A DNA stretch of 64,000 bases from Caulobacteraceae bacterium (lineage in GTDB: Bacteria; Pseudomonadota; Alphaproteobacteria; Caulobacterales; Caulobacteraceae), in contig JAUJMO010000001.1 of assembly GCA_030446805.1 (NCBI GenBank), positions 763,241-827,240 of the forward strand, in the 5' to 3' direction. Shown in pieces: positions 1 through 64,000 of the stretch (positions are counted from its first letter, which is position 1; each line of letters starts with the position of its first letter). A program made the translations under genes and the position numbers. Below the pieces are notes generated by a model, which was not told the DNA's origin, did not search any database, and was given only the letters and a program-made list of their open reading frames with translations.

Positions 1-200
1 GTGATCTTGTCCGCGCTGATCTGGATCTCGCCGCGGGCCACGGGGTGGTTGTTGGCCAGGATCCAGACCTCGTCGTTGGCGCCCGCATCCAGGGTGATCA
101 CGGCGCCGCGGCCCATGCGCAGGAGCTGGTTCATGGGCACCACGCTGCGACCCAGCACCACGGAGATTTCGACGTTCACCGCGTCGACCTGATTACGCAC
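1..200 (-). CDS. fliN: FliN/SpoA-type flagellar motor switch protein (partial, 5' part only)
   Basis: This is the beginning of a gene that runs off the left edge. The visible ~66 residues carry the SpoA/FliN C-terminal domain signature: a [15 protein letters not shown] segment, then [10 protein letters not shown], then [10 protein letters not shown] and ARGEIQI. FliN proteins form the C-ring at the cytoplasmic base of the flagellar motor and help switch rotation. The start is uncertain. GTG at 200 gives MRNQVDAV; an in-frame ATG at 230 would add ten residues but has no better ribosome site. It is divergent from lipB, whose ATG is at 240. A FliM or FliY relative sharing this domain cannot be excluded because the rest is missing. 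Confidence 0.8.
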
Positions 201-239
201 GCTCGCACTCCCGCGGAGAAGGCTCCACATTGGGGCCCC

Positions 240-1022
240 ATGCTGAACCAGCCGTTAAGCCGCCCTCTCCTGCCCCGGCCCGACGGCCTGGCGGCGGGCT
301 GGGCCGTGTCGCCGGGACTGGTGGGCTATCCGGAGGCGGTGGCCGCCATGGAGGCGCGGGCCGAGGGCATCGCAGAAGGGTGCGCCGGCGAGTTGGTTTG
401 GCTCCTGGAGCATCCCCCGCTGTACACGGCGGGGGTGACGGCCAAGGCGGGCGACCTGCTGCAGCCAGGGCGGCTGCCGGTTTTCCGCAGCGGGCGCGGT
501 GGGCGGTTCACCTATCACGGACCCGGCCAGAGGGTGGTCTATCTCATGCTCGACCTGAACGCGCGCGGCCGCGACGTGCGCGCCTTTGTCCGCGCGCTGG
601 AGACCTGGATCATCGGCGCCCTGGCCGAGTTCAACGTGCGGGGCGAGGTGCGCCCCGAGCGTGTGGGCGTGTGGGTGGCCCATGGGAGGCCCCCTCGCGA
701 GGAGAAGATTGCGGCGATCGGGGTCAAGCTCAGGCGCTGGGTGAGCTTTCACGGGATCAGTTTCAATGTGGAGCCGGAGCTGGCGCATTTCCGAGGCATC
801 GTGCCCTGCGGGATCAGCGAGCATGGGGTGACCAGCCTGGTCAACCTGGGCCTGCCGGTGACCATGGACGAGGCGGATGCGGCGCTGCGGACGAGCTTCG
901 AGGCCGTGTTCGGACCGGTCGAGCCGGCCAGCCCGCCGGTCGGAGGCAACGGCTCGGCCCCGGACGCGTTTACGTCGGGAGAGCAACACAAGAAAGGCCA
1001 CCATGGACAAGAACCGCGTTGA
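240..1022 (+). CDS. lipB: Octanoyl-[acyl carrier protein]:protein N-octanoyltransferase LipB
   Basis: LipB moves the octanoyl group from acyl carrier protein to the lipoyl domains of 2-oxoacid dehydrogenases and the glycine cleavage system, the first step of lipoate synthesis, in the cytoplasm. The 260-residue product has the family hallmarks: [12 protein letters not shown] at about 86-97, the catalytic lysine in IGVKLRRW (K163) followed by SFHGISFNV, and the catalytic cysteine in [13 protein letters not shown] (C190). The ATG at 240 gives the expected N-terminus; the longer open frame upstream runs antisense to the flagellar gene. Its last ~30 residues lie beyond the conserved domain, and its 3' end overlaps the start of csbD by 20 bp. 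Confidence 0.95.
946..970 (+). promoter_or_regulatory. Candidate stress-sigma promoter for csbD
   Basis: GCAAC at 946-950 and CGTT at 967-970 are 16 bp apart. This is one base off the GGAAC-N16/17-CGTT pattern known for the alphaproteobacterial general stress sigma (SigT/EcfG/RpoE2). It lies inside the 3' end of lipB, 32 bp before the csbD start. It is inferred from pattern only. Confidence 0.3.
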
Positions 1023-1230
1023 AGGCTCGGGCGATCAGGCCAAGGGCAATCTGAAGGAAGGCCTGGGCCACCTGACGGGCGACGAGAAGCTGAAGAACGA
1101 GGGCCGTGGGGATCAGGCCGGCGGCAAGATCAAGAACGCGGTCGGCGGCGCGGTCGACGCGGTCAAGGATGCCGCCAGTGACGCCAAACAGGCCTTGGAC
1201 CGCAAGACGGACGGCAACCCGAACACCTGA
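1003..1230 (+). CDS. CsbD-family stress protein
   Basis: A 75-residue, very hydrophilic protein of the CsbD family (small, abundant, general-stress-associated proteins of unknown biochemical role). The family pattern is clear: [19 protein letters not shown], then [20 protein letters not shown] and a [16 protein letters not shown] tail. The ATG at 1003 lies inside the end of lipB in another frame and is preceded by AAGAAAGG. A strong terminator follows 44 bp after the stop. A candidate stress-sigma promoter lies just upstream, so it may be transcribed independently of lipB. Confidence 0.9.
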
Positions 1231-1273
1231 ACGGGAGCAGGCGCCCCCTTGCGGGCGCGTGGCGGGACATGGA

Positions 1274-1301
1274 GGGGAGGCCCGTTGGGCCTCCCCTTTT
1301 T
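1274..1301 (+). terminator. Intrinsic terminator after csbD
   Basis: A perfect 10-bp stem (GGGGAGGCCC / GGGCCTCCCC) with a GTT loop is followed by five T residues at 1297-1301. It lies between csbD and the convergent pccA. The hairpin could also stop pccA transcripts, but there is no T-run on that side. Confidence 0.9.
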
Positions 1302-1317
1302 GCGGACCGCCCGTGCG

Positions 1318-3318
1318 TCAGGCGAACTCGATCAGGACTTCGTCCGCGGCGACGCTGTCCCCGGCCTTGGGCCCCACTGTCTTGACCACGCCGTCGCGCT
1401 CGGCGCGCAGGATGTTCTGCATCTTCATGGCCTCGATCACGGCCAGGGTTTCGCCGGAGCGAACCTCTTGGCCGGGCGCCACGTCGATGGAGATCACCAA
1501 CCCGGGCATGGGCGAGACCACCTGACGCGAGGTGTCGCGCGGCGCGCGCTCCGGCAGGCGCGAGGCAAGCTCGGACGACAGCGGCGTCAGCACCCGCGTG
1601 CGGACCTGGGCGGCGCGGTGGCGGATGGCGTAGCCGTCCGCCGTACGGACCACCGACACGGCGAAGGGACGGCCGTCGAGGGCGGCGCGAAACTGCGGCC
1701 GGCCCGGACGCCAGTCCAGGCGGTCCAGGCGCAAGGTGCGCCCCTCGTCCAACAGCTCGACGCTGAGCGCGCCATGGGCTTCGGACAGGCGCACCGGGCG
1801 GCGTTCGACGCCCAGCAGGATCACCCATTCGTCGCGCGGAGAGGCGGCCCTGCCGCCGTTGGCGTTCCTCAGCGCGCGGGCGGTGGCGCTGCGGTGCATC
1901 GCAGCCGCGGCGGCGGTGATGGCGTCGCGTTGGAAGGCGTCCGGTTCGAGGCCCTGGAAGCCCCCTGCGAACTCCTCGGCGATGTAGGCTGTGGACAGAC
2001 GCCCTTCCCGGAACCGGGGCTGGTCCATCACCGCCGAAAGGAAGGGCAGGTTGTGGCCCAGACCTTCGATGTGGAAGTCCTCAAGCGCCTGCGCCTGGCC
2101 GTCGACCGCGGCCTCGCGGGTCGCGCCCCATGAGCACAGCTTGGCGATCATGGGGTCGTAGAACATGGAGATCTCGTCGCCCTCGACCACGCCGCTGTCG
2201 TTGCGGACCAGGTAGGGACCACGGTCGCCCTCGGGCGGCGGCTGGTAGCGGACGAGGCGTCCGATGGAGGGCAGGAACTTGCGGTAGGGATCCTCGGCGT
2301 AGATGCGGCTTTCCACCGCCCAGCCGTCGATCCTGAGGTCGTCCTGCGCGAAGGATAGCGGCTCGCCCGCGGCCACCCGGATCATCTGCTCCACCAGGTC
2401 CAGACCCGTGATCAATTCGGTGACCGGGTGCTCGACCTGGAGCCGGGTGTTCATCTCGAGGAAGTAGAAGGATCTGTCCTGCCCCGCGACGAATTCGACG
2501 GTGCCGGCGCTGTCGTAGTTCACGGCCTGGGCCAGGGCCACGGCCTGGGCGCCCATGGCGGCGCGGGTCGCCGCGTCCAGCAGGGGCGAGGGCGCCTCCT
2601 CGATGACCTTCTGATTGCGGCGCTGGATAGAGCATTCGCGTTCGAACAGGTGGACGACGTGGCCGTGCTTGTCGCCCAGCACCTGGATCTCGATGTGGCG
2701 CGGGTCGGTGATGAATTTCTCGATGAAGATGCGGTCATCGCCAAAGGCGCCGCGGGCCTCGGCGCGGACGGCGGGAAAGCCTTCCTCGACGTCGGCGCGG
2801 GTCCAGGCGATGCGGATCCCCTTCCCGCCCCCGCCGGCCGAAGCCTTGAGCATCACCGGGTAGCCGATCTCCTCGGCGATCTGGATCGCATGGGGCACGC
2901 CGTCGATCTCGCCCACGTGCCCAGGGACCGTGCTCACCCCGGCGGCGGCGGCCGCCCGCTTGGAGGCGATCTTGTCGCCCATGGCGTCGATGGCCGCCGG
3001 GTTCGGGCCGATGAAGACGATGCCCTCGGCCTCGAGTTGACGCGCGAATTCGGCCCGTTCGGAAAGAAAGCCGAAGCCGGGGTGGACGGCCTCGGCGCCC
3101 GTCCGTTTGCAGGCCGCGATGATCTTGTCGGCGCGGAGATAGCTTTCGCTAGCGGGCGCCGGGCCGATGAAGACGGACTCCTCGGCCATCTCGACCGCCA
3201 GCGAACCGGCGTCGGCCTCGGAATAGACGACCACGGTCCGAATCCCGAGGCGGCGAGCGGTCTTGATGACGCGAACGGCGATCTCGCCGCGGTTGGCGAT
3301 CAGGATCTTGGAGAACAC
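1318..3318 (-). CDS. pccA: Propionyl-CoA carboxylase alpha subunit (biotin carboxylase + BCCP)
   Basis: The product has 666 residues. The biotin carboxylase N-domain begins FSKILIANRGEIAVRVI. The ATP-grasp region has the glycine-rich loop KASAGGGGKGIRIAW and the FLEMNTRLQVEHPVTE motif, followed by AVESRIYAEDPYRKFLPS, which is typical of PccA. The C-terminal biotinyl domain has EAMKM with the biotinylated lysine at about 632. It carboxylates biotin with ATP and bicarbonate, and PccB transfers the carboxyl group to propionyl-CoA to give methylmalonyl-CoA. Length matches the family. It is transcribed away from the membrane protein gene at 3428. Its partner pccB lies 5 kb away on the same strand rather than next to it. 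A methylcrotonyl- or acetyl-CoA carboxylase subunit is less likely. Confidence 0.92.
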   Translation of the reverse strand: MFSKILIANRGEIAVRVIKTARRLGIRTVVVYSEADAGSLAVEMAEESVFIGPAPASESYLRADKIIAACKRTGAEAVHPGFGFLSERAEFARQLEAEGIVFIGPNPAAIDAMGDKIASKRAAAAAGVSTVPGHVGEIDGVPHAIQIAEEIGYPVMLKASAGGGGKGIRIAWTRADVEEGFPAVRAEARGAFGDDRIFIEKFITDPRHIEIQVLGDKHGHVVHLFERECSIQRRNQKVIEEAPSPLLDAATRAAMGAQAVALAQAVNYDSAGTVEFVAGQDRSFYFLEMNTRLQVEHPVTELITGLDLVEQMIRVAAGEPLSFAQDDLRIDGWAVESRIYAEDPYRKFLPSIGRLVRYQPPPEGDRGPYLVRNDSGVVEGDEISMFYDPMIAKLCSWGATREAAVDGQAQALEDFHIEGLGHNLPFLSAVMDQPRFREGRLSTAYIAEEFAGGFQGLEPDAFQRDAITAAAAAMHRSATARALRNANGGRAASPRDEWVILLGVERRPVRLSEAHGALSVELLDEGRTLRLDRLDWRPGRPQFRAALDGRPFAVSVVRTADGYAIRHRAAQVRTRVLTPLSSELASRLPERAPRDTSRQVVSPMPGLVISIDVAPGQEVRSGETLAVIEAMKMQNILRAERDGVVKTVGPKAGDSVAADEVLIEFA

Positions 3319-3427
3319 GCGTTTCCGCCCCGGCGGCTTCTTGTTGCAGGCGGCTTATCCGGGGGCGGTGCAGGTGGCAAACGGCCCGCGTCTTGACAGG
3401 TGACAGGCAGGCGCGGGACGGCGAGGC

Positions 3428-4153
3428 ATGAGCAGCTGGCTGAACTCCTCCTGGCGCCTTCCCGTGACCGTTCTGGCGATCGCGGTCGCCCTGGGGCTGG
3501 GCCTCGCCGGCGCTCCACGGGCCCTGTACCTGGCGCTGACCAGCGAGGCCGGGCTGGTGGAGAATGCGACGGTGCTGGCCGCGGCCTTGGGGGCGGTGCT
3601 GGCGCTAGGGGTCTGGGGTCGGCGGGGCCAGCTGACGCCGCCCCTGATAGGGGCGTGGTTCCTGATGTTCGCCCTGGGGCTGGTCTTCCTGGCGGGCGAG
3701 GAGATCAGTTGGGGCCAGCAGTATCTGCACTGGCGGACGCCCGCCGCCTTTGCGGCTCGGAACTATCAGGGCGAGACCAACCTGCACAATCTGCGAGGGG
3801 TGGACGTGGACCTGCCGGCGGTGGTGCTGGGGCTGGGCGTCTTTCTGGGCGGGATCGCCTGGCCGCTGTGGGTCGCCGTGCGGCGCAGGCCGGGGCGGAT
3901 GGGCGGCTGGCTTGGTTGGCTTTGGCCGAATGCGCGACTGTGGCCGGCGGCGGTGATCGCGCTCGCGCTCTGGGTGGCGGAGGCCTCCATCGTGCAGGCG
4001 GGCTGGGACCACCGGCCGGGGCTCAGGACCTACTACATCGCGATTCGCGAAGCCGTGGAGCTGTTCCTGATCCTGTACGTGCTGCTCTATCTGGCCGATG
4101 TGCGGGAGCGGTTGGGCCCGCGCTCCCGGGGGCTCACCGCCTTGGACGCCTAA
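3428..4153 (+). CDS. Polytopic membrane protein of unknown function
   Basis: A 241-residue protein with about six hydrophobic helices (roughly residues 10-27, 45-62, 70-88, 130-150, 172-190 and 210-228). I do not recognise a named function. A distinctive loop, GEEISWGQQYLHW followed by NYQGETNLHNLRG, is acidic and aromatic and sits just after the third helix. It resembles a conserved signature of uncharacterised bacterial membrane proteins. The ATG follows GGCGAGGC. The gene ends convergently with the PAP2 gene, the two coding regions sharing 4 bp. Confidence 0.75.
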   Translation: MSSWLNSSWRLPVTVLAIAVALGLGLAGAPRALYLALTSEAGLVENATVLAAALGAVLALGVWGRRGQLTPPLIGAWFLMFALGLVFLAGEEISWGQQYLHWRTPAAFAARNYQGETNLHNLRGVDVDLPAVVLGLGVFLGGIAWPLWVAVRRRPGRMGGWLGWLWPNARLWPAAVIALALWVAEASIVQAGWDHRPGLRTYYIAIREAVELFLILYVLLYLADVRERLGPRSRGLTALDA

Positions 4154-4716
4154 GCCTCGCCCATGGCGGATGCGAGTTGGTCCACAAACCATTCGGCGAG
4201 GAAGCCGATGAGGGCGCCCGCCGCCACGTCCGAGGGATAGTGCGCGGCGCGCAGAGGCTGGGCGGCCGCGGCCAGACAGGCGAAGACCGCCGCAGGGAGC
4301 GCGGCTTGCGGAATCGCCCGGCTCACGGCTCGGGCGGCGGCCACGGCGTCGGCGGTGTGCCCCGAGGGGAAGGACTGGTCGGCCTTTTGATCGCTGCCCC
4401 CCGCGCCCCGGCGATAGGTGCGCTCGTCCAGCAGGCGGTGCGGCCGGGTGCGGGTGACGTGGTGTTTGATGACGTGCTTGGCGCCCGTGGCCAGCAGCAC
4501 GGACGCCAGGGTGCGGCCTGCGGCCTGGGTGATCCGCGGCTTGCCGGCGAAGACGCCGACCGCCAGCCCCAGCCCGGCCATGGCCAGCATAGGAGGCTGG
4601 TCCGCCAGCTTGCTGATCGGGTGCAAGGCGTCGGCCAGAGGATGATCGCGAAGCGAGCGGATGCGGCGCGCGAGGTCGAGTTCGGCCTGTTCGAAAGCGG
4701 TGTCGGCTTGGGGCAT
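4150..4716 (-). CDS. PAP2-family phosphatase with an altered third motif
   Basis: A 188-residue member of the type 2 phosphatidic acid phosphatase superfamily, which hydrolyses lipid or other phosphate esters, often at the inner membrane. Motif 1 is K84-x6-RP (KHHVTRTRP), motif 2 is FPSGHT (H120) and motif 3 contains AAHYPSD (H159, D163). The usual SR pair six residues before H159 reads AQ here, so the conserved arginine is missing (Q153). ATG at 4716 was preferred over a TTG at 4755 that would add 13 residues. The substrate cannot be told from sequence. Hydrophobic segments are short, so membrane attachment is uncertain. Confidence 0.8.
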   Translation of the reverse strand: MPQADTAFEQAELDLARRIRSLRDHPLADALHPISKLADQPPMLAMAGLGLAVGVFAGKPRITQAAGRTLASVLLATGAKHVIKHHVTRTRPHRLLDERTYRRGAGGSDQKADQSFPSGHTADAVAAARAVSRAIPQAALPAAVFACLAAAAQPLRAAHYPSDVAAGALIGFLAEWFVDQLASAMGEA

Positions 4717-4943
4717 GAAGGGGCAACGCGGGGGCGAGAGGCCGGTTCGCGTCAAGGTTCGCCGACGGGATCGGCCGGCCTTTCTCGCCCGACACGTCCG
4801 TCAATCCGAGGCGGGTCGGCGGTGCGCAAGCCTGAAGGCGCGAGGCGGCCGCCGCTGCGGCGGAGCGTCTCAGTTCGAAGACGCGCGCGCTCTTCCCACG
4901 ACCCCGTTGGCCCGGTCTTTTCCAGGAAGCTGAGCCGGAGCCG

Positions 4944-4969
4944 GGAACCGGTCGGCCAGCCGACACGCT
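4944..4969 (+). promoter_or_regulatory. Weak GGAAC-type promoter candidate
   Basis: GGAAC at 4944-4948 is followed 17 bp later by CGCT, one base off the general-stress consensus. It lies 29 bp before the ATG of the secreted Ala/Pro-rich protein. The weakest of the GGAAC candidates in this window, because only one T is present at the -10 position. Confidence 0.2.
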
Positions 4970-4997
4970 CTGGAGGTGAACTCTCAACGGAGCCCGC

Positions 4998-5699
4998 ATG
5001 AAAACCGTTCTGACCTTGGTCGCCGCCGCAACCCTGACCCTGACCGCCGCCCAGGCCGACGCCCAAACCCGCCGTCGCGGCGCACGCGCCGCCCCTGCGG
5101 CGCCGCCCGCGCTGGCCCCGGCGCCCTATCGTCTGATCGGACCGGGAGCCGTCAACGCGGAGGCCTCCGTCCAGGCCGATGCGACGGTCGACTCCGCCGC
5201 CACCGGAGCCACGCCAGCCACCCCGGCGGCCCGCGCCACTCCGGCGACGCCCGCGGCTCAAGCCACGCCCGGAACGGCCACCAGCCCGGCGACGCCCGCC
5301 CAGCCGGCAACGCCCGCCGAGCCGGCGACGCCCGCCGCCCAGCCGGCCAGTCCAGCGAACGCGCAAGCAGGCGCAGACGGCGAAGCGGAAGCCGACGCCG
5401 GTGCGGCCACGCCTGAGCGGGCGCGTGCGGAAGCGGCGCTTCGCCGCGTCCTCGGCGAACTGGCGGCCGGAACGCCGGACTATGCGCAAATGAACACGGA
5501 AACCGCCGACCGGGTGCGCACCCAGCAGCCTAGCCTGACGCCCGCGCTGAAGCAGTACGGCGCCATCCGAAGCATCGCGCCCTTGGCCGATTCCGGAGGC
5601 TCGCAGCGGTTCCGGGTCACCTTCGCCAACGGCGAGGCGACCTTCGTCATCGCGACGGACGCAGACGGGAAGATCACCGCGCTCGGCGTCGAAAGCTGA
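4998..5699 (+). CDS. Secreted protein with Ala-Thr-Pro repeats and a small C-terminal domain
   Basis: The 233-residue product starts with a signal peptide (MKTVLTLVAAATLTLTAAQADAQ, probable cleavage after ADA or AQA near residue 22). A low-complexity region follows (about 60-125), built from ATPATPA-type repeats that should be extended and flexible. The C-terminal ~95 residues (from ERARAEAALRR) form a compact domain ending in RFRVTFANGEATFVIATDADGKITALGVE, a strand-rich pattern seen in uncharacterised secreted alphaproteobacterial proteins. Function unknown; a periplasmic or surface protein whose linker spans a distance is plausible. A terminator follows 22 bp after the stop. Confidence 0.8.
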   Translation: MKTVLTLVAAATLTLTAAQADAQTRRRGARAAPAAPPALAPAPYRLIGPGAVNAEASVQADATVDSAATGATPATPAARATPATPAAQATPGTATSPATPAQPATPAEPATPAAQPASPANAQAGADGEAEADAGAATPERARAEAALRRVLGELAAGTPDYAQMNTETADRVRTQQPSLTPALKQYGAIRSIAPLADSGGSQRFRVTFANGEATFVIATDADGKITALGVES

Positions 5700-5721
5700 T
5701 CGGCCGTCCTTGGTGCACCGG

Positions 5722-5755
5722 AACGCCCCGCGGGTCCGTTCGCGGGGCGTTTTCG
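5722..5755 (+). terminator. Intrinsic terminator after the secreted repeat protein
   Basis: An 11-bp perfect stem (AACGCCCCGCG / CGCGGGGCGTT) with an 8-nt loop ends in a short T-run (TTTT at 5750-5753). It follows the gene at 4998-5699. Confidence 0.85.
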
Positions 5756-5910
5756 CGGCTGGGGTTCAGTGGAGCCCAGCCTGCTTCTCCGTTAGGACCG
5801 CCCGAATCCGCGGCTGGCGGTCACACACTGACCACGATCGGCGCTAGATTCCCCCTCGCCGGGAATCGCCGAAAAGTGCACCCTGGCGCCGATCAGCCAA
5901 GGGGAATGTC

Positions 5911-6708
5911 ATGCGGATCACGCCGGAACAGGCCAAGGCTCATGCCGACGAGGTGCGGGCGACCAGCTCCACCGTCCTGCGGGGCCTGATCCCGGTCGAG
6001 AAGATCGAGGCCTGGAGCACGGCCTTTCAACCGCTGCTGCTGCGCACCATCGCGCGGGAGAAGGACGATCCCAACCGGGGAACCAACCGCTTCTACGTCA
6101 CCCTGCCCTTTCACGATCTTTGGGCCGACCCGGAGATCATCGACAACGACGCGGTCATGGCGGTGGTCGAGGAGCTGGTGGGGGCCGACGGGGTGCTCTG
6201 CCAGCTGGCCAGCGACACGCCGCTGAAGGGGTCGGAGTTCCAGGAGCTGCACCGCGACACCCAGCTGCTGTTCCCCGAAACCGGGGCGGAGACGCCGCCC
6301 TATCAGCTGGCCGTGAACTTCCCGCTGGTGGATGTGACCGTGGAGAACGGGGCCATGGAGTGGTCGCCGGGCAGCCACATCCTGTCCAAGGCCGAAGGGC
6401 TGCGGCGGGTCGAGAGCGGGGAAGCGCCGCTGCAGCCGCTGGAGATGAAGCGGGGCGACGTGCTGATCCGCGACGTGCGCCACATCCACCGCGGCACGCC
6501 GAACTATACGGACACGCCGCGGCCCATGGTGGTGATCGGCTATTCGCGCCGCTGGCTGAATCGGCCGGAGGTGGAGATTCGAGTGCCGCGTAGCGTCCTG
6601 GAGGGCTTGCCGGAGCGGGCGCGGCGCTGGCTGCGTTTCAACCCGGTGTTCGACACGGTCGAGCAGGCCACCGAGGCGGAGGAAAGCTACCGCGTGTTCG
6701 CCTTCTGA
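5911..6708 (+). CDS. PhyH-family Fe(II)/2-oxoglutarate-type dioxygenase
   Basis: A 265-residue protein of the phytanoyl-CoA dioxygenase superfamily: cupin-fold oxygenases that use Fe(II), O2 and 2-oxoglutarate to hydroxylate small molecules. The iron facial triad is visible: H114-x-D116 in ELHRDTQ and H193 in HIHRGTPN. R204 in DTPRPMVV is the probable 2-oxoglutarate-binding arginine. GAMEWSPGSHILSK between them is typical of the family. The substrate is unknown. It stands alone, convergent with the hydrolase gene, with about 150 bp upstream that shows no recognisable operator. Confidence 0.82.
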   Translation: MRITPEQAKAHADEVRATSSTVLRGLIPVEKIEAWSTAFQPLLLRTIAREKDDPNRGTNRFYVTLPFHDLWADPEIIDNDAVMAVVEELVGADGVLCQLASDTPLKGSEFQELHRDTQLLFPETGAETPPYQLAVNFPLVDVTVENGAMEWSPGSHILSKAEGLRRVESGEAPLQPLEMKRGDVLIRDVRHIHRGTPNYTDTPRPMVVIGYSRRWLNRPEVEIRVPRSVLEGLPERARRWLRFNPVFDTVEQATEAEESYRVFAF

Positions 6709-6771
6709 AGCCACCCGAAGGACTCCCTGCGCAGGTGGGGATCGCACCCAGACGACTGGGCGGGTCGGCCG

Positions 6772-7428
6772 CTAGCGGCTGATCTTTTCCGCCAGCACGC
6801 GACGAAGCCAAGCCAGGAGGTCGCGGTCGAGATCCTGGCGGCAGGCGTCCAGACCATGGCGGCAGTTGGGATAGAGGATGAGGTCCTTGGGCTCGCCGGC
6901 CCGCGCGTGCAGGTCTCGCGAGCAGCGGGCCGGAAGGATCTCGTCCGCCTCGCCGTGGATGAAGATCACCGGCCGGGGAGCCAGATCGGCGACCGGCTGG
7001 GTCCCCGCCGTCTGGCTGGACAAGGCGGCTACGGCGATCACGCCTGGTGAGGCCGCTGCGGCGGTGATCACCACCGCCCCGCCGAAGGAATGGCCGACCA
7101 GGATCAGGCGAGCCTTGCCCTCCGCCTCCAGCCAGGCCGCGCCCACCAGGACGTCGACCACGCAATCGCGGAGCACGCCAGGGCGGCGGTAGTCGAGTTC
7201 GAGCGAGGCCACGCCCTCGCCGCGCAGCTGTTCCCCCAAACGCGTGTAGAGCCCCCCGGCGGGGCCGCCCAGACCCCCGCCCGAGCCGAACACCCAGAGC
7301 ACGGCGGCGTCGCCGGGGGCCGGCTGAAGCCGGCCGAAGACAGGACCCACGGACGAGCGGAGGACCACCCGCTCCACACCCTCGCGTTCGGGCGTGCGGT
7401 CGACCGCGGTGATCTCCACGTCCGCCAC
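6772..7428 (-). CDS. Alpha/beta-hydrolase family protein
   Basis: A 218-residue hydrolase of the dienelactone hydrolase/esterase kind. The catalytic triad can be read: the nucleophile elbow GHSFGG with S114, the acid D162 in HGEADEILP, and H191 in NCRHGLD. The N-terminus lacks a signal peptide, so it should be cytoplasmic. It follows the small membrane-anchored protein gene (7456-7860) by only 27 bp on the same strand, so the two are probably cotranscribed. The substrate cannot be inferred. Confidence 0.82.
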   Translation of the reverse strand: MADVEITAVDRTPEREGVERVVLRSSVGPVFGRLQPAPGDAAVLWVFGSGGGLGGPAGGLYTRLGEQLRGEGVASLELDYRRPGVLRDCVVDVLVGAAWLEAEGKARLILVGHSFGGAVVITAAAASPGVIAVAALSSQTAGTQPVADLAPRPVIFIHGEADEILPARCSRDLHARAGEPKDLILYPNCRHGLDACRQDLDRDLLAWLRRVLAEKISR

Positions 7429-7455
7429 CGCGATCGCCTCAGATAGCCGCCCGCC

Positions 7456-7860
7456 TTATTGGCCCGGGGCCGGAGCCGTGCCGGGGGCGGGGTTCGCCCC
7501 AGGCTGGGTCGGCGCGGGGGCTGCGCCGGGACCGCGGCCCGGCACGCCGTCCGCCAGCGGGTCGCCGCCGGGGACGGGCGTGCCGCGGGCGGCGTCAGCC
7601 TCGGTGATCACCGAAGCGTTGCCGTTCTCATTGTCAGGAACCATGGTCGAGACGGGCGCCGCGGGCGGCGCAGGCTCGCCGCGCTCGGCACCGTTGGTGT
7701 CCTGGCGTGAGAGGGGATCGGACGCCATGCGCTCGGAGAGGTCGCCGTCGTCCGCGCCGCGGTTGAAGGCCCAGGCCAGGATGGCCACCAGCACCAGGGC
7801 GGCCAGCAGCGGCCACAGCCATTTGTTGGTTTTCTTCTTCGCTTGGGAATGATCGGTCAT
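7456..7860 (-). CDS. Small membrane-anchored protein with a Pro/Ala-rich tail
   Basis: A 134-residue protein with a short Lys-rich cytoplasmic start (MTDHSQAKKKTNK), one transmembrane helix (about 14-33) and a disordered, acidic then Pro/Gly/Ala-rich C-terminal region predicted outside the inner membrane. No domain is recognised. A good GGAAC-N18-TT motif lies about 40 bp upstream, suggesting general-stress control. It would be the first gene of an operon with the alpha/beta hydrolase. Similar tails occur in small envelope-stress proteins, but no function can be claimed. Confidence 0.7.
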   Translation of the reverse strand: MTDHSQAKKKTNKWLWPLLAALVLVAILAWAFNRGADDGDLSERMASDPLSRQDTNGAERGEPAPPAAPVSTMVPDNENGNASVITEADAARGTPVPGGDPLADGVPGRGPGAAPAPTQPGANPAPGTAPAPGQ

Positions 7861-7898
7861 GGTCGTTCCTCCGGCCGCGCGTGCGGGTTCGAGGAGTC

Positions 7899-7923
7899 AA
7901 CAGGAAGCCCGACGCTCGGTTCC
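7899..7923 (-). promoter_or_regulatory. Candidate general-stress (EcfG/SigT-type) promoter
   Basis: On the minus strand GGAAC (7923-7919) is followed by 18 bp and then TT (7900-7899), matching the RpoE2-type GGAAC-N18/19-TT pattern. The start codon of the downstream gene is at 7860, leaving a leader of about 30 nt. The rest of 7861-8097 shows nothing else recognisable. Confidence 0.4.
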
Positions 7924-8097
7924 GCCGACCTCCGCCTGGTTCTGTCGGGCCGGCCCGAGGCCTTGGGCGGCGCGCCGATGTCCGACAGCTGGACAAGTGT
8001 TCAGTTGGTCACGCGGGGACAGCTTGGGCGGCGGCTCGTCCCAAGCATCATCCAACGTCGGGATCGCTGGTGGGCAGTCGTCCGCTTCCGTAACGCG

Positions 8098-8213
8098 GGA
8101 TGTTGCCGTGCTTCTTCCAAGGGTCCGACAGCTGCTTCTTCTTGAGGCTCCGTAGTTCCTGGATCGAACGGCGGCGGGCGGCGCGCGACTGATCAGGTCG
8201 CCGCGCTGCCAAA
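8098..8213 (-). pseudogene. Decayed second copy of the pccB 3' end
   Basis: Read on the minus strand, this stretch encodes ELRSLKKKQLSDPWKKHGNIP. It is nearly the same as the end of the intact PccB at 8701 ([22 protein letters not shown]). By eye the DNA is about 80% identical over roughly 95 bp. It has lost the stop codon (CCG CGT in place of CCG CTG TGA) and carries a 1-bp deletion about 90 bp in. Upstream, a QRGDLI segment still echoes QRGYIDDVI of PccB. It is a non-functional remnant. The lipoprotein gene 8219-8704 lies exactly between this remnant and the intact pccB. Confidence 0.8.
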
Positions 8214-8218
8214 AACGA

Positions 8219-8704
8219 TCAACGGCCCGCAGGGCCTGTGCGAACCTGCACGGAGCCGCAAGCTCTGTCGAACCGCCCGATCTCCCCCCGCTCGCTTTTG
8301 CGCGCGTCCAACGAAGTCCACGTCCCGCCGTCAACATGCGTGGCGAGCCTGCCTGTCTTCAAGAAGGCACGCAGAACGGGATCAGAGGAGGTGATCCTGG
8401 CCTCGCCGCCTTCGGCGTCTCGGGTCGGGCCAAGCGGGTAGCTTGCTTGGACGTCATCACTGCGCAGGCGAAGGGTGTCCCCAGGCTCGTCGTACGGCGA
8501 AAGCACCAGGACGTGGTCGGTCTCGCATATCCACCCAAAGGCGACGTTGTCGGTTCCCTCGACACCGAACAGCAAGCGAACGGGCTGCTCCCCGAAGCCC
8601 CAGCTCAGCGCCCCTTCGTCGGAGGCCAGTCGCTCTGGCGACGTACAACCGGCTAGGATCGGGAGCGAGATCAAAGCAGCGATTCCGGCCGGGATCTTTG
8701 TCAC
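8219..8704 (-). CDS. Hypothetical lipoprotein, translationally coupled to pccB
   Basis: A 161-residue protein with a lipoprotein signal peptide: [20 protein letters not shown], with the lipobox LAGC. The mature part is short and soluble-looking, with [16 protein letters not shown], then [13 protein letters not shown] and a conserved-looking second cysteine (RACGSV). This organisation recalls uncharacterised alphaproteobacterial periplasmic proteins. The start is GTG and overlaps the pccB stop (GTGA), so translation should be coupled. It is flanked on both sides by pccB 3'-end sequence, which suggests it was inserted there. Confidence 0.75.
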
Positions 8705-10233
8705 AGCGGTATATTGTCGTGCTTCTTCCAGGGGTTCGACAGCTGCTTGTTCTTCAAGCTCCGTAGCCCCCGGATCAGCCGGCGGCGGGTCCCCCGCGGC
8801 TTGATCACATCGTCGATGTAGCCGCGCTGGGCCGCCACGAACGGGTTGGCGAAGCGCGCCTTGTATTCGGCCTCCCGGGCGGCCAGGGCCTCGGGGTCCT
8901 TGGCTTCCTGGCGGAAGATGATCTCCACCGCGCCCTTGGCCCCCATCACCGCGATCTCGGCCGTGGGCCAGGCGTAGTTGAGGTCGCCGCGGATGTGCTT
9001 GCTGCTCATCACGTCATAGGCGCCGCCGTAGGCCTTGCGGGTGATCACGGTGAGCTTGGGGACCGTGGCTTCGGCGTAGGCGAACAAGAGCTTGGCGCCG
9101 TGTTTGATCAGGCCGCCGTACTCCTGCTTGGTGCCCGGCATGAAGCCGGGCACGTCCACAAAGGTCACCAGGGGAATGTTGAAGGCGTCGCAGAAGCGCA
9201 CGAAACGGGCGGCCTTGCGCGAGCTGTCGATGTCCAGCACGCCCGCCAGCGACAGGGGCTGGTTGGCCACCACGCCCACCGTGGCGCCTTCCAGCCGGGC
9301 GAAGCCGGTGACGATGTTCTTGGCGTAGTCCGGCGCGATTTCAAAGAAGTCGGCCTCGTCGGCCACCTTCAGGATCAGCTCCTTGATGTCGTAGGGCTTG
9401 TTGGGGTTGGCCGGCACCAAAGTGTCGAGGCTGGGCTCCTCGCGTTCGGGATCGTCGAAGCTGTCCCAGACGGGCGGCTTTTCGCGGTTGGAGAGCGGCA
9501 GGAAGTCCACCAGCCGGCGGACCTGGGTGAGCGCCTCCAGGTCGTTGTCGAAGGCGCCGTCGGCCACGCCCGACTTGCGGGAATGGACGGAAGCCCCGCC
9601 CAGATCCTCGTGGGTGACCACCTCGTTCGTCACTGTACGGACGACGTCCGGTCCGGTCACGTACATATAGCTCGTGTCCCGGACCATGAAGATGAAGTCG
9701 GTCATGGCTGGCGAATAGACGTCTCCGCCGGCGCAGGGGCCCATGATGACGCTGACCTGGGGGATGACGCCCGAGCTCATTACGTTCTGGAGGAAAATAT
9801 CCGCATACCCCGCAAGCGACTCGACACCTTCCTGGATGCGGGCGCCGCCGGCGTCGAACAGGCCGATGATGGGCGCCCCGTTCTGCTGGGCCAGGGTCTG
9901 GACCTTGACGATCTTCTCAGCATGAGCGCCGGACAGCGATCCTCCGAACACGGTGAAGTCCTTGGAGAAGAGGTAGACCAGCCGGCCATTGATGGTCCCG
10001 TGGCCGGTGACCACGCCGTCGCCGGGAATCTTCTGGTCGGCCATGCCGAAGTCGGTGGCGCGGTGTTCGACGAACATGTCGAACTCCTCGAAGGAGCCCT
10101 CGTCCAGCAGCATGTCGATGCGCTCGCGCGCGGTGAGCTTGCCCTTGGCGTGCTGGGCGGCGATGCGGCGCTCGCCCCCGCCCTGGCGGGCCTGTTCGCG
10201 GCGGCGGTCGAGCTCTTCGACGATGGACTGCAT
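8701..10233 (-). CDS. pccB: Propionyl-CoA carboxylase beta subunit (carboxyltransferase)
   Basis: This 510-residue crotonase-fold carboxyltransferase moves CO2 from biotin on PccA to propionyl-CoA. Both halves are complete: the N-terminal [12 protein letters not shown] acyl-CoA region and [16 protein letters not shown]; the C-terminal [26 protein letters not shown] and the ending [14 protein letters not shown] at 10233 was chosen because it gives the usual family start ([20 protein letters not shown]) and follows GGAG with 7-bp spacing; a TTG at 10317 would add 28 atypical residues. It is transcribed with the lipoprotein gene that overlaps its stop. An acetyl-CoA carboxyltransferase role is less likely given a PccA-type partner in the window. 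Confidence 0.93.
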
Positions 10234-10378
10234 GGGCTGGCTCCGAGTGCGGGCCACCGCTACCCTTCCGCTCCTCCCGGGGGAACCCGGCCGCGCCGGT
10301 TTTTGCGTGGTAGCCAAGGTTGGCTAAGCAGGACACCTCCGCTCCGCCCGATCGCGAGAGGCTTGCGGCCTGACCCCC

Positions 10379-10684
10379 CTACGAGGCACCCAGCTTGGCG
10401 GAGGCGACCAGGCGAGCGAGCTCGCCCATGTGGGCCTTGAAGGCGAAGCGGCCGGCGCGGGTAAGCGACAGCCAGGTGCGCTGGCGGGAGGAGACCACCG
10501 CCTTCCGCAGGCGGACATAGCCGGCCTCCTCCAGCTGCTTGAGGTGTTTGGACAGAACGGAGTCGCTGACGCCCGTCTCCTCGCGGACCAGGGCGAATTC
10601 CGCCTCATCCACGGCCGACAGCAGCGCGCAGATCTGGAGGCGGACCGGTGCGTGGATCACGGGATCCAGAATGAGCGGGGCCAT
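10379..10684 (-). CDS. Winged-helix transcriptional regulator (HTH_34/MarR-like)
   Basis: A 101-residue protein almost entirely made of a winged-helix DNA-binding domain: HAPVRLQICALL, then the helix-turn-helix FALVREETGVSDSVLSKHLKQLEEAGYVRL, then a basic wing SSRQRTWLSLTRAGR. Such small regulators usually control a neighbouring membrane-protein gene and themselves. That fits here: the ATG overlaps the stop of the upstream membrane gene (TGATG), which is broken by a frameshift. Inverted repeats upstream of that gene (11141-11172) are candidate operators. The ligand is unknown. Confidence 0.85.
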   Translation of the reverse strand: MAPLILDPVIHAPVRLQICALLSAVDEAEFALVREETGVSDSVLSKHLKQLEEAGYVRLRKAVVSSRQRTWLSLTRAGRFAFKAHMGELARLVASAKLGAS

Positions 10685-11129
10685 CAGCGGGCGCGCGTTT
10701 CGGTCAACCAGGCGCGGTCCCACAGGCGGCTGCCGACCGCGGCGAACACGGCGGTAGCAGCGCCGATGAACAAAGGCGCCAGTTCGTAGCCCAGCCGGAA
10801 GCGCGCGACCACGCTGGCGGCGAGTGCGGCGACGATCAGAGCGGCGAGGCCGGCCGCCACCGCCGAGGTTCGTGGCCCCTGGAAGTTGGTCACCGCCAGG
10901 CCGGTCCGGCTCTTCCAGACCAACATATTGACGATCAGCACCGCCAAGGACGCCGCTACGCCCACCAGCAGCAGGGGATCGGCAAGGCCCAGCTGGCGAT
11001 CATGCCGCCCATGCCAAGACCGTAGATGGGGGCGTACCAAGGGGCGTCCACGCCGCGGGCCGCGGCCTGCTCACGGGCGGTCTGCGCCAGTTTCAGCGCC
11101 GCCGAAGGGTCCAGGGATTGGTCGCTCAC
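10684..11129 (-). pseudogene. Frameshifted membrane protein gene
   Basis: Two reading frames join into one plausible protein. The first starts at GTG 11129 (after AGTGAGG) with MSDQSLDPSAALKLAQTARE and a first membrane segment around GLGMGGMIASWAL, then reads into a stop near 10956. The second frame continues with DPLLLVGVAASLAVLIVNML and two or three further helices up to SRLWDRAWLTETRAR. Adding one base near 10980-10990 would restore a ~148-residue protein of three to four helices. As written it is broken: a real mutation or a base-calling error. It precedes and overlaps the winged-helix regulator gene. Confidence 0.75.
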
Positions 11130-11140
11130 GGTCACCTCAC

Positions 11141-11172
11141 TTTCCACAACGGAAAGCTACTGATGACTTTCC
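11141..11172. promoter_or_regulatory. Candidate operator: nested inverted repeats
   Basis: Three short half-sites follow one another: TTTCC (11141-11145), GGAAAG (11151-11156) and CTTTCC (11167-11172). They form two overlapping inverted repeats just upstream of the GTG at 11129. This is a plausible autoregulatory site for the winged-helix protein; no binding evidence is available. Confidence 0.4.
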
Positions 11173-11283
11173 AAGGCGTCAAGTAAGCTTGCTCACCTGC
11201 TGTGGCGAATCCTGGCGCCAATCGCGGCCAAGCGGGCTGGCCGCGCGCAGTGACTTCAAGCACCACCGAGGAAAGGGCCGCTT

Positions 11284-11769
11284 TTGACTCCCATTGCGGA
11301 TAATCGCCTACCTAGTACCGTGCACCCGATGTGGGATGGATTACCCTTCAACGGCACCAAGATCGCTCTGATGCGTGCCGGCGCCGTGGTCGCCTATCAG
11401 CGAGACAACAAGGAGGGCATCCCTTGGCCTGGTCTCTGGGACCTCCCTGGCGGCGGTCGCGAGGGAGAGGAAAGCCCAATCGAGTGCGCTCTTCGAGAAG
11501 TGGAGGAGGAGTTCGGCATTCGGCTCCCGCTCGATCGAGTAACGGACGTTCACCGCTACGATGGCGCGGTGGCCGGCGCCCTACCGTCGTACTTCTCCCT
11601 CGCGATCGTCACGCAAGCCGAGATCGACCAGATCGAGTTCGGCGATGAAGGGCAGCGTTGGCAGGTGATGGACGCGCAAGACTTCATCCAACGCCAGGAT
11701 GCCGTGCCGCATATGCAAGAACGGCTCGCGCGCCACTGGAACGTCAACAGCGCCCCTACGCCGCTATAG
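11284..11769 (+). CDS. NUDIX hydrolase
   Basis: A 161-residue protein with a complete Nudix box at about 57-79: GGGREGEESPIECALREVEEEFGI fits G-x5-E-x7-REU-x-EE-x-GU, the Mg-binding site of pyrophosphohydrolases acting on nucleoside diphosphates linked to another moiety. IPWPGLWDLPGG just before it is typical of the MutT-like branch. The start chosen is TTG 11284, which follows GAGGAAAGGG at good spacing; ATG 11329 would drop 15 residues and has no ribosome site. It stands alone and its substrate is unknown. Confidence 0.85.
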   Translation: MTPIADNRLPSTVHPMWDGLPFNGTKIALMRAGAVVAYQRDNKEGIPWPGLWDLPGGGREGEESPIECALREVEEEFGIRLPLDRVTDVHRYDGAVAGALPSYFSLAIVTQAEIDQIEFGDEGQRWQVMDAQDFIQRQDAVPHMQERLARHWNVNSAPTPL

Positions 11770-11824
11770 GGGCGAATCGCGGCCGCCCATCGTCCGTAGT
11801 CTGATGTCTGCTTTCGACCGAGTC

Positions 11825-12003
11825 TGTTGAAAAAGTCCGCTTCCGGCCGCGCAGCCGCTTCGCAACAACCGGACGTCGAAGGAAATTCTACCCGCGCCCA
11901 CATCGGCCTCGCTGAATCGGCAGCAACGGCGCAGTCAAAGAAGAAGCTTCTACAATCGCGTCGCTCGTTGCGTAGGAAAGTTCACTGCCGGACTTTTTCA
12001 ACA
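11825..12003. mobile_element. 179-bp MITE-like element with 15-bp terminal inverted repeats
   Basis: The ends are perfect inverted repeats: TGTTGAAAAAGTCCG (11825-11839) and CGGACTTTTTCAACA (11989-12003). Such GTTGAAAAAGTCC-type ends resemble those of bacterial insertion sequences. The 149 bp between them encode no transposase and are less GC-rich than the neighbourhood. No clear target-site duplication is visible. I read it as a non-autonomous miniature element or the scar of an insertion sequence. The rest of 11770-12242 holds two hairpins and no gene I can support. Confidence 0.6.
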
Positions 12004-12046
12004 CGATCGGCCCATAGCGGAGCCGAACATGCGCTGCAGCTGACTA

Positions 12047-12069
12047 AGCGGACCTTCGGAAGGTCCGCT
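12047..12069. repeat. Perfect 11-bp palindromic hairpin
   Basis: AGCGGACCTTC and GAAGGTCCGCT flank a single G, giving an almost perfect 23-bp palindrome with a TTCGG-type apex. No T-run follows on either strand, so it is not an obvious terminator. It lies between the MITE-like element and the phasin-like gene. Confidence 0.6.
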
Positions 12070-12185
12070 CTTCGGACAGGGCAGTCCGCCAGCTCGATCT
12101 GCGCTCTGAGGTCGCCAGGACCCTTCAAGCCTTCGACGCCGGCCGTCAGCGTGCCGAGGGCGATCAGGCCTTCGGAGTGGGAGAA

Positions 12186-12225
12186 GCAACGGAGGGTGGA
12201 GCGCTCAGGCTTCACCCTCCGTTGC
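12186..12225 (-). terminator. Hairpin downstream of the HHE/phasin-like gene
   Basis: A perfect 13-bp stem (GCAACGGAGGGTG at 12186-12198 with CACCCTCCGTTGC at 12213-12225) has a 14-nt loop and lies 18 bp after the stop of the minus-strand gene. The following minus-strand bases are CTTCTCCC, a weak pyrimidine tail, so termination is likely but imperfect. Confidence 0.55.
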
Positions 12226-12242
12226 CGCTGCGCGCTGGCGCC

Positions 12243-13268
12243 TTAAGCTTGGCCGCTCAGGGAGCGGGCGGCGTCCTGGGCCGTTGAGGCCGCGAAGCCG
12301 GAGATCCGCGCCCTGGTGTCGAGCAGCAACTCCGCGTCTTCCCGCATCAAACGTCCCTGCAGTCCGATCGCGTCCTGAGGCGTGCGGCAATGCATAAGGG
12401 CGGTGAGGCCGGCGACCCGGTTCTCCGCGCGGGTTTGAGCCCAGTTCATCCATTCAAGCGAGGTGTTTTGGACTACTTGAGCCAGCATCGCGCCGCTCTG
12501 CGCCACGGCTGCGAAGCTGCGCGTGGTTTCGCCGGTGTTGCGAATAATCTCGGCGCTTTGATCCACTGAGCGTTGGGCCGCTCCGGCTGCCGCACGCAAG
12601 CTCGCCCCAGCGCTCGCTCGTGCGATGTCTACGGGTGCAGTGACCGCGCGGGCGGTCCGCTCGACGGCTTCAAGGGCCTCACGCTTTGCTGCTTTCGCCG
12701 CTCCGCGCTCCTCTCGCTCGATCCGGCGCGTTTCGCGCTCGGCTGCTTCTGCAGCGGCTTCGCGCGCCTCTTCCTGCTCGCGCCGGCGGCGTGCTTCGGC
12801 GCGCTGCGCTTCCGCCTCCTCACGGGCGCTCGCCTCGACCCCGGCCCGGTCGGCCGCAATTCGCTCCGCGACGGTCTGAGCCTCCTCGTCGCTCAACGCC
12901 TTCTGCACCTTCGGCAGAAGCGCCTTCTTCTCGTCGCGCAGGTGCTGCTGGAATGAAGTCTTCAGCTCCGCCACTTGCACCAGGAAGTCGTCGCTGTCCT
13001 TGGGCGCCTGATCGAGCCTGCGGAGCAGAGCGTTGAGCTCCTTCAGCCGTTCGCCTGCCTGGGCTACAATCGTCTTGGTCCCGGCGTGCTTCGCCAGGAC
13101 CGGAAGCAGGTGGTCGTGCTCAAGGCGAGCCAAGAGCTCGACCTCATTCTTCAACTCGCTGAACAGGCGCTCGCGGGTTTTCATCGCTCCAGGAGTGGTT
13201 GCCGCGAGCTGGGCGAAAAGTTCGTTGGCCCGAGTGGGGCTGGTCTGCAGGGTCTTAAGGGGGGTCAT
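12243..13268 (-). CDS. Hemerythrin-like / coiled-coil / phasin-like fusion protein
   Basis: The 341-residue protein has three parts. Residues ~15-130 look like an HHE hemerythrin-type four-helix bundle (ELFAQL, LARLEHDHLLPVL with His, FQQHLRDEKKALLPKV with H-x3-E). Residues ~140-210 are a highly charged Glu/Arg/Ala coiled coil. Residues ~235-330 resemble the phasin family of granule-associated proteins (SAEIIRNTGETTRSFAAVAQ, LEWMNWAQTRAENRVAGL). HHE domains bind di-iron and O2 or related ligands; phasins coat polyhydroxyalkanoate granules. The combination is unusual and its role is unknown. ATG at 13268 follows AAAGG; a start 10 codons upstream is possible. Confidence 0.65.
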   Translation of the reverse strand: MTPLKTLQTSPTRANELFAQLAATTPGAMKTRERLFSELKNEVELLARLEHDHLLPVLAKHAGTKTIVAQAGERLKELNALLRRLDQAPKDSDDFLVQVAELKTSFQQHLRDEKKALLPKVQKALSDEEAQTVAERIAADRAGVEASAREEAEAQRAEARRRREQEEAREAAAEAAERETRRIEREERGAAKAAKREALEAVERTARAVTAPVDIARASAGASLRAAAGAAQRSVDQSAEIIRNTGETTRSFAAVAQSGAMLAQVVQNTSLEWMNWAQTRAENRVAGLTALMHCRTPQDAIGLQGRLMREDAELLLDTRARISGFAASTAQDAARSLSGQA

Positions 13269-13587
13269 TGTTGGCCTTTGGAGAACATGGTTCCCCAAGG
13301 TAAACCCTCAGGCAGCGCTTTTGTTGCAGTGCAGCATACCGCGGCGGGCTGTCGCGGCGCCGTGTTCACCGCTGGATCGCCCGGATCACGTGGTCGGCAG
13401 TTCAATCGACGGCTAGCGAGCAGGTTCAAGCCTGACCACACGAAGCGCGTCAAGACGGTCGGCGGGCGCCTGTGCGCCGCTCGTCAGGACCGCGCCTACC
13501 CCTGGCCTGTCCGCTCCCCCGGCTTCGGCGGGGAGAGCGGGAGCTCATGCCAGAAGCGAAGCCGGCATCAGAATGGGGCCGCGGCTG
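13269..13587. other. Intergenic region without a supported gene
   Basis: About 320 bp between two minus-strand genes. I see no coding region. Near 13516-13537 a CTCCCC...GGGGAG hairpin resembles the short GC palindromes found in other gaps of the window. The promoter of the HHE/phasin-like gene must lie in the left part but no clear -35/-10 pair was found. Confidence 0.5.
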
Positions 13588-14325
13588 CTAGCGCAGCGCG
13601 GCGAACCAGCGGTCCACGGTCTCGGCCTCGATCTGGAGCGCTGCGGTGCGTTCGGCGGCTTCGGCGTCGACGCCCCAGGCCTCTTCCTGGTGGATCTCGT
13701 CCAGGCGGGAGAGGGTGAAGGCCTCCGCGCCGGACAGTCGGCCACCTTCCACAGCCAGCGACAGGACGGCCGAGCCGAGCAAGGGGGCGGCGTAGGCCAG
13801 GGCGGTCAGGGCGAAGGGATCAAGCGCGGCGGCGAGGTCGCGGACTCGGGCCAGCGTCTCCGGCGGCTGGGGACGGTGAACGACGCCGGCCGCGCGCTGG
13901 AAACGCAGGCCAAGTTCGCTCTCGGCCCAATCGAGCACGGGGGACCATGCCGCAGTCTGGCGGTCCAGGAGGCTGGGGGGAGCTTCGGCGAAGTAGCAAA
14001 GCAGGTCGGAACCTGCGTAGCGGGCGACCTCCTCGGCCAGGGCGTCGTGGGCGCCGGGCGCGCGGTCCAGGGCGGTGAAGGCCAGGCGGGTCGCGGGCAT
14101 GGTCGCGAAGACGATGTGCTTGCCTTGAGCCGCCCACTCGTCCGCCACGAGGCGGGCCAGAGACCGGGTCGGCAGCACCAGGGCGGCCCTGTCCGGCGTG
14201 CGGGCGGTGCGGCCGTCCAGCTGGACAGCCCAGCCACCGACCGCCGGGGCTATGTCGACGGCCTTGTAGAAGCGTCCGATATGCTGGGCGGATTGGGCGC
14301 GGGCCTGGGTAGGAGCGTCGGTCAT
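13588..14325 (-). CDS. ATP12-family F1-ATPase assembly chaperone
   Basis: A 245-residue protein of the ATP12 family, which in mitochondria and alphaproteobacteria binds the free F1 alpha subunit during ATP synthase assembly. Family features: GRFYKAVDIAPAVGGWAVQLDGRTARTP near the N-terminus, LARLVADEWAAQGKHIVFATMPATRLAFTALD in the middle, DLLCYFAEAP followed by WSPVLDWAESELGLRF, and LSRLDEIHQEEAWGVDAEAAER near the end. It is divergent from the DUF1800 gene. The assignment rests on motif recall rather than a profile search. Confidence 0.88.
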   Translation of the reverse strand: MTDAPTQARAQSAQHIGRFYKAVDIAPAVGGWAVQLDGRTARTPDRAALVLPTRSLARLVADEWAAQGKHIVFATMPATRLAFTALDRAPGAHDALAEEVARYAGSDLLCYFAEAPPSLLDRQTAAWSPVLDWAESELGLRFQRAAGVVHRPQPPETLARVRDLAAALDPFALTALAYAAPLLGSAVLSLAVEGGRLSGAEAFTLSRLDEIHQEEAWGVDAEAAERTAALQIEAETVDRWFAALR

Positions 14326-14463
14326 GGCGGCCTAGATAGGGGCCGGGACCGTCGGCGCGAGGGCGGTTGCGGCATCGCGCCCCGATTGCGCGCAAGGGTC
14401 GGCGCGCCCACTTTCGGTTCTGGTTTAGGCGGGGTTCAGCCCCGGGCAGCCTATATTCAGGAC

Positions 14464-15783
14464 ATGACCGATAAACGGCTCTTGGGGGCGATCGCGACGA
14501 CGCGGTTCGGCCTTGGGGCGCGCGCGGGCGAGATCGACGAGGCCGCGGGTGACCCGATCGGCTGGGTGCTGGCCCAGACCGACGGCGCAACTGCGCCCAG
14601 ATGGCCCGGGGCGCTGCACAGCTCGGAGCTGTTGAACGAAGCGCGACGCATCGGGGAAACGGAGCCCGTGGCGCGGCTGCGGCACGAATGGTTCGCGGTG
14701 ACCCTGCGGGGCGAGCAGGCTCCCCAGGCTGTGCATGCCTGCACCACCGCGGCGCCCTTCCGTGAGCGCTGGGCCATGTTCTGGCGCAATCACTTCGCGC
14801 TGAAGCTCGGCGCCTCCTTCGTGGACCTGATCGGGACGGCCTTTGCGCGTGAGGCCCTGGACCCTCACCTGTTCGGCCGCTTCGAGGACATGGCCGCGGC
14901 CGCGGCGCGCCACCCGGCCATGCTGATGTCCCTGGACCAGGTCGGGTCGGTAGGGCCCAACAGCACGCTGGGCCGCGCGCACAACCGCGGCCTCAACGAG
15001 AACCTGGCGCGCGAGACGCTGGAGCTGCACACCTTGGGCGTGAAGGGCGGCTACGACCAGGCGGACGTGACGGAGCTGGCCAAGGCGCTGACCGGATGGA
15101 GCCTGGGCGAGGGCGTCATGCACGGGCGCTTCGTCAACGATCCCGCGCGGCGCGAGCCCGGGCCCCGGCGTATCCTGAACCAAAGCTGGCCGGAGACGGA
15201 CGACCGGGCCGAGCAGATCGTCCGGACCCTGGCGCGCAAGCCCGCGACCGCTGAACATCTGGCGGTGAAACTGGCCCGCCACTTCGTGGCCGACGAGCCG
15301 CCGGCCGATCTGGTGAAGCGGCTGCGAACGAGCTTCCTGAGCACCGGGGGCGACCTGGGCGCGGTGGCGAAGGCGCTGGTGACGGCCCCGGAGTCCTGGG
15401 TGCGCGAGCAGCGCAAGTTCAAGACGCCTGTGGAGTTCGTGACCTCCGTCCACCGGGCGGCCGGAACCCTGCCCGAGGAGCCGGCCACCATGCTGGGCGC
15501 CGTGCGGGACATGGGACAGCTGTGGTTCTGCGCCCGCACGCCGGACGGCCACAGCGATGGGGCGGCCGCCTGGGCCACGCCCCAAGGGGTGGCGCTGCGC
15601 GCCCACTACGCTTGGACGCACGCCCACAAGAGCGCGGCGCTGGACAGCCGCGAGTTCACCCAGACGGCGCTGGGCCCGCTGGCGCAGGGCGGAACCAAGG
15701 CGACCGTGGCCAGCCGCGCAGGGGGCGACCGGCCCAACGCCTTCGCCCTGGTGGCGATGAGCCCGGAGTTTCAACGCCGATGA
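14464..15783 (+). CDS. DUF1800 family protein
   Basis: A 439-residue protein of the DUF1800 family, found widely next to DUF1501 genes. Characteristic stretches: FWRNHFALKL, NENLARETLELHTLGVKGGY and LAKALTGWSL, with RKFKTPVEFV in the C-terminal half. The biochemical role is unknown; the NHF and ETLELHTLG motifs are the family core. There is no obvious signal peptide. The ATG overlaps a short AGGA ribosome site, and the stop overlaps the start of the DUF1501 gene (ATGA), so the two are translationally coupled and probably act together. Confidence 0.9.
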   Translation: MTDKRLLGAIATTRFGLGARAGEIDEAAGDPIGWVLAQTDGATAPRWPGALHSSELLNEARRIGETEPVARLRHEWFAVTLRGEQAPQAVHACTTAAPFRERWAMFWRNHFALKLGASFVDLIGTAFAREALDPHLFGRFEDMAAAAARHPAMLMSLDQVGSVGPNSTLGRAHNRGLNENLARETLELHTLGVKGGYDQADVTELAKALTGWSLGEGVMHGRFVNDPARREPGPRRILNQSWPETDDRAEQIVRTLARKPATAEHLAVKLARHFVADEPPADLVKRLRTSFLSTGGDLGAVAKALVTAPESWVREQRKFKTPVEFVTSVHRAAGTLPEEPATMLGAVRDMGQLWFCARTPDGHSDGAAAWATPQGVALRAHYAWTHAHKSAALDSREFTQTALGPLAQGGTKATVASRAGGDRPNAFALVAMSPEFQRR

Positions 15784-16946
15784 ACCTGCCCCACCCTACC
15801 CGTCGATCGGTCCTGGCCGGCGGCCTGGCGCTGGGCGGCGCGGCCTGCTGGGCCTCGCCCATGGGCTGGGGCGTGCCCCAGCCCGAACGGCCGCGCCTGG
15901 TCGTGCTCGCCTTGGAGGGCGGCGCGGACGGACTGTCGCTCGCGCCTCCGGTGGGTGACGGGGCCTACCACGGCCTCAGAGGCAAGCTGGCGGTGCGCGA
16001 CCCGCTGCGCTTTGACGCCGATTTCGGTCTGCATCCCGAGCTCAAGCAGCTGGCCGGCATGGCCGAGGCGGGGGAGGTGCGGCTGGCGCCTGCGGCCGCC
16101 TCCCCTTCCCTCAGCCGCAGCCACTTCTGGGAGCAGGACGTGCTCCAGTCGGGGCTGGCCGATCCCAAGGCCATGCAGTCGGGCTGGCTGAACCGCGCGG
16201 TGGCGCACATGGGCACGGAGGCCCGGGTGCAGGCGGTCACGCTGGACGCCGCCGCCATGCGGGCCACCGCGGGCGAAGTGGCCTTCGCCTCCCCTTCCGC
16301 CGGCCTGGACGCCAACATGGCGTGGCGGTTGAAGGAGCTGTACCGCAACGAGCCCGAGCTTCTGCGCCTCGTCGAGGTGAGCCAGGCCGCCCAGGAGTTG
16401 GCCAGCGGCGGGCTCGCCGGGGTTGCATCCGGGGAGCCCGGCGAGGTGATCAATGCGCGCAAGGCGGGCCGCCTGCTGGCCTCGCCGGATGGTCCGAGCA
16501 CGGTCTACCTGACCTTGGGCGGCTTCGACACCCACGAGAACCAAGGGGCCGACGGCGGCCAGCTGGCCGGGCGGCTGCGTCTGGTCGACGCCGTGCTGGG
16601 CGCGCTCAAGACTGAAAGCGGCCCGGCCTGGGCCCAGACGGCCGTGATCGTGTTCACGGAGTTCGGCCGCACCGTGCGGCCCAACGGCGACGGCGGCACG
16701 GACCACGGCGCGGCCGGCACGGCCCTGCTGCTGGGCGGCGCGGTCAAGGCCGGTGGTCTGCTGGGCGACTGGCCCACGCTGGCCCGGCTGCACGATGGCC
16801 GCGACCTCCGGCCCGGGCTCGACCTGCGCAGTCTCTTCAAGGGCGTGCTGCACGAACACTGGGGCCTGCCGAAGCGGCTGCTCGAGACGGAGATCTTCCC
16901 GGACAGCGCGAGCGCACCCCTGCTGACGGGGCTGGCGCGGAGCTAG
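15780..16946 (+). CDS. DUF1501 family protein with twin-arginine signal
   Basis: A 388-residue protein of the DUF1501 family, related to the alkaline phosphatase/sulfatase fold. The N-terminus (TRRSVLAGGLALGGAA, RR at 8-9) fits a Tat signal, so it is likely exported folded, perhaps with a metal. Conserved parts: LVVLALEGGADGLS, LTLGGFDTHENQ and VIVFTEFGRTVRPNGDGGTDHGAAGTALLLGG, where the D-T-H and D-H residues are candidate metal ligands. It is coupled to DUF1800 upstream. Its 3' end overlaps the convergent membrane gene by 4 bp. Confidence 0.9.
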   Translation: MNLPHPTRRSVLAGGLALGGAACWASPMGWGVPQPERPRLVVLALEGGADGLSLAPPVGDGAYHGLRGKLAVRDPLRFDADFGLHPELKQLAGMAEAGEVRLAPAAASPSLSRSHFWEQDVLQSGLADPKAMQSGWLNRAVAHMGTEARVQAVTLDAAAMRATAGEVAFASPSAGLDANMAWRLKELYRNEPELLRLVEVSQAAQELASGGLAGVASGEPGEVINARKAGRLLASPDGPSTVYLTLGGFDTHENQGADGGQLAGRLRLVDAVLGALKTESGPAWAQTAVIVFTEFGRTVRPNGDGGTDHGAAGTALLLGGAVKAGGLLGDWPTLARLHDGRDLRPGLDLRSLFKGVLHEHWGLPKRLLETEIFPDSASAPLLTGLARS

Positions 16947-17284
16947 ACGGGCCTGGGGCGGAGCGTGGCCGTCAAAGCCGCAAGGCTGGCGAACAAGAGA
17001 CCGCCCGCGATCACCTGTGGCGCGGGCAGCACCAGCCAGGCGGCGGCGAAGAAGCCGGCCAGGACGAGGTCGCCACCGACGGCCAGAGCGCGGATCAGCC
17101 GGTCAGCCGGCGCGCGCAGGGCCGCGACGTTCAGCAGGGCCGTTGCGATGAAAGCCACGCCCGACAGCGCGAACCAGAGCACGTCCAGAGCCCACCGCGG
17201 CGCGGCGGACAGGAAGGCCAAGTGCCCGAAGCCGAGCAGCACGCCCAGAACGGCGAGGATCCAGGTCAGGCGGCGAGCCGTCAC
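16943..17284 (-). CDS. Four-helix membrane protein in the PadR operon
   Basis: A 113-residue hydrophobic protein with four predicted helices (about 8-28, 33-53, 65-85 and 88-106) and short loops. I do not recognise a named family. It overlaps the upstream gene by 4 bp (start 17284, previous stop at 17281), so it is part of the PadR-led operon and probably works with the membrane protein encoded before it. Confidence 0.7.
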   Translation of the reverse strand: MTARRLTWILAVLGVLLGFGHLAFLSAAPRWALDVLWFALSGVAFIATALLNVAALRAPADRLIRALAVGGDLVLAGFFAAAWLVLPAPQVIAGGLLFASLAALTATLRPRPV

Positions 17285-17901
17285 CCGGGCGTCCTCCGGC
17301 GCTCGAAGCGCCAGAACACGGCGCCGGCGCAGGCCAGACCCGCGATGAACACGAACTCCTCCAGCAGCAGAGCCGCGTAAAAAGCGTGCGGCGTTGCAGG
17401 CTCCTGCCGCAGCAGGGCTGCGTAGAAGGCCTGGGCCGACCCGATCTCGACGCCGCGGGGGAAGACCACCACGGCCCCCGCAAGCAGGGCGAACATTCCG
17501 GCGAGGAGGGTGAAGAAGAGGCGGAGCCTCCGCTTGGCCAGGCTCCAGCCAGCGCCGAGGTAGGCGCAGCCCAGCAGCACGGCGAGGCCGCTAAAGGGAG
17601 CAACCGCATCGTAGGCCTCGGGAGGGCGTCGAAGCCAGCCGCTGAGGTAGAACAGGAGCAGCCCAAGTGCGGCGGCTCCTCCCGCCACCCCCCAGCGGCC
17701 GAGCCTCAGCCAGTTCGACGGGACATGCGCGCCTTGCCGGTAGCCCGTCCAGACCGCCCCCAGCGCAAAGCCGAGCGCGGCGCCGTCATCTTCGATGTGA
17801 TCGAGCTCGGCAGCCATCCCCCGCGCCCAGGTGCGGCGTTCGGGCGGCATGACGTCCAGCGCGTGGCGGGCGAGGCGTTCGGCCAGGCTGCGGCGGATCA
17901 T
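17281..17901 (-). CDS. Membrane protein downstream of a PadR regulator
   Basis: A 206-residue protein. The first ~55 residues are soluble and charged (SLAERLARHALDVMPPERRTWARGMAAELDHI), resembling the cytoplasmic prefix often seen on membrane proteins controlled by PadR regulators. About five transmembrane helices follow from residue ~70 on. ATG at 17901 overlaps the PadR stop by 4 bp and was chosen over a longer frame that would run antisense to the regulator. Function is unknown; PadR-linked pairs are often involved in envelope stress or drug response. Confidence 0.72.
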   Translation of the reverse strand: MIRRSLAERLARHALDVMPPERRTWARGMAAELDHIEDDGAALGFALGAVWTGYRQGAHVPSNWLRLGRWGVAGGAAALGLLLFYLSGWLRRPPEAYDAVAPFSGLAVLLGCAYLGAGWSLAKRRLRLFFTLLAGMFALLAGAVVVFPRGVEIGSAQAFYAALLRQEPATPHAFYAALLLEEFVFIAGLACAGAVFWRFERRRTPG

Positions 17902-18206
17902 GCGCCGGCTCCGGCAAGCGCCGGATTGGGGGGCGCCAGGGGTTCGGCCTGTGCGAGCGCCAGGGCCAGGCCGGTCCCGGTCAGGCGATGCGCGTGTCGT
18001 TGAGGCCGGCCGGGCTTTTGCGAGGGGCGCCACTCGGACTCGAGCAGGCCTTGTTCGCTGAGGCGGATCAGCAAGGGATACAGCGTGCCTGAAGCCAGCC
18101 CAGTTTCCTTCGAAAGATCGTAGCCGTAGCGCCAAGTCTGCGGCTGGGCCGCAAGCGTAGCCAAGACGCGGCGGGTCTGGGCGGAAACGTTCGCGGGACG
18201 AGCCAT
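17898..18206 (-). CDS. PadR-family transcriptional regulator
   Basis: A 102-residue winged-helix protein of the PadR family: RRVLATLAAQPQTWRYGYDLSKETGLASGTLYPLLIRLSEQGLLESEW is the canonical helix-turn-helix with the GTLYPLL signature, followed by the GRPQRHAHRLTGTG wing. PadR proteins usually repress their own operon and dissociate on binding a small ligand. It is first in a three-gene operon with overlapping ends. A palindrome overlapping its promoter (18214-18231) is the probable autoregulatory site. ATG 18206 was preferred; a GTG at 18215 is also in frame. Confidence 0.92.
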   Translation of the reverse strand: MARPANVSAQTRRVLATLAAQPQTWRYGYDLSKETGLASGTLYPLLIRLSEQGLLESEWRPSQKPGRPQRHAHRLTGTGLALALAQAEPLAPPNPALAGAGA

Positions 18207-18241
18207 AGGCCTCACTCTACATGGGTAGAGTTAAGGGTCAA
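18207..18241 (-). promoter_or_regulatory. PadR operon promoter with embedded operator
   Basis: On the minus strand a -35 box TTGACC is followed by 16 bp and a -10 box TAGAGT. The 7-bp inverted repeat ACTCTAC-ATGG-GTAGAGT (18214-18231) covers the -10 and most of the spacer, the expected position for a PadR operator. The -10 ends only a few bases before the ATG at 18206, so the transcript would be almost leaderless. Confidence 0.7.
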
Positions 18242-18330
18242 GTGCTGGGACGCGGCGAACGGGAAAGCTCCAGACGGTGCGGAGACGATCCCGCGGGCTG
18301 GCGCTGGCTGACGCCGGCGGTGGCGGCTCT

Positions 18331-19800
18331 TCAGCCCCGGCGGACGGCGAGCGCCAGGTCGCGGGTGAAGGGTGGGGTGAAACAGGCCAGGCGCCCGGCC
18401 CGGCTCTCGGCTTCGACGACCCCCGCCGGCCGCCCCGCATCGGTGTCCCAGGCCTGGAGGCGGTAGCGGCCGTCCGTGAGCCCAGGGATCAGCAGCGAGG
18501 GCGTGATCGGGGCGCCGTCGGCCCGGAGGCGGCCGTCCGGGCCCAGCGTGTCGCGGCGGAGCAGGTGCACCACCGCCTGATCGGCGTCGCCGCACGCGTT
18601 GAGGTGGACGGGGCCGCTGGTGCGCGCTTCGAGGTTCAGGTTGCGCCGACGGAAGCTCGTCCAGTCGATCAGGGGCAGGAAGCCGGCCATCGCCTTTTGA
18701 GCGCGTCGCATGCCGTCGGTCAGCTTGTGGGGTCGGCGGTTCGGCCAGCGCATGCCTCCGCCCGCGCCGCCCGCGGCCAGGTGGGCCCAGCTCATGTGGC
18801 GGAAGTACTCGTCGTCGAACGGCTCCGGCAGCGTCAGCTTCTTGTCCTTGAAGCTGTGGATCGGACCATGCTCGGTGTCGAGGAAGGGGCGCTCGGGCGG
18901 CGTCTCGGCCAGGCACTCGCGCACGATCCGGCCCATGTCGCGGGCCGCGTCCACAGTGTTGCGCGGCCAGTCGATCGTGCGCGAGGCGTAGATGTGGATG
19001 GTGGCCCAATCCAGATCCGGGTGGCGCAGCACGGCGTCGGTCATGGCGGCGGCCTGGTGCGGCTTGAGGAGGAGCTCGGGTCCGAACAGGCTCACCGTTT
19101 GCGGGTGAGTGCGGCCGTAGAGCTTCTGTTCCAATGTGCGGACGTGGCTGGACAGGTCATGGATGAACTCGGGCCAGCTCTCCACCTGGTCGCCGGACTG
19201 GGCGGGGTGGATCTCGTTCCACAGGTCCCAGGCGAAGATCGCGCCCGAACCGCCCCAACGCTCCACCATGAAGGTCAGACGGTTCTTGATGGCCTGGCGC
19301 GTGCCCGTGCAGGTCAGCATCTCGGACGGATGGCGGGCGCAGCCGCCGTTCACCTGGGCGAAGGGATGATGCTTCCAGTGCAGCCACATCCAGAAGGTGT
19401 CGAAGGGCGTGAGCAGCAGGCGCATGCCCGTGCGCTCGCACAGGGCGATCAGGTCGTCCCAATAGCTGACCATGTTGGGCGCCCAGCGGCCTACGGGCTT
19501 TTCGATGTAGCGGTGCCGTTCCTGCGCGTACTCCAGCATGACCCGGATCACGGTCACGCCGTGGTCGACCATCCAGCGGAGCCTGGCTTCCACGCCGGCC
19601 GCGTCCTTGCGGCGGTACAGGCCGTCGATCTCGAACCAGCAAACCGCGTCGTTATGGCCGATGGGAGTGAAGGGGGCGCCGTGTTCGTCGACGAAATAGG
19701 GCGCACCGGGAGCGACCTGGATCCATGGGAGGGGCGAACCGCCTTGAGCCCCCTCGCCGAACGCGGGGCCGTGCTGGTCGATGTGCGAACCGTCCCTCAT
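18331..19800 (-). CDS. GH5-like glycoside hydrolase (cellulase superfamily)
   Basis: A 489-residue protein with a (beta/alpha)8-type glycosidase pattern. The probable acid/base glutamate is E196 in FAWDLWNEIHP and the probable nucleophile is E310 in FLDTEHGPIHS, both in the arrangement of clan GH-A enzymes such as endoglucanases and mannanases. The segment HWKHHPFAQVNGGCARHPSEM between them would shape the substrate cleft. The last ~100 residues look like a beta-rich accessory domain. No signal peptide is seen, so it may act inside the cell. The exact family and substrate remain uncertain. Confidence 0.75.
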   Translation of the reverse strand: MRDGSHIDQHGPAFGEGAQGGSPLPWIQVAPGAPYFVDEHGAPFTPIGHNDAVCWFEIDGLYRRKDAAGVEARLRWMVDHGVTVIRVMLEYAQERHRYIEKPVGRWAPNMVSYWDDLIALCERTGMRLLLTPFDTFWMWLHWKHHPFAQVNGGCARHPSEMLTCTGTRQAIKNRLTFMVERWGGSGAIFAWDLWNEIHPAQSGDQVESWPEFIHDLSSHVRTLEQKLYGRTHPQTVSLFGPELLLKPHQAAAMTDAVLRHPDLDWATIHIYASRTIDWPRNTVDAARDMGRIVRECLAETPPERPFLDTEHGPIHSFKDKKLTLPEPFDDEYFRHMSWAHLAAGGAGGGMRWPNRRPHKLTDGMRRAQKAMAGFLPLIDWTSFRRRNLNLEARTSGPVHLNACGDADQAVVHLLRRDTLGPDGRLRADGAPITPSLLIPGLTDGRYRLQAWDTDAGRPAGVVEAESRAGRLACFTPPFTRDLALAVRRG

Positions 19801-19831
19801 CCGCCCGCCCTAGGGCCGGTAAGTAGATGGC

Positions 19832-20821
19832 TCAAGCTTGACGGCGCTGGCGTCGGGGAAAGGGGTCGGGGGCGGCCTCGTGCTCGTCGAAACCGAAGCG
19901 TTCGAAGCCTTCGCGGAGCTCGGGGCTCATCGGCGCCTCCAGGATGAGCTGGCCGCTGGATGGGTGCGGGAGCGACAGCCGGCGCGCGTGGAGCTGCAGC
20001 TTGAGCCCGCCGGACAGGGCGGCGCTGGCCTCGTCGGCGTACTTGGGATCGCCCAGGATGGGATGGCCGATGGCCTTCATGTGGGCGCGGAGCTGGTGGG
20101 TGCGCCCGGTGAGCGGCCGCAGCGCCAGCCAGGTGGCGCGGTGGCCGGCCCGAGACACGGTCAGGTAGTCCGTCTCGGCGGGCTCGGCGCCGAACTCCTT
20201 GGGGTCGGCCGGGCGGACGAGCTCGCGATCGCCCACCCCGGACTTGACCAACGGCAATTCGATCGTGCCCTGGGCGGGCTTGGGCTCGCCCGCGACGATG
20301 GCCCAGTACAGCTTCTCCGCCCGGCGCTTAGCGAAGGCGCCGGACAGGCGGGCGGCGGCGGCGGGTGACTTGCCCAGGACCAGCACGCCGGAGGTGTCGC
20401 GGTCCAGCCGGTGCGTCAGGCGCGGCCGTTCCGTGCCTTCGCCCCAGGCCGAAAGCAGGCGGTCGATGTGCTTGGTGGTCTTGGTTCCGCCCTGCACCGC
20501 CAGCCCCGCCGGCTTGTTCAGCGCCAGGACCTCCTCGTCCTCGTACAGGACCAGCGACTTGACGTACGCGATGTCGCGCTCGGACAGTTCGGGACGGTCG
20601 CCGGGCTCCGGCGCGTCCGGCAGGGGCGGCACGCGGATCTGCGAGCCCGCCGCCAGGCGGGTGTCGGCCTTGGCGCGTCCTCCGTCCACGCGCACCTGGC
20701 CGGAGCGGATCAGCTTGGCCAGCTGGATATGGTTCAGGTGCGGCCAGCGCCGCTTGAAGAAGCGATCCAGCCGCACGCCGTCCTCGGCCTCGCCCACATA
20801 CAGAGTCTTCACCTCGCGCAT
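19832..20821 (-). CDS. RluC/RluD-type 23S rRNA pseudouridine synthase
   Basis: The 329-residue enzyme converts uridine to pseudouridine in large-subunit rRNA. An S4 RNA-binding domain fills about residues 12-65 (VRLDRFFKRRWPHLNHIQLAKLIRSGQVRVDG). The catalytic domain follows with VLALNKPAGLAVQGG, the catalytic aspartate D140 in THRLDRDTSGVLVLGKS, and GRTHQLRAHMKAIGHPILGDPKY. ATG at 20821 starts the S4 region naturally; the longer frame upstream overlaps the lipoprotein gene antisense. Which uridine is modified cannot be said; RluC is the nearest type. Confidence 0.9.
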   Translation of the reverse strand: MREVKTLYVGEAEDGVRLDRFFKRRWPHLNHIQLAKLIRSGQVRVDGGRAKADTRLAAGSQIRVPPLPDAPEPGDRPELSERDIAYVKSLVLYEDEEVLALNKPAGLAVQGGTKTTKHIDRLLSAWGEGTERPRLTHRLDRDTSGVLVLGKSPAAAARLSGAFAKRRAEKLYWAIVAGEPKPAQGTIELPLVKSGVGDRELVRPADPKEFGAEPAETDYLTVSRAGHRATWLALRPLTGRTHQLRAHMKAIGHPILGDPKYADEASAALSGGLKLQLHARRLSLPHPSSGQLILEAPMSPELREGFERFGFDEHEAAPDPFPRRQRRQA

Positions 20822-20870
20822 AGGCCGTATATGCGCCGTGCCGTGGTCGCCTGCGAGGGGTCCCGCCGAC

Positions 20871-21341
20871 CTAGGCGGGTACCAAGCGGGGGCCCACGGT
20901 GGCGATGACCTCCTGCGCGTCATAGGCGCCCTCGGCGCGGGGGCCGGAGCCGGTGCGGATCTGCAGGCTGGTCGCGGCGCGAGGGCGGGCGAAGTCGCCC
21001 AGCTGGAAACCGATGCCCGCGCCGAAGCTGGACGCAGAACGGCGGCCGAAGCTGAAGTTGCTGCCGCCCAGCGAGATGGTCGGACCGCCTCCATGGCCTC
21101 GGTCCGTCTCGGTGAAGCGATCCTCGACCACGAACCACTGGCGCCCGTCGCGTAGCGTCAGGTGCGCGGCCCGAACCAGGGCCTGGTCGAAGGCGTAGTC
21201 GGGGCCGCCGCGGCCTTCAAAGCTGACCCGGTAGCGATCCTCCGTGATGCGGGTCTCGGCTACGCCGCCGGCCGGCGCACCGTAGGGCGTGGCGCAGGCG
21301 CCCAACGCCAGGGCAAGCAGAAGGGGAAGGACACGCTTCAT
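20871..21341 (-). CDS. CC0125/CC1285-type lipoprotein
   Basis: A 156-residue lipoprotein: signal peptide MKRVLPLLLALALGAC with lipobox LGAC, then ATPYG and the family core ETRITEDRYRVSFEGRGG, ALVRAAHLTLRDGRQWFVVEDR. This pattern is known from uncharacterised Caulobacter envelope lipoproteins. The middle holds a Gly/Ser-rich stretch (GGGPTISLGGSNFSFG) and another serine-rich turn. Its ATG overlaps the stop of the upstream pseudouridine synthase gene by one base (TGATG). No function is known. Confidence 0.8.
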   Translation of the reverse strand: MKRVLPLLLALALGACATPYGAPAGGVAETRITEDRYRVSFEGRGGPDYAFDQALVRAAHLTLRDGRQWFVVEDRFTETDRGHGGGPTISLGGSNFSFGRRSASSFGAGIGFQLGDFARPRAATSLQIRTGSGPRAEGAYDAQEVIATVGPRLVPA

Positions 21342-22087
21342 CAGGGAACTCCGGAAGTAGGCGGACTATAGCTCAGGTCGGCGGCCGCGAGCATGGACTC
21401 AAGGTCGCGGGGGATCGGGGCTTCAAGGCTGCGCGTACCCCCTTCAGGGTGGGGGAAGGTCAGCCTGCGCGCGTGCAGCATGAGCCGTGGAACCGGCTGG
21501 CCCGCCATGGCCAGGGCGCCGCCATAGCGCGGGTCACCAAGGATAGGGCGGCCGAGGTGGGCGAGATGCACCCGCAGCTGGTGCATGCGCCCGGTGACCG
21601 GCTCCAGCTCGACCAGGGCCGCGCCGGGGTTGGCGACCAGCACGCGGTAGCGCGTCAGCGCGGGCTGCGCGTCGGGGTGGTTCGGGGCGGCGGGTCGGGA
21701 CCAGGCCTCCCGTCCCTGCTCCTCCCGGCGAAGGGGGACGTCGATCTCGCCCGAAGGGGGATCGAGCGGCCCGGCGGTTAGGGCCAGGTAGGTCTTGCGG
21801 AAACGGCGGGCCATGAGCGCCTTCCCCAGGAAGCTGGCCGCGGGTTGAGACCGAGCCGCCAGGATGACGCCGGAGGTATCCCGATCGAGGCGATGCACGA
21901 GCTGGGGCTTGCGGCCGGAGGGCTTGGTCCAGGCGGCGAGCAGGTGGTCGAGCGTGCGGTGCTGGCCGCGACCACCCTGGGCGGACAGCCCCGCGGGCTT
22001 GTTCAAGGCCAGGATGTGTGCGTCCTCGTGGATGACCAGAGCGCGCGCATAGGCGAGCTCGTCGGGGGTGAGGGGGGGAGAGCTCAC
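21341..22087 (-). CDS. RluA-family pseudouridine synthase without an S4 domain
   Basis: A 248-residue enzyme of the RluA family with the catalytic domain only: ILALNKPAGLSAQGG, catalytic D68 in LVHRLDRDTSGVILAARS, and TGRMHQLRVHLAHLGRPILGDPRYGG. Lacking the N-terminal S4 domain, it is like RluA or TruC-type enzymes rather than RluC. It is similar in sequence to the other synthase at 19832, suggesting an old duplication, with the lipoprotein gene between them. A palindromic repeat pair lies immediately upstream. Confidence 0.88.
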   Translation of the reverse strand: MSSPPLTPDELAYARALVIHEDAHILALNKPAGLSAQGGRGQHRTLDHLLAAWTKPSGRKPQLVHRLDRDTSGVILAARSQPAASFLGKALMARRFRKTYLALTAGPLDPPSGEIDVPLRREEQGREAWSRPAAPNHPDAQPALTRYRVLVANPGAALVELEPVTGRMHQLRVHLAHLGRPILGDPRYGGALAMAGQPVPRLMLHARRLTFPHPEGGTRSLEAPIPRDLESMLAAADLSYSPPTSGVP

Positions 22088-22103
22088 GCTGCCCCCAGAA
22101 GGA

Positions 22104-22239
22104 CGTCACCCTCGGACTTGTTCCGAGGGCCCATTGCGCCCCTATGTGATGTGTTGCGATTGCGCCAGCACACCTGTGTCGCTCCCATTTGTTCCGCCTG
22201 AACGGATCCTGGACCCTCGGAACAAGTCCAAGGGTGACG
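22104..22239. repeat. Inverted pair of ~30-bp palindromic (REP-type) repeats
   Basis: The left arm (22104-22133) and the reverse complement of the right arm (22210-22239) agree at about 28 of 30 bases. Each arm contains its own hairpin (CCCTCGGA...TCCGAGGG). The 76 bp between them encode nothing. This is the layout of a bipartite REP element. The right arm lies three bases after the rarA stop and may act as its terminator. Confidence 0.75.
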
Positions 22240-22241
22240 CT

Positions 22242-23555
22242 CTATTTCGACTGGTCACTGAGTCGCCGCCGCAGTTCGGCCCAACGCTCCAGCCGGTCCC
22301 TGATCGCGGCCTCCCTCCCCTCGCCTTTCGGGTCGTAGAATCGGGCGCGCTCCATGGCGTCGGGAAAGTAGTTCGCGCCGGAGAAGCCTTCGGGCAGGTC
22401 ATGGTCGTAGGCGTAGCCCTTTCCATAGCCCAGCTCCTGCATCAGCTTGGTGGGGGCGTTGCGGATGTGGTCGGGCGGGGGCAGCGAGCCCGTCTCGCGC
22501 GCGGCCCGCTGGGCGGCCTTGAAGGCCGTGTAGACGGCGTTGCTCTTGGGGGCGGTGGCTAGGTGCACCACCGTCTGGGCGAGGCCGATCTCGCCCTCGG
22601 GAGAGCCCAGGAAGTCGTAGGCGTCCTTGGCGGCCACCGCGATCATCAGTGCGGTCGGGTCGGCGGCCCCGATGTCCTCCATGGCGGCCCGGACCAGGCG
22701 GCGCGCGACGTAGAGCGGGTCCTCGCCGCCGGCCAGCATGCGCGCGAGCCAGTAGAGCGCCGCGTCCGGGTCGCTGCCGCGGATCGACTTATGCAGGGCG
22801 GAGATGGTGTCGTAGTGGCCCTCCCGGTCCTTGTCATAGGCCGGCGCGCGCCGCTGCAAGAGACGACCCAGGTCGGCGGTGGAAAGCGGTTCGGAGGGAC
22901 CGATCGCGAACAGGGTCTCGGCGAGGGTCAGCAGGTAACGGCCGTCGCCGTCCGCCAAGGCCAGCAGCGCGGTCCGGGCCTCCCGCCCGAGCGGCAGCGA
23001 ACGACCGGCGTCCGCCTCGGCGCGGGCCAACAGCTGCTGGAGCGCCGCCTCGTCCAGCCGCTTCAGCACGAACACCTGGCAGCGCGACAACAACGCCCCG
23101 TTCAGCTCGAAGCTGGGGTTCTCGGTCGTGGCCCCCACCAGCGTCACGATCCCCTCCTCCACGAAGGGCAGGAAGCCGTCCTGCTGGGCGCGGTTGAAGC
23201 GATGGATCTCGTCAACGAACAGCAGGGTGCTCTGGCCGGCGAGCCTGCGGCCCCGCGCCGTCTCGAAAGCCTTTTTCAGGTCGGCCACGCCGGAGAAGAC
23301 GGCCGAGAGCTGCTGGAATTCATAGCCGGCCTCCGCGGCCAGCAGGCGGGCGATGGTGGTCTTGCCCGTACCGGGCGGGCCCCAGAGGATCATGGAAGCC
23401 AGCCGCCGCGCCTCCGCCATGCGCCGAACGGGGCCCTCGGGGCCCAGCAGGTGATCCTGGCCCACCACCGCGTCCAGCCGCTGGGGGCGCAGCCGGTCGG
23501 CCAGGGGGCGCGGAGCCTGCGGTTCGAGCTTGGCGGCGGTGAAGAGATCGCTCAT
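22242..23555 (-). CDS. rarA: Replication-associated recombination protein A (RarA/MgsA), AAA+ ATPase
   Basis: A 437-residue AAA+ ATPase related to clamp-loader subunits that acts at stalled replication forks. It shows PLADRLRPQRLDAVVGQDHLLG at the start, Walker A GPPGTGKT (59-66), Walker B LLFVDEIHRF (DE at 115-116), sensor 1 GATTENPSFELNGALLSRC, and the RarA-specific C-terminal tetramerisation domain (ALYWLARMLAGGEDPLYVARRLVRAAMEDIG; LPPPDHIRNAPTKLM). ATG 23555 follows AAGGGGGGCAGG and gives the family start; longer frames upstream are antisense to the VOC gene. Length and motifs are normal. Confidence 0.95.
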   Translation of the reverse strand: MSDLFTAAKLEPQAPRPLADRLRPQRLDAVVGQDHLLGPEGPVRRMAEARRLASMILWGPPGTGKTTIARLLAAEAGYEFQQLSAVFSGVADLKKAFETARGRRLAGQSTLLFVDEIHRFNRAQQDGFLPFVEEGIVTLVGATTENPSFELNGALLSRCQVFVLKRLDEAALQQLLARAEADAGRSLPLGREARTALLALADGDGRYLLTLAETLFAIGPSEPLSTADLGRLLQRRAPAYDKDREGHYDTISALHKSIRGSDPDAALYWLARMLAGGEDPLYVARRLVRAAMEDIGAADPTALMIAVAAKDAYDFLGSPEGEIGLAQTVVHLATAPKSNAVYTAFKAAQRAARETGSLPPPDHIRNAPTKLMQELGYGKGYAYDHDLPEGFSGANYFPDAMERARFYDPKGEGREAAIRDRLERWAELRRRLSDQSK

Positions 23556-23589
23556 CCTGCCCCCCTTAGCAGACCGAGGGAGGGGCGAC

Positions 23590-24030
23590 ATGGACCCAGC
23601 GGAAGCCGAGGCGATGGGGCCGGCCGGAGGCGTCACGCCGCATCTGACCATTGGTGGACAACGCGGCGCTCAGGCGATCGATTGGTATGGCCGCGCCTTT
23701 GGCGCGGAGCTCGCCATGCAGCCCATCAAGGCGGAGGACGACGTGCGCATCATGCATGCGCACGTCGTCCTCAACGGCGGGTCCTTGATGCTGGCCGACG
23801 ACTTTCCCGAGCACCACAGCCTGGTCGAGGCCGGGCCGCCCACCGGAGTGGTGATCCACCTGCAGGTTCCCGACGCCGATGCGGCGTGGGCGCGGGCGCT
23901 CGCCGCGGGTGCGGAGGTGACCATGCCGCTGGCCGACCAGTTCTGGGGCGACCGCTACGGTCAGCTGCGGGACCCCTTCGGGCACCGTTGGTCCATCGGC
24001 GGGCCGTCCAAGGCTCAGCCTGCGGGCTGA
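23590..24030 (+). CDS. VOC (glyoxalase/PhnB-like) superfamily protein
   Basis: A 146-residue protein of the vicinal-oxygen-chelate fold, PhnB-like branch: VTPHLTIGGQRGAQAIDWYGRAFGAEL, then IMHAHVVLNGGSLMLADD and DQFWGDRYGQLRDPFGHRWSIG at the end. PhnB-like proteins are often of unknown function; some bind metal or small molecules. ATG at 23590 follows GGGAGGGGCG. It is divergent from rarA by 34 bp and convergent with the protease gene. Confidence 0.85.
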   Translation: MDPAEAEAMGPAGGVTPHLTIGGQRGAQAIDWYGRAFGAELAMQPIKAEDDVRIMHAHVVLNGGSLMLADDFPEHHSLVEAGPPTGVVIHLQVPDADAAWARALAAGAEVTMPLADQFWGDRYGQLRDPFGHRWSIGGPSKAQPAG

Positions 24031-24042
24031 GCCGGACCGGGG

Positions 24043-25467
24043 TCAGGCTCCGAAGGTGGCCGACACCATGCGCCCGCCCCGACGGACGTCGACGCGCCAA
24101 GGCGCCCCGCCGGCCAAGGCGGCCTGCAACTCGCCGACGCTGCGAACCGGACGTCCGTTGATGCTTTGCACCACGTCCCCTCGACGGAAGCCGGCGCCGC
24201 GGCCGGCGTAGCTGTTTCCGGGCGAGGTGACGATCACGCCCGTGATCTCCACTTCGTCGGGGTCCGCGCCGAACTGGGTCACCACGTCCGGCGAGAGATT
24301 GGCCACCGTGGCGCCGTCGAGCGGATGGCGTCCCGCCAGGGTGCGCTGCTCCCGGGGGATGTCCGGCCGGTTCTCGAGACGCGCCGGCACCGTCTCGACC
24401 CGGCCGCCTCGGCGCACGGTCAAGGGCACGGTCTGGCCGGCGCGGCCCGTGGCGATCTGGAAACCGAGGGCTACGGGATCGTTCACCGGCACGCCGTTCA
24501 CGGCGGTGACGAGGTCCCCTTCGCGCAGGCCCGCCCGGGCGGCGGGAGTGTTGGCCTCCACTTGCGCGATCAGGACGCCTTCCGGTCGCGACAGGCCCAG
24601 GCTGGACGCCACCTCGGAAGTCACCGCAGTCGAACTGACCCCCAGGTAAGGCCGCAGCACTCGCTGACCGCCGCCCACCGCGGTGTCCAGCACCTGCCGG
24701 ACCAGGGTGGCGGGCACGGCGAAGCCTACGCCGCTGCTCGTGCCCGAGCGACTCAGAATGGCGGTGTTGATGCCGATCAGGTCGCCGTCCATGTCCACCA
24801 GAGCCCCGCCGGAATTGCCCGGGTTGATGGCGGCGTCGGTCTGAATGAAGGACGCAACCTGGGTGATCGGGCCGCCGACGGCTCCGCCTCCGGTGCGCTC
24901 CGTGGCCGACACGATCCCGCTTGTCACGGTCTGGCCCACGCCGAACGGATTGCCCAGCGCCAGCACCAGATCGCCCACTTCCGGCCGGTCACCGACGTCG
25001 ACGCGCAGGGTGGGCAAGCGCTCAGCCCCGACATCGACCTTGAGCACGGCCAGATCCGCCCGGGCGTCGCGCAGCAGCACGCGCGCGGGCAGCTCGCGGC
25101 GATCGGCCAGACTGACCCGCACCTCGCTGGCGCCCTCGACCACGTGGTTGTTGGTGATGATGTAGCCGTCCGGCCGGACGATCACACCCGAGCCGGTCGG
25201 CTGCACGCCCCGGGGCCGCTGCGCAGCGCCGAACATCTCATAGTAGGCGCCACGGGGGCCGGCGCGGGCGGTGAGCACGTTCACTACGGCGGGCGCGGAG
25301 CGCCGCACGACCGGCGCGAAGGAGAGCTGCATCTCCTGGGCGTTGGCCGGCGGGCGTTGAGCTTCGGGCGCATCCGGCAGGCGGCCGGTCTGGGCCTGGG
25401 ATGAGCCGGCCTCGGAGCAGGCGGCCAGTGCGGCCAGGGCGGGGACGAGCAGGCGGGAAAGGCGCAA
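24043..25467 (-). CDS. DegP/HtrA-type serine protease, predicted lipoprotein
   Basis: A 474-residue periplasmic protease for quality control of misfolded proteins. The trypsin-like domain has the triad H108 (ITNNHVVEG), D138 (ADLAVLKV) and S219 (NPGNSGGAL). Two PDZ domains follow, about 275-365 (GLREGDLVTAVNGVPV) and 385-474 (GFRRGDVVQSINGRPV). The N-terminus PALAALAACSEAGS has a lipobox ending at C17, so it may be lipid-anchored, unlike classical soluble DegP. The start is uncertain: TTG 25467 after GAGG was chosen; a frame open to 25545 would add 26 residues. Confidence 0.88.
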   Translation of the reverse strand: MRLSRLLVPALAALAACSEAGSSQAQTGRLPDAPEAQRPPANAQEMQLSFAPVVRRSAPAVVNVLTARAGPRGAYYEMFGAAQRPRGVQPTGSGVIVRPDGYIITNNHVVEGASEVRVSLADRRELPARVLLRDARADLAVLKVDVGAERLPTLRVDVGDRPEVGDLVLALGNPFGVGQTVTSGIVSATERTGGGAVGGPITQVASFIQTDAAINPGNSGGALVDMDGDLIGINTAILSRSGTSSGVGFAVPATLVRQVLDTAVGGGQRVLRPYLGVSSTAVTSEVASSLGLSRPEGVLIAQVEANTPAARAGLREGDLVTAVNGVPVNDPVALGFQIATGRAGQTVPLTVRRGGRVETVPARLENRPDIPREQRTLAGRHPLDGATVANLSPDVVTQFGADPDEVEITGVIVTSPGNSYAGRGAGFRRGDVVQSINGRPVRSVGELQAALAGGAPWRVDVRRGGRMVSATFGA

Positions 25468-25652
25468 GGCTGGTGTCCTCAAGGTCGTGGCGATCAGCCA
25501 TGAAAGATAAGACCGAGTGCGGCCGCTTGGAGGCGGACAGGCCACCCGCGATCACGTTGTCGCGATCCGGCGAGCGCTCGCGAGCCGGGCGAGGAACTGG
25601 GGCCAAGACGGCGCCCGCTTTTTAGGGTTCGCCCAACCCAAGAAGCTCCAAC

Positions 25653-25685
25653 AAAAAGAAGCCCCCGGCGCGAACCGAGGGCTTC
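25653..25685 (-). terminator. Intrinsic terminator of the alpha operon (after rplQ)
   Basis: On the minus strand, GAAGCCCTCGG pairs with CCGGGGGCTTC (10 of 11 bp, 6-nt loop) and is followed by five T residues. It lies 23 bp after the rplQ stop and closes the ribosomal run. Confidence 0.9.
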
Positions 25686-25707
25686 CTGTGAAGGGACTGG
25701 CGAGCGC

Positions 25708-26121
25708 CTATTCGGCGTAGGCGGCTTCCTGCACCGGGCCGCTGTCCTTGCCCTTTTCGGCGGGGTCGCGATCGACGAATTCGATGACGGCCATGGCCGC
25801 GTCGTCGCCGTGGCGAAATCCGGCCTTCATGATGCGGATGTAACCGCCCTCGCGGGCTTCGTAACGTGGGCCGATCGTGTCGAACAGCTTGCGGACCTGG
25901 TCCTGGTCGCGCACGCGGCTGACCGCCAGACGTCGCGCATGCAGGTCGCCGCGCTTGGCCAAGGTCACCAGCTTCTCGACAAAGGGCCGGAGCTCCTTGG
26001 CCTTAGGCAGGGTGGTGGTGATTTGCTCGTGCTTGATCAGGCTCGCGGCCATGTTGGCGAACATGGCGGTGCGGTGGCTGCTGGTGCGATTGAGCTTCCG
26101 GTAGGCGTTGCCGTGACGCAT
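25708..26121 (-). CDS. rplQ: 50S ribosomal protein L17
   Basis: A 137-residue L17, which sits near the peptide exit side of the large subunit. It begins [24 protein letters not shown] and has the basic [35 protein letters not shown] core typical of the family. The last ~20 residues are an acidic tail. It is the final gene of the alpha operon, 58 bp after rpoA; the gap contains a compound hairpin (26136-26164) inside the operon. Confidence 0.97.
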
Positions 26122-26179
26122 TGTTTCTTTCCTTCAGGGCGGGGCGTCTCACGACGGCCGCCCTCCCCTTGCCTGTGGC

Positions 26180-27238
26180 TTAAGCCGCCTGATCTTCGAA
26201 CTTCTTGGCCAGTTCCTCGATGTTCTCGGGCGGCCAGTTCGGGATGTCCATACCGAGATGCAGGTCCATGCTGGTGAGCACCTCCTTGATCTCGTTCAGC
26301 GACTTGCGGCCGAAGTTGGGGGTGCGCAGCATCTCGCCCTCCGTCTTCTGGATCAGGTCGCCGATATAGACGATGTTGTCGTTCTTCAGACAGTTGGCCG
26401 ACCGCACGGAGAGCTCCAGCTCATCGACCTTGCGCAACAGCGCCGGATTGAACGGCAGGTCGGGCCGAGGCTCGGCCGCGGCCGCGGCGCCGTCGGCGCC
26501 CGTGCTCACGCCGAGGGCCGGCTTCTTGGCGCCGGTCTCCGCGCCCACGAAGATGTCCAACTGGTCCTGCAGGATGCGTGAAGCGTAGGAAACGGCGTCC
26601 ACGGGGCTCACCGCGCCGTTGGTCTCCACCTCCATGATCAGCTTGTCGTAGTCGAGCGACTGGCCCTGACGGGTGGGCTCGACACGGTAGGCCACCCGCT
26701 TCACCGGGCTGTAGAGCGCGTCCACGGCGATCAGACCGATGGGAGCGTCCTCGGGGCGGTTGCGCTCGGCGGGCACATAGCCCTTCCCGTTGTTGACCGT
26801 GAACTCCATGCGCACCTGGGCGCCGTCGTCCAGCGTGCAGAGCACGTGATCGGGATTCAGGATTTCGATGTCGGCCGGGGCGTCGATCCGGCCGGCGGTC
26901 ACCGCGCCCGGCCCCGTGGCCCGAAGCGTCATGCGCTTGGGGCCTTCGGCGTGCATGCGCAGCGCGAGTTGCTTGATGTTCAGCACGATGTCGACGACAT
27001 CCTCACGCACGCCCTCCAGGGAGGAGAATTCGTGCACCACGCCGTCGATCTGGACGGCGGTAACGGCCGCGCCTTGCAGCGAGGACAGCAGCACGCGGCG
27101 AAGCGAGTTGCCGAGCGTGACGCCGTAGCCGCGCTCCAGCGGTTCGGCCACGATGCGCGCGCGGCGCTGAGCGTCGTTCCCCGTCTCCACGAGGGGCTTC
27201 TCGGGGCGGGTCAGCTCTTGCCAGTTTCGTTCGATCAC
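26180..27238 (-). CDS. rpoA: DNA-directed RNA polymerase subunit alpha
   Basis: A 352-residue alpha subunit. The N-terminal domain that nucleates polymerase assembly is clear ([43 protein letters not shown]), then an Ala-rich flexible linker (about 235-265). The C-terminal domain (about 275-340) has [51 protein letters not shown], which binds UP elements and activators. It is the third gene of the alpha operon. An 84-bp leader before it holds a strong hairpin, unlike the near-zero gaps elsewhere in the run. Confidence 0.98.
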
Positions 27239-27271
27239 TTCGGTGTCCCGGGGCGGGGGTTCAAACAGGTT

Positions 27272-27300
27272 CGCCGGCCAGGCTGCAAAGCCGGCCGGCG
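27272..27300 (-). other. Strong hairpin in the rpsK-rpoA gap
   Basis: CGCCGGCC, a bulged A, GGCT, GCAA, AGCC, GGCCGGCG: twelve base pairs with one bulge and a four-base loop. There is no T-run, so it is not a terminator. It may set the ratio of rpoA to the S13/S11 messages or stabilise a processed 5' end. Confidence 0.5.
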
Positions 27301-27322
27301 GGGTCGGTGCGTATATAGGGCC

Positions 27323-27712
27323 TTAGACGCGTCGCCGCTTGGGCGGGCGGCAGCCATTGTGCGGGATGGGGGTCACGTCGCGGATGGTGGTGATGGTGAA
27401 GCCGACCGACTGAAGCGCGCGCAACGCCGACTCGCGGCCGGAGCCCGGGCCGGCGACGTTCACCTCCAGCGTCTTGACGCCATGCTCCATGGCCTTTTTG
27501 CCGGCGTCCTCTGCGGCCATCTGGGCGGCGAAGGGGGTGGACTTGCGCGAACCCTTGAAGCCCATGCCCCCGGCCGAGCTCCAGGAGATGGTGTTTCCCT
27601 GGGCGTCGGTGATGGTGATCATGGTGTTGTTGAACGTGGCGTTCACATGGGCCACGCCGCTGGTGATGTTCTTGCGTTCGCGCTTTTTGACGCGCTCGGG
27701 AGCCTTGGCCAT
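27323..27712 (-). CDS. rpsK: 30S ribosomal protein S11
   Basis: A 129-residue S11 of the platform of the small subunit: [49 protein letters not shown], then the C-terminal [18 protein letters not shown]. Length and motifs are standard. It follows rpsM by 6 bp. Confidence 0.98.
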
Positions 27713-27718
27713 GGGTTC

Positions 27719-28087
27719 TTACTTCTTCTTGCCGGCGATCGGCTTGGCCGGGCCCTTGCGGGTGCGGGCGTTGGTGTGGGTGCGCTGGCCGCGAACGGGC
27801 AGGCCCTTGCGGTGACGCAGGCCGCGGTAGGACGCTAGGTCCGTGAGCCGCTTGATGTTGACGGAGGTCTCCCGGCGCAGGTCGCCCTCGACCGTGTAGT
27901 CCCGGTCGATGGCTTCGCGGATCTGCAGGATCTCAGCGTCGGTCAGCTGGCTGACGCGACGGCTTTCCTCGATGCCGACCCGTTCGGTGATCTCCTTGGC
28001 GTGGCGCTGGCCGATGCCATGGATGTACTGCAGCGCGATTTCGACGCGCTTGTTGGTGGGAATGTTGACGCCAGCAATGCGGGCCAA
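27719..28087 (-). CDS. rpsM: 30S ribosomal protein S13
   Basis: A 122-residue S13, contacting 16S rRNA in the head and the large subunit: [26 protein letters not shown] at the start and [28 protein letters not shown] in the basic tail. First gene of the alpha operon, with its own promoter at 28192-28219. rpmJ (L36) is not present before it, as is usual for alphaproteobacteria. Confidence 0.98.
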
Positions 28088-28191
28088 GTGCTGATCTCCT
28101 GAGCGATGCGCAACGCCGAAACGACCTCGGCCTCGCCACGCGTGAACGCGCAGGAGCCGACGCCGGTGCGCGCCATTTCGCGGAAGCGTTG

Positions 28192-28219
28192 GTTATAGGG
28201 ACGATCCGACGCGGGTCAA
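28192..28219 (-). promoter_or_regulatory. Sigma70-type promoter of the alpha operon (rpsM)
   Basis: On the minus strand -35 TTGACC (28219-28214), a 16-bp spacer and -10 TATAAC (28197-28192) lie in the adk-rpsM gap. The start point would be near 28185, giving a leader of about 100 nt before the rpsM ATG at 28087. Confidence 0.75.
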
Positions 28220-28246
28220 GCGTTGGAACGGAAACTTAAGGCGGTT

Positions 28247-28825
28247 TCAGACCCGAGCTGCGCAGTGCTCCAGCGCTTGGTCGATCTGCTTCGCCACGAT
28301 CTCGACGGGGGCCATGCCGTCGATCTCCGTCATGCAGCCGTGCTTCTGGTAATAGGGCACCAGCGGCCGGGTCTGGCGCAGGTAGGCGTCCACGCGGGTC
28401 TTGAAGGTCTCGGGATTGTCGTCGGGGCGGCCCTGGTCCGCGTAGCGTTTGGCGATGCGGGCGAGGAGCTCGTCCTGGTCCACCACCAGGCGGATCACGC
28501 TGTCGACGCGAGCTCCCCGTGCCTCCAAGAGCCGGTCCAGCGCCTCGGCCTGGGCCACCGTGCGCGGAAAGCCGTCGAAGATGGCTCCCCCCTTGCGGTC
28601 GGTCTCGTCCAGCTTCTCGGCGATCAGGTCGATGACGATCTCGTCGGAGACAAGGTGGCCCGCGTCCATGACCTGTTTCACTCGCCGGCCCAGTTCCGAG
28701 CCTGTGGTCTGGGCCGCGCGCAGCATGTCGCCGGTCGACAGCTGGACCATGCCGCGCTCGCGGACCAGGCGCTGGGCCTGGGTGCCCTTGCCCGCGCCGG
28801 GAGGGCCGAAGAGAATCAGGTTCAT
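28247..28825 (-). CDS. adk: Adenylate kinase
   Basis: A 192-residue short-LID adenylate kinase (AMP + ATP to 2 ADP). P-loop GPPGAGKGTQ at 8-17; AMP site LSTGDMLRAA; DGFPRTVAQAEAL; the short LID lacks the zinc-binding insertion of long forms. It begins 2 bp after secY and is translated with it; the alpha operon promoter follows. This secY-adk-rpsM order is characteristic of alphaproteobacteria. Confidence 0.97.
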   Translation of the reverse strand: MNLILFGPPGAGKGTQAQRLVRERGMVQLSTGDMLRAAQTTGSELGRRVKQVMDAGHLVSDEIVIDLIAEKLDETDRKGGAIFDGFPRTVAQAEALDRLLEARGARVDSVIRLVVDQDELLARIAKRYADQGRPDDNPETFKTRVDAYLRQTRPLVPYYQKHGCMTEIDGMAPVEIVAKQIDQALEHCAARV

Positions 28826-28827
28826 GC

Positions 28828-30231
28828 TCAACGCGCGCCGCCGATCACCGGAACGCGCGTAGGCCCGCCGACGGTTCCTTTTTTGGCGCCTCGACCGCTG
28901 CGCAGCCGGTTTTTCTTGATCAGGCCTTCGTACTGGTGCGCCAGCAGGTGCGACTGGATCTGCGCCACCGTGTCCATGGTCACCGTCACCACGATCAGGA
29001 GCGAGGTGCCGCCCAGGTACACCGTCTGACCGAAGTTGGCCGACAGCGCCTCGGGCAGGAGGCAGACAGCGGTGATGTAGGCCGCGCCGATCACCGTCAG
29101 CCGGGTCAGCACATGATCCAGATACTCCGCCGTTCGCTTGCCCGGCCGGATGCCCGGCAGAAATCCGCCGTACTTGCGCAGGTTCTCCGCCGTGTCCTCC
29201 GGATTGAAGACGATGGAGGTGTAGAAGAAGCAGAAAAAGATGATCAGCAGGCCGTAGACGATCATGAAGGTCGGCTGGCCGTGCTGCAGCTGACCCACCA
29301 GTCCGGGCAGGAATTGGGCCCAGTCCGGCAGGTCCGCCTGCGCCAGGAAGCCCACGATAGTGGTGGGCAGCAGCAGCAGGGAGCTGGCGAAGATGGGCGG
29401 GATCACGCCCGCGGTATTGACCTTGAGCGGCAGGAAGGAGCTCTCGCCGCCGAACATCCGGTTGCCCTGCTGGCGCTTGGGATACTGCACCAGGATGCGC
29501 CGCTGGGCGCGCTCCATGAAGACGATGAACAGCACCAAGGCGATCGCGATGGCGGCGATCGCGAACAGGCCGAAGGCGTTGAACTCGCCCTGGCGCGTGA
29601 GCGTGAGGAGCTGCCAGATCGAGCGCGGCAGGGCCGCCACGATGCCGGCGAAGATGATCAAAGAGATGCCGTTGCCCACGCCGCGGCTGGTGATCTGCTC
29701 GCCCAGCCACATCATGAACATGGTCCCGCCCGTGAGCGTGGCCACGGTGGAGACCAGGAAGAAGAGGCCCGGGTCGGGCACCAGGCCCTGGGTGTTCTGC
29801 AGGCCCACGGCGATGCCGAAGGACTGGAACAGCGCCAGCACCAGCGTGAGATAGCGGGTGTACTGGTTGAGCGTCTTGCGTCCGGCCTCCCCGCCCTCCT
29901 TCCGGAGCTTCTCCCAAGGCCCGTACACCGTGCCCATGAGCTGCACGATGATGCTGGCCGAGATGTAGGGGGTGACGTTCAGCGCGAAAACGGCCATCCG
30001 CTCCACGGCGCCGCCGCTGAACATGTTGAACATGCCCAGGATTCCGCCCGCCTGGCCTGAGAAGGCGGCGCGAAAGGCTTCGGCGTCGATGCCCGGGATC
30101 GGGATATAGGTGCCGATGCGGTAGACCAGCAGCGCGCCCAGGGTGAACAGGATGCGCTTCTGCAGCTCGGTGGCGCGCTGAAAAGCGCCGAAGTTCAGAT
30201 TGGCGGCGAGCTGCTCTGCGGCCGAAGCCAT
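28828..30231 (-). CDS. secY: Protein translocase subunit SecY
   Basis: A 467-residue channel-forming subunit of the Sec translocon with ten membrane helices. Visible family parts: LGALLVYRIGTYIPIPGIDAEAF, MFSGGAVERMAVFALNVTPYISASIIVQL, LGEQITSRGVGNGISLIIF, and the C-terminal AHQYEGLIKKNRLRSGRG. It exports or inserts proteins carrying signal sequences. It follows rplO by 80 bp; that gap contains a GC hairpin (about 30268-30300). Confidence 0.98.
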   Translation of the reverse strand: MASAAEQLAANLNFGAFQRATELQKRILFTLGALLVYRIGTYIPIPGIDAEAFRAAFSGQAGGILGMFNMFSGGAVERMAVFALNVTPYISASIIVQLMGTVYGPWEKLRKEGGEAGRKTLNQYTRYLTLVLALFQSFGIAVGLQNTQGLVPDPGLFFLVSTVATLTGGTMFMMWLGEQITSRGVGNGISLIIFAGIVAALPRSIWQLLTLTRQGEFNAFGLFAIAAIAIALVLFIVFMERAQRRILVQYPKRQQGNRMFGGESSFLPLKVNTAGVIPPIFASSLLLLPTTIVGFLAQADLPDWAQFLPGLVGQLQHGQPTFMIVYGLLIIFFCFFYTSIVFNPEDTAENLRKYGGFLPGIRPGKRTAEYLDHVLTRLTVIGAAYITAVCLLPEALSANFGQTVYLGGTSLLIVVTVTMDTVAQIQSHLLAHQYEGLIKKNRLRSGRGAKKGTVGGPTRVPVIGGAR

Positions 30232-30311
30232 GGCCTACTCCTGGAACGCGAGTGTGTTTCGCGACTGATAGCGCCCGGCGGCCCCGCTTGCGAGACCGCC
30301 GGCGAAGGTTC

Positions 30312-30818
30312 TTAGGCCTGGGCCGCGTCTTCCGCTTGCGGACGCGGCTTGCGCGTCTGGGTGACCGAACCGCCAGCATTGGCGATCGCCTGGGCGGCCG
30401 AGGCGGTGGCGGAGTGCACGGTGATGTTCAGCGCCCCGCTGATCTCGCCCTCGCCTAGCAGGCGTACGCCGTCCAGTTCGCGGCGAATCACGCCCGCAGC
30501 CTTGAGCGCCGCGGCGTCGATCGGCTGGGAGATGTCCAGCCGGCCGGCCTCGACCGCCTGGGCGATGCGCCACAGGTTCACCTCGGCCAGCTTGGGCGCA
30601 TTGGGATTGTTGAAGCCGCGCTTCGGGAAACGCATGTACAGCGGCATCTGGCCGCCTTCGAAGCCGATCAGGCTCACGCCCGTCCGGGACTTCTGGCCCT
30701 TGACGCCCCGACCGGCCGTCTTGCCCTTGCCGGATCCTTCGCCACGCCCGACGCGCATGCGCTTCTTGATGGAGCCCGGTGCGGGCGCGAGTTCGTTCAG
30801 CTTCATCTTCGTTCTCAC
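30312..30818 (-). CDS. rplO: 50S ribosomal protein L15
   Basis: A 168-residue L15, an early assembly protein of the large subunit: [42 protein letters not shown] and [17 protein letters not shown] are family hallmarks. The C-terminal ~20 residues ([12 protein letters not shown]) form an acidic extension. It is followed by secY. A 162-bp gap separates it from rpmD upstream, unusually long within the spc operon. Confidence 0.97.
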
Positions 30819-30948
30819 CTATGCGCCGGAACAAGGCCCGACTCGGTTTCATTTCTCGTCAGCTCCCGCGAACGAGAGCCGCTCACCCTAACCGGACCAG
30901 GAACGGCGCCCGGCGGCGCCTTATCCGGCCTGCAGCCTGATCGGCTCC

Positions 30949-30961
30949 CCCGCTTCGCGGG
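30949..30961. repeat. Short GC palindrome in the rpmD-rplO gap
   Basis: CCCGC-TTC-GCGGG within the intergenic gap. It is of the same style as the palindromes at 32675-32769 and 48734-48753: a small GC stem closed by a TTC-type loop. No T-run follows, so read-through is expected. Confidence 0.5.
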
Positions 30962-30969
30962 AAGACCTC

Positions 30970-31149
30970 TTAGCCCTCGGTGACCTGCACCATGTGGTGC
31001 ACCTTGCGGATCATGCCGCGCACCTCGGGCGTGTCCTGAAGCGTGCGCTCCCGGCCCATCTTGTTCAGGCCGAGCCCCTTGAGGGTGGCGCGCTGGCCGG
31101 CCTCGCGGCGGATCGGGCTGCCGATCTGCTTGACGGTGATCTCGGCCAT
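30970..31149 (-). CDS. rpmD: 50S ribosomal protein L30
   Basis: A 59-residue L30: [20 protein letters not shown], then [37 protein letters not shown] 31149 lies one base after the rpsE stop, giving tight coupling, and gives the family start; a longer frame reading into rpsE was rejected. Confidence 0.97.
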
Positions 31150-31150
31150 G

Positions 31151-31753
31151 TCAGCCCTCCAGCGATTGGGGATCGGACGCACCGTCGCGGCGGCCGCCCA
31201 GGATGTCGCCCACCTTCTTGCCGCGCTTGGAGGCGATCTGGCGGGGCGAGGACTGTTCCTTCAGCGCGTCAAAGGTGGCGCGGATCATGTTGTACGGGTT
31301 GGACGAACCCAGGCTCTTGGCCACCACGTCCTGAATGCCCAGGGTTTCGAGCACGGCGCGCATCGGGCCGCCCGCGATCACGCCGGTCCCCGGAGGGGCG
31401 GCGCGCAGCATCACCTTGCCCGCGCCGTGACGGCCCGAGCCGTCGTGGTGCAGGGTGCGGCTTTCGCGCAGCGGCACGCGAATCATGGTCTTCTTGGCCT
31501 CTTCGGTGGCCTTGCGGATGGCTTCCGGCACTTCGCGCGCCTTGCCGTGTCCAAAGCCTACCCGGCCCTTCTGGTCGCCCACCACCATCAGGGCGGCGAA
31601 GGAGAAGCGCCGGCCGCCCTTCACGGTCGCAGCCACGCGGTTGATGTGGACCAGTTTCTCGACGATGTCGGACTGTTCGCCCTCGTCGCGGTTGTTGCGG
31701 TCCCGACGGTTGCGGTTGTCGCCGCCGCCACGCTGTTGATCGCCACGCGCCAT
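31151..31753 (-). CDS. rpsE: 30S ribosomal protein S5
   Basis: A 200-residue S5, part of the mRNA entry region and involved in decoding accuracy: [48 protein letters not shown] and [19 protein letters not shown] are canonical. The first ~30 residues form an Arg/Asn/Asp-rich extension ([14 protein letters not shown]), common in alphaproteobacteria. Confidence 0.98.
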
Positions 31754-31763
31754 GGGTCAGTCC

Positions 31764-32123
31764 TTAGAAGTTCAGGCCGGCTTCGCGCGCGGCGTCGGCC
31801 AGGGCCTTGACCCGGCCATGATACAGATAGCCGCCACGGTCGAAAACCACGGCCTCGACGCCAGCCGCCCTGGCGCGCTCGGCGATGAGCCGGCCCACGA
31901 CAGCCGCGGCGTCCTTGTTGGAGCCCTTCTCCACGCCCGCGGTCTCCTCCACCGTGGAGGCGGCGGCGACGGTCACGCCGCGCGTGTCGTCGATCACCTG
32001 GGCGTAGATGTTCTTGCTGGAGCGGAAGACCGACAAGCGCGGGCGACCGTTGGCCAGCTTGCGCAGGCGGGTGCGCGTGCGCTGGGAGCGCTTGGCCTGA
32101 GCGTCTCTGGATTTCAGGGCCAT
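31764..32123 (-). CDS. rplR: 50S ribosomal protein L18
   Basis: A 119-residue L18 that binds 5S rRNA with L5: [32 protein letters not shown] at the start and a C-terminal [26 protein letters not shown]. Its ATG overlaps the rplF stop by one base. Confidence 0.97.
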
Positions 32124-32656
32124 TACTTCTTCTTGCCTTCCTTGCGGCGGACCTTTTCGCCCGCATAGCGCACGCCCTTGCCCTTGTAGGGCTCGGGCGG
32201 ACGGATCTTGCGGATCGTGGCGGCCATTTCGCCCACGGCCTGCTTGTCGGTGCCGGTGATCTTCACCTCAGTCGGCTTGCCCACGGCGAAGGTGATGCCT
32301 TCGGGCGGGACCAGGTCGACGTCGTGGCTGAAGCCAAGCTGGAGCGACAGGTTGCGGCCCTTCATGGCGGCGCGATAGCCCACGCCGACCAGCTCGAGAT
32401 TGCGCTCGAAGCCGGAGGTCACGCCCTCGACCATGTTGGCCACCAGGGTACGCGACAAGCCCCACATGGCGCGGGCGCGCTGGGTGTCTTCACGCGGCGC
32501 GAAGGTCAAGCCGTCGGCGCCCTGGCTGAGCTCGATCTCTTCCGGAACGGTGAAGCTGCTCTGGCCCTTGGGCCCCTTCACCGACACCGTTTGCCCGCTC
32601 AGCGTGACGGTCACGCCGGCGGCGACGGGGACGGGCTGTTTTCCGATACGCGACAT
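32123..32656 (-). CDS. rplF: 50S ribosomal protein L6
   Basis: A 177-residue L6 at the base of the L7/L12 stalk: [61 protein letters not shown], and the C-terminal [27 protein letters not shown] 143-bp gap with a palindrome pair separates it from rpsH upstream; elsewhere the genes are nearly contiguous. Confidence 0.98.
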
Positions 32657-32674
32657 GACCTACCTCCCGCTCGT

Positions 32675-32769
32675 CCCGGCGAGAGCCGGGGTCCATGCCT
32701 GGGTCGAGCGCGGTTGTCGCCGTCCAAGCCAGGCGCTTGCGGCGGGATAAGCCCCGGCTTTCGCCGGGG
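32675..32769. repeat. Inverted pair of GC palindromes in the rpsH-rplF gap
   Basis: The first palindrome is CCCGGC-GAGA-GCCGGG (32675-32690) and the second is CCCCGGC-TTTC-GCCGGGG (32752-32769). They are reverse complements of each other, about 60 bp apart, as in a REP pair. They lie inside the essential spc operon. No T-runs follow. Confidence 0.7.
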
Positions 32770-32799
32770 AGAACGGAACGGGGCTGAGATACGACAACA

Positions 32800-33201
32800 T
32801 CAGTACACCCGGCACAACACTTCGCCGCCGACGTTCTGGTCGCGGGCGGCGACGTCGCTCATGACGCCCTTGGGCGTGGAGAGGATGGAGATCCCGAGGC
32901 CGTTCTTGATCGGCTTCAAGTCCTTGATCGAGGAGTAGACGCGCCGGCCGGGCTTGGACACCCGCGAGATCTCGGCGATCACGGGCTCGCCGTCGAAGTA
33001 CTTCAGCTCGACTTCGAAGATGGGGAACTCGCCCGGTTGCTCAACCAGGGTGTAGCCGCGGATGTAGCCCTCGTCCTGCAGGACGTCGAGCACGCGCTGG
33101 CGAAGCTTGGAGGCGGGCGTGGACACCTTGGAGCGCTTGCGCATGGCCGCATTCTTGATGCGGGCGATAAGGTCGCTTAGGGGATCGTTGATGGCGGACA
33201 T
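32800..33201 (-). CDS. rpsH: 30S ribosomal protein S8
   Basis: A 133-residue S8, a primary 16S rRNA binder. It has [22 protein letters not shown] at the N-terminus and [35 protein letters not shown] in the C-terminal domain. In E. coli S8 also represses the spc operon by binding near rplE; no such site was identified here. It follows rpsN by 12 bp. Confidence 0.98.
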
Positions 33202-33213
33202 GGATCGCCTTCC

Positions 33214-33519
33214 CTACCAGCTCGACTTCACGAGGCCGGGGATCTGACCCAGCGACCCCAGGGACCGCAGCGCGATGCGGCTCATCTGCAGCTTGCGGTA
33301 GTAGGCGCGCGGCCGACCCGTCATCTTGCAACGGTTGCGGATGCGCGTGGGCGAGGAGTTGCGGGGCAGCTCCGCCAGCTTCAGGCGCGCATCGAAGCGC
33401 TCCTCTAGCGGCAGGCTCTCGTCGTTGGCGGTGGCCTTGAGCGCGGCGCGCTTGGCGGCGTACTGCTTGACGAGGTCCTTGACGTTCTCGTTGCGGTTGA
33501 CGGCGGATTTCTTAGCCAT
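33214..33519 (-). CDS. rpsN: 30S ribosomal protein S14 (zinc-independent form)
   Basis: A 101-residue S14 of the long form that lacks the CxxC zinc motif: [29 protein letters not shown], then [33 protein letters not shown] single cysteine is present. It lies between rplE and rpsH in the usual order. Confidence 0.98.
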
Positions 33520-33537
33520 TTCGGTGCCTTTCCCCGC

Positions 33538-34107
33538 TCAGCTTTGAACGAATGGGAACTGGAATTGACGCAGCAGGGCGCGGGCTTCGTCGTCGCTCTT
33601 GGCGGTGGTGGCCACGACGATGTCCATGCCCCACATCTGGTCGATCTGGTCGTAGTTGATCTCAGGGAAGACGATGTGCTCCCGCAGACCCATGGCGTAG
33701 TTGCCCCGCCCGTCGAAGGAGGTGGGCTTCAGGCCGCGGAAGTCCTTCACCCGCGGAAGGGCGATGGTGATCAACCGGTCCAGGAACTCGTACATGCGGT
33801 GCTTGCGCAAGGTGACCTTGGCGCCGATCACCATCTGCTCGCGCAGTTTGAAGCCGGCGATGGAGGTGCGCGCGCGCGTGGGCGCCGGCTTCTGACCCGC
33901 GATCAGGGCCAGGTCCTTCATGGCCGCCTGAGCCTTTTTGGAGTCCGCCACCGCTTCGCCGATGCCCATGTTCAGGACGATCTTGTCCAGCTTGGGAATC
34001 TGCATCTCGTTGGTGTAGCCGAACTCCTCGCGCATCGCGGCGCGAATGCGCTGGCGGTACTCGGTCGCCAGACGCGGCTCGTATTTCGTCGTGTCGACGT
34101 CAGACAT
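33538..34107 (-). CDS. rplE: 50S ribosomal protein L5
   Basis: A 189-residue L5 that binds 5S rRNA and contacts P-site t[62 protein letters not shown], and [39 protein letters not shown] 34107 overlaps the end of rplX by 8 bp. Confidence 0.98.
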
Positions 34108-34411
34108 CGATCGTCGCTCCCGTCTTCTTGGCGAAGCGGACCTTCTTGTCCCCTTCGATGCGGAAGCCCACGCGGCTGGCGCCGTTCGCCGTCGCAATGG
34201 CCACGTTGGACACGTGGATCGGCGCTTCCTTGTGCTTGATCCCACCCTGCGGGTCGGCCTGGCTGGGCTTGGTGTGGCGCTGGACCATGTTGACGCCCTC
34301 GACCAGCAAACGCTGCTCGGCGGGAAACACCCTCTGGACCGTGCCTTCCTGGCCGCGGCTCTTGCCGGTCAGGACCACGACGCGGTCGCCCTTCTTGATC
34401 TTGGCGGCCAT
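34100..34411 (-). CDS. rplX: 50S ribosomal protein L24
   Basis: A 103-residue L24, an assembly initiator of the large subunit: [25 protein letters not shown] (KOW motif), [20 protein letters not shown], and [17 protein letters not shown]. Start 34411 overlaps the rplN stop (TGATGG), and its own stop overlaps the rplE start. Confidence 0.97.
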
Positions 34412-34779
34412 CACAGCACCTCGGGCGCGAGCGAGATGATCTTCATGTGGTTCTTGGCGCGCAGCTCGCGCGGAACCGGGCCGAAGATCCGGGTGCCGAT
34501 GGGCTCGGCCTGCTTGTTCACCAGCACGGCGGCGTTGCGGTCGAAGCGGATGACCGAGCCGTCCTTGCGCTGGATGTCCTTGGAGGTGCGGACCACGATG
34601 GCGCGCATCACGTCGCCCTTCTTCACGCGCCCCCGCGGGATGGCTTCCTTGACGGAGACCACGATCACGTCGCCCACGCCGGCGTAGCGACGCTTGGCGC
34701 CGCCCAGCACCTTGATGCACATGACGCGGCGGGCGCCGGAGTTGTCGGCCACCTCCAGGTTGGTTTGCATCTGGATCAT
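34411..34779 (-). CDS. rplN: 50S ribosomal protein L14
   Basis: A 122-residue L14 at the subunit interface: [50 protein letters not shown], and [27 protein letters not shown] at the end. All standard for the family. It follows rpsQ by 3 bp, a conventional end of the S10 operon and start of spc in E. coli, but here no promoter or gap separates them. Confidence 0.98.
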
Positions 34780-34782
34780 GGA

Positions 34783-35049
34783 TCAGGCTCCCCCGACGCT
34801 GCTTTGGGGGGCGGCGGCGGCCTTTGGCAGGACCTCCCAACGCTTCAACTTCGACTTGGGCGCGCATTCGATGATGCGGGCCTTCTCGCCGGCGCGATAG
34901 GCGTTGGTTTCATCGTGCGCATGGTAGCGCTTGGAGCGACGCACGGTCTTCTTCAGCAGCGGATGCAGCAAGGTGCGTTCGACAGTGACGATGACGGTCT
35001 TGTCACCCTTGTCGGACACGACCACGCCTTCCAGAACTCGTTTGGGCAT
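34783..35049 (-). CDS. rpsQ: 30S ribosomal protein S17
   Basis: An 88-residue S17: [58 protein letters not shown]. The last ~15 residues ([14 protein letters not shown]) are a small Ala/Ser tail beyond the conserved domain. It follows rpmC by 10 bp. Confidence 0.97.
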
Positions 35050-35059
35050 GTGTTTGTCC

Positions 35060-35263
35060 TTAGCCCTGCGCCGGGCGTTGCTGGCGCTGGAGCGTCTTGA
35101 TGCGCGCGATGGATTTGCGCACTTCGTTCACGCGGTGCGGCTTTTCAAGCTGACCGGTCGCGGCTTGGAAGCGCAGATTGAACTGCTCGCGCTTGAGGTC
35201 GAGCAGACCGTCCTGCAGCTGGTCGGCGGTCTGGCCGCGGTGTTGTTCGATCGCCTTGGCCAT
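35060..35263 (-). CDS. rpmC: 50S ribosomal protein L29
   Basis: A 67-residue L29 at the peptide tunnel exit, where trigger factor and SRP dock: [48 protein letters not shown] 35263 overlaps the rplP stop by one base; a GTG three bases upstream is an alternative. Confidence 0.96.
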
Positions 35264-35703
35264 CACGCCGCCTCCGTCGCCATCGCGCCGCCGTGGTCGG
35301 CGCGGGTGACCACCTTGACCCGGATCGGCAGCTTGGCGGCGCCCAGCCGCAGGGCCTCGCGCGCCACGTCATCCGGCACGCCATCGATCTCGAACATGAT
35401 GCGGCCGGGCGCCACGCGCGCGGCCCAGTAGTCCACCGCGCCCTTGCCCTTGCCCATGCGGACTTCGGCCGGCTTGTCGGTGACCGGAAGGTCCGGGAAG
35501 ATCCGGATCCAGACGCGGCCCTGACGCTTCATCTGGCGGGTGATCGCCCGACGGCAGGCCTCGATCTGTCGCGCGGTGACCCGCTCGGGCTCCTGCGCCT
35601 TGAGGCCGTAGGAGCCGAAGTTGAGCGAAGCGCCGCCCTTGGTCTCGCCCTTGATCCGGCCTTTGAAGGCCTTCCGGTACTTGGTTTTCTTTGGAGACAG
35701 CAT
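35263..35703 (-). CDS. rplP: 50S ribosomal protein L16
   Basis: A 146-residue L16 near the A site: [62 protein letters not shown], and [27 protein letters not shown]. Slightly longer than E. coli L16 because of a C-terminal [11 protein letters not shown] tail. Confidence 0.98.
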
Positions 35704-35712
35704 GGTGAAACC

Positions 35713-36504
<792 letters not shown>

Positions 36505-36505
36505 C

Positions 36506-36886
36506 TTAAGCGGCCTCGCTCATCTCGCGGACCACGATGGTGATCTCGGAGAAGGGTTTCTCGATGCGCGAAGCCCGGCCGCGCGCACGCGCCGAAAACC
36601 GCTTCATCACCAGATTCTTGCCCACATAGGCTTCGGCCACGACCAGGGAGTCGATGTCGAGGCTGTGGTTGTTCTCCGCATTGGAGATCGCGGAATAGAG
36701 CGCCTTGCGCACGTCGATGGCGATCCGCTTGTGGCTGAACTCCAGCTCGCTCAGGGCTCGCTGGACCGGCAGGCCGCGGATGGATTGCGCCACCAGGTTC
36801 AGCTTGCGCGGCGAGGTGCGCAGGTTGACGACCTTGGCCCGGGCCTCGGTCTCGCCGACGCGGCGGGGGTTTGCGGTCTGGCTCAT
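36506..36886 (-). CDS. rplV: 50S ribosomal protein L22
   Basis: A 126-residue L22 whose beta-hairpin lines the exit tunnel: [37 protein letters not shown] and the tunnel loop region [26 protein letters not shown]. No deletion is seen in the loop linked to macrolide resistance. It follows rpsS by 2 bp. Confidence 0.98.
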
Positions 36887-36888
36887 GG

Positions 36889-37167
36889 CTATTTCCGCTT
36901 CGCTTTCTTATCGGCCGCGTGGCCGTAGAAGGTGCGCGTGGGCGCGAATTCGCCCAGCTTCATACCCACCATGTCCTCGCTGATGGCCACGGGGATGTGT
37001 TTGTGGCCGTTGTGGACGCCGAACGTCAGGCCCACGAACTGCGGCAGGATGGTCGAGCGGCGCGACCAGGTCTTAATCACGTCCTTGCGGCCCGAGTTCT
37101 GGGCGACATCGGCTTTCTTCAGCAGATAGCCGTCGACAAAGGGGCCTTTCCAGGAGGAGCGGGCCAT
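36889..37167 (-). CDS. rpsS: 30S ribosomal protein S19
   Basis: A 92-residue S19 of the small-subunit head: [68 protein letters not shown]. Its ATG overlaps the rplB stop by one base. Confidence 0.98.
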
Positions 37168-38006
37168 CAGCGCGATCCCTTTCTGACGTGACGCGAGCGA
37201 AGGATGAACTTGTCCGTGGTCTTGTTGGTGCGGGTCTTGCGGCCGCGGGTGATCTTGCCCCAGGGCGTGACCGGGTGACGGCCGCCCGAGGTGCGGCCTT
37301 CACCGCCGCCATGCGGGTGGTCGACCGGGTTCATGGCCACCCCGCGCACGTGCGGACGGAAGCCCTTGTGGCGGACCCGCCCGGCCTTGCCGAGCACCTG
37401 GTTCATGTTGTCGGCGTTGGACACCGCGCCCACCGTGGCGATGCAGCTGTCCAGCACCTGCCGCAGTTCGCCCGAGCCCAGGCGGATCTGGGCGTAGCCG
37501 GCGTCGCGGCCGACCAGTTGGGCGTAGGTGCCGGCCGAGCGGGCCATCTGGCCGCCCTTGCCCGGCTTCATCTCGATGTTGTGGATGATGGTGCCCACGG
37601 GCATGCCGCGCAGCGGCATGGCGTTTCCGGGCTTCACGTCCACCTTCTCGCCGGCGATCACCTGATCGCCCGCGTGCAGACGCTGGGGGGCCAGGATGTA
37701 GTTGAGCTCGCCGTCCTCATAGCGGATCAGGGCGATGAAGGCCGTCCGATTGGGGTCGTACTCCAGCCGTTCCACCGTGGCCGGCACGTCGAACTTGCGC
37801 CGCTTGAAGTCCACCACACGGTACAGGCGCTTGGCGCCGCCGCCGCGGAAGCGGACCGCGACCCGGCCGTTGCCGCCGCGCCCGCCCGACTTCGTCAGCC
37901 CCTCGACGAGACTCTTCTCGGGGCGGCCCTTGTGCAGTTCGCTGCGGTCGACCAGCACCAGGCCGCGACGGCTGGGCGAGGTCGGATTGTATTGCTTCAG
38001 AGCCAT
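37167..38006 (-). CDS. rplB: 50S ribosomal protein L2
   Basis: A 279-residue L2, needed for subunit association and peptidyl transfer: [24 protein letters not shown], the RNA-binding domain [29 protein letters not shown], and the C-terminal [29 protein letters not shown]. The HGGGEG segment contains the histidine near the active centre. It follows rplW by 1 bp. Confidence 0.98.
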
Positions 38007-38007
38007 C

Positions 38008-38307
38008 TCAGAGTCCCGTAGTCACGTCGATCGACTGGCCTTCGGCCAGGGTCACGATGGCCTTCTTGACGTCCGAACGGACGCCCGTCCGGCCGCGGAA
38101 ACGCTTCTGCTTGCCCTTGGTGATCAGGGTGTTGACCTTGAGCACCTGGACGGAGAACAGGCTCTCGACCGCACGCGCGATCTCGTCCTTGGTGCTGTCC
38201 ATCGCGACGCGGAAAACGACCTTGTTCTGCTCGGACAGGATTGTGGCCTTTTCGGTGATCACCGGGGCCAGGATCACGTCGTAGGAGCGTTCGGTGACGG
38301 CGACCAT
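38008..38307 (-). CDS. rplW: 50S ribosomal protein L23
   Basis: A 99-residue L23 at the tunnel exit, docking site for trigger factor: [63 protein letters not shown]. Its ATG overlaps the rplD stop by one base. Confidence 0.97.
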
Positions 38308-38978
38308 TACGCGGCCTCCTGCAGAGCCGGCGTCGCGCCCCCGAGGGTGTTTCGGGGCGCGAAGCGAGCGTTGATGGCGTCCACGGCGTCGCGCGTCAGG
38401 ACCAGGGTGTCGGCGCGCAGCACGTCGTAGACGTTCAACCCGGCGCTCGGCAGCACATTGATGTGCGGGATGTTGCGCGCGGCCAGGCCGAAGTTTGTGT
38501 CCACCTCGGCGCCGGCGATGATCAGCGCCTTGGTCCAGCCGAGCGTGATGAAGCGTTCGCGCAGCGCGGCGGTCTTGGGCGTATCCAGCGCCACGCCGTC
38601 CACCACGACCAGGCTCCCGGCCTTCGCCTTGGACGACAGCGCGTGCTTCAGCGCCATGGCCCGGACCTTTTTGGGAAGGTCGAAGCCGTGGCTACGCACC
38701 ACCGGACCAAAGGCGCGCGAGCCGCCCACGAACTGGGGTGCGCGGCGCGAGCCGTGGCGAGCGCCGCCCGTACCTTTTTGTTTGTACATCTTCTTGCCGG
38801 TGCGGCTGTTCTCGTTGCGCGTCTGCACCTTGTGGGTGCCGGCTCGGCGCTTGGCGAGCTGCCAGGTCACCATGCGCTGGAGGATGTCGCTGCGGATGTC
38901 GGCGATGCCGAAGATGGCGTCGTCCAGTTCGATCTCGCCCGCTTGGCTGTTGTCGAGCGTCAGGACCTGAGCTCTCAC
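38307..38978 (-). CDS. rplD: 50S ribosomal protein L4
   Basis: A 223-residue L4, a tunnel protein: [52 protein letters not shown] is the conserved globular part, and [21 protein letters not shown] the C-terminal part. In E. coli L4 also represses its own operon by terminating transcription in the S10 leader. That makes the leader hairpin at 40183-40219 a possible target here. The start is GTG and overlaps the rplC stop by 4 bp. Confidence 0.97.
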
Positions 38979-39775
38979 TGTTGCTCTCCCGTGCTCGTGT
39001 CGGCGGCGGCGTCCGGAGCCTCGTCGGCGCCCAGACCCAGGCCGGTCGCCTCGGCTTCCACCGACGGCGCGTCTTCGGTTTGCGTCGGCGCGCTGCTCCC
39101 AGCAGCGCGGAAGGCGCCGGGCGTAGGCACAACTTCCGGAGCCTTTTTCTTCAAGGAGTCACGGATCCTGACGTAGCTGCCCTCGGACCCCGGAACGGCG
39201 CCCTTGACGATGATCAAGCCGCGCTCGACGTCCACGCGGACGATCTGCAGGTTCTGCGTCGTGATCGTCTCCTGGCCCAGGTGACCGGCCATCTTCTTGC
39301 CCTTGAACACCTTGCCCGGATCCTGCCGCTGGCCGGTCGAGCCGTGCGAGCGGTGCGAGACGGACACGCCGTGGGTCGCGCGCAGGCCGCCGAAGTTCCA
39401 GCGCTTCATGGCGCCTTGGAAGCCCTTGCCGATCGTCTGGCCCTGGATGTCGACGTGCTGGCCTTCGACGTAGTGATCCGCCGTTATCTCGGCTCCGACC
39501 TCGATCAGATTGGCTGGGTCGACGCGGAATTCCTGGAGCACGCGCTTGGGCTCGACCAACGCCTTGGCGAAGTGTCCGCGCATGGCCTGGCTGGTGTTCT
39601 TGGCCTTCTTGGGGCCCGCGCCCAGCTGCAGGGCGACATAGCCGTCGCGCTCGGCGGTGCGCTGGGCGGTCACCTGACAGCCGTCGAGCGACAGAACCGT
39701 GACCGGTACGTGCTGGCCGGACGCGTCGAAGAAGCGCGTCATGCCCAGTTTCTTGGCGATGACTCCGGTGCGCAT
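38975..39775 (-). CDS. rplC: 50S ribosomal protein L3 with long acidic C-terminal tail
   Basis: A 266-residue L3, an assembly initiator near the peptidyl transferase centre: [99 protein letters not shown]. The conserved protein ends near residue 215. A further ~50 residues rich in Ala, Asp, Glu and Thr ([20 protein letters not shown] onward) form a disordered acidic tail of unknown role. Confidence 0.97.
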
Positions 39776-39779
39776 AAGC

Positions 39780-40094
39780 TTACGCTCCCAGCTTGATGGA
39801 GATGTCCACGCCGGCCGACAGATCGAGCTTCATGAGCGCATCAACCGTCTGGGGCGTGGGGTCCACGATGTCGAGCACGCGCTTGTGGGTGCGCATCTCG
39901 AACTGCTCGCGTGACTTCTTGTGGACGTGCGGCGAGCGCAGCACGGTGAATTTCTCCAGCCGGGTGGGCAGCGGGATGGGGCCGCGCACCTGCGCGCCCG
40001 TCCGCTTGGCCGTGTTCACGATCTCCCGGGTCGAGTGGTCGAGGACCCGGTGATCGAACGCCTTCAGGCGTATGCGGATATTCTGCCGATCCAT
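39780..40094 (-). CDS. rpsJ: 30S ribosomal protein S10
   Basis: A 104-residue S10, which also serves as the NusE transcription factor: [97 protein letters not shown]. First gene of the S10 operon. ATG 40094 is the family start; an upstream open frame to 40244 lies in the leader and was rejected. Promoter at 40328-40356. Confidence 0.98.
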
Positions 40095-40182
40095 GTCGCT
40101 CTCGACGCTTCCCAAACCATTCAAAGACCGATCGGCCCCGAACGCGAACTCAGCCCCGAAGGACCGTCCACATCGCGAGATC

Positions 40183-40219
40183 GCAAAACAAAGACCCGCC
40201 GCGGTGGACCGCGGGGGTC
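40183..40219 (-). promoter_or_regulatory. Terminator-like hairpin (possible attenuator) in the rpsJ leader
   Basis: On the minus strand GACCC-CCGCGGT-CC-ACCGCGG-C-GGGTC forms a 12-bp stem with one bulge, followed by TTTGTTTT. It lies downstream of the S10 promoter and about 90 bp before the rpsJ ATG, where it could terminate transcription conditionally. In E. coli, L4 causes termination at such a leader hairpin. An alternative is that it simply ends transcripts from the upstream DUF2807 gene and a second rpsJ promoter lies closer; none was seen. Confidence 0.6.
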
Positions 40220-40275
40220 GAAACCAGAGGGGCGGAAGCTCCACCCTATGCAGGCTACGTTTTGCGAACCGCGTC

Positions 40276-40304
40276 TAACGTCTGAGCAATCGACTCAGGC
40301 GTTA
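40276..40304 (-). other. Second hairpin in the rpsJ leader
   Basis: TAACG-T-CTGAG / CTCAG-G-CGTTA: ten base pairs with one internal mismatch and a 7-nt loop. It would form at about nt 17-45 of the leader. With the terminator-like hairpin downstream it gives the leader the two-element layout expected of a regulated ribosomal-protein leader. Confidence 0.55.
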
Positions 40305-40327
40305 CGGCCGGTCCAACAGAAGGGCGG

Positions 40328-40356
40328 TAGATACCCGCCCCTCCCCCCCCCGTCAA
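40328..40356 (-). promoter_or_regulatory. Sigma70-type promoter of the S10 operon (rpsJ)
   Basis: On the minus strand -35 TTGACG (40356-40351), a 17-bp spacer and -10 TATCTA (40333-40328). The spacer begins with a run of G; nine G residues occupy 40351-40343. Start of transcription is expected near 40320, giving a leader of about 226 nt. The discriminator after the -10 is GC-rich (CCGCCC), as in promoters sensitive to ppGpp. Confidence 0.8.
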
Positions 40357-40384
40357 CCCGCTCCGTCGCGCCGCCGACGCTCTT

Positions 40385-41203
40385 TCAGCGCCCGATGATC
40401 ACGTCCCCGCTGCCGGCGATCGAGCGCCGAACGGGGCCGGCCACCTGGCCCACGCGCACATCGCCCGAGCCCATCACGGAGGCGTTCACGCTGGCCGCCG
40501 TGCCGCCGATGCGCACATCGCCGCTGCCCACGATGCTGGCGCTGACCGGGCCGGTGCGACCCGCGTTGACCACCACATCGCCCGAGCCCGCGATGGAGGC
40601 GTCCACCGCGCCGGCGACCGAGGCGACGTAGATGTCCCCGGACCCTGCGATGGAAGCGTCCAGCGGTCCGGCTACGGGTCCCAGGCGGACGTCGCCGGAG
40701 CCGGCCAGGGAGATCTCCGCCTGGCGAGAGGCGCCAACGAACACCGCGCCTGAACCCGCCGAGGACACCTCGAGCTCACCGGCGACGTTGCCTGCGCGGA
40801 TCTCGCCGCAGCCGGCCTGGGACAACTCGAGGCTGCTGGTCCGGCCGATGGAGCCGTAGACCGCCCCGCCGGCGCCGACTTGTGCGTCCAAGGGAACGCG
40901 CGCGGTGATCACCGGCAGTTGGTTGATCGGCACGCGCCCGATCCCGCGGATGCGCACGACGCCGCTGTCGCACCCCTCGATACGGCGCCTCAGGCCGCCG
41001 TCCACTTCCACCCCCGCGCGCGCCCGGCGCACCTGGAGCGCCGGCAATCCGGCGAGTCCCGGCGTCACCGTCACCTGGACATCGCGCCGCGCCTCGGGGA
41101 TGACGACCAGCCGCGCGGCGGCGTCCTCGATCTCAAGCTCCTGCGCCTGCGCCGCACCGGCGCCCAGCGCCAGGGTCGCCGCCACCGCCAAGGTCGTCCG
41201 CAT
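40385..41203 (-). CDS. Secreted DUF2807 (GIN-domain) protein with ~20-residue repeats
   Basis: A 272-residue protein with a signal peptide (MRTTLAVAATLALGAGAAQAQ). The mature protein is a DUF2807/putative auto-transporter adhesin head (GIN) domain. Seven successive units contain GSG plus DV/AV/DI, for example SIAGSGDIYVASVAG and SIVGSGDVRIGG, predicting a right-handed beta-helix with one turn per repeat. A disulfide is possible between the cysteines near 78 and 132. It lies directly upstream of the S10 operon on the same strand, between that operon and the cupin gene. Confidence 0.85.
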   Translation of the reverse strand: MRTTLAVAATLALGAGAAQAQELEIEDAAARLVVIPEARRDVQVTVTPGLAGLPALQVRRARAGVEVDGGLRRRIEGCDSGVVRIRGIGRVPINQLPVITARVPLDAQVGAGGAVYGSIGRTSSLELSQAGCGEIRAGNVAGELEVSSAGSGAVFVGASRQAEISLAGSGDVRLGPVAGPLDASIAGSGDIYVASVAGAVDASIAGSGDVVVNAGRTGPVSASIVGSGDVRIGGTAASVNASVMGSGDVRVGQVAGPVRRSIAGSGDVIIGR

Positions 41204-41260
41204 GAGAGCCTCCTGTCCGCTATGCGAGCGACGTTAGGCCGGGCGCCCCGGCCATGCAGC

Positions 41261-42184
41261 TTAATTCGCGGTCATCTTGCCTTCGGGGTTGTCCCGACCA
41301 AGCTCGAAGGTCCGCTCGAACTTGGAGATGCGGTTCTCCACCAGTCCCGCCTTCTTCATGGCGACCGAGGCCGCCCACAACCCCGCCTGGGCCGCTATGG
41401 GCGTGCGCCGCAGATCGGGCGCGGGCCATCCCCAGCGTCGGATCACGCCGCTGGCGATGTGCGCGCCGCACTTCACGCGGGATGGCCAGGTCTGATAATC
41501 GGCCGAGAAGGAGACGTTGAACTCGCCCAGGTTGTCGACGCGGTGCGGCGCGTGGACGGGCCAGCAGGCCGCCATACCCGGCTCCAGGTCATAGACGGTG
41601 GCGGCGGCGTCCATCTCCCGCCGGTAAGGCAGATCCTCGGTTTTGAGCCGCATGGTGACCGCCTCCATATGCTCTTGCGGAGCATGGGCCTCGTCCTCCG
41701 GATAGATCCACAGGCGCTTGCGCCCGCGCATGTGGAACAGCACCACCCCGGCCGGATCGGCGTGATAGGGCGTCTTGTTGCGGGGCGAGCTCAGGATCAG
41801 CTGGCCATAGACCTTGGCCGGTTTGAAACCGGGGATCATGTCGCGGAGCTCGGCGAAAGCTGCGTGCACCTGCCGACCCAGCTCGGGATAGACCGTGTCG
41901 GCCTGGCGAAGATTGACCCAGAGCCGGCCGCCCTTGACCGCCTCCAGGACGGCGGCCCCGTCCGCCCCGCCGCGACGGCCGGTCCTCAGGGTGGACTGTG
42001 CCTGGGCGTCGTAATCCCACACGTTGATGTCCATCAACTCGGCGGGATAGCGGTCCAGCAGAGCGGTCAGCGCCTCATCCTCCACCAGTCCGGAGGCCCC
42101 CACCCGGTGCTGAAAGGCCATGGGGGCCTTCAGGAAGGCCTCCTGGAGTTCGTCGGACCAGTGTGGGATCAGCCGTTCGGTCAT
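41261..42184 (-). CDS. Cupin-like (JmjC-related) Fe(II)/2OG oxygenase candidate
   Basis: A 307-residue protein. The centre has GQLILSSPRNKTPYHADPAGVVLFHMRGRKRLWIYP, where H141-x-D143 fits the first two iron ligands of cupin-like oxygenases, and KRLWIYP is typical of Cupin_8/JmjC-like folds. ACWPVHAPHRVDN supplies the third ligand (H211 or H214). Such enzymes hydroxylate proteins, RNA or small molecules; the substrate is unknown. It follows the GNAT gene by 9 bp, so the two are probably one operon and may act on related substrates. Confidence 0.7.
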   Translation of the reverse strand: MTERLIPHWSDELQEAFLKAPMAFQHRVGASGLVEDEALTALLDRYPAELMDINVWDYDAQAQSTLRTGRRGGADGAAVLEAVKGGRLWVNLRQADTVYPELGRQVHAAFAELRDMIPGFKPAKVYGQLILSSPRNKTPYHADPAGVVLFHMRGRKRLWIYPEDEAHAPQEHMEAVTMRLKTEDLPYRREMDAAATVYDLEPGMAACWPVHAPHRVDNLGEFNVSFSADYQTWPSRVKCGAHIASGVIRRWGWPAPDLRRTPIAAQAGLWAASVAMKKAGLVENRISKFERTFELGRDNPEGKMTAN

Positions 42185-42193
42185 GCGCGCCGC

Positions 42194-43348
42194 CTATGCG
42201 TTCGAAGAAAGGGCCGGGCCGCGGCGGCCGGCCTTGACGAAGGCGTCCGCGGCTCCGCCCAGCCAGGCGGCGGGACGGGTTTCGCAGGCGGTGATGATCT
42301 CGAACCGTCGCCGCATCCGCTCGCGGACCTCCGCCACCCTGGTCAGGGCCGGCGCAGCCGCCAAGGCGGCGTCGGCTGCGCGACACGAAACCCTGCGCCA
42401 GCCGTCCAGGTCGAGGCCGCCCTCATACACCGGCTCCGCAGCGTCGGCGTAATGGCGCTTGTACGCCTCCCCTTCGCTGCCGAAGTCCAGCTCAGTCAGG
42501 CCGGGGTCCTCGGCCGCGGCCTTGAAGAGCGAGATCATGAGCAGGGTTCCAGGCCCCCAACGGGCCACGTCGGGATCATAGGTCGGGAACCAGATGTGGC
42601 GAACCGGGCCCGCGCGGAGGTCCAACTCGGCCGCCAGCAGGCGTCCGCCGGCCCGCAGGGTCGCCAAACGTCCGCCGAATTCGGCGGTGCGTTCGGCCCA
42701 CAGGCGGCGCAGCAGGTCCCGCGTCCACCCGCAAGCGAAGACATCATGGCGAGCCGTGCGCCGATACTGGTCGCGTTTGTTGGCGATTACGAAGGACAGC
42801 AGGTCCGCGTCGTCCTCCATGCGGAACTCCAGCGCACCCAGATCCCGCTCCGCCGCACGGCGGGCCCGTTCCTTGTCCTTGAAGAACTTGCGCGTGGACG
42901 GCCGGGCGGACAGCCAGGCCTCCAGTCCCGCCGAAACGTCGGCCTTGAGCGCGGCGTGGGCGAAACAACGCCCGCTCTTGGGCGGCGCCGGGCCGACCAG
43001 CCCGTTGAAGCGGTAGCTGTCGCAGCCTGTCAGACGGATCACCTCGCGGAGGTCCACATCCGCTCCGGGCGCGGCGATCAGGCCGTGGTAGTCGCTCAAG
43101 GGCGCGCCAAGCGGCTGGGCCGCGCGACCCCGTCGCTGAAACGGCAGAAATCCCACCACCGCGCCGGCGCGCTCCACCACCGCCACGGCGGCGCCAGGCG
43201 CGACGCCATCGGCGGCCAAGGCGAAGTCGAGGCTGAAGAAAGGACTCCGGTAGGCGGAGGACGCGGCCGTGAAGCTCCGCCACAGCGCCCGCTCGCTCAA
43301 GGTCAGCGCTCCGGGCGCCAAGACCTCTACGCTCAGTTTTGTGCCCAT
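42194..43348 (-). CDS. GNAT-superfamily acyltransferase (BcsL/CelD-type)
   Basis: A 384-residue protein of the Acetyltransf_6 (CelD/BcsL) branch of GNAT enzymes: AVVGFLPFQRRGRAAQPLGAPLSDYHGLIA in the N-terminal half, RKFFKDKERARRAAERDLGALEF, and in the C-terminal GNAT core RAGGRLLAAELDLRAGPVRHIWFPTYDPDVARWGPGTLLMISLFKAAAEDPGLTELDFGSEGEAYKR. This type is often linked to exopolysaccharide modification; in Caulobacter one such protein, HfsK, modifies holdfast. Whether this is HfsK cannot be decided by eye. ATG 43348 gives the expected start; a much longer frame upstream is spurious. Confidence 0.75.
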   Translation of the reverse strand: MGTKLSVEVLAPGALTLSERALWRSFTAASSAYRSPFFSLDFALAADGVAPGAAVAVVERAGAVVGFLPFQRRGRAAQPLGAPLSDYHGLIAAPGADVDLREVIRLTGCDSYRFNGLVGPAPPKSGRCFAHAALKADVSAGLEAWLSARPSTRKFFKDKERARRAAERDLGALEFRMEDDADLLSFVIANKRDQYRRTARHDVFACGWTRDLLRRLWAERTAEFGGRLATLRAGGRLLAAELDLRAGPVRHIWFPTYDPDVARWGPGTLLMISLFKAAAEDPGLTELDFGSEGEAYKRHYADAAEPVYEGGLDLDGWRRVSCRAADAALAAAPALTRVAEVRERMRRRFEIITACETRPAAWLGGAADAFVKAGRRGPALSSNA

Positions 43349-43450
43349 CTGACCCGCCCCGGCTTCTGCGCCTGAGGGGCTGCAAACCCTGTGCCGGTTT
43401 CGCCTCCCAGGCGAGTCCGCCCGGCCGGATCCCGTCGATCCCGCACCGCG

Positions 43451-43475
43451 GGAGCGCAGGCTTCGGCGGCGCGTT
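43451..43475 (+). promoter_or_regulatory. Candidate general-stress promoter for the small disordered protein
   Basis: GGAGC at 43451-43455, 16 bp, then CGTT at 43472-43475: one mismatch from GGAAC-N16/17-CGTT. The ATG is at 43501, leaving a short leader with GGAG as ribosome site. Confidence 0.35.
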
Positions 43476-43500
43476 CTCTGTCCAGGACTGGAGACTCGAC

Positions 43501-43791
43501 ATGGCCGACGAGAACAAAGAACCCTTTCGGGGCGCACCGTCCGTCCAGCCTCGCGAGACGGAATCCGAGCGCGCGCAGGGCGGCGCCTATCCCAGCGAAG
43601 TCGACAATCGCCGCGCCTCCGGAACCGACGGCCAGCCGCCCCGCGCCGCAACCGAGCCCAAGGGCTCGGAGGGCAGCGCCGTTCCCGATCCTGGCCTGGC
43701 CTCCGACCGCCAGACCGCGCGCGAAACCCAGACTGATCCCGTAACCGGGGCTCCGATCGGTTCGCCGACTCCGGAGAACAATCAATCCTGA
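43501..43791 (+). CDS. Small disordered hydrophilic protein
   Basis: A 96-residue protein with no hydrophobic core: rich in Glu, Ser, Pro, Gly, Arg and Thr (KEPFRGAPSVQPRETESER; GTDGQPPRAATEPKGSEG). I recognise no domain. The ATG follows GGAG with 7-bp spacing. It is the only plus-strand gene in the block between the str and S10 operons. Composition and a promoter resembling the general stress type suggest a stress-protection protein, but that is inference. Confidence 0.6.
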   Translation: MADENKEPFRGAPSVQPRETESERAQGGAYPSEVDNRRASGTDGQPPRAATEPKGSEGSAVPDPGLASDRQTARETQTDPVTGAPIGSPTPENNQS

Positions 43792-43928
43792 GAGTTAGAC
43801 CCTTCCCGGCCGGTTTGGCAGGCGCCCTGTCGACCGTCCGTGGCTGGCGGCCGCTCCAGCCGGACCCCTGCCTGCAACGGCCTCCAAGTCGTCGGCGGAA
43901 CCGTTGGTGAGCCGGAACCCGGAAGCCT

Positions 43929-44633
43929 TCAGGTGACGGACAAGGCTCGATCCACGGCCGCTTCTGCGTGGATGACCGTGGTGTCGAACAGCGGAACCGG
44001 ACTGTCCTCCGCCCGGACCAGAAGCATGATCTCGGTGCAGCCGAGAATGACCGCCTCCGCCCCACGCTCGACCAACCGCTCGATGACCTCCCGGTAGGCG
44101 TGGCGAGAGGCCGCGTTCACTCGCCCCTTCACCAGTTCGTCGTAGATCACCCGGTGAACTCGCCCTCGGTCCTCCTCGTCGGGCACGAGTACTTCGAGCC
44201 CGTGCCGGTCCTCCAAACGGCCCTTGTAGAAGGCCTGCTCCATGGTGAAGGCGGTGCCCAGCAGCCCGACCCGCCGGAAGCCGGCTGTGCGGATCCGTTC
44301 GGCCGTGGGGTCCACGATGTGCAGAAGCGGTCGGTCGATGGCAGCCTGCACCTCGTCCGCCATGAGGTGCATCGTATTGGTGCAGATCAGCACGAAGTCC
44401 GCCCCGCCCCGCTCCAAACGCTGGGCGGCTTCGATCATCAGCGCCGTGGCTTGCGACCATCCGTCCGGGTGCTGCAGCGCTTCGACCTCGGCGAAGTCGA
44501 AGGACCACATGAGGCAACGGGCGGAATGAAGCCCGCCCAGGCGGCTGCGCACCTGCTCGTTGATGATGCGATAGTACTGGGCGGAGCTTTCCCAGCTCAT
44601 GCCGCCGATAAGTCCGATCACCTGCTGCGACAC
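43929..44633 (-). CDS. Aspartate/glutamate racemase family protein
   Basis: A 234-residue enzyme of the Asp/Glu racemase family (YgeA-like). Both catalytic cysteines are in place: C84 in ICTNTMHLM and C199 in ILGCTEIMLL. The N-terminal GLIGGMSWESSAQYYRIINE is canonical. It interconverts L- and D-forms of acidic or related amino acids in the cytoplasm without a cofactor. It is transcribed toward the small disordered gene with convergent ends. True substrate unknown; a hydantoin racemase relative is less likely. Confidence 0.9.
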   Translation of the reverse strand: MSQQVIGLIGGMSWESSAQYYRIINEQVRSRLGGLHSARCLMWSFDFAEVEALQHPDGWSQATALMIEAAQRLERGGADFVLICTNTMHLMADEVQAAIDRPLLHIVDPTAERIRTAGFRRVGLLGTAFTMEQAFYKGRLEDRHGLEVLVPDEEDRGRVHRVIYDELVKGRVNAASRHAYREVIERLVERGAEAVILGCTEIMLLVRAEDSPVPLFDTTVIHAEAAVDRALSVT

Positions 44634-44749
44634 CTCGGCCTCCGATCTTCCCGGAGAATGAGAGCAGCGGAGGGAGGTCGCCGCAAGGATCAGCGCCCGC
44701 CTCCATGCGATCCCGGAACGGCCGCCGCCGGCGCAGGTCCGCAGGCATG

Positions 44750-44780
44750 AAAAAGCCCCGCCGGAGCGATCCGGCGGGGC
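44750..44780 (-). terminator. Intrinsic terminator after tuf (end of the str operon)
   Basis: On the minus strand GCCCCGCCGGA-TCGC-TCCGGCGGGGC: an 11-bp perfect stem with a four-base loop and five T residues. It lies 26 bp after the tuf stop and ends the str operon before the five-gene block. Confidence 0.95.
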
Positions 44781-44805
44781 GGGTCTTCAGCAGGCTTGCG
44801 CCGGC

Positions 44806-45996
<1,191 letters not shown>

Positions 45997-46045
45997 CTCT
46001 TCAGACTCCGCCCCAGACGGGGTGGGCTCCTTTCTGGGGTTTGGG

Positions 46046-48124
<2,079 letters not shown>

Positions 48125-48240
48125 GCGATGCTCTGCCGAAACGGCGTTCGAATTTTGCGGGAAATCTCGGGGGCGCTTAGCACAGAGCCGGGCGGTTTAG
48201 GCAACCCGGCGCGCGTGTGTGGCGAGGCGTTATATAGGGC

Positions 48241-48714
48241 TTACCAGCGGTAGTGCGAGAAGGCGCGGTTGGCTTCGGCCATTTTGTGCGTGTCCTCCCG
48301 CTTCTTCACCGCGGTGCCGCGGTTGTTGCTGGCGTCCAGCAGCTCGCCCGCGAGCTTCTCCGTCATGGTGTTCTCGCCGCGGTTGCGCGCGGCGTTTATC
48401 AACCAACGAATGGCCAGGGCGCGGCGACGCTCCGGGCGCACCTCGACCGGCACCTGATAGGTGGCGCCGCCGACGCGGCGGGAGCGCACCTCGATCGCGG
48501 GGGCGACATTGTCGAGCGCGGTGTGGAACACCTGCAGCGGCTCCATGTCGCGACGCCGCGTCTCGATCAGGTCGAAGGCGCCGTAGACGATGTTCTCGGC
48601 GACAGCCTTCTTACCTTCGTACATGACGTAGTTCATGAACTTGGTGACGACGACGTCCCCGTACTTGGGATCGGTCAGGACTTCGCGCTTCTCTGCGCGG
48701 CGACGGCGGGACAT
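48241..48714 (-). CDS. rpsG: 30S ribosomal protein S7
   Basis: A 157-residue S7, the main assembly protein of the small-subunit head: [83 protein letters not shown]. In E. coli S7 represses the str operon by binding the rpsL-rpsG gap; here that 58-bp gap contains a small palindrome (48734-48753). Confidence 0.98.
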
Positions 48715-48733
48715 GGCTAGGTCTTCCTTCTGG

Positions 48734-48753
48734 ATCCCGGCTTCCGCCGGGAT
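48734..48753. repeat. GC palindrome in the rpsL-rpsG gap
   Basis: ATCCCGGC-TTCC-GCCGGGAT: a perfect 8-bp stem with a 4-base loop. It is of the same type as the palindromes in the rpsH-rplF gap. It lies where the S7 translational operator is found in E. coli, although the sequence looks like a dispersed repeat. Confidence 0.65.
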
Positions 48754-48772
48754 GAATCTTCGCTTCGCGTGA

Positions 48773-49144
48773 TCACTTCGGACGCTTGGCGCCGTAGTGC
48801 GAGCGGCGTTGCTTGCGGTTCTTGACGCCCTGGGTGTCCAGCACGCCGCGGAGGATGTGGTAGCGCACGCCGGGGAGGTCCTTCACACGGCCGCCACGGA
48901 TCAGGACCACCGAGTGCTCCTGCAGATTGTGGCCCTCGCCGGGAATGTAGCACACCGCCTCGATCCCCGAGGTCAGTCGCACCTTGGCGACCTTGCGCAG
49001 GGCGGAGTTCGGCTTCTTCGGCGTGGTCGTATAGACGCGGGTGCAGACGCCCCGGCGCTGAGGCGAGCCTTTCAGGGCCGGCACCTTGTTACGCGTGCGG
49101 TTCGGGGTGCGGGGCTTGCGGATCAGCTGGTTGACGGTGGGCAT
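48773..49144 (-). CDS. rpsL: 30S ribosomal protein S12
   Basis: A 123-residue S12 of the decoding centre: [57 protein letters not shown] and [40 protein letters not shown]. The lysines in TTPKKPNSA and VKDLPG, where streptomycin-resistance changes arise, are wild type. First gene of the str operon. ATG 49144 is the family start. Confidence 0.98.
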
Positions 49145-49305
49145 TACGGCTCCGAGGTGGGCGTGTGCCGTTTGGCCGAGGCGCCCAGGGTAAAACTGTT
49201 TCGGCAAACGAAACGGCCCGGAACGCGCGCTTTGGGCGTTCCGGCGGGGACACAGCCCCATCTCGCTTGCTCCAGCCGGGGCGGACCCCGACCGGAGGAG
49301 GCGGC

Positions 49306-49334
49306 TAGATACCCGGCGCCTCTGTCGGGGTCAA
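49306..49334 (-). promoter_or_regulatory. Sigma70-type promoter of the str operon (rpsL)
   Basis: On the minus strand -35 TTGACC (49334-49329), a 17-bp spacer ending CGGG, and -10 TATCTA (49311-49306). It is nearly the same as the S10 promoter (CGGGTATCTA in both). The leader to the rpsL ATG is about 155 nt and the discriminator is GC-rich (GCCGCC). Confidence 0.8.
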
Positions 49335-49359
49335 GACGAGCCTGCCTGCCGGGCTCGGC

Positions 49360-49695
49360 TCAATCGAAGATGTCGAACAGGTCGAAGCCGCGCCGCTTCT
49401 TGCGGCGCCGGTAATCGTCCTCGTCGGAATAGCTGTGGCGCTTCTGCTCGGTGTCATAAGGGTGACGCCGACGCCAATCGTCCGGGTCGCGGCGGAACTC
49501 GTCCACGTCGCGCTCGAAGCGGCGCATTTCGTCCTGCACCTCCGACTGACGATCGCGGACGCCGGTCTGGACCTTCTCCAGTTCGCCGCGGTCCAGCCAC
49601 ACGCCGCCGCAGCTGGGGCAAATGTCGAGCTGCACGCCCGAACGGCTCACCTCCTGCATCGCCCCGTGTCCGTGCGGGCACATCGTCAACGGCAT
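49360..49695 (-). CDS. TFIIB-type zinc-ribbon protein
   Basis: A 111-residue protein of the zf-TFIIB family. The zinc ribbon is MCPHGHGAM (C6, with His in place of the usual second Cys) followed by GVQLDICPSCGGVWLDRGELEKV (C26, C29). The rest is a charged helical region rich in Arg and Asp (FERDVDEFRRDPDDWRRR; YRRRKKRRGFDLFDIFD). Function is unknown; some relatives are linked to protein turnover or redox sensing. It precedes the str promoter and is divergent from the TonB-like gene. Confidence 0.82.
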   Translation of the reverse strand: MPLTMCPHGHGAMQEVSRSGVQLDICPSCGGVWLDRGELEKVQTGVRDRQSEVQDEMRRFERDVDEFRRDPDDWRRRHPYDTEQKRHSYSDEDDYRRRKKRRGFDLFDIFD

Positions 49696-49816
49696 TCGGC
49701 TCTCCTTGCGTGCTCGTCGCCATTTAGGCGTCGGGCCCGGCTCCGCAAAGACCGCCGCCCGGCCCCAGCTTGGCCGTAATGGCGCCCGCTCCTCCGGACG
49801 GACGGGGGAGACGCGA

Positions 49817-50602
49817 GTGAGACGCAGACAATGGGGCTGGCGCAGGGTCGCCGGGGCCGCGATCCTGTCGCTCGCCTTTCACGGCGCCCTGCTGGGCGGG
49901 CTCATGCTCCGGCGCGCCGAGACGGGTCCGCCCGCGCCGCCGCCGATCGAGGTCGCCCTGATCCGGCCGGAGCGGCCCGAAATCCCGCCGAGGCCGTCGG
50001 TGGACGCCGCCGAACCCGGTCCAGCGCCGACAGATCGCCTCGAGGAGGAACGCCGCGACAGTCCGGGCTCCGCCCTCTCCGCTCCAATCCTGGGTTCCCC
50101 GGCGCGCCCCCCAGCAGCGCCGGGCCCGTCTTCATCCCCGGCTCCGCCCGCCTTGCCCGTCGGGCCAGCCAGCACGCCGGGCCCGCAGGCCCCGTCCAAC
50201 CTGTCCGCCGTGGCCGCCGCGCTCCGCGCCGCCGATTGCAACGGGCCAGGACCACGCACCGCCCGCGAGCGGGAGCTCTGCGCCGGTCGTGCGCGCGCGG
50301 CGGCGCGAACCGTCCCGGCGCTCGGACCCGACCCCAACGCGCGGCTGCAGGCCGAGGCCGCGGCTCGATCGGCGGCGGCGGCCGCACGGGGAGAGGCCAG
50401 GCTGCGGCCTCTGCCCCTGGGCGTCTGCACGGGCTGCAACACCATTGGCGGGCCCCGTCGGGGCGAAGGGCCAGCCACCAACCTTGGCGACAGCAGCGGG
50501 ATCAGGATCCCCTTCGGCCACCCCCCGCCCGCCCTGCCCGTCATACCGCCATCGACGCTGCGCGGCGACGACGACGCGCTCAGGCCGAAGCCGAGGCCTT
50601 GA
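49817..50602 (+). CDS. TonB-like inner-membrane protein with Pro/Ala-rich periplasmic region
   Basis: A 261-residue protein starting at GTG 49817 after GGGAG. A basic start ([10 protein letters not shown]) leads into one membrane helix (about 12-30), then [17 protein letters not shown] and a long Pro/Ala/Ser-rich linker. The C-terminal ~100 residues include a predicted helix ([15 protein letters not shown]) and a [11 protein letters not shown] motif. The plan resembles TonB-family proteins, but the TonB C-terminal fold is not evident. Its 3' end overlaps the mpl 3' end by 23 bp on the opposite strand. Confidence 0.6.
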
Positions 50603-51983
50603 GCCGGTCCAGCAGTTCGGCCGCGAACTGGGTCAGGGTGTCATCGCGGGCGCCCATAACCACGATGCGGTCGCCTGGGTGGGCCAGCTTCAGCAGGCGT
50701 TCGCCGCAGGCCGAACGGTCGGGCAGAGCTTCGGCATGGCGACCGCGCGCGGCGACGCCCTCGACGATCTCCCGACTACCGACGGAACGGTCCACGGTGC
50801 CGCCGAAATAAACCGGCTCGGGCATCAGCAGGACGTCCTCCGCTCCCATCTGTTCAGCGAGGGTTTCGATGAACTCCGAACGGAAAAGGCGGAGCGGGCC
50901 ATAGCCTTGCGGCTGGAACATCAGCAGGAGGCGGCCGGGAAAGGCGTGCAGGGTGGATAAGGTGGCGGTGATCTTGTCGGGGTTGTGGGCGAAGTCGTCG
51001 ATGACGGTGACCCCGCCCGCCGCGCCCACCACCTCCAACCGGCGGCGAATGCCGGAGAAGGTCTCCAGACCCCTGGCGGCGTCCCCGAGCGGGACACCGA
51101 CCGCGGTTGCGGCGGCGAGAGCGGCAAGGGCGTTGGCCACATTGTGGCGGCCGGGAACCTGAAGCTTCACGGGCAAGCCGTTCACCGTAAAGGCGATCCC
51201 GTCGGACGCGGGCCGCACCGTCTGCGCGAGAAGCTGAGCCTTCGGGTCCGATAGGCTGTAGGTCAGCGCGCCCGGATGATCGCGCGCCAGTGACGCGGTT
51301 TCCGGGTTGTCCAGGTTCAACACAGCCGTGCGGGCGCCCCGAACGAAGTCGGCGAAGAGGCCGCGAAGCTCCTCCATGGTTTTGTGGTCCAGAGCCACAT
51401 TGTTCACCACCGCGATCGTGGGGCGGTAGAGCGCGATGGACCCGTCCGACTCGTCCACCTCGGAGACAAAGGTCTCCCCCCCGCCAGGGAGGGCGGAGGC
51501 GCCGAACAGCTTCATCTCCGCGCCGTTCATCACGGTGGGGCGCCCGCCGATTGCATGCAGGACGGCGGCGATCATGCCTGTGACGCTGGACTTGCCGCTG
51601 GTTCCCGCCACACCGATCCGCTCAGGGGCGGCGTTGAACAGATCGGCCAGGAGTTCGGCTCGGCTGACGCGGGAGGCGCCCACGCGGAGCGCTGCGGCCA
51701 CGTCGGGAATGTCGGCCTCCACCGCGGCCGAGGCGACCAGGGTCTGGGACGCGTCGCGCAGGCCTGAGCCGTCCTGTGGATGCAGGACGATCCCATGCGC
51801 ACGGAGCGCGTCGAACTTGTCGGGGGTGCGGCCCTGGTCGAGCGCGCGGTCCGAGCCCTCCACCCGCGCGCCCCGCGCTTGAAGAATCAGGGCGAGCGGG
51901 AGCATGCCGCTGCCGCCGACGCCGCAGAAGAAGTAGGAGCCTGCGAGCGCAGGCGAGGATCGGCTTGAAGCTTCCCGAGTCAT
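50580..51983 (-). CDS. mpl: Mpl-like UDP-MurNAc:peptide ligase (Mur ligase family)
   Basis: A 467-residue Mur ligase. The N-terminal domain [41 protein letters not shown] recalls MurC; the ATP loop is [12 protein letters not shown] (127-133 core); then [17 protein letters not shown] and [12 protein letters not shown]. Mpl joins recycled murein tripeptide to UDP-N-acetylmuramate, while MurC adds L-alanine. The neighbouring ldcA, which makes the tripeptide, favours Mpl. The main murC is expected in the division cluster elsewhere. ATG 51983 gives the correct start. Confidence 0.75.
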
Positions 51984-52022
51984 GCGCCGAATCGTAGGGA
52001 AGGGTGAGCCCCGGGGGAAGTC

Positions 52023-52841
52023 ATGAGGATCGCCGTCACAGCCCCCAGCCGTCCCATCTCGCCGGAAACGGCCGAGCGGGCGCGGACGGTGGCCTCCGAG
52101 CGTTGGGGCGCAGCGGTGGACCTGGTCTTTCACGCCCAATGCTTCCTCCAGGACGGCCACTTCGCCGGGCCGGACGCCGTGCGCGCGGCCGCCTTCGCCG
52201 AAGCGGCAAACGATCCCCGGGTGGACGCCGTGTGGTTCGCGCGCGGCGGCTACGGCTCGGGCCGAATGGTGGAGGCGGCGCTAGGCCGGCTGGAGCCGGC
52301 GGCCCGGAGCAAACGCTATCTAGGCTACAGCGATGGCGGCGTGCTGCTGGCCGCGCTCCGCCGCGCGGGCTTCGAAGGGGCGGCGCACGGCCCCATGGTG
52401 GACGACATCCGGCGCGAGGGCGGGGAGCAGGCCGCACTGCGGGCGCTGAGCTGGCTTGTGGAAGGCGATCCTTCCGCGCTCGAGCCCAGCCTCCGGGACG
52501 ATCCGCGCCCCGCCCTGGCCTTCAATATCGCGATCGTCAGCGGATTGCTGGGGACGCCGTGGGAGCCCGATTTCGAGGGGCGGGTCCTGATGCTGGAGGA
52601 GGTGGCGGAGCCCACCTACCGCGCCGACCGGATGCTCTGGCAGCTCACGAGCAACCCGCGGGTGCGGCGCGCCGCGGGCATCCGGCTGGGGCGGTTCAAC
52701 CAGGTCGTCCCCAACGATCCCGAGTTCGGGCGCGACGAAGACGCCATCGCGCGGGAATGGTGCGAGCGATCCGGCATCCCGGTGCTGGGGCAAGCCGATA
52801 TCGGCCATGACGCGGCCAACAAGGTCGTGCCCTTCGGCTGA
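52023..52841 (+). CDS. ldcA: LD-carboxypeptidase (peptidase S66 family)
   Basis: A 272-residue LD-carboxypeptidase that removes the terminal D-alanine of murein tetrapeptides, giving tripeptides for recycling. The catalytic serine is S103 in [15 protein letters not shown]192/E193 in [11 protein letters not shown] and H262 in DIGHDAANK complete the site. No signal peptide is present, so it acts in the cytoplasm. It is divergent from mpl with only 39 bp between the starts, so the two recycling genes share a control region. Confidence 0.9.
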
Positions 52842-52921
52842 AGCCGGTTCGGCCAAGCTGAGCGCCCTCGCTCCGGGTACGCGCAACTTCGCGCAAAGGT
52901 TAATTTCGCTCACCCCCGGCG

Positions 52922-52946
52922 GGAACTTTCGGCTCCACCGCGGCTT
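52922..52946 (+). promoter_or_regulatory. Candidate general-stress promoter for lovK
   Basis: GGAAC at 52922-52926, 18 bp, then TT at 52945-52946. The pattern fits GGAAC-N18/19-TT. The ATG of lovK is 40 bp downstream. In Caulobacter crescentus lovK-lovR is under SigT control, which agrees. Confidence 0.5.
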
Positions 52947-52985
52947 GTGTCGGCACGCCTACCTAAAGGCTCTGTTCACGTCGCA

Positions 52986-54095
52986 ATGTCCACTGCGTTC
53001 CCGCCTACCATCGACGCCCTGGAGCGTTTGACCCGGTCCAGCGCCGCCGACGACCTGGGCGGCGCCGCTCTGCGGGGGGCCCGGCTGCCGATGCTGGTCA
53101 CCGCGGGAGGCGAGCGCGATCACGCCATCGTCTTTGTGAATGACGCCTTCACCGGCCTGACGGGTTACCCGGCCGAAGAGGTGCTGGGCCGCAATCCCCG
53201 CTTTCTTCGGGGTCCAGAGACCGACCCGGCCACCACTCAGGCCGTGCGCGATGCGCTGAACGCCGGCCGGGAGCTCTCGGTGGAGCTCCTGAACTACCGC
53301 AAGGACGGCTCGTCCTTCTGGAACGGGATGTTCATGAGCCCGGTTCGAGGCCCGGATGGCCGGATCGCCTACTGGTTCGCTTCCCACCTGGACATCACGC
53401 CCCGCAAGTCTCGCGAGTCCGCCCTGGTGCGCGCCCATGGCGAGTTGCAAGCTGCCGTGCAGCAGCGCACCGACCATCTGCGCACCACCGCCGAACAAAA
53501 GACCGTGCTGCTGCATGAGGTCGAGCACCGGGTGAAGAACAATCTTCAGCTGATCACCTCGCTCATCCAGTTCCAGAGCCGGCGTACCGCCGACCCGACC
53601 GTCAAGGCGGCGCTTCGGTTGGTGCAGGACCGCATCAGCGCGGTCGCCGCCGCTCACCGCGGCCTGTTCCAGACGGACAACGCCGCGCGCTTCGACGTGG
53701 CGCGGTTTCTGCGCGATCTGGTCGACGACCTTGTCGGCCGCACGCCTAGCGCCGAGGTGGACGTGCGTTTCGAGCTGGAAAGGGTCGACGCGGAGGCGGC
53801 TCGCGCAGCCCCCCTCGCCCTGCTCATCAACGAGATCCTCGCCCACGCGCTGAATGATGGTTTCCCGCCAGGGCGGCCTGGACGCTTGCTGGTGTCGCTT
53901 CGCCGCGGGGACCACCGCTGCACCATCGAGCTCAGCGACGACGGCCAGGCCGGCGTCGACCAGCTCCGGTCGGAACTGGGCGGTGAGGCGGGCATCGTAG
54001 GCATCCTGAGCCGCCAGCTCGGCGCCGTCATCAACTGGCGCGACAACGCACCGGGCGTGTCGGCCCGCATCACCCTGCCCCTGGAGTCCGCATGA
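52986..54095 (+). CDS. lovK: LovK-like LOV histidine kinase lacking the photoreactive cysteine
   Basis: A 369-residue kinase with the length and layout of Caulobacter LovK. A LOV/PAS domain (about 30-140) includes VNDAFTGLTGYPAEEVLGRNPRFLRG and NYRKDGSSFWNGMFMSPV. The motif normally GRNCRFLQG has P71 instead of Cys, and the flavin-proximal Gln of strand 5 reads His (FASHLDIT, H134); the flavin-contacting Asn residues remain. A short coiled coil leads to HisKA_2 (LLHEVEHRVKNNLQLI, H181). The ATPase lobe is also unusual (NEILAHALNDGFP where NELVTNALKHAF is typical). The stop overlaps lovR (ATGA). ATG 52986 was chosen; a GTG at 52947 is possible. Confidence 0.8.
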   Translation: MSTAFPPTIDALERLTRSSAADDLGGAALRGARLPMLVTAGGERDHAIVFVNDAFTGLTGYPAEEVLGRNPRFLRGPETDPATTQAVRDALNAGRELSVELLNYRKDGSSFWNGMFMSPVRGPDGRIAYWFASHLDITPRKSRESALVRAHGELQAAVQQRTDHLRTTAEQKTVLLHEVEHRVKNNLQLITSLIQFQSRRTADPTVKAALRLVQDRISAVAAAHRGLFQTDNAARFDVARFLRDLVDDLVGRTPSAEVDVRFELERVDAEAARAAPLALLINEILAHALNDGFPPGRPGRLLVSLRRGDHRCTIELSDDGQAGVDQLRSELGGEAGIVGILSRQLGAVINWRDNAPGVSARITLPLESA

Positions 54096-54544
54096 CCGCG
54101 GTGGATCAAATGGACATCCTCATTGTGGAGGACGAAGTGCTCCTGGCCGTCGAGCTGGAGCACATGCTGGCCGAAGCCGGCCACCACGTCGTGGGCCACG
54201 CGATGGAGTCCGGCGAAGCCGTCACCCTGGCCGGCCGTCACCGCCCGGACCTGGCCCTGGTCGACGTCCACCTGCAGGACGGCCCCAGCGGCGTGGACGC
54301 GGCCCGAACGCTCACTGACGACTGCGGCGCCGTGGTCCTGTTCATGACCGCCAACAAGCAGCGCCTGCCGGCCGACTTCGCCGGCGCGTGCGGGGTGATC
54401 TCGAAGCCCTACTCCGAACACGGCATCCGCCGCGCGCTGGACTTCGTCTGCGCCTGTCTCCGCGACGACTGCGGCGGACGCACCCCGCCTCCAGGTCTCG
54501 ACATCTCACCGGCCTTCGCCGCGCGCTGGCGGGTGGCCCACTGA
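54092..54544 (+). CDS. lovR: LovR-like single-domain response regulator
   Basis: A 150-residue receiver without an output domain. Acidic pocket ILIVEDE, phospho-acceptor D58 in LALVDVHLQDGPSG, T86 in LFMTANK and K105 in VISKPYS. A ~25-residue tail follows. It starts within the lovK stop. In C. crescentus LovR is the phosphoryl sink of LovK and both dampen the general stress response; that role is inferred here from gene order and architecture. Confidence 0.82.
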   Translation: MTAVDQMDILIVEDEVLLAVELEHMLAEAGHHVVGHAMESGEAVTLAGRHRPDLALVDVHLQDGPSGVDAARTLTDDCGAVVLFMTANKQRLPADFAGACGVISKPYSEHGIRRALDFVCACLRDDCGGRTPPPGLDISPAFAARWRVAH

Positions 54545-54570
54545 GGAACGCCTCCCCGGTCCGGGCGCTT
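54545..54570 (+). promoter_or_regulatory. Candidate general-stress promoter
   Basis: GGAAC at 54545-54549, 19 bp, then TT at 54569-54570. It starts right after the lovR stop and lies 25 bp before the start of the tail-anchored protein gene. Confidence 0.4.
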
Positions 54571-54595
54571 GTGTTGCGACACGAGGAACACGACG

Positions 54596-54958
54596 ATGCC
54601 GGAGACGGACGCCCACAGCCTGCCTGACATGAAGGACGATGACGCCGGCAAGGGCCCCACGGCGCACCCGGGCGCGCGGGCCCAGCAGGACTGGGGCGCC
54701 ACGAGTGCGGGGCTCACCGGCGACCGGGTCGCCCATCGCGACGTGTGGAGCGCTCAAACCGGCACCGACGACGAGGCCGGCGGCGGCGTGGCCGGCCAGG
54801 GCCTTACGCCTGACCCGCTGCGTCCGGGCCGTCAGGCCCGCGATCCCAACTTCGCCAATGAGCGCACCCCGCGTGCGCCATGGCTGTGGGTCGCTGTGGC
54901 CTTGATCGCCGCCGTGCTCCTGGGCGCCTTTCTCCTTGGCGCGATCAGCCCGGACTGA
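54596..54958 (+). CDS. Small protein with a C-terminal membrane anchor
   Basis: A 120-residue protein, mostly hydrophilic and disordered (KDDDAGKGPTAHPGARAQQDWGATSAG), with one hydrophobic segment at the very end (PWLWVAVALIAAVLLGAFLLGAI). That topology suggests a tail-anchored protein facing the cytoplasm. ATG 54596 follows GAGGAA. No domain is recognised. It sits between two genes with GGAAC promoters and has its own candidate. Confidence 0.65.
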   Translation: MPETDAHSLPDMKDDDAGKGPTAHPGARAQQDWGATSAGLTGDRVAHRDVWSAQTGTDDEAGGGVAGQGLTPDPLRPGRQARDPNFANERTPRAPWLWVAVALIAAVLLGAFLLGAISPD

Positions 54959-54960
54959 GC

Positions 54961-54986
54961 GGAACCTTGACCGCCGGCCGCGGGTT
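54961..54986 (+). promoter_or_regulatory. Candidate general-stress promoter for the CBS gene
   Basis: GGAAC at 54961-54965, 19 bp, then TT at 54985-54986, located immediately after the stop of the previous gene and 31 bp before the ATG at 55018. The leader contains a clear AAGGAG ribosome site. Confidence 0.45.
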
Positions 54987-55017
54987 GTTTCGCAAAGGTC
55001 GACAAGGAGACACAGCC

Positions 55018-55455
55018 ATGAAGATCGCCGACGTGATGAGCCGCGACGTCCAGATCGCGAACCCGAACGACTCGATCCAGAGCGTCGCCCAGAAGATGGC
55101 GGAGCTGGACGTGGGCGCCCTGCCTGTCTGCGACGGTCGTCGCATCCAGGGCATGGTCACCGACCGCGATATTGCGGTGCGCGGCGTGGCCCAGGGTCTG
55201 GAGAACAGCGCCCCCATCAGCCGCATCATGACGGGCAACCTGGAATACGTCCTCGCCAGTGACGACCTGGACCGGGCCGCCGACAAGATGGCCGACCACC
55301 AGATCCGCCGGTTGCCCGTGGTCGACGAGAACAAGGACCTGGTCGGGATCATTTCTCTGGGGGACCTGGCCCAGGAGCATCGCGCCAAGATCGTGGGCCG
55401 CACCTTGGAGGAGATCAGCGAGCCGGGCGGCAGCGGGAACCAGACCACCGCCTGA
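55018..55455 (+). CDS. Two-CBS-domain protein
   Basis: A 145-residue protein consisting of a CBS pair: first unit about 1-60 (MKIADVMSRDVQIANPNDSIQSVAQKM, GALPVCDGRRIQGMVTDRDIAVRG), second about 70-130 (ISRIMTGNLEYVLASDDLDRAADKMADHQIRRLPVVDENKDLVGIISLGDLA). CBS pairs bind adenine nucleotides and usually regulate a partner. Standing alone, its partner is unknown. AAGGAG precedes the ATG. Related CBS proteins are often stress-induced in alphaproteobacteria. Confidence 0.9.
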   Translation: MKIADVMSRDVQIANPNDSIQSVAQKMAELDVGALPVCDGRRIQGMVTDRDIAVRGVAQGLENSAPISRIMTGNLEYVLASDDLDRAADKMADHQIRRLPVVDENKDLVGIISLGDLAQEHRAKIVGRTLEEISEPGGSGNQTTA

Positions 55456-55600
55456 CGCGCTCGCGCGTGCGATCCGAGGGTGGGAGGGTTCCGACGGAGC
55501 CCTCCTCTCCACGTCCCACGCCCGCCTTACACCCCCCGTCAATCAATCCCGTTCTATGGTCGCCGCAACACCGCCAGCAGGGCGGGCAGGCGGGGGCGTC

Positions 55601-56170
55601 ATGGCGAAGGCCGTATTTCATCGTAATCAGCGCGTCTGGGTGGAGACCGTGGGCACCTTTGCGGTCATCGACAAGGTCACGCCCGTTTGGGCCAAGGGCT
55701 TCGACGAGCCGGTGCGCATCACCTACGACGTGGGCCTGGGCCGCGAGTTCATGGCCCATGAACTGCGCGCGGACGGCCGCGACGACGAGCCCACCGCCGA
55801 TCCGGACCAGGGCGATTGGCGCGTGCTGCGCGCCCGCAACAAATGGCAGAACGAGGAACACTGCGCGCACCACCCCTTCCCGGGCACCTTCCCCATCGTG
55901 GTCACCGACCAGCAGGACTGGGGGGGCTGGCGCGTCCCGGGCGCCGAATACGACCGTGATCCCGAGAGGATGGAGCATCAGGCGCGCATGATCGCCGCCG
56001 CCCCCAAGCTCGTCCGCCTCGCCCGCGATCTGGCCGACTTCGGCTCCGAGAACCCCGACGAAGTTCCAGCCGAGGTTCTCAAGCTGGCTCGCCAGGCCGC
56101 CGCCGTACTGCGCCGGATCACCGAACAGCCCACGGCCGCCCTCGCCGCGAACGACGTGGCCGCCGCCTGA
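55601..56170 (+). CDS. Conserved hypothetical protein
   Basis: A 189-residue protein I cannot assign. The N-terminus has a short beta-rich part (AVFHRNQRVWVETVGTFAVIDKVTPVWAKGFDEPVRITYDVGLGREFMAHEL) that looks like a small barrel, followed by WRVLRARNKWQNEEHCAHHPFPGTFPIVVTDQQDWGGWRVP, with a Cys/His cluster, and a helical C-terminal half (MIAAAPKLVRLARDLADF). No signal peptide. ATG 55601 was chosen as the first codon that keeps the coding pattern; a longer frame upstream overlaps the CBS gene. Confidence 0.65.
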   Translation: MAKAVFHRNQRVWVETVGTFAVIDKVTPVWAKGFDEPVRITYDVGLGREFMAHELRADGRDDEPTADPDQGDWRVLRARNKWQNEEHCAHHPFPGTFPIVVTDQQDWGGWRVPGAEYDRDPERMEHQARMIAAAPKLVRLARDLADFGSENPDEVPAEVLKLARQAAAVLRRITEQPTAALAANDVAAA

Positions 56171-56496
56171 CCTGCCCGGAGAGGGCGTAGAGGACCTTCG
56201 CCCGGCTCGCCGCCAGGCTCCGAAGCTCGGCAACGGATGCTACGGCCTGCCGACTGGGCGGTGACCGGGAATCCCATGAAGCTCAGTCCATGCTGTTGGG
56301 CGCAGCTACGGCGCCCTGACCTTCCTCCGCTACTCCCCGTTCGGCTTTCAACCGCCGCCATCTCTACAACCGCCTCGGCTGTGACGGATGAGACGGCGTA
56401 GGGCTCGAGGCGGCCGGCGGTCGCCGCATGCGAAAAACGGCCGGTGACCGGCTCAGGCCGGTTGCTCCCCCGGCCATCGCCGCTCCATCTAGGCCC
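56171..56496. other. Intergenic region upstream of pepN
   Basis: About 326 bp with no gene I can support. Minus-strand open frames crossing it have no recognisable protein features. No hairpin with a T-run and no convincing promoter boxes were seen, although the pepN promoter should lie here. Confidence 0.5.
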
Positions 56497-59100
56497 ATGC
56501 GCACCGACACGCCCCAAGCCGTCCGCCTGGCCGACTATCGTCCCCCCGTCTTTCTCGTCGACGAGGTCGAGCTGAGCTTCGACCTTCAGCCCTCCGCCAC
56601 CCGAGTGCGCGCGCGCTTGCAGCTGCGACGGAACACGGCGGGCGCGCTCCGCCTGGACGGCCGGAACCTCCGCCTGATCGCCCTGGCCGTGGACGGCCGT
56701 CCGCTCGAACCGGCCGACTACGTCCTGGAGGCGGACGGCCTCACCCTCCCCGCTCCGCCGGACGCCTTCGCCTTGGAGACGGAGGTCGAGATCGATCCCT
56801 CCGCCAACACGGCCCTGGAAGGGCTTTACATCTCCGGCGGCCGCTTCTGCACACAGTGCGAGGCCGAGGGCTTCCGCAAGATCACCTTCTTTCCCGACCG
56901 CCCCGACGTCCTGGCCCGCTACACCGTCCGGATCGAAGCCGACCGGGTCTATCCACGCCTACTCGCCAACGGCAACCGCCTCGAATCCGGCGAGACGCCC
57001 GACGGTCGCCATTACGCCGTCTGGCGCGACCCCTTCCCTAAACCGGCCTATCTGTTCGCCTTGGTGGCGGGCGAGTTGGACGTTCTCGAGGACCGTTTCA
57101 CCACTGCTTCCGGTCGCGAGGTCAAGCTCGAGATCTACGTCGATCCCGGCCAGACAGCGCGCGCGACCTATGCGCTCGACGCCCTCAAGCGTGCCATGGC
57201 GTGGGATGAGCGCGCCTACCGCCGCGAGTACGACCTCGACCTGTTCATGATCGTAGCCGTGCGCGACTTCAACTTCGGGGCGATGGAGAACAAGGGGCTG
57301 AACATCTTCAACTCCAGTCTGCTCCTGGCCGATCCCGACACCGCCACCGACGCTGATTACGAGCGCATCGAAAGCGTGGTGGCCCACGAATATTTCCACA
57401 ACTGGACGGGCAACCGCATCACCTGCCGGGACTGGTTTCAGCTCTGCCTCAAGGAAGGCTTCACCGTTTATCGCGACCAGGGCTTCTCGGCGGATCAGCG
57501 CTCGGCCGCCGTTCAACGCATCAAGGACGTCCGCGCCCTGCGCGCCCGCCAGTTCCCCGAGGACGCCGGGCCGCTGGCCCACCCCGTGCGCCCGTCCAGC
57601 TACATCGCCATCGACAACTTCTACACCGCCACCGTCTATGAAAAGGGCGCCGAGCTGATCGGCCTCCTGCGCACCCTGGTCGGCGAAGAGGCGTTCAGCC
57701 GCGGCTGCGATCTGTACTTCGAACGTCTGGACGGCACGGCGGCCACCATGGAGCAGTTCGTGGCCTGTTTCGCCGAGACCTCCGGCCAGGACCTTTCCTC
57801 CTTCCTGCGCTGGTACGCCCAGCCGGGCACACCTGCCGTCCAGCTCCAATCCGCCTACGACCCCGAGACCGGGGCGCTTGACCTCATCTTGGACCAGACT
57901 GCGCCGGAGGGCCGCCACGAAGACTTCGCCCCCGTGCCGATTCCCGTCCGCCTGGGTCTGCTGGACGGCGACGGCCGACCGCTCGCCTTTACGCGCGACG
58001 GCCGCCCCAGCGAAGAAACAGTGGTCGTGCTGGAGGCAGGGCGGACCCGCGTACGCCTGCACGACATCACCGCCCGACCCGTGGTCTCGGCGCTTCGCCG
58101 CTTCTCCGCCCCCGTCCGGCTCTCGACCAACCCGCCCGGCGACGACCGCTACGTGCTGCTGGCCGGCGACCCGGACCTGTTCAACCGCTGGGAAGCCGGC
58201 CAGACCCTTGCGGCCGACCTCGTGCTGCGCCGCGCGGCCGGAGACCCGGACGCCGCCGGCGAACGCCGCTGGGCCGAGGCCGTCGGCCGCGCACTGGCCG
58301 ACCAGTCCGCCGAGCCCGCCTTCAAGGCCCTGCTCCTGAGTCCGCCCAGCGAGGGCGACCTGTCCCTCCTGCGCGCGCCCTACGACCCTGCAGCCGTTCA
58401 CGCCGCGCGCGAGGCTCTCCGCACCGTTCTGGGGGAAACGCTCTCGGCCCCTCTGGCCCGACTTCACGATGCGCTCGCGTCCCACGCCCCCTATTCCCCC
58501 GATGCGGACTCGGCGGGCCGGCGCGCGTTGCGCAACGCGGCGCTGCACCTCTTGACCGCGGCTCGGGGTCACGATGCTGCGGCCCGGGCCCAGGCGCACT
58601 TCGCCGCCGCTTCCAACATGACGGACGCGCTCGCCGGCCTGGACGCCCTGGCCGAGATCGGGGGCGCAACCTACGACGGGGCGCTGACGGCCTTCTACCT
58701 GCGCTGGGCGCACGAGCCTCTCGCCATTGACAAGTGGTTTTCCGTCCAGGCGCGCGGGCCGGAGCCCGGGGTGCTGGGCCGCGTCTTGGGCCTGCTGACC
58801 CATCCCGCCTTCGACCGCCGCAACCCCAACCGGCTGCGTGCCCTGGTCCAGGGCTTCAGCAGCAACCTGGCCGCCTTGCATGCTCCGGACGGCTCCGGTC
58901 ACCGCTTCCTCGTCGATCAGATCATCCTGACCGACGCGCTGAACCCCAAGACGGCCGCCCGCCTGGTCGAGCCGCTGGGCGCTTGGCGGCGACTGACGCC
59001 CGAGCTCGCCCGCCGGCTCCGGGTCCAACTCCAGCGTCTCGCCGACACGCCCGGGCTTTCGGCGAACGTCCTCGAACTCGCAGAAAAAGCCCTCGCCTGA
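56497..59100 (+). CDS. pepN: Aminopeptidase N (M1 family)
   Basis: An 867-residue zinc aminopeptidase that trims N-terminal residues from peptides in the cytoplasm. The exopeptidase motif GAMEN is at 261-265 and the zinc site HEYFHNWTGNR begins at H297 (H297, E298, H301), with E320 in LKEGF as third ligand. It then has the PepN-type beta domain and a long helical C-terminal domain with an Ala-rich stretch. Length fits the bacterial PepN group. ATG 56497 removes an unlikely upstream extension. Confidence 0.96.
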   Translation: MRTDTPQAVRLADYRPPVFLVDEVELSFDLQPSATRVRARLQLRRNTAGALRLDGRNLRLIALAVDGRPLEPADYVLEADGLTLPAPPDAFALETEVEIDPSANTALEGLYISGGRFCTQCEAEGFRKITFFPDRPDVLARYTVRIEADRVYPRLLANGNRLESGETPDGRHYAVWRDPFPKPAYLFALVAGELDVLEDRFTTASGREVKLEIYVDPGQTARATYALDALKRAMAWDERAYRREYDLDLFMIVAVRDFNFGAMENKGLNIFNSSLLLADPDTATDADYERIESVVAHEYFHNWTGNRITCRDWFQLCLKEGFTVYRDQGFSADQRSAAVQRIKDVRALRARQFPEDAGPLAHPVRPSSYIAIDNFYTATVYEKGAELIGLLRTLVGEEAFSRGCDLYFERLDGTAATMEQFVACFAETSGQDLSSFLRWYAQPGTPAVQLQSAYDPETGALDLILDQTAPEGRHEDFAPVPIPVRLGLLDGDGRPLAFTRDGRPSEETVVVLEAGRTRVRLHDITARPVVSALRRFSAPVRLSTNPPGDDRYVLLAGDPDLFNRWEAGQTLAADLVLRRAAGDPDAAGERRWAEAVGRALADQSAEPAFKALLLSPPSEGDLSLLRAPYDPAAVHAAREALRTVLGETLSAPLARLHDALASHAPYSPDADSAGRRALRNAALHLLTAARGHDAAARAQAHFAAASNMTDALAGLDALAEIGGATYDGALTAFYLRWAHEPLAIDKWFSVQARGPEPGVLGRVLGLLTHPAFDRRNPNRLRALVQGFSSNLAALHAPDGSGHRFLVDQIILTDALNPKTAARLVEPLGAWRRLTPELARRLRVQLQRLADTPGLSANVLELAEKALA

Positions 59101-59228
59101 GGGCCTGGACTCGAGTCCTCGGGGCCACGGTTCCGAGTCGTTTAAAAGCAAGTGAACATCGCGCGTGACGCGGGACTCGGTACGAAGCTAAGGTGGGTGG
59201 CGAGGGTCGCGATTCAGGAGGGGTGGGG

Positions 59229-61058
59229 TTGGGGCCGAGCCGCCGTCGGCGTCCGGAAAGGTCGCTCGCCGATGCGGGCGGGCCGCCCGACGCCTTCTTC
59301 TCGCCCGGCCTGCGGATCGCCTTTCTGGGCGTCCTGCTGTTGCTTGCAGCCTATACGGCGGTAGCGCCGCTGCTGTTCGAGCCGGGCCCCACCGCCGAAC
59401 TCGCCGGGCGCTTCCTGCCGCTGGTCATCTGCTGCGTGCTGGCCATCGGCCTGGTGGTCCAGACGAAACGGGCCGAAGCCGCCCGACGCAGTTGGAGCGA
59501 ACGCGAACGCCGGTTCCGCACCGCGGTCGAGGCCGCCCACTGCGGCATCTGGGAATGGGATCTGGCGACCGACCAGGTCTTCATGTCCGACGTGACCGCA
59601 GCCATGCTGGGCTGGGGCGGCGGCGGCACCGCGCCCGGCTCCGAGATCATCGACCGCATCGCCCCGGAACACCGCGACAAAGTCCGGAGCGCGCTCAAGA
59701 ACGCCGCGGCCTACGGCGCCTTCGACGTGGCCTTCGCTGTTCCCGACGCTTCGGGCCGCGTCGCTTGGCTGGATGCGCGCGGCCAGGGCGTCGGCCGCCC
59801 CGGCGATCGGGCCTACCGCCGCATCATCGGCGTGGCGCTGGACATCACGGAGGAGCGTACAGCCCAGGTTCGCGTGCAGGCCGCCGAGAACCGGCTTCGC
59901 GACGCGATTGAGAACGTTTCGGACGCCTTTGTCCTTTGGGACGCCCGCGGCCGGTTGATCATGTCCAACCGGACCTTTCGCGATTTCTTCGCCCTGGACG
60001 CCCCCCTCCTGGCGCCGGGGGTCACGCGCGACGTCGTGCAGCGCAAGGCCGTGGACGCGGTCGCCCGCAGCCAGCCCGGACCCGACGGCCTGACCGAGGT
60101 GGAGCTCCGCGACGGGCGCTGGATCCAGATCGCGGAGCGGCGCACCTCCGAAGGCGGGCTGGTCATGTGCGCGGCCGACATCACCGCCATCAAGCGCCAG
60201 GACGAGGCGCGTCGCCGCAACGAGCAGGCGCTGCAAGGCCTGGTCAGCAGCCTGGAAGCCAGCCAACTCGAATTGGAGGACCTGGCGCGCCGTTACGAGG
60301 CCGAGAAGGTCAACGCCGAGGGCGCCAACAAGGCCAAGAGCGAGTTCCTGGCCAACATGAGCCACGAGCTCCGCACGCCGCTGAACGCGATCAACGGCTT
60401 CTCCGAGATCATGGTGGGCGAGATGTTCGGCCCCCTGGGCGACCTTCGTTACAAGGGCTACGCCGCGGACATCCTGAACTCCGGCCAGCACCTGCTGGCG
60501 CTGATCAACGACATCCTGGACATGTCCAAGATCGAGGCCGGCAAGATGAACCTCAATATCGAGCCCGTGTCCCTGGACGAGGTGGTCGAGGGCTCCGTCC
60601 GCCTGGTCCGCGACCGCGCCGAAGCCGCCGGCCTGGCGCTCCGAGTGGACCTGCCGGCCCTGCCTGAGGTGGACGCCGACTACCGCGCGCTCAAGCAGGT
60701 CATGCTGAACCTTCTGTCCAACGCTCTGAAGTTCACGCCCCGCGGCGGCCGGGTCGCCGTGCAGGCCGTCCGCGAAGGCGGCCGCGTCCGCGTCAGCGTA
60801 GCCGACAACGGCATCGGCATCTCCGAAGAGGACCTCGCGCGCCTGGCCCGCCCATTCGAACAGGCCGAGTCGCAGTTGGTGAAGACGCAGCAGGGAAGCG
60901 GTCTGGGCCTAGCCTTAACCAAATCCCTGGTCGAGCTCCACGGCGGGCGGTTGGAGCTCTCCAGCGAGCCGAACGTAGGCACCACGGCCAGCTTCACCCT
61001 GCCGGTGTCCGGTTCAGCGGTCCCGGGGCTTCGCCCTCGCATCACCGAGGCCGCCTGA
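59229..61058 (+). CDS. pleC: PleC-like PAS histidine kinase with minimal periplasmic loop
   Basis: A 609-residue kinase starting at TTG 59229, 7 bp after AGGAGG. Two membrane helices (about 28-45 and 63-79) enclose only ~17 periplasmic residues. Two PAS domains follow (about 95-215 and 220-340), then DHp with H379 in FLANMSHELRTPLNAINGFSEIM and a catalytic domain with NLLSNALKFTPRGG, VADNGIGI and GSGLGLALTKSLVELHGG. The DHp/CA part reads like Caulobacter PleC, which controls DivK/PleD and polar development. Caulobacter PleC has a periplasmic domain of over 200 residues that is missing here. The start could also be GTG 59193 or 59223. Confidence 0.65.
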   Translation: MGPSRRRRPERSLADAGGPPDAFFSPGLRIAFLGVLLLLAAYTAVAPLLFEPGPTAELAGRFLPLVICCVLAIGLVVQTKRAEAARRSWSERERRFRTAVEAAHCGIWEWDLATDQVFMSDVTAAMLGWGGGGTAPGSEIIDRIAPEHRDKVRSALKNAAAYGAFDVAFAVPDASGRVAWLDARGQGVGRPGDRAYRRIIGVALDITEERTAQVRVQAAENRLRDAIENVSDAFVLWDARGRLIMSNRTFRDFFALDAPLLAPGVTRDVVQRKAVDAVARSQPGPDGLTEVELRDGRWIQIAERRTSEGGLVMCAADITAIKRQDEARRRNEQALQGLVSSLEASQLELEDLARRYEAEKVNAEGANKAKSEFLANMSHELRTPLNAINGFSEIMVGEMFGPLGDLRYKGYAADILNSGQHLLALINDILDMSKIEAGKMNLNIEPVSLDEVVEGSVRLVRDRAEAAGLALRVDLPALPEVDADYRALKQVMLNLLSNALKFTPRGGRVAVQAVREGGRVRVSVADNGIGISEEDLARLARPFEQAESQLVKTQQGSGLGLALTKSLVELHGGRLELSSEPNVGTTASFTLPVSGSAVPGLRPRITEAA

Positions 61059-61535
61059 CCGGGCGCGCCCCTCGTTCGGGCGCTCACGCCAGCCGCGGCC
61101 GCTCTTGCGGAACAGGGGCGAGAGCGCCACCCGCTCCTCCGGTTCCAACCGGGTCGCGAACTCGAGCAGGGTGCCGTCGAGGTCGGCGCGCAGAGCCGTC
61201 TCCTCCGCCCTCACCCGCGCCAGCGCGGTGCGAACGGCGACCGGGTTGTAGTCGGGCCGACCCATGGCCGTCTCCAGCTCGCGCCGCCGAGCTCGCAAGG
61301 CCTCCACCCGGGGCTCGGCCTGCTCGCCCTCCTGCCGCATCACCTCACGCAAGGCCTCCGCGTCCGCAGGATCGAGCCGTTCCACCACGGCCGCGAACCG
61401 CCCGCCCGAGCGGGACGGCGCTCCTTGCTCGCGTTTATGCTCGCCGAGCAGCCGGGTCCCGGCGATCAGCCCCGCCAGGAACAGGTTGCCCGCGAGAGAG
61501 GCGGCCAGGGCGATCTTGAGCGTGCGCTCTCTCAC
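61014..61535 (-). CDS. Periplasmic Metal_resist/Spy-like protein
   Basis: A 173-residue protein with an N-terminal membrane anchor or signal (IALAASLAGNLFLAGLIAG) and a helical periplasmic part: FAAVVERLDPADAEALREVMRQ, RARRRELETAMGRPDYNPVAVRTALARVRAEETALRADLDGTLLEFATRLEPEERVAL. This is the pattern of heavy-metal-sensor/CpxP/Spy-type proteins (Metal_resist). It is the last gene of the ECF sigma set and overlaps the preceding gene by 4 bp. Its 3' end overlaps the kinase gene by 45 bp on the opposite strand. Confidence 0.78.
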   Translation of the reverse strand: MRERTLKIALAASLAGNLFLAGLIAGTRLLGEHKREQGAPSRSGGRFAAVVERLDPADAEALREVMRQEGEQAEPRVEALRARRRELETAMGRPDYNPVAVRTALARVRAEETALRADLDGTLLEFATRLEPEERVALSPLFRKSGRGWRERPNEGRARSGGLGDARAKPRDR

Positions 61536-61825
61536 AGCCCCCCATCCACGTTCAGCACCGCCTCGTCATAGGGCCCAGCCTCGGCCAGCAAGGTGTCGGC
61601 CGACGTCTCGAGACCCGAGCCCGACAGCACCACTCCGAACAGCACTCCGGCCAAGCCCGCCGCCGCCAAGCCCGCACCCGGCGCCCAGGCCCGCATCCAG
61701 CGTCCTGCGACGCTGTTCCAGGTCGGAGGCCTGGGCGCGGCCGCCAGCACCCGCGCTCGAAGCACGGGGCTTGGCTGCGGGGCCCGATATGCGTCCAGCA
61801 ACTGATCCAATCGTTCGGCGTCCAT
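61532..61825 (-). CDS. Small single-helix membrane protein, candidate anti-sigma factor
   Basis: A 97-residue protein with a cytoplasmic N-terminus of about 45 residues (MDAERLDQLLDAYRAPQPSPVLRARVLAAAPR), one transmembrane helix (about 48-70) and a short outer tail. Position directly after an ECF sigma gene (3 bp gap) and topology fit an anti-sigma factor, but the usual zinc motif (HxxxCxxC) is absent. It overlaps the next gene by 4 bp. Confidence 0.6.
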   Translation of the reverse strand: MDAERLDQLLDAYRAPQPSPVLRARVLAAAPRPPTWNSVAGRWMRAWAPGAGLAAAGLAGVLFGVVLSGSGLETSADTLLAEAGPYDEAVLNVDGGL

Positions 61826-61828
61826 CGC

Positions 61829-62461
61829 TCAGACCTCCGCCACTTCGTTTTTCATGTCCGCCAAGGCGCCCCGCAGGCTGCGGCGCCCGCGCGAGAGCAG
61901 GCTTTCCAAAGCCTCCACGCTCACGCCCATGACCTCCGCCGCTTCGATGTTGCCCAGCTCCTGGTAGTGACACAGCACCAGCGCGTCCCGCTGCCGCTCC
62001 GGCAAGGCCTGCAATGCGGCGGCCACGCGCCGGCCCACATCGGCGGCGCGAAGTCCGCGATCGGGCCCGAAGCCGGGATCGACCCGCTCCGGCAGGTCAG
62101 CCATCGGCTGCTCGCGCCGCCGCCGCAGTCGGTCATAGCAGAGGTTCAGCGCCACCCTGTGCAGCCAGGTGTCGAACCGGGCCTTGCCCGGCCTCCAGCC
62201 GGGCGCATGGCGCCAGACCTTCAGCATGGCCTCCTGCGCCACGTCCTCCGCCTCGGCCGGATCGCCAAGGGTGCGGTAGGCGAGCGCCAGCACACGCGGC
62301 AGTTTCCGCGCCACCAGCGCCTGGGCTGCAGCCGGGTCGCCCCGGCCGGCCCTTTGCACCAGTTCGCAGTCCGGATCCTCGACCGCCTGCAACCGCCCCC
62401 TCTCGCCCGCGCTTCCCAAGGCGGCGGCCGCGAGCATGACCGATGCCGTAGGCGCCGTCAT
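61829..62461 (-). CDS. ECF-family RNA polymerase sigma factor
   Basis: A 210-residue ECF sigma. Region 2 is LVARKLPRVLALAYRTLGDPAEAEDVAQEAMLKVWRHAPGW...FDTWLHRVALNLCYDRLRRRR; region 4 is RVAAALQALPERQRDALVLCHYQELGNIEAAEVMGVSVEALESLLSRGRRSLRG, including the helix that reads the -35 box. ATG 62461 was preferred; a frame open to 62548 would overlap the EF-hand gene. It lies 22 bp after the EF-hand gene on the same strand. The GNIEAAEVMGVSVEALES wording is typical of ECF factors linked to membrane anti-sigma proteins. Confidence 0.92.
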   Translation of the reverse strand: MTAPTASVMLAAAALGSAGERGRLQAVEDPDCELVQRAGRGDPAAAQALVARKLPRVLALAYRTLGDPAEAEDVAQEAMLKVWRHAPGWRPGKARFDTWLHRVALNLCYDRLRRRREQPMADLPERVDPGFGPDRGLRAADVGRRVAAALQALPERQRDALVLCHYQELGNIEAAEVMGVSVEALESLLSRGRRSLRGALADMKNEVAEV

Positions 62462-62483
62462 GCCCGCAGTCCTCGCCTGCCGC

Positions 62484-63089
62484 TCAGGCCTGGCCGCGCC
62501 GGCTCTGGCGGTGCGCGCGGCGCTCGTCGCGTGTGACGTAGCCATCACGGTTCAGGTCGAGCCGTGCGAACCGCGCCCGGATATGGTTATCGGCCTCAGC
62601 GCGGGAAATGGCCCCGTCGCTGTCCGCGTCGGCGCGGAGCGGCTGTCTCCCCGCAGGCTTCGGCCCGCGCTGGCCACGCAATGCGACCTGACCAGCCCGC
62701 AGTTCCCCAGCCGTCAGCCGTCCGTCCCTGTTCGCGTCGAACTGGGCGAAGCGCGCCGCCATTCGCCCCGGCGCTTCAGCCTGGGTCAGCGCACCGTCAC
62801 GATCGCGGTCGCGTCGCGCGAAGGCGGCGGCCTGGCGTTGCACGCGTTGGCTTTGGCGCGCCGCGCGGAGCGCCTGACCTCCCGCCTGGCGCTCCTGGCG
62901 AGTGAGTCGCCCGTCGCGGTTGACGTCCAGCCGGGCGAACCGCTCGGCTTGGGCGGCCTGCATCTCGACCAGCGAGATGCGCCGGTCACCGTCTTGGTCC
63001 GTTCGATCAGCCGGCCGGGCCTCCCCGGCCGCGGCGGCGGCAGCCAGCCCCAAGGTCGCGATGGCCGCCAGCAAGGTCGTCTTCAACAT
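62484..63089 (-). CDS. Secreted EF-hand protein with six calcium-binding loops
   Basis: A 201-residue protein with a signal peptide (MLKTTLLAAIATLGLAAAAAAGEA). Six EF-hand-type loops can be counted: DQDGDRRISLVE, DVNRDGRLTRQE, DRDRDGALTQAE, DANRDGRLTAGE, DADSDGAISRAE and DLNRDGYVTRDE, separated by short Arg/Ala/Gln-rich helices. They should bind calcium in the periplasm. It is the first gene of a tight set with an ECF sigma factor, suggesting that calcium or envelope state is sensed. Between loops the sequence is very basic, unusual for such proteins. Confidence 0.85.
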   Translation of the reverse strand: MLKTTLLAAIATLGLAAAAAAGEARPADRTDQDGDRRISLVEMQAAQAERFARLDVNRDGRLTRQERQAGGQALRAARQSQRVQRQAAAFARRDRDRDGALTQAEAPGRMAARFAQFDANRDGRLTAGELRAGQVALRGQRGPKPAGRQPLRADADSDGAISRAEADNHIRARFARLDLNRDGYVTRDERRAHRQSRRGQA

Positions 63090-63136
63090 GGGTGGTCCTC
63101 CGAAGTCGAAACCTGGTTCCTTGCCCCTTGAACGGC

Positions 63137-64000
63137 TCAGTCGGCCGACTCCGTCGCCTCGGCGACCTCAAGCCAGACGCGCCGGACCGCGAACTGCACG
63201 CGCCGGAGCCTGGCGTCCAGAGCTCGCGCGCCACGCACGCCCGCCGTCCGGGCCAGCTTGCGCCGGAACGGATCCGGCTCCCCCAGGGGGTCCGCCCCCT
63301 CCTCCAGCGCCGCTGCAAGAAGTTGCGCCAGGTTCGACTGCAACCGCCAGCCCGCAAGCAGAGGCGTCGCATGCCGAGCTGCGAGCCGGCCGGAGGCGGC
63401 CAGGTCTTCGAGAGCGTCCGCAACCCCTTGCCGCAACGGTCCGCCTCCGGCCGCGTGCGCCAGCTGGAGCAGTTGCGCCGCGAACTCCACGTCCAGGAGA
63501 CCGCCCGGCGCAGCCTTCAGGTCCCACACGCCGTTGGGCGGCTTCTCCCTCTCCAGCAGAGCCCGCATGGCCCGGGCGTCCTGCACCATGCCGCCCCGCT
63601 CAGCTGGACGGCGCAGCAGGGCCTCACGCGCGTGCTCCACCTGTTCGGCGAACCCCGGGGCGCTGGCCCAGAGCACCCGGCTCCGCGTCAACGCCATACG
63701 CTCCCACGTCTCGGCCTCTCGGGCGTAGTAGCTCTGGAACACCGGCAGGCTGACCGCAAGGGGACCGTCCGTTCCGGCGGGCCGCAGCCGCATGTCCACC
63801 GAATAAAGGCCACCGTCCGCCGTCGGCGCCGATAAGGCCGCGATCAATTGCTGCGCGAACCGTCCATAGACCGTCTCCGCCCGCCAACCCTTTTCCGCCG
63901 AGGCGGCCCCCGCCTCCGCCGCGTACACGATCAAGAGATCCAGGTCCGAGCGCGCCGTCATCTCTCGCGAGCCCGCCTTGCCCAGGGCCAGCACCGCGAC
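63137..64000 (-). CDS. glnE: Bifunctional glutamine synthetase adenylyltransferase/deadenylyltransferase (partial, C-terminal)
   Basis: The visible 287 residues are the C-terminal part of GlnE, which adenylylates and deadenylylates glutamine synthetase in response to PII. The nucleotidyltransferase motif ALGKAGSREMTARSDLDLLIVY is at the edge, followed by YSVDMRLRPAGTDGPLAVSLPVFQSYY, WERMALTRSR and VWDLKAAPGGLLDVEFAAQLLQL. The reading frame continues beyond the right end, so the N-terminal half is missing. The gene ends 47 bp before the EF-hand gene. Confidence 0.93.
   Translation of the reverse strand, partial: VAVLALGKAGSREMTARSDLDLLIVYAAEAGAASAEKGWRAETVYGRFAQQLIAALSAPTADGGLYSVDMRLRPAGTDGPLAVSLPVFQSYYAREAETWERMALTRSRVLWASAPGFAEQVEHAREALLRRPAERGGMVQDARAMRALLEREKPPNGVWDLKAAPGGLLDVEFAAQLLQLAHAAGGGPLRQGVADALEDLAASGRLAARHATPLLAGWRLQSNLAQLLAAALEEGADPLGEPDPFRRKLARTAGVRGARALDARLRRVQFAVRRVWLEVAEATESAD

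Follow-up and report, generated by a model that had tools for sequence, protein, structure and literature searches.

A conserved, structured leader RNA before the S10 operon recurs in Alphaproteobacteria and is probably a feedback switch for ribosomal-protein production

The S10 operon of a bacterium of the Caulobacteraceae is preceded by a conserved, structured leader RNA that recurs in Alphaproteobacteria and is probably a feedback switch for ribosomal-protein production. The leader lies on the minus strand of a stretch of 64,000 nucleotides (contig JAUJMO010000001.1, positions 763,241 to 827,240), which was analyzed as a whole and is called the window here; its parts are listed in Table 1. 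Its 5' end carries an irregular hairpin, motif B, which also stands before rpsL in much of the class. Judging from anatomy and comparative sequence, we lean toward the view that this is a cis-regulatory ribosomal-protein leader, undescribed in the sources that we searched, through which the S10 operon would be subject to autogenous feedback, exerted in Caulobacteraceae via termination or pausing.

Table 1. Features of the rpsJ leader, with positions in the window
Feature	Position	Strand	Basis
rpsJ (ribosomal protein S10 = NusE), first gene of the operon	39780..40094	-	ORF; Pfam Ribosomal_S10
BoxA-like sequence GGTCTTTGA	40121..40129	-	49 of 50 family leaders, GATCTTTGA in the remaining one
U-tract, TTTGTTTT then GC	40183..40192	-	sequence; T-score 3.84
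P3, 3' strand, within the U-tract	40190-40183	-	
Hairpin C, terminator-like stem of 11 pairs with one bulged C	40193..40219	-	fold; two-sided changes in relatives
Variable hairpin within P3, GGGTGGAGCTTCCGCCC	40230..40246	-	fold; sequence not conserved in alignment
P3, 5' strand GCAAAACG	40258..40265	-	window fold; permutation test, 50 relatives
Motif B	40266..40314	-	covariation in family and class; best R2 match in window
Motif B, P1	40314-40309/40271-40266	-	
Motif B, core GGCCGTA + TAGACGC	40309-40303 + 40277-40271	-	
Motif B, P2 hairpin	40304-40276	-	
Promoter-like sequence TTGACG-17-TATCTA	40328..40356	-	letters; TTGAC ahead of motif B in 50 of 50 family leaders

The rpsJ reading frame opens with an ATG at 40094, and the open reading frame upstream of it stops at 40385. 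Between them the promoter-like sequence named in the original prediction is present, with TTGACG at 40356-40351, a spacer of 17 nt, and TATCTA at 40333-40328. TTGAC is found no more than 75 nt 5' of motif B in all 50 leaders of the family; the -10 hexamer agrees with TATAAT at just three of six positions, and a generic sigma-70 scan returned nothing. If transcription starts about 7 nt past the -10 hexamer, the leader would be about 226 nt long, which agrees with the predicted length. The 142 nt from 40324 to 40183 fold to -64.9, compared with -48.6 +/- 3.7 in shuffles (z -4.4), and beat all 200 of 200 dinucleotide shuffles; the full 231 nt are less striking (z -2.1, with 5 of 200 shuffles folding equally well), and the fold of the 89 nt adjoining rpsJ is unremarkable (z +0.7). 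A search of the whole window against Rfam 15 gave nothing at gathering score, and the leader alone, at E up to 10, drew two subthreshold matches, both unrelated. In this genome, tuf and rpsJ, which are adjacent in many relatives, are separated by other genes (40385-44806), including those for a DUF2807 protein and an Asp/Glu racemase and a weak cupin-like match below cut-off. S10 itself is NusE.

The leader is a regular possession of the family. Of 100 relatives, 92 gave an S10 match; the window's family comprises 60 genomes (G000-G059), 52 of them with an S10 match and 51 with a readable rpsJ upstream. (At locus L051, from genome G001 of the same genus, the S10 match is split into two overlapping segments, one covering residues 1-20 and the other residues 16-104 with 69% identity, a pattern suggestive of a frameshift or misassembly.) The structure is kept in 50 of these 51 upstreams and covaries, as both the family alignments and RNAalifold indicate, so that a conserved, covarying RNA structure does stand upstream of ribosomal-protein genes here. 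All 50 follow a single plan: TTGAC and motif B come first, then a GCRRRACGA-like strand and, after a variable stretch, a hairpin with its U-tract; a second variable stretch leads to the BoxA-like site and rpsJ. The U-tract is mostly of the type CGTTTTTGCGG, L036 being the most divergent. The sequence further upstream differs between genomes, as judged by eye, and the conserved unit travels with rpsJ; Brevundimonas, Phenylobacterium, and Caulobacter are among the 80 matches listed by a pattern scan of named genomes, which identifies the family as Caulobacteraceae. The sole exception is G017 (L049), where tuf lies directly before rpsJ. The family alignments A1 and A2 hold 48 and 45 of the 50 leaders, near-duplicates having been omitted.

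An early hairpin at 40276-40304 had been pointed out in the original prediction; it is genuine, and it proves to be the P2 stem of a larger conserved element, motif B, extending from 40314 to 40266. Motif B begins about 14 nt past the -10 hexamer and forms one irregular hairpin in the class-wide alignment A3; the motif has 44 positions and the core consensus GGYNGUR / YARACRC. In the family, 97.0% of P1/P2 cells are paired versus 80.8% in shuffles, and 81 cells show double changes versus 31. A3, whose rows have the exact core and comprise 54 of 62 candidates (seven doubtful or long-looped rows and loops over 34 having been dropped), gives the same picture across the class: 92.0% of cells paired versus 71.9% in shuffles and 162 double-change cells versus 52, with no excess in the count of pairs showing any double change (10 versus 9.1 in shuffles, 185 of 500). 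The core positions Y and R pair as CG in 39 rows, UG in 11, and UA in 4. The scanner that we used at rpsL relies on pairing, and we therefore took pairing counts from instances picked by the exact core letters alone, which occur in 116 of 225 upstreams; the 51 rows labeled rpsJ f1 in that selection are the loci numbered below L056, one of which may be a chance core outside the family. Among the 49 rpsL instances so chosen, 41 form the first P1 pair (permuted fraction, 0.44) and 33 to 41 form each of the following four (0.53-0.63); in P2, the first pair forms in 48, the second in 41, and the third in 36 (0.71, 0.51, and 0.40). R2, the covariance model made from A3, places its top match within the window at this leader (E 5.9e-6; runner-up, 0.2), and a family-type pattern has a single match in the organism's own genome, namely, motif B here.

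Downstream of motif B lies hairpin C, described in the original prediction as a GC hairpin of 12 bp with a tail at 40183-40219. The hairpin and its tail are borne out by folding (-22.4 kcal/mol, z -3.45, with TTTGTTTT directly after it at 40192-40185); the 12 bp are not, since the stem has 11 pairs and a bulged C. RNAalifold predicts 19 pairs for the family, 13 with two-sided changes in at least one sequence, and hairpin C covaries. A stable GC hairpin with an immediate U-tract, the hallmark of an intrinsic terminator or attenuator, is thus present in the window and weaker in relatives, the U-tract scoring 3.84 here against a family median of 2.2; given so weak a tract in much of the family, hairpin C may pause polymerase instead of terminating transcription, or do neither. 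The strand just 3' of motif B pairs with the U-tract to form P3, with a mean duplex energy of -10.15 kcal/mol in 50 leaders compared with -9.02 +/- 0.25 when partners are permuted among them (0 of 5,000 as low); when one genome per genus was drawn (20 genera, 20 draws), 0 to 15 of 1,000 permutations were as low. The U-tract is thus a possible terminator tail and also a strand of a closing stem. The segment around the variable hairpin, folded alone, has a z of -0.9.

Hairpins with a T-rich tail occur 3' of motif B in 48 of the 51 rpsJ loci below L056 (211 of 1,020 shuffles), a figure that includes some other hairpins, such as one directly before BoxA; a raw stem count, made without a shuffle control, gives 50 of 50 family leaders. 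Outside the family, 16 of 42 rpsL leaders and 4 of 16 other rpsJ leaders have such a hairpin behind motif B (shuffles, 101 of 840 and 53 of 320, respectively), and a minority of this kind indicates that termination is not the common output of motif B. These shuffles used blocks of two bases, and those of the rpsL scanner were mononucleotide.

Beyond the family, motif B is chiefly an element of rpsL, the gene at the head of the str-S10-spc cluster. A family-only model, R1, gave matches outside the family that we read mostly as chance, but it pointed to one weak match before rpsL-rpsG-fusA in a distant low-GC genome (L099), a locus with no Rfam 15 match at E up to 1. A scanner combining core and pairing (threshold score, 8 or more) then recovered motif B in 42 of 120 rpsL upstreams, compared with 2 of 2,400 mononucleotide shuffles; the 42 are made up of 38 from the 70 class genomes outside the order, 2 of 8 in f4, and 2 of 4 in f5. 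The same scanner found none at rpsL in 32 of those 70 genomes, in 25 genomes of the window's family, in 5 of f3, or in 8 of f2, one genus of f2 having motif B at neither rpsL nor rpsJ. With R2, 65 of 337 class genomes have matches at E <= 0.05, a lower bound, because the search took about 18 candidates per genome under strict filters and missed the motif carriers G003 and G024. All 67 matches were placed by local DNA or by rpsL coordinates: 63 precede rpsL, two precede rpsJ (the window and G150), one is uncertain (L445), and one is unrelated and was set aside as chance (L461). In genomes outside the model input (handles G240 or higher), many of which belong to families that did feed R2, 40 of 40 matches precede rpsL. 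One match per genome, at ribosomal-protein genes, is the rule, and the matches precede long ribosomal-protein operons. Among 299 genomes drawn from the phylum without a breakdown by class, nine have matches at E <= 0.01; a single match, L424, falls outside the class and lies antisense in an open reading frame that we take, from its translation, to be recQ-like, and we regard it as chance. Against rRNA there was no significant model match, and the core scan gave nothing, so that mimicry of rRNA is not seen. Rfam 15 returned nothing at E up to 0.5 for 20 loci (18 rpsL and 2 rpsJ upstreams). We found no description of motif B in the open-access literature that we searched; it may be published in subscription journals or supplements, which lay outside that scope.

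Two rpsJ loci of f4 (L066 and L069) show a short form of the leader, with motif B no more than about 120 nt from rpsJ and no BoxA; L069 has an apparent hairpin and TTGTG near the ATG, and this short form is perhaps a translational version. Many draft contigs of the class stop 100 to 300 nt before rpsJ, with rpsL about 2.8 kb from the end of another contig, probably because duplicated tuf genes break assemblies.

The distribution of motif B between the two genes records its relocation. Its exact core stands at rpsJ in 50 genomes of the window's family, in 10 of 10 of f3, in 4 of 10 of f2 (all one genus), and in 2 of 9 of f4, where five of the nine rpsJ upstreams have only 170 to 217 nt readable. 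Thirty-eight genomes with both genes read have it at rpsJ and no rpsL score of 8 or more (26 of the window's family, 5 of f3, 4 of f2, 2 of f4, and G150), and none of the genomes with both genes read was seen to carry it at both. An exact core far upstream of rpsL in G080 is poorly paired and was taken as chance. Motif B is absent from 29 rpsL upstreams of the family (25 + 4). G017, whose rpsL region was read to test relocation, is the reverse case: tuf adjoins rpsJ, which has no motif B, and the motif is present at rpsL (L452), followed by GCAGAAACGA (a P3-like strand), a hairpin, and CGTTTTTGCGGA, with no BoxA. In G150, tuf is still before rpsJ and motif B lies between the two, and in G273 and G368, of the same family as G150, it is at rpsL. 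In G127, G139, and G181, where rpsL and rpsJ are far apart, motif B is found at neither gene. The simplest reading of these sequences is that the leader serves the S10 block, in which case an autogenous ligand should be encoded in that block. By eye, most of the 25 rpsL leaders of the family, which lack motif B, share a different conserved element, GGGCTGTGCCCGCCGGAACGCCCAAAGCGCGCGTYCCGG with a T-rich tail behind it (L139-L161; window 49205-49260, minus strand), which looks like a second, separate leader of the str operon.

The BoxA-like site, about 33 to 91 nt 5' of the rpsJ ATG in all 50 family leaders (the GATCTTTGA variant included), bears on a different reading of the leader. Its sequence is shared with the lineage's own rrn BoxA: in a scan of both strands, GGTCTTTGA lies upstream of 16S in four of four family rrn loci (three genomes), at about -210 to -245. 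The Rfam model found no 16S in the organism's own genome (G000); BoxA of the GGTCTTTGA form is absent from five rrn leaders of f2, and the f4 leaders are mixed. A count over both strands of 20 family rpsJ loci, among which L012 has GATCTTTGA, gives 19 occurrences of the 9-mer; 25 family rpsL upstreams have none. Leaders with motif B outside the family are mostly without BoxA. Elsewhere, TTTCTTTGA is found in one rpsJ upstream, and BoxA-like sequences are found in three rpsL upstreams from genomes outside the family (L184, L217, and L226), where GGTCTTTGA or GCTCTTTGA lies 28 to 62 nt 5' of rpsL. NusB-NusE binds BoxA, and autoregulation of NusE has been suggested from putative boxA sequences upstream of rpsJ in three genera, in a survey mainly of gammaproteobacteria (PMC5725501). 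This precedent, together with that of E. coli suhB in the same source, the presence of the site throughout the family, and the weak U-tracts of most relatives, invites the explanation that the leader acts on translation and not by attenuation, governing access of ribosomes to rpsJ, with NusB-S10 repressing at BoxA and the hairpins only protecting or shaping the RNA. We consider this unlikely, because it leaves the conservation of hairpin C, the U-tract, and P3 unexplained, along with the motif B leaders that have no BoxA, which are most of the other scanned loci. The present sites share with the suhB type of Nus-factor autoregulation a BoxA-like sequence upstream of the NusE/S10 gene but differ in that they are alphaproteobacterial, for the most part fall outside the 50-bp limit set in that survey, and are joined to a structured leader and hairpin (PMC5725501).

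A further proposal is that motif B senses no ribosomal protein and instead, through an effect on RNA polymerase or Nus factors, helps transcription to run the length of a very long ribosomal-protein operon. The start of the motif some 14 nt past the -10 hexamer, the long operons behind its matches, and, in one family, a BoxA in the same leader are all in keeping with such a role, which we nonetheless hold to be quite improbable: two rrn loci, where the element would be expected too, have no significant model match, and matches come as a rule once per genome, at ribosomal-protein genes. As an rrn-type antitermination element in particular, motif B is unsupported by those two loci.

The original prediction had looked to the S10 leader of E. 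coli, regulated by L4, for a related or convergent attenuation system. Its attenuation half has fared well, the anatomy being attenuation-like, conserved, and covarying, and attenuation at this leader is plausible from the sequence; kinship with the E. coli leader has not, since neither R2 nor the core letters find a match in the E. coli rpsJ leader. L4 controls attenuation and translation at the E. coli leader, which, like the present one, is a 5' leader of the S10 operon and places a terminator-like hairpin between rpsJ and the promoter. The two have no core in common, and here a sensor-like hairpin sits near the extreme 5' end, the U-tract takes part in P3, and much of the class has the same sensor ahead of rpsL. 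Homology, with L4-induced and NusA-assisted termination, is therefore very doubtful despite the common gene position, all the more as the motif is at rpsL rather than rpsJ in most of the class. Queried with the E. coli S10 leader (E up to 1), Rfam found nothing and thus seems to have no model of it. That hairpin C is a mere terminator of the upstream gene, whose reading frame stops 166 nt before it, in a leader with no regulatory role, is scarcely credible and largely contradicted, because TTGAC and motif B intervene in 50 genomes whose further-upstream sequence differs (by eye) and a similar module stands at rpsL in G017.

Other leaders resemble this one in position. Those at the head of the str operon include rpsL-leaders, Rickettsia among them, which Naville and Gautheret (2010, PMC2965389) describe as having no globally conserved feature, and the Pelagibacter rpsL motif of Meyer (2009, PMC2704228), in which a bulged P1 leads to a three-stem junction. 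Motif B, in contrast, has no Rfam match, recurs in much of the class, and is a single irregular hairpin, set apart from the Pelagibacter motif by that description. Among predicted leaders for all or part of the S10 operon, the L2 r-leader of Eckert and Weinberg (2020, PMC7247131) is from the same class but precedes rplB; a known Firmicutes S10 r-leader is named in their text. The 20 rows of their Table 1 contain no alphaproteobacterial rpsJ or rpsL leader (PMC7247131). Motif B leaders are likely a new r-leader.

The mechanism that we favor, autogenous feedback through the leader, would begin with motif B, which emerges from RNA polymerase before any other structure and would act as the sensor. 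It would most likely bind a ribosomal protein encoded in the S10/spc block; L4 is a guess, named because it is the known regulator of the S10 operon in E. coli (PMC10931766). In Caulobacteraceae, binding would tip hairpin C and its U-tract toward pausing or premature termination (the P3 strand beside motif B could capture the U-tract), and the outcome would be negative feedback acting on the S10 operon as a whole. Near rpsJ there may be a second input: BoxA, bound by NusB and S10/NusE, could allow an excess of S10 to reduce translation of the operon that encodes it or could aid transcription through the operon; from its place downstream of hairpin C, BoxA cannot relieve termination there. A constant sensor with changing output is usual for r-leaders and riboswitches. 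We entertain only tentatively the fuller scheme of a dual-input leader, in which a class-wide sensor, moved from rpsL to rpsJ more than once, is joined in Caulobacteraceae by a BoxA, so that S10, in its role as NusE, would share control of its own operon with a second ribosomal protein.

Leaders of ribosomal-protein operons are best known from gammaproteobacteria and Firmicutes, and the balancing of the main ribosomal-protein operon in Alphaproteobacteria seems little studied. With a covarying motif of 44 positions at the head of the str-S10-spc cluster, how that operon is controlled becomes a question that can be tested in Caulobacter. The shifts between rpsL and rpsJ are natural experiments, and if regulation is autogenous, they narrow the search for the regulator to the products of the S10/spc block.
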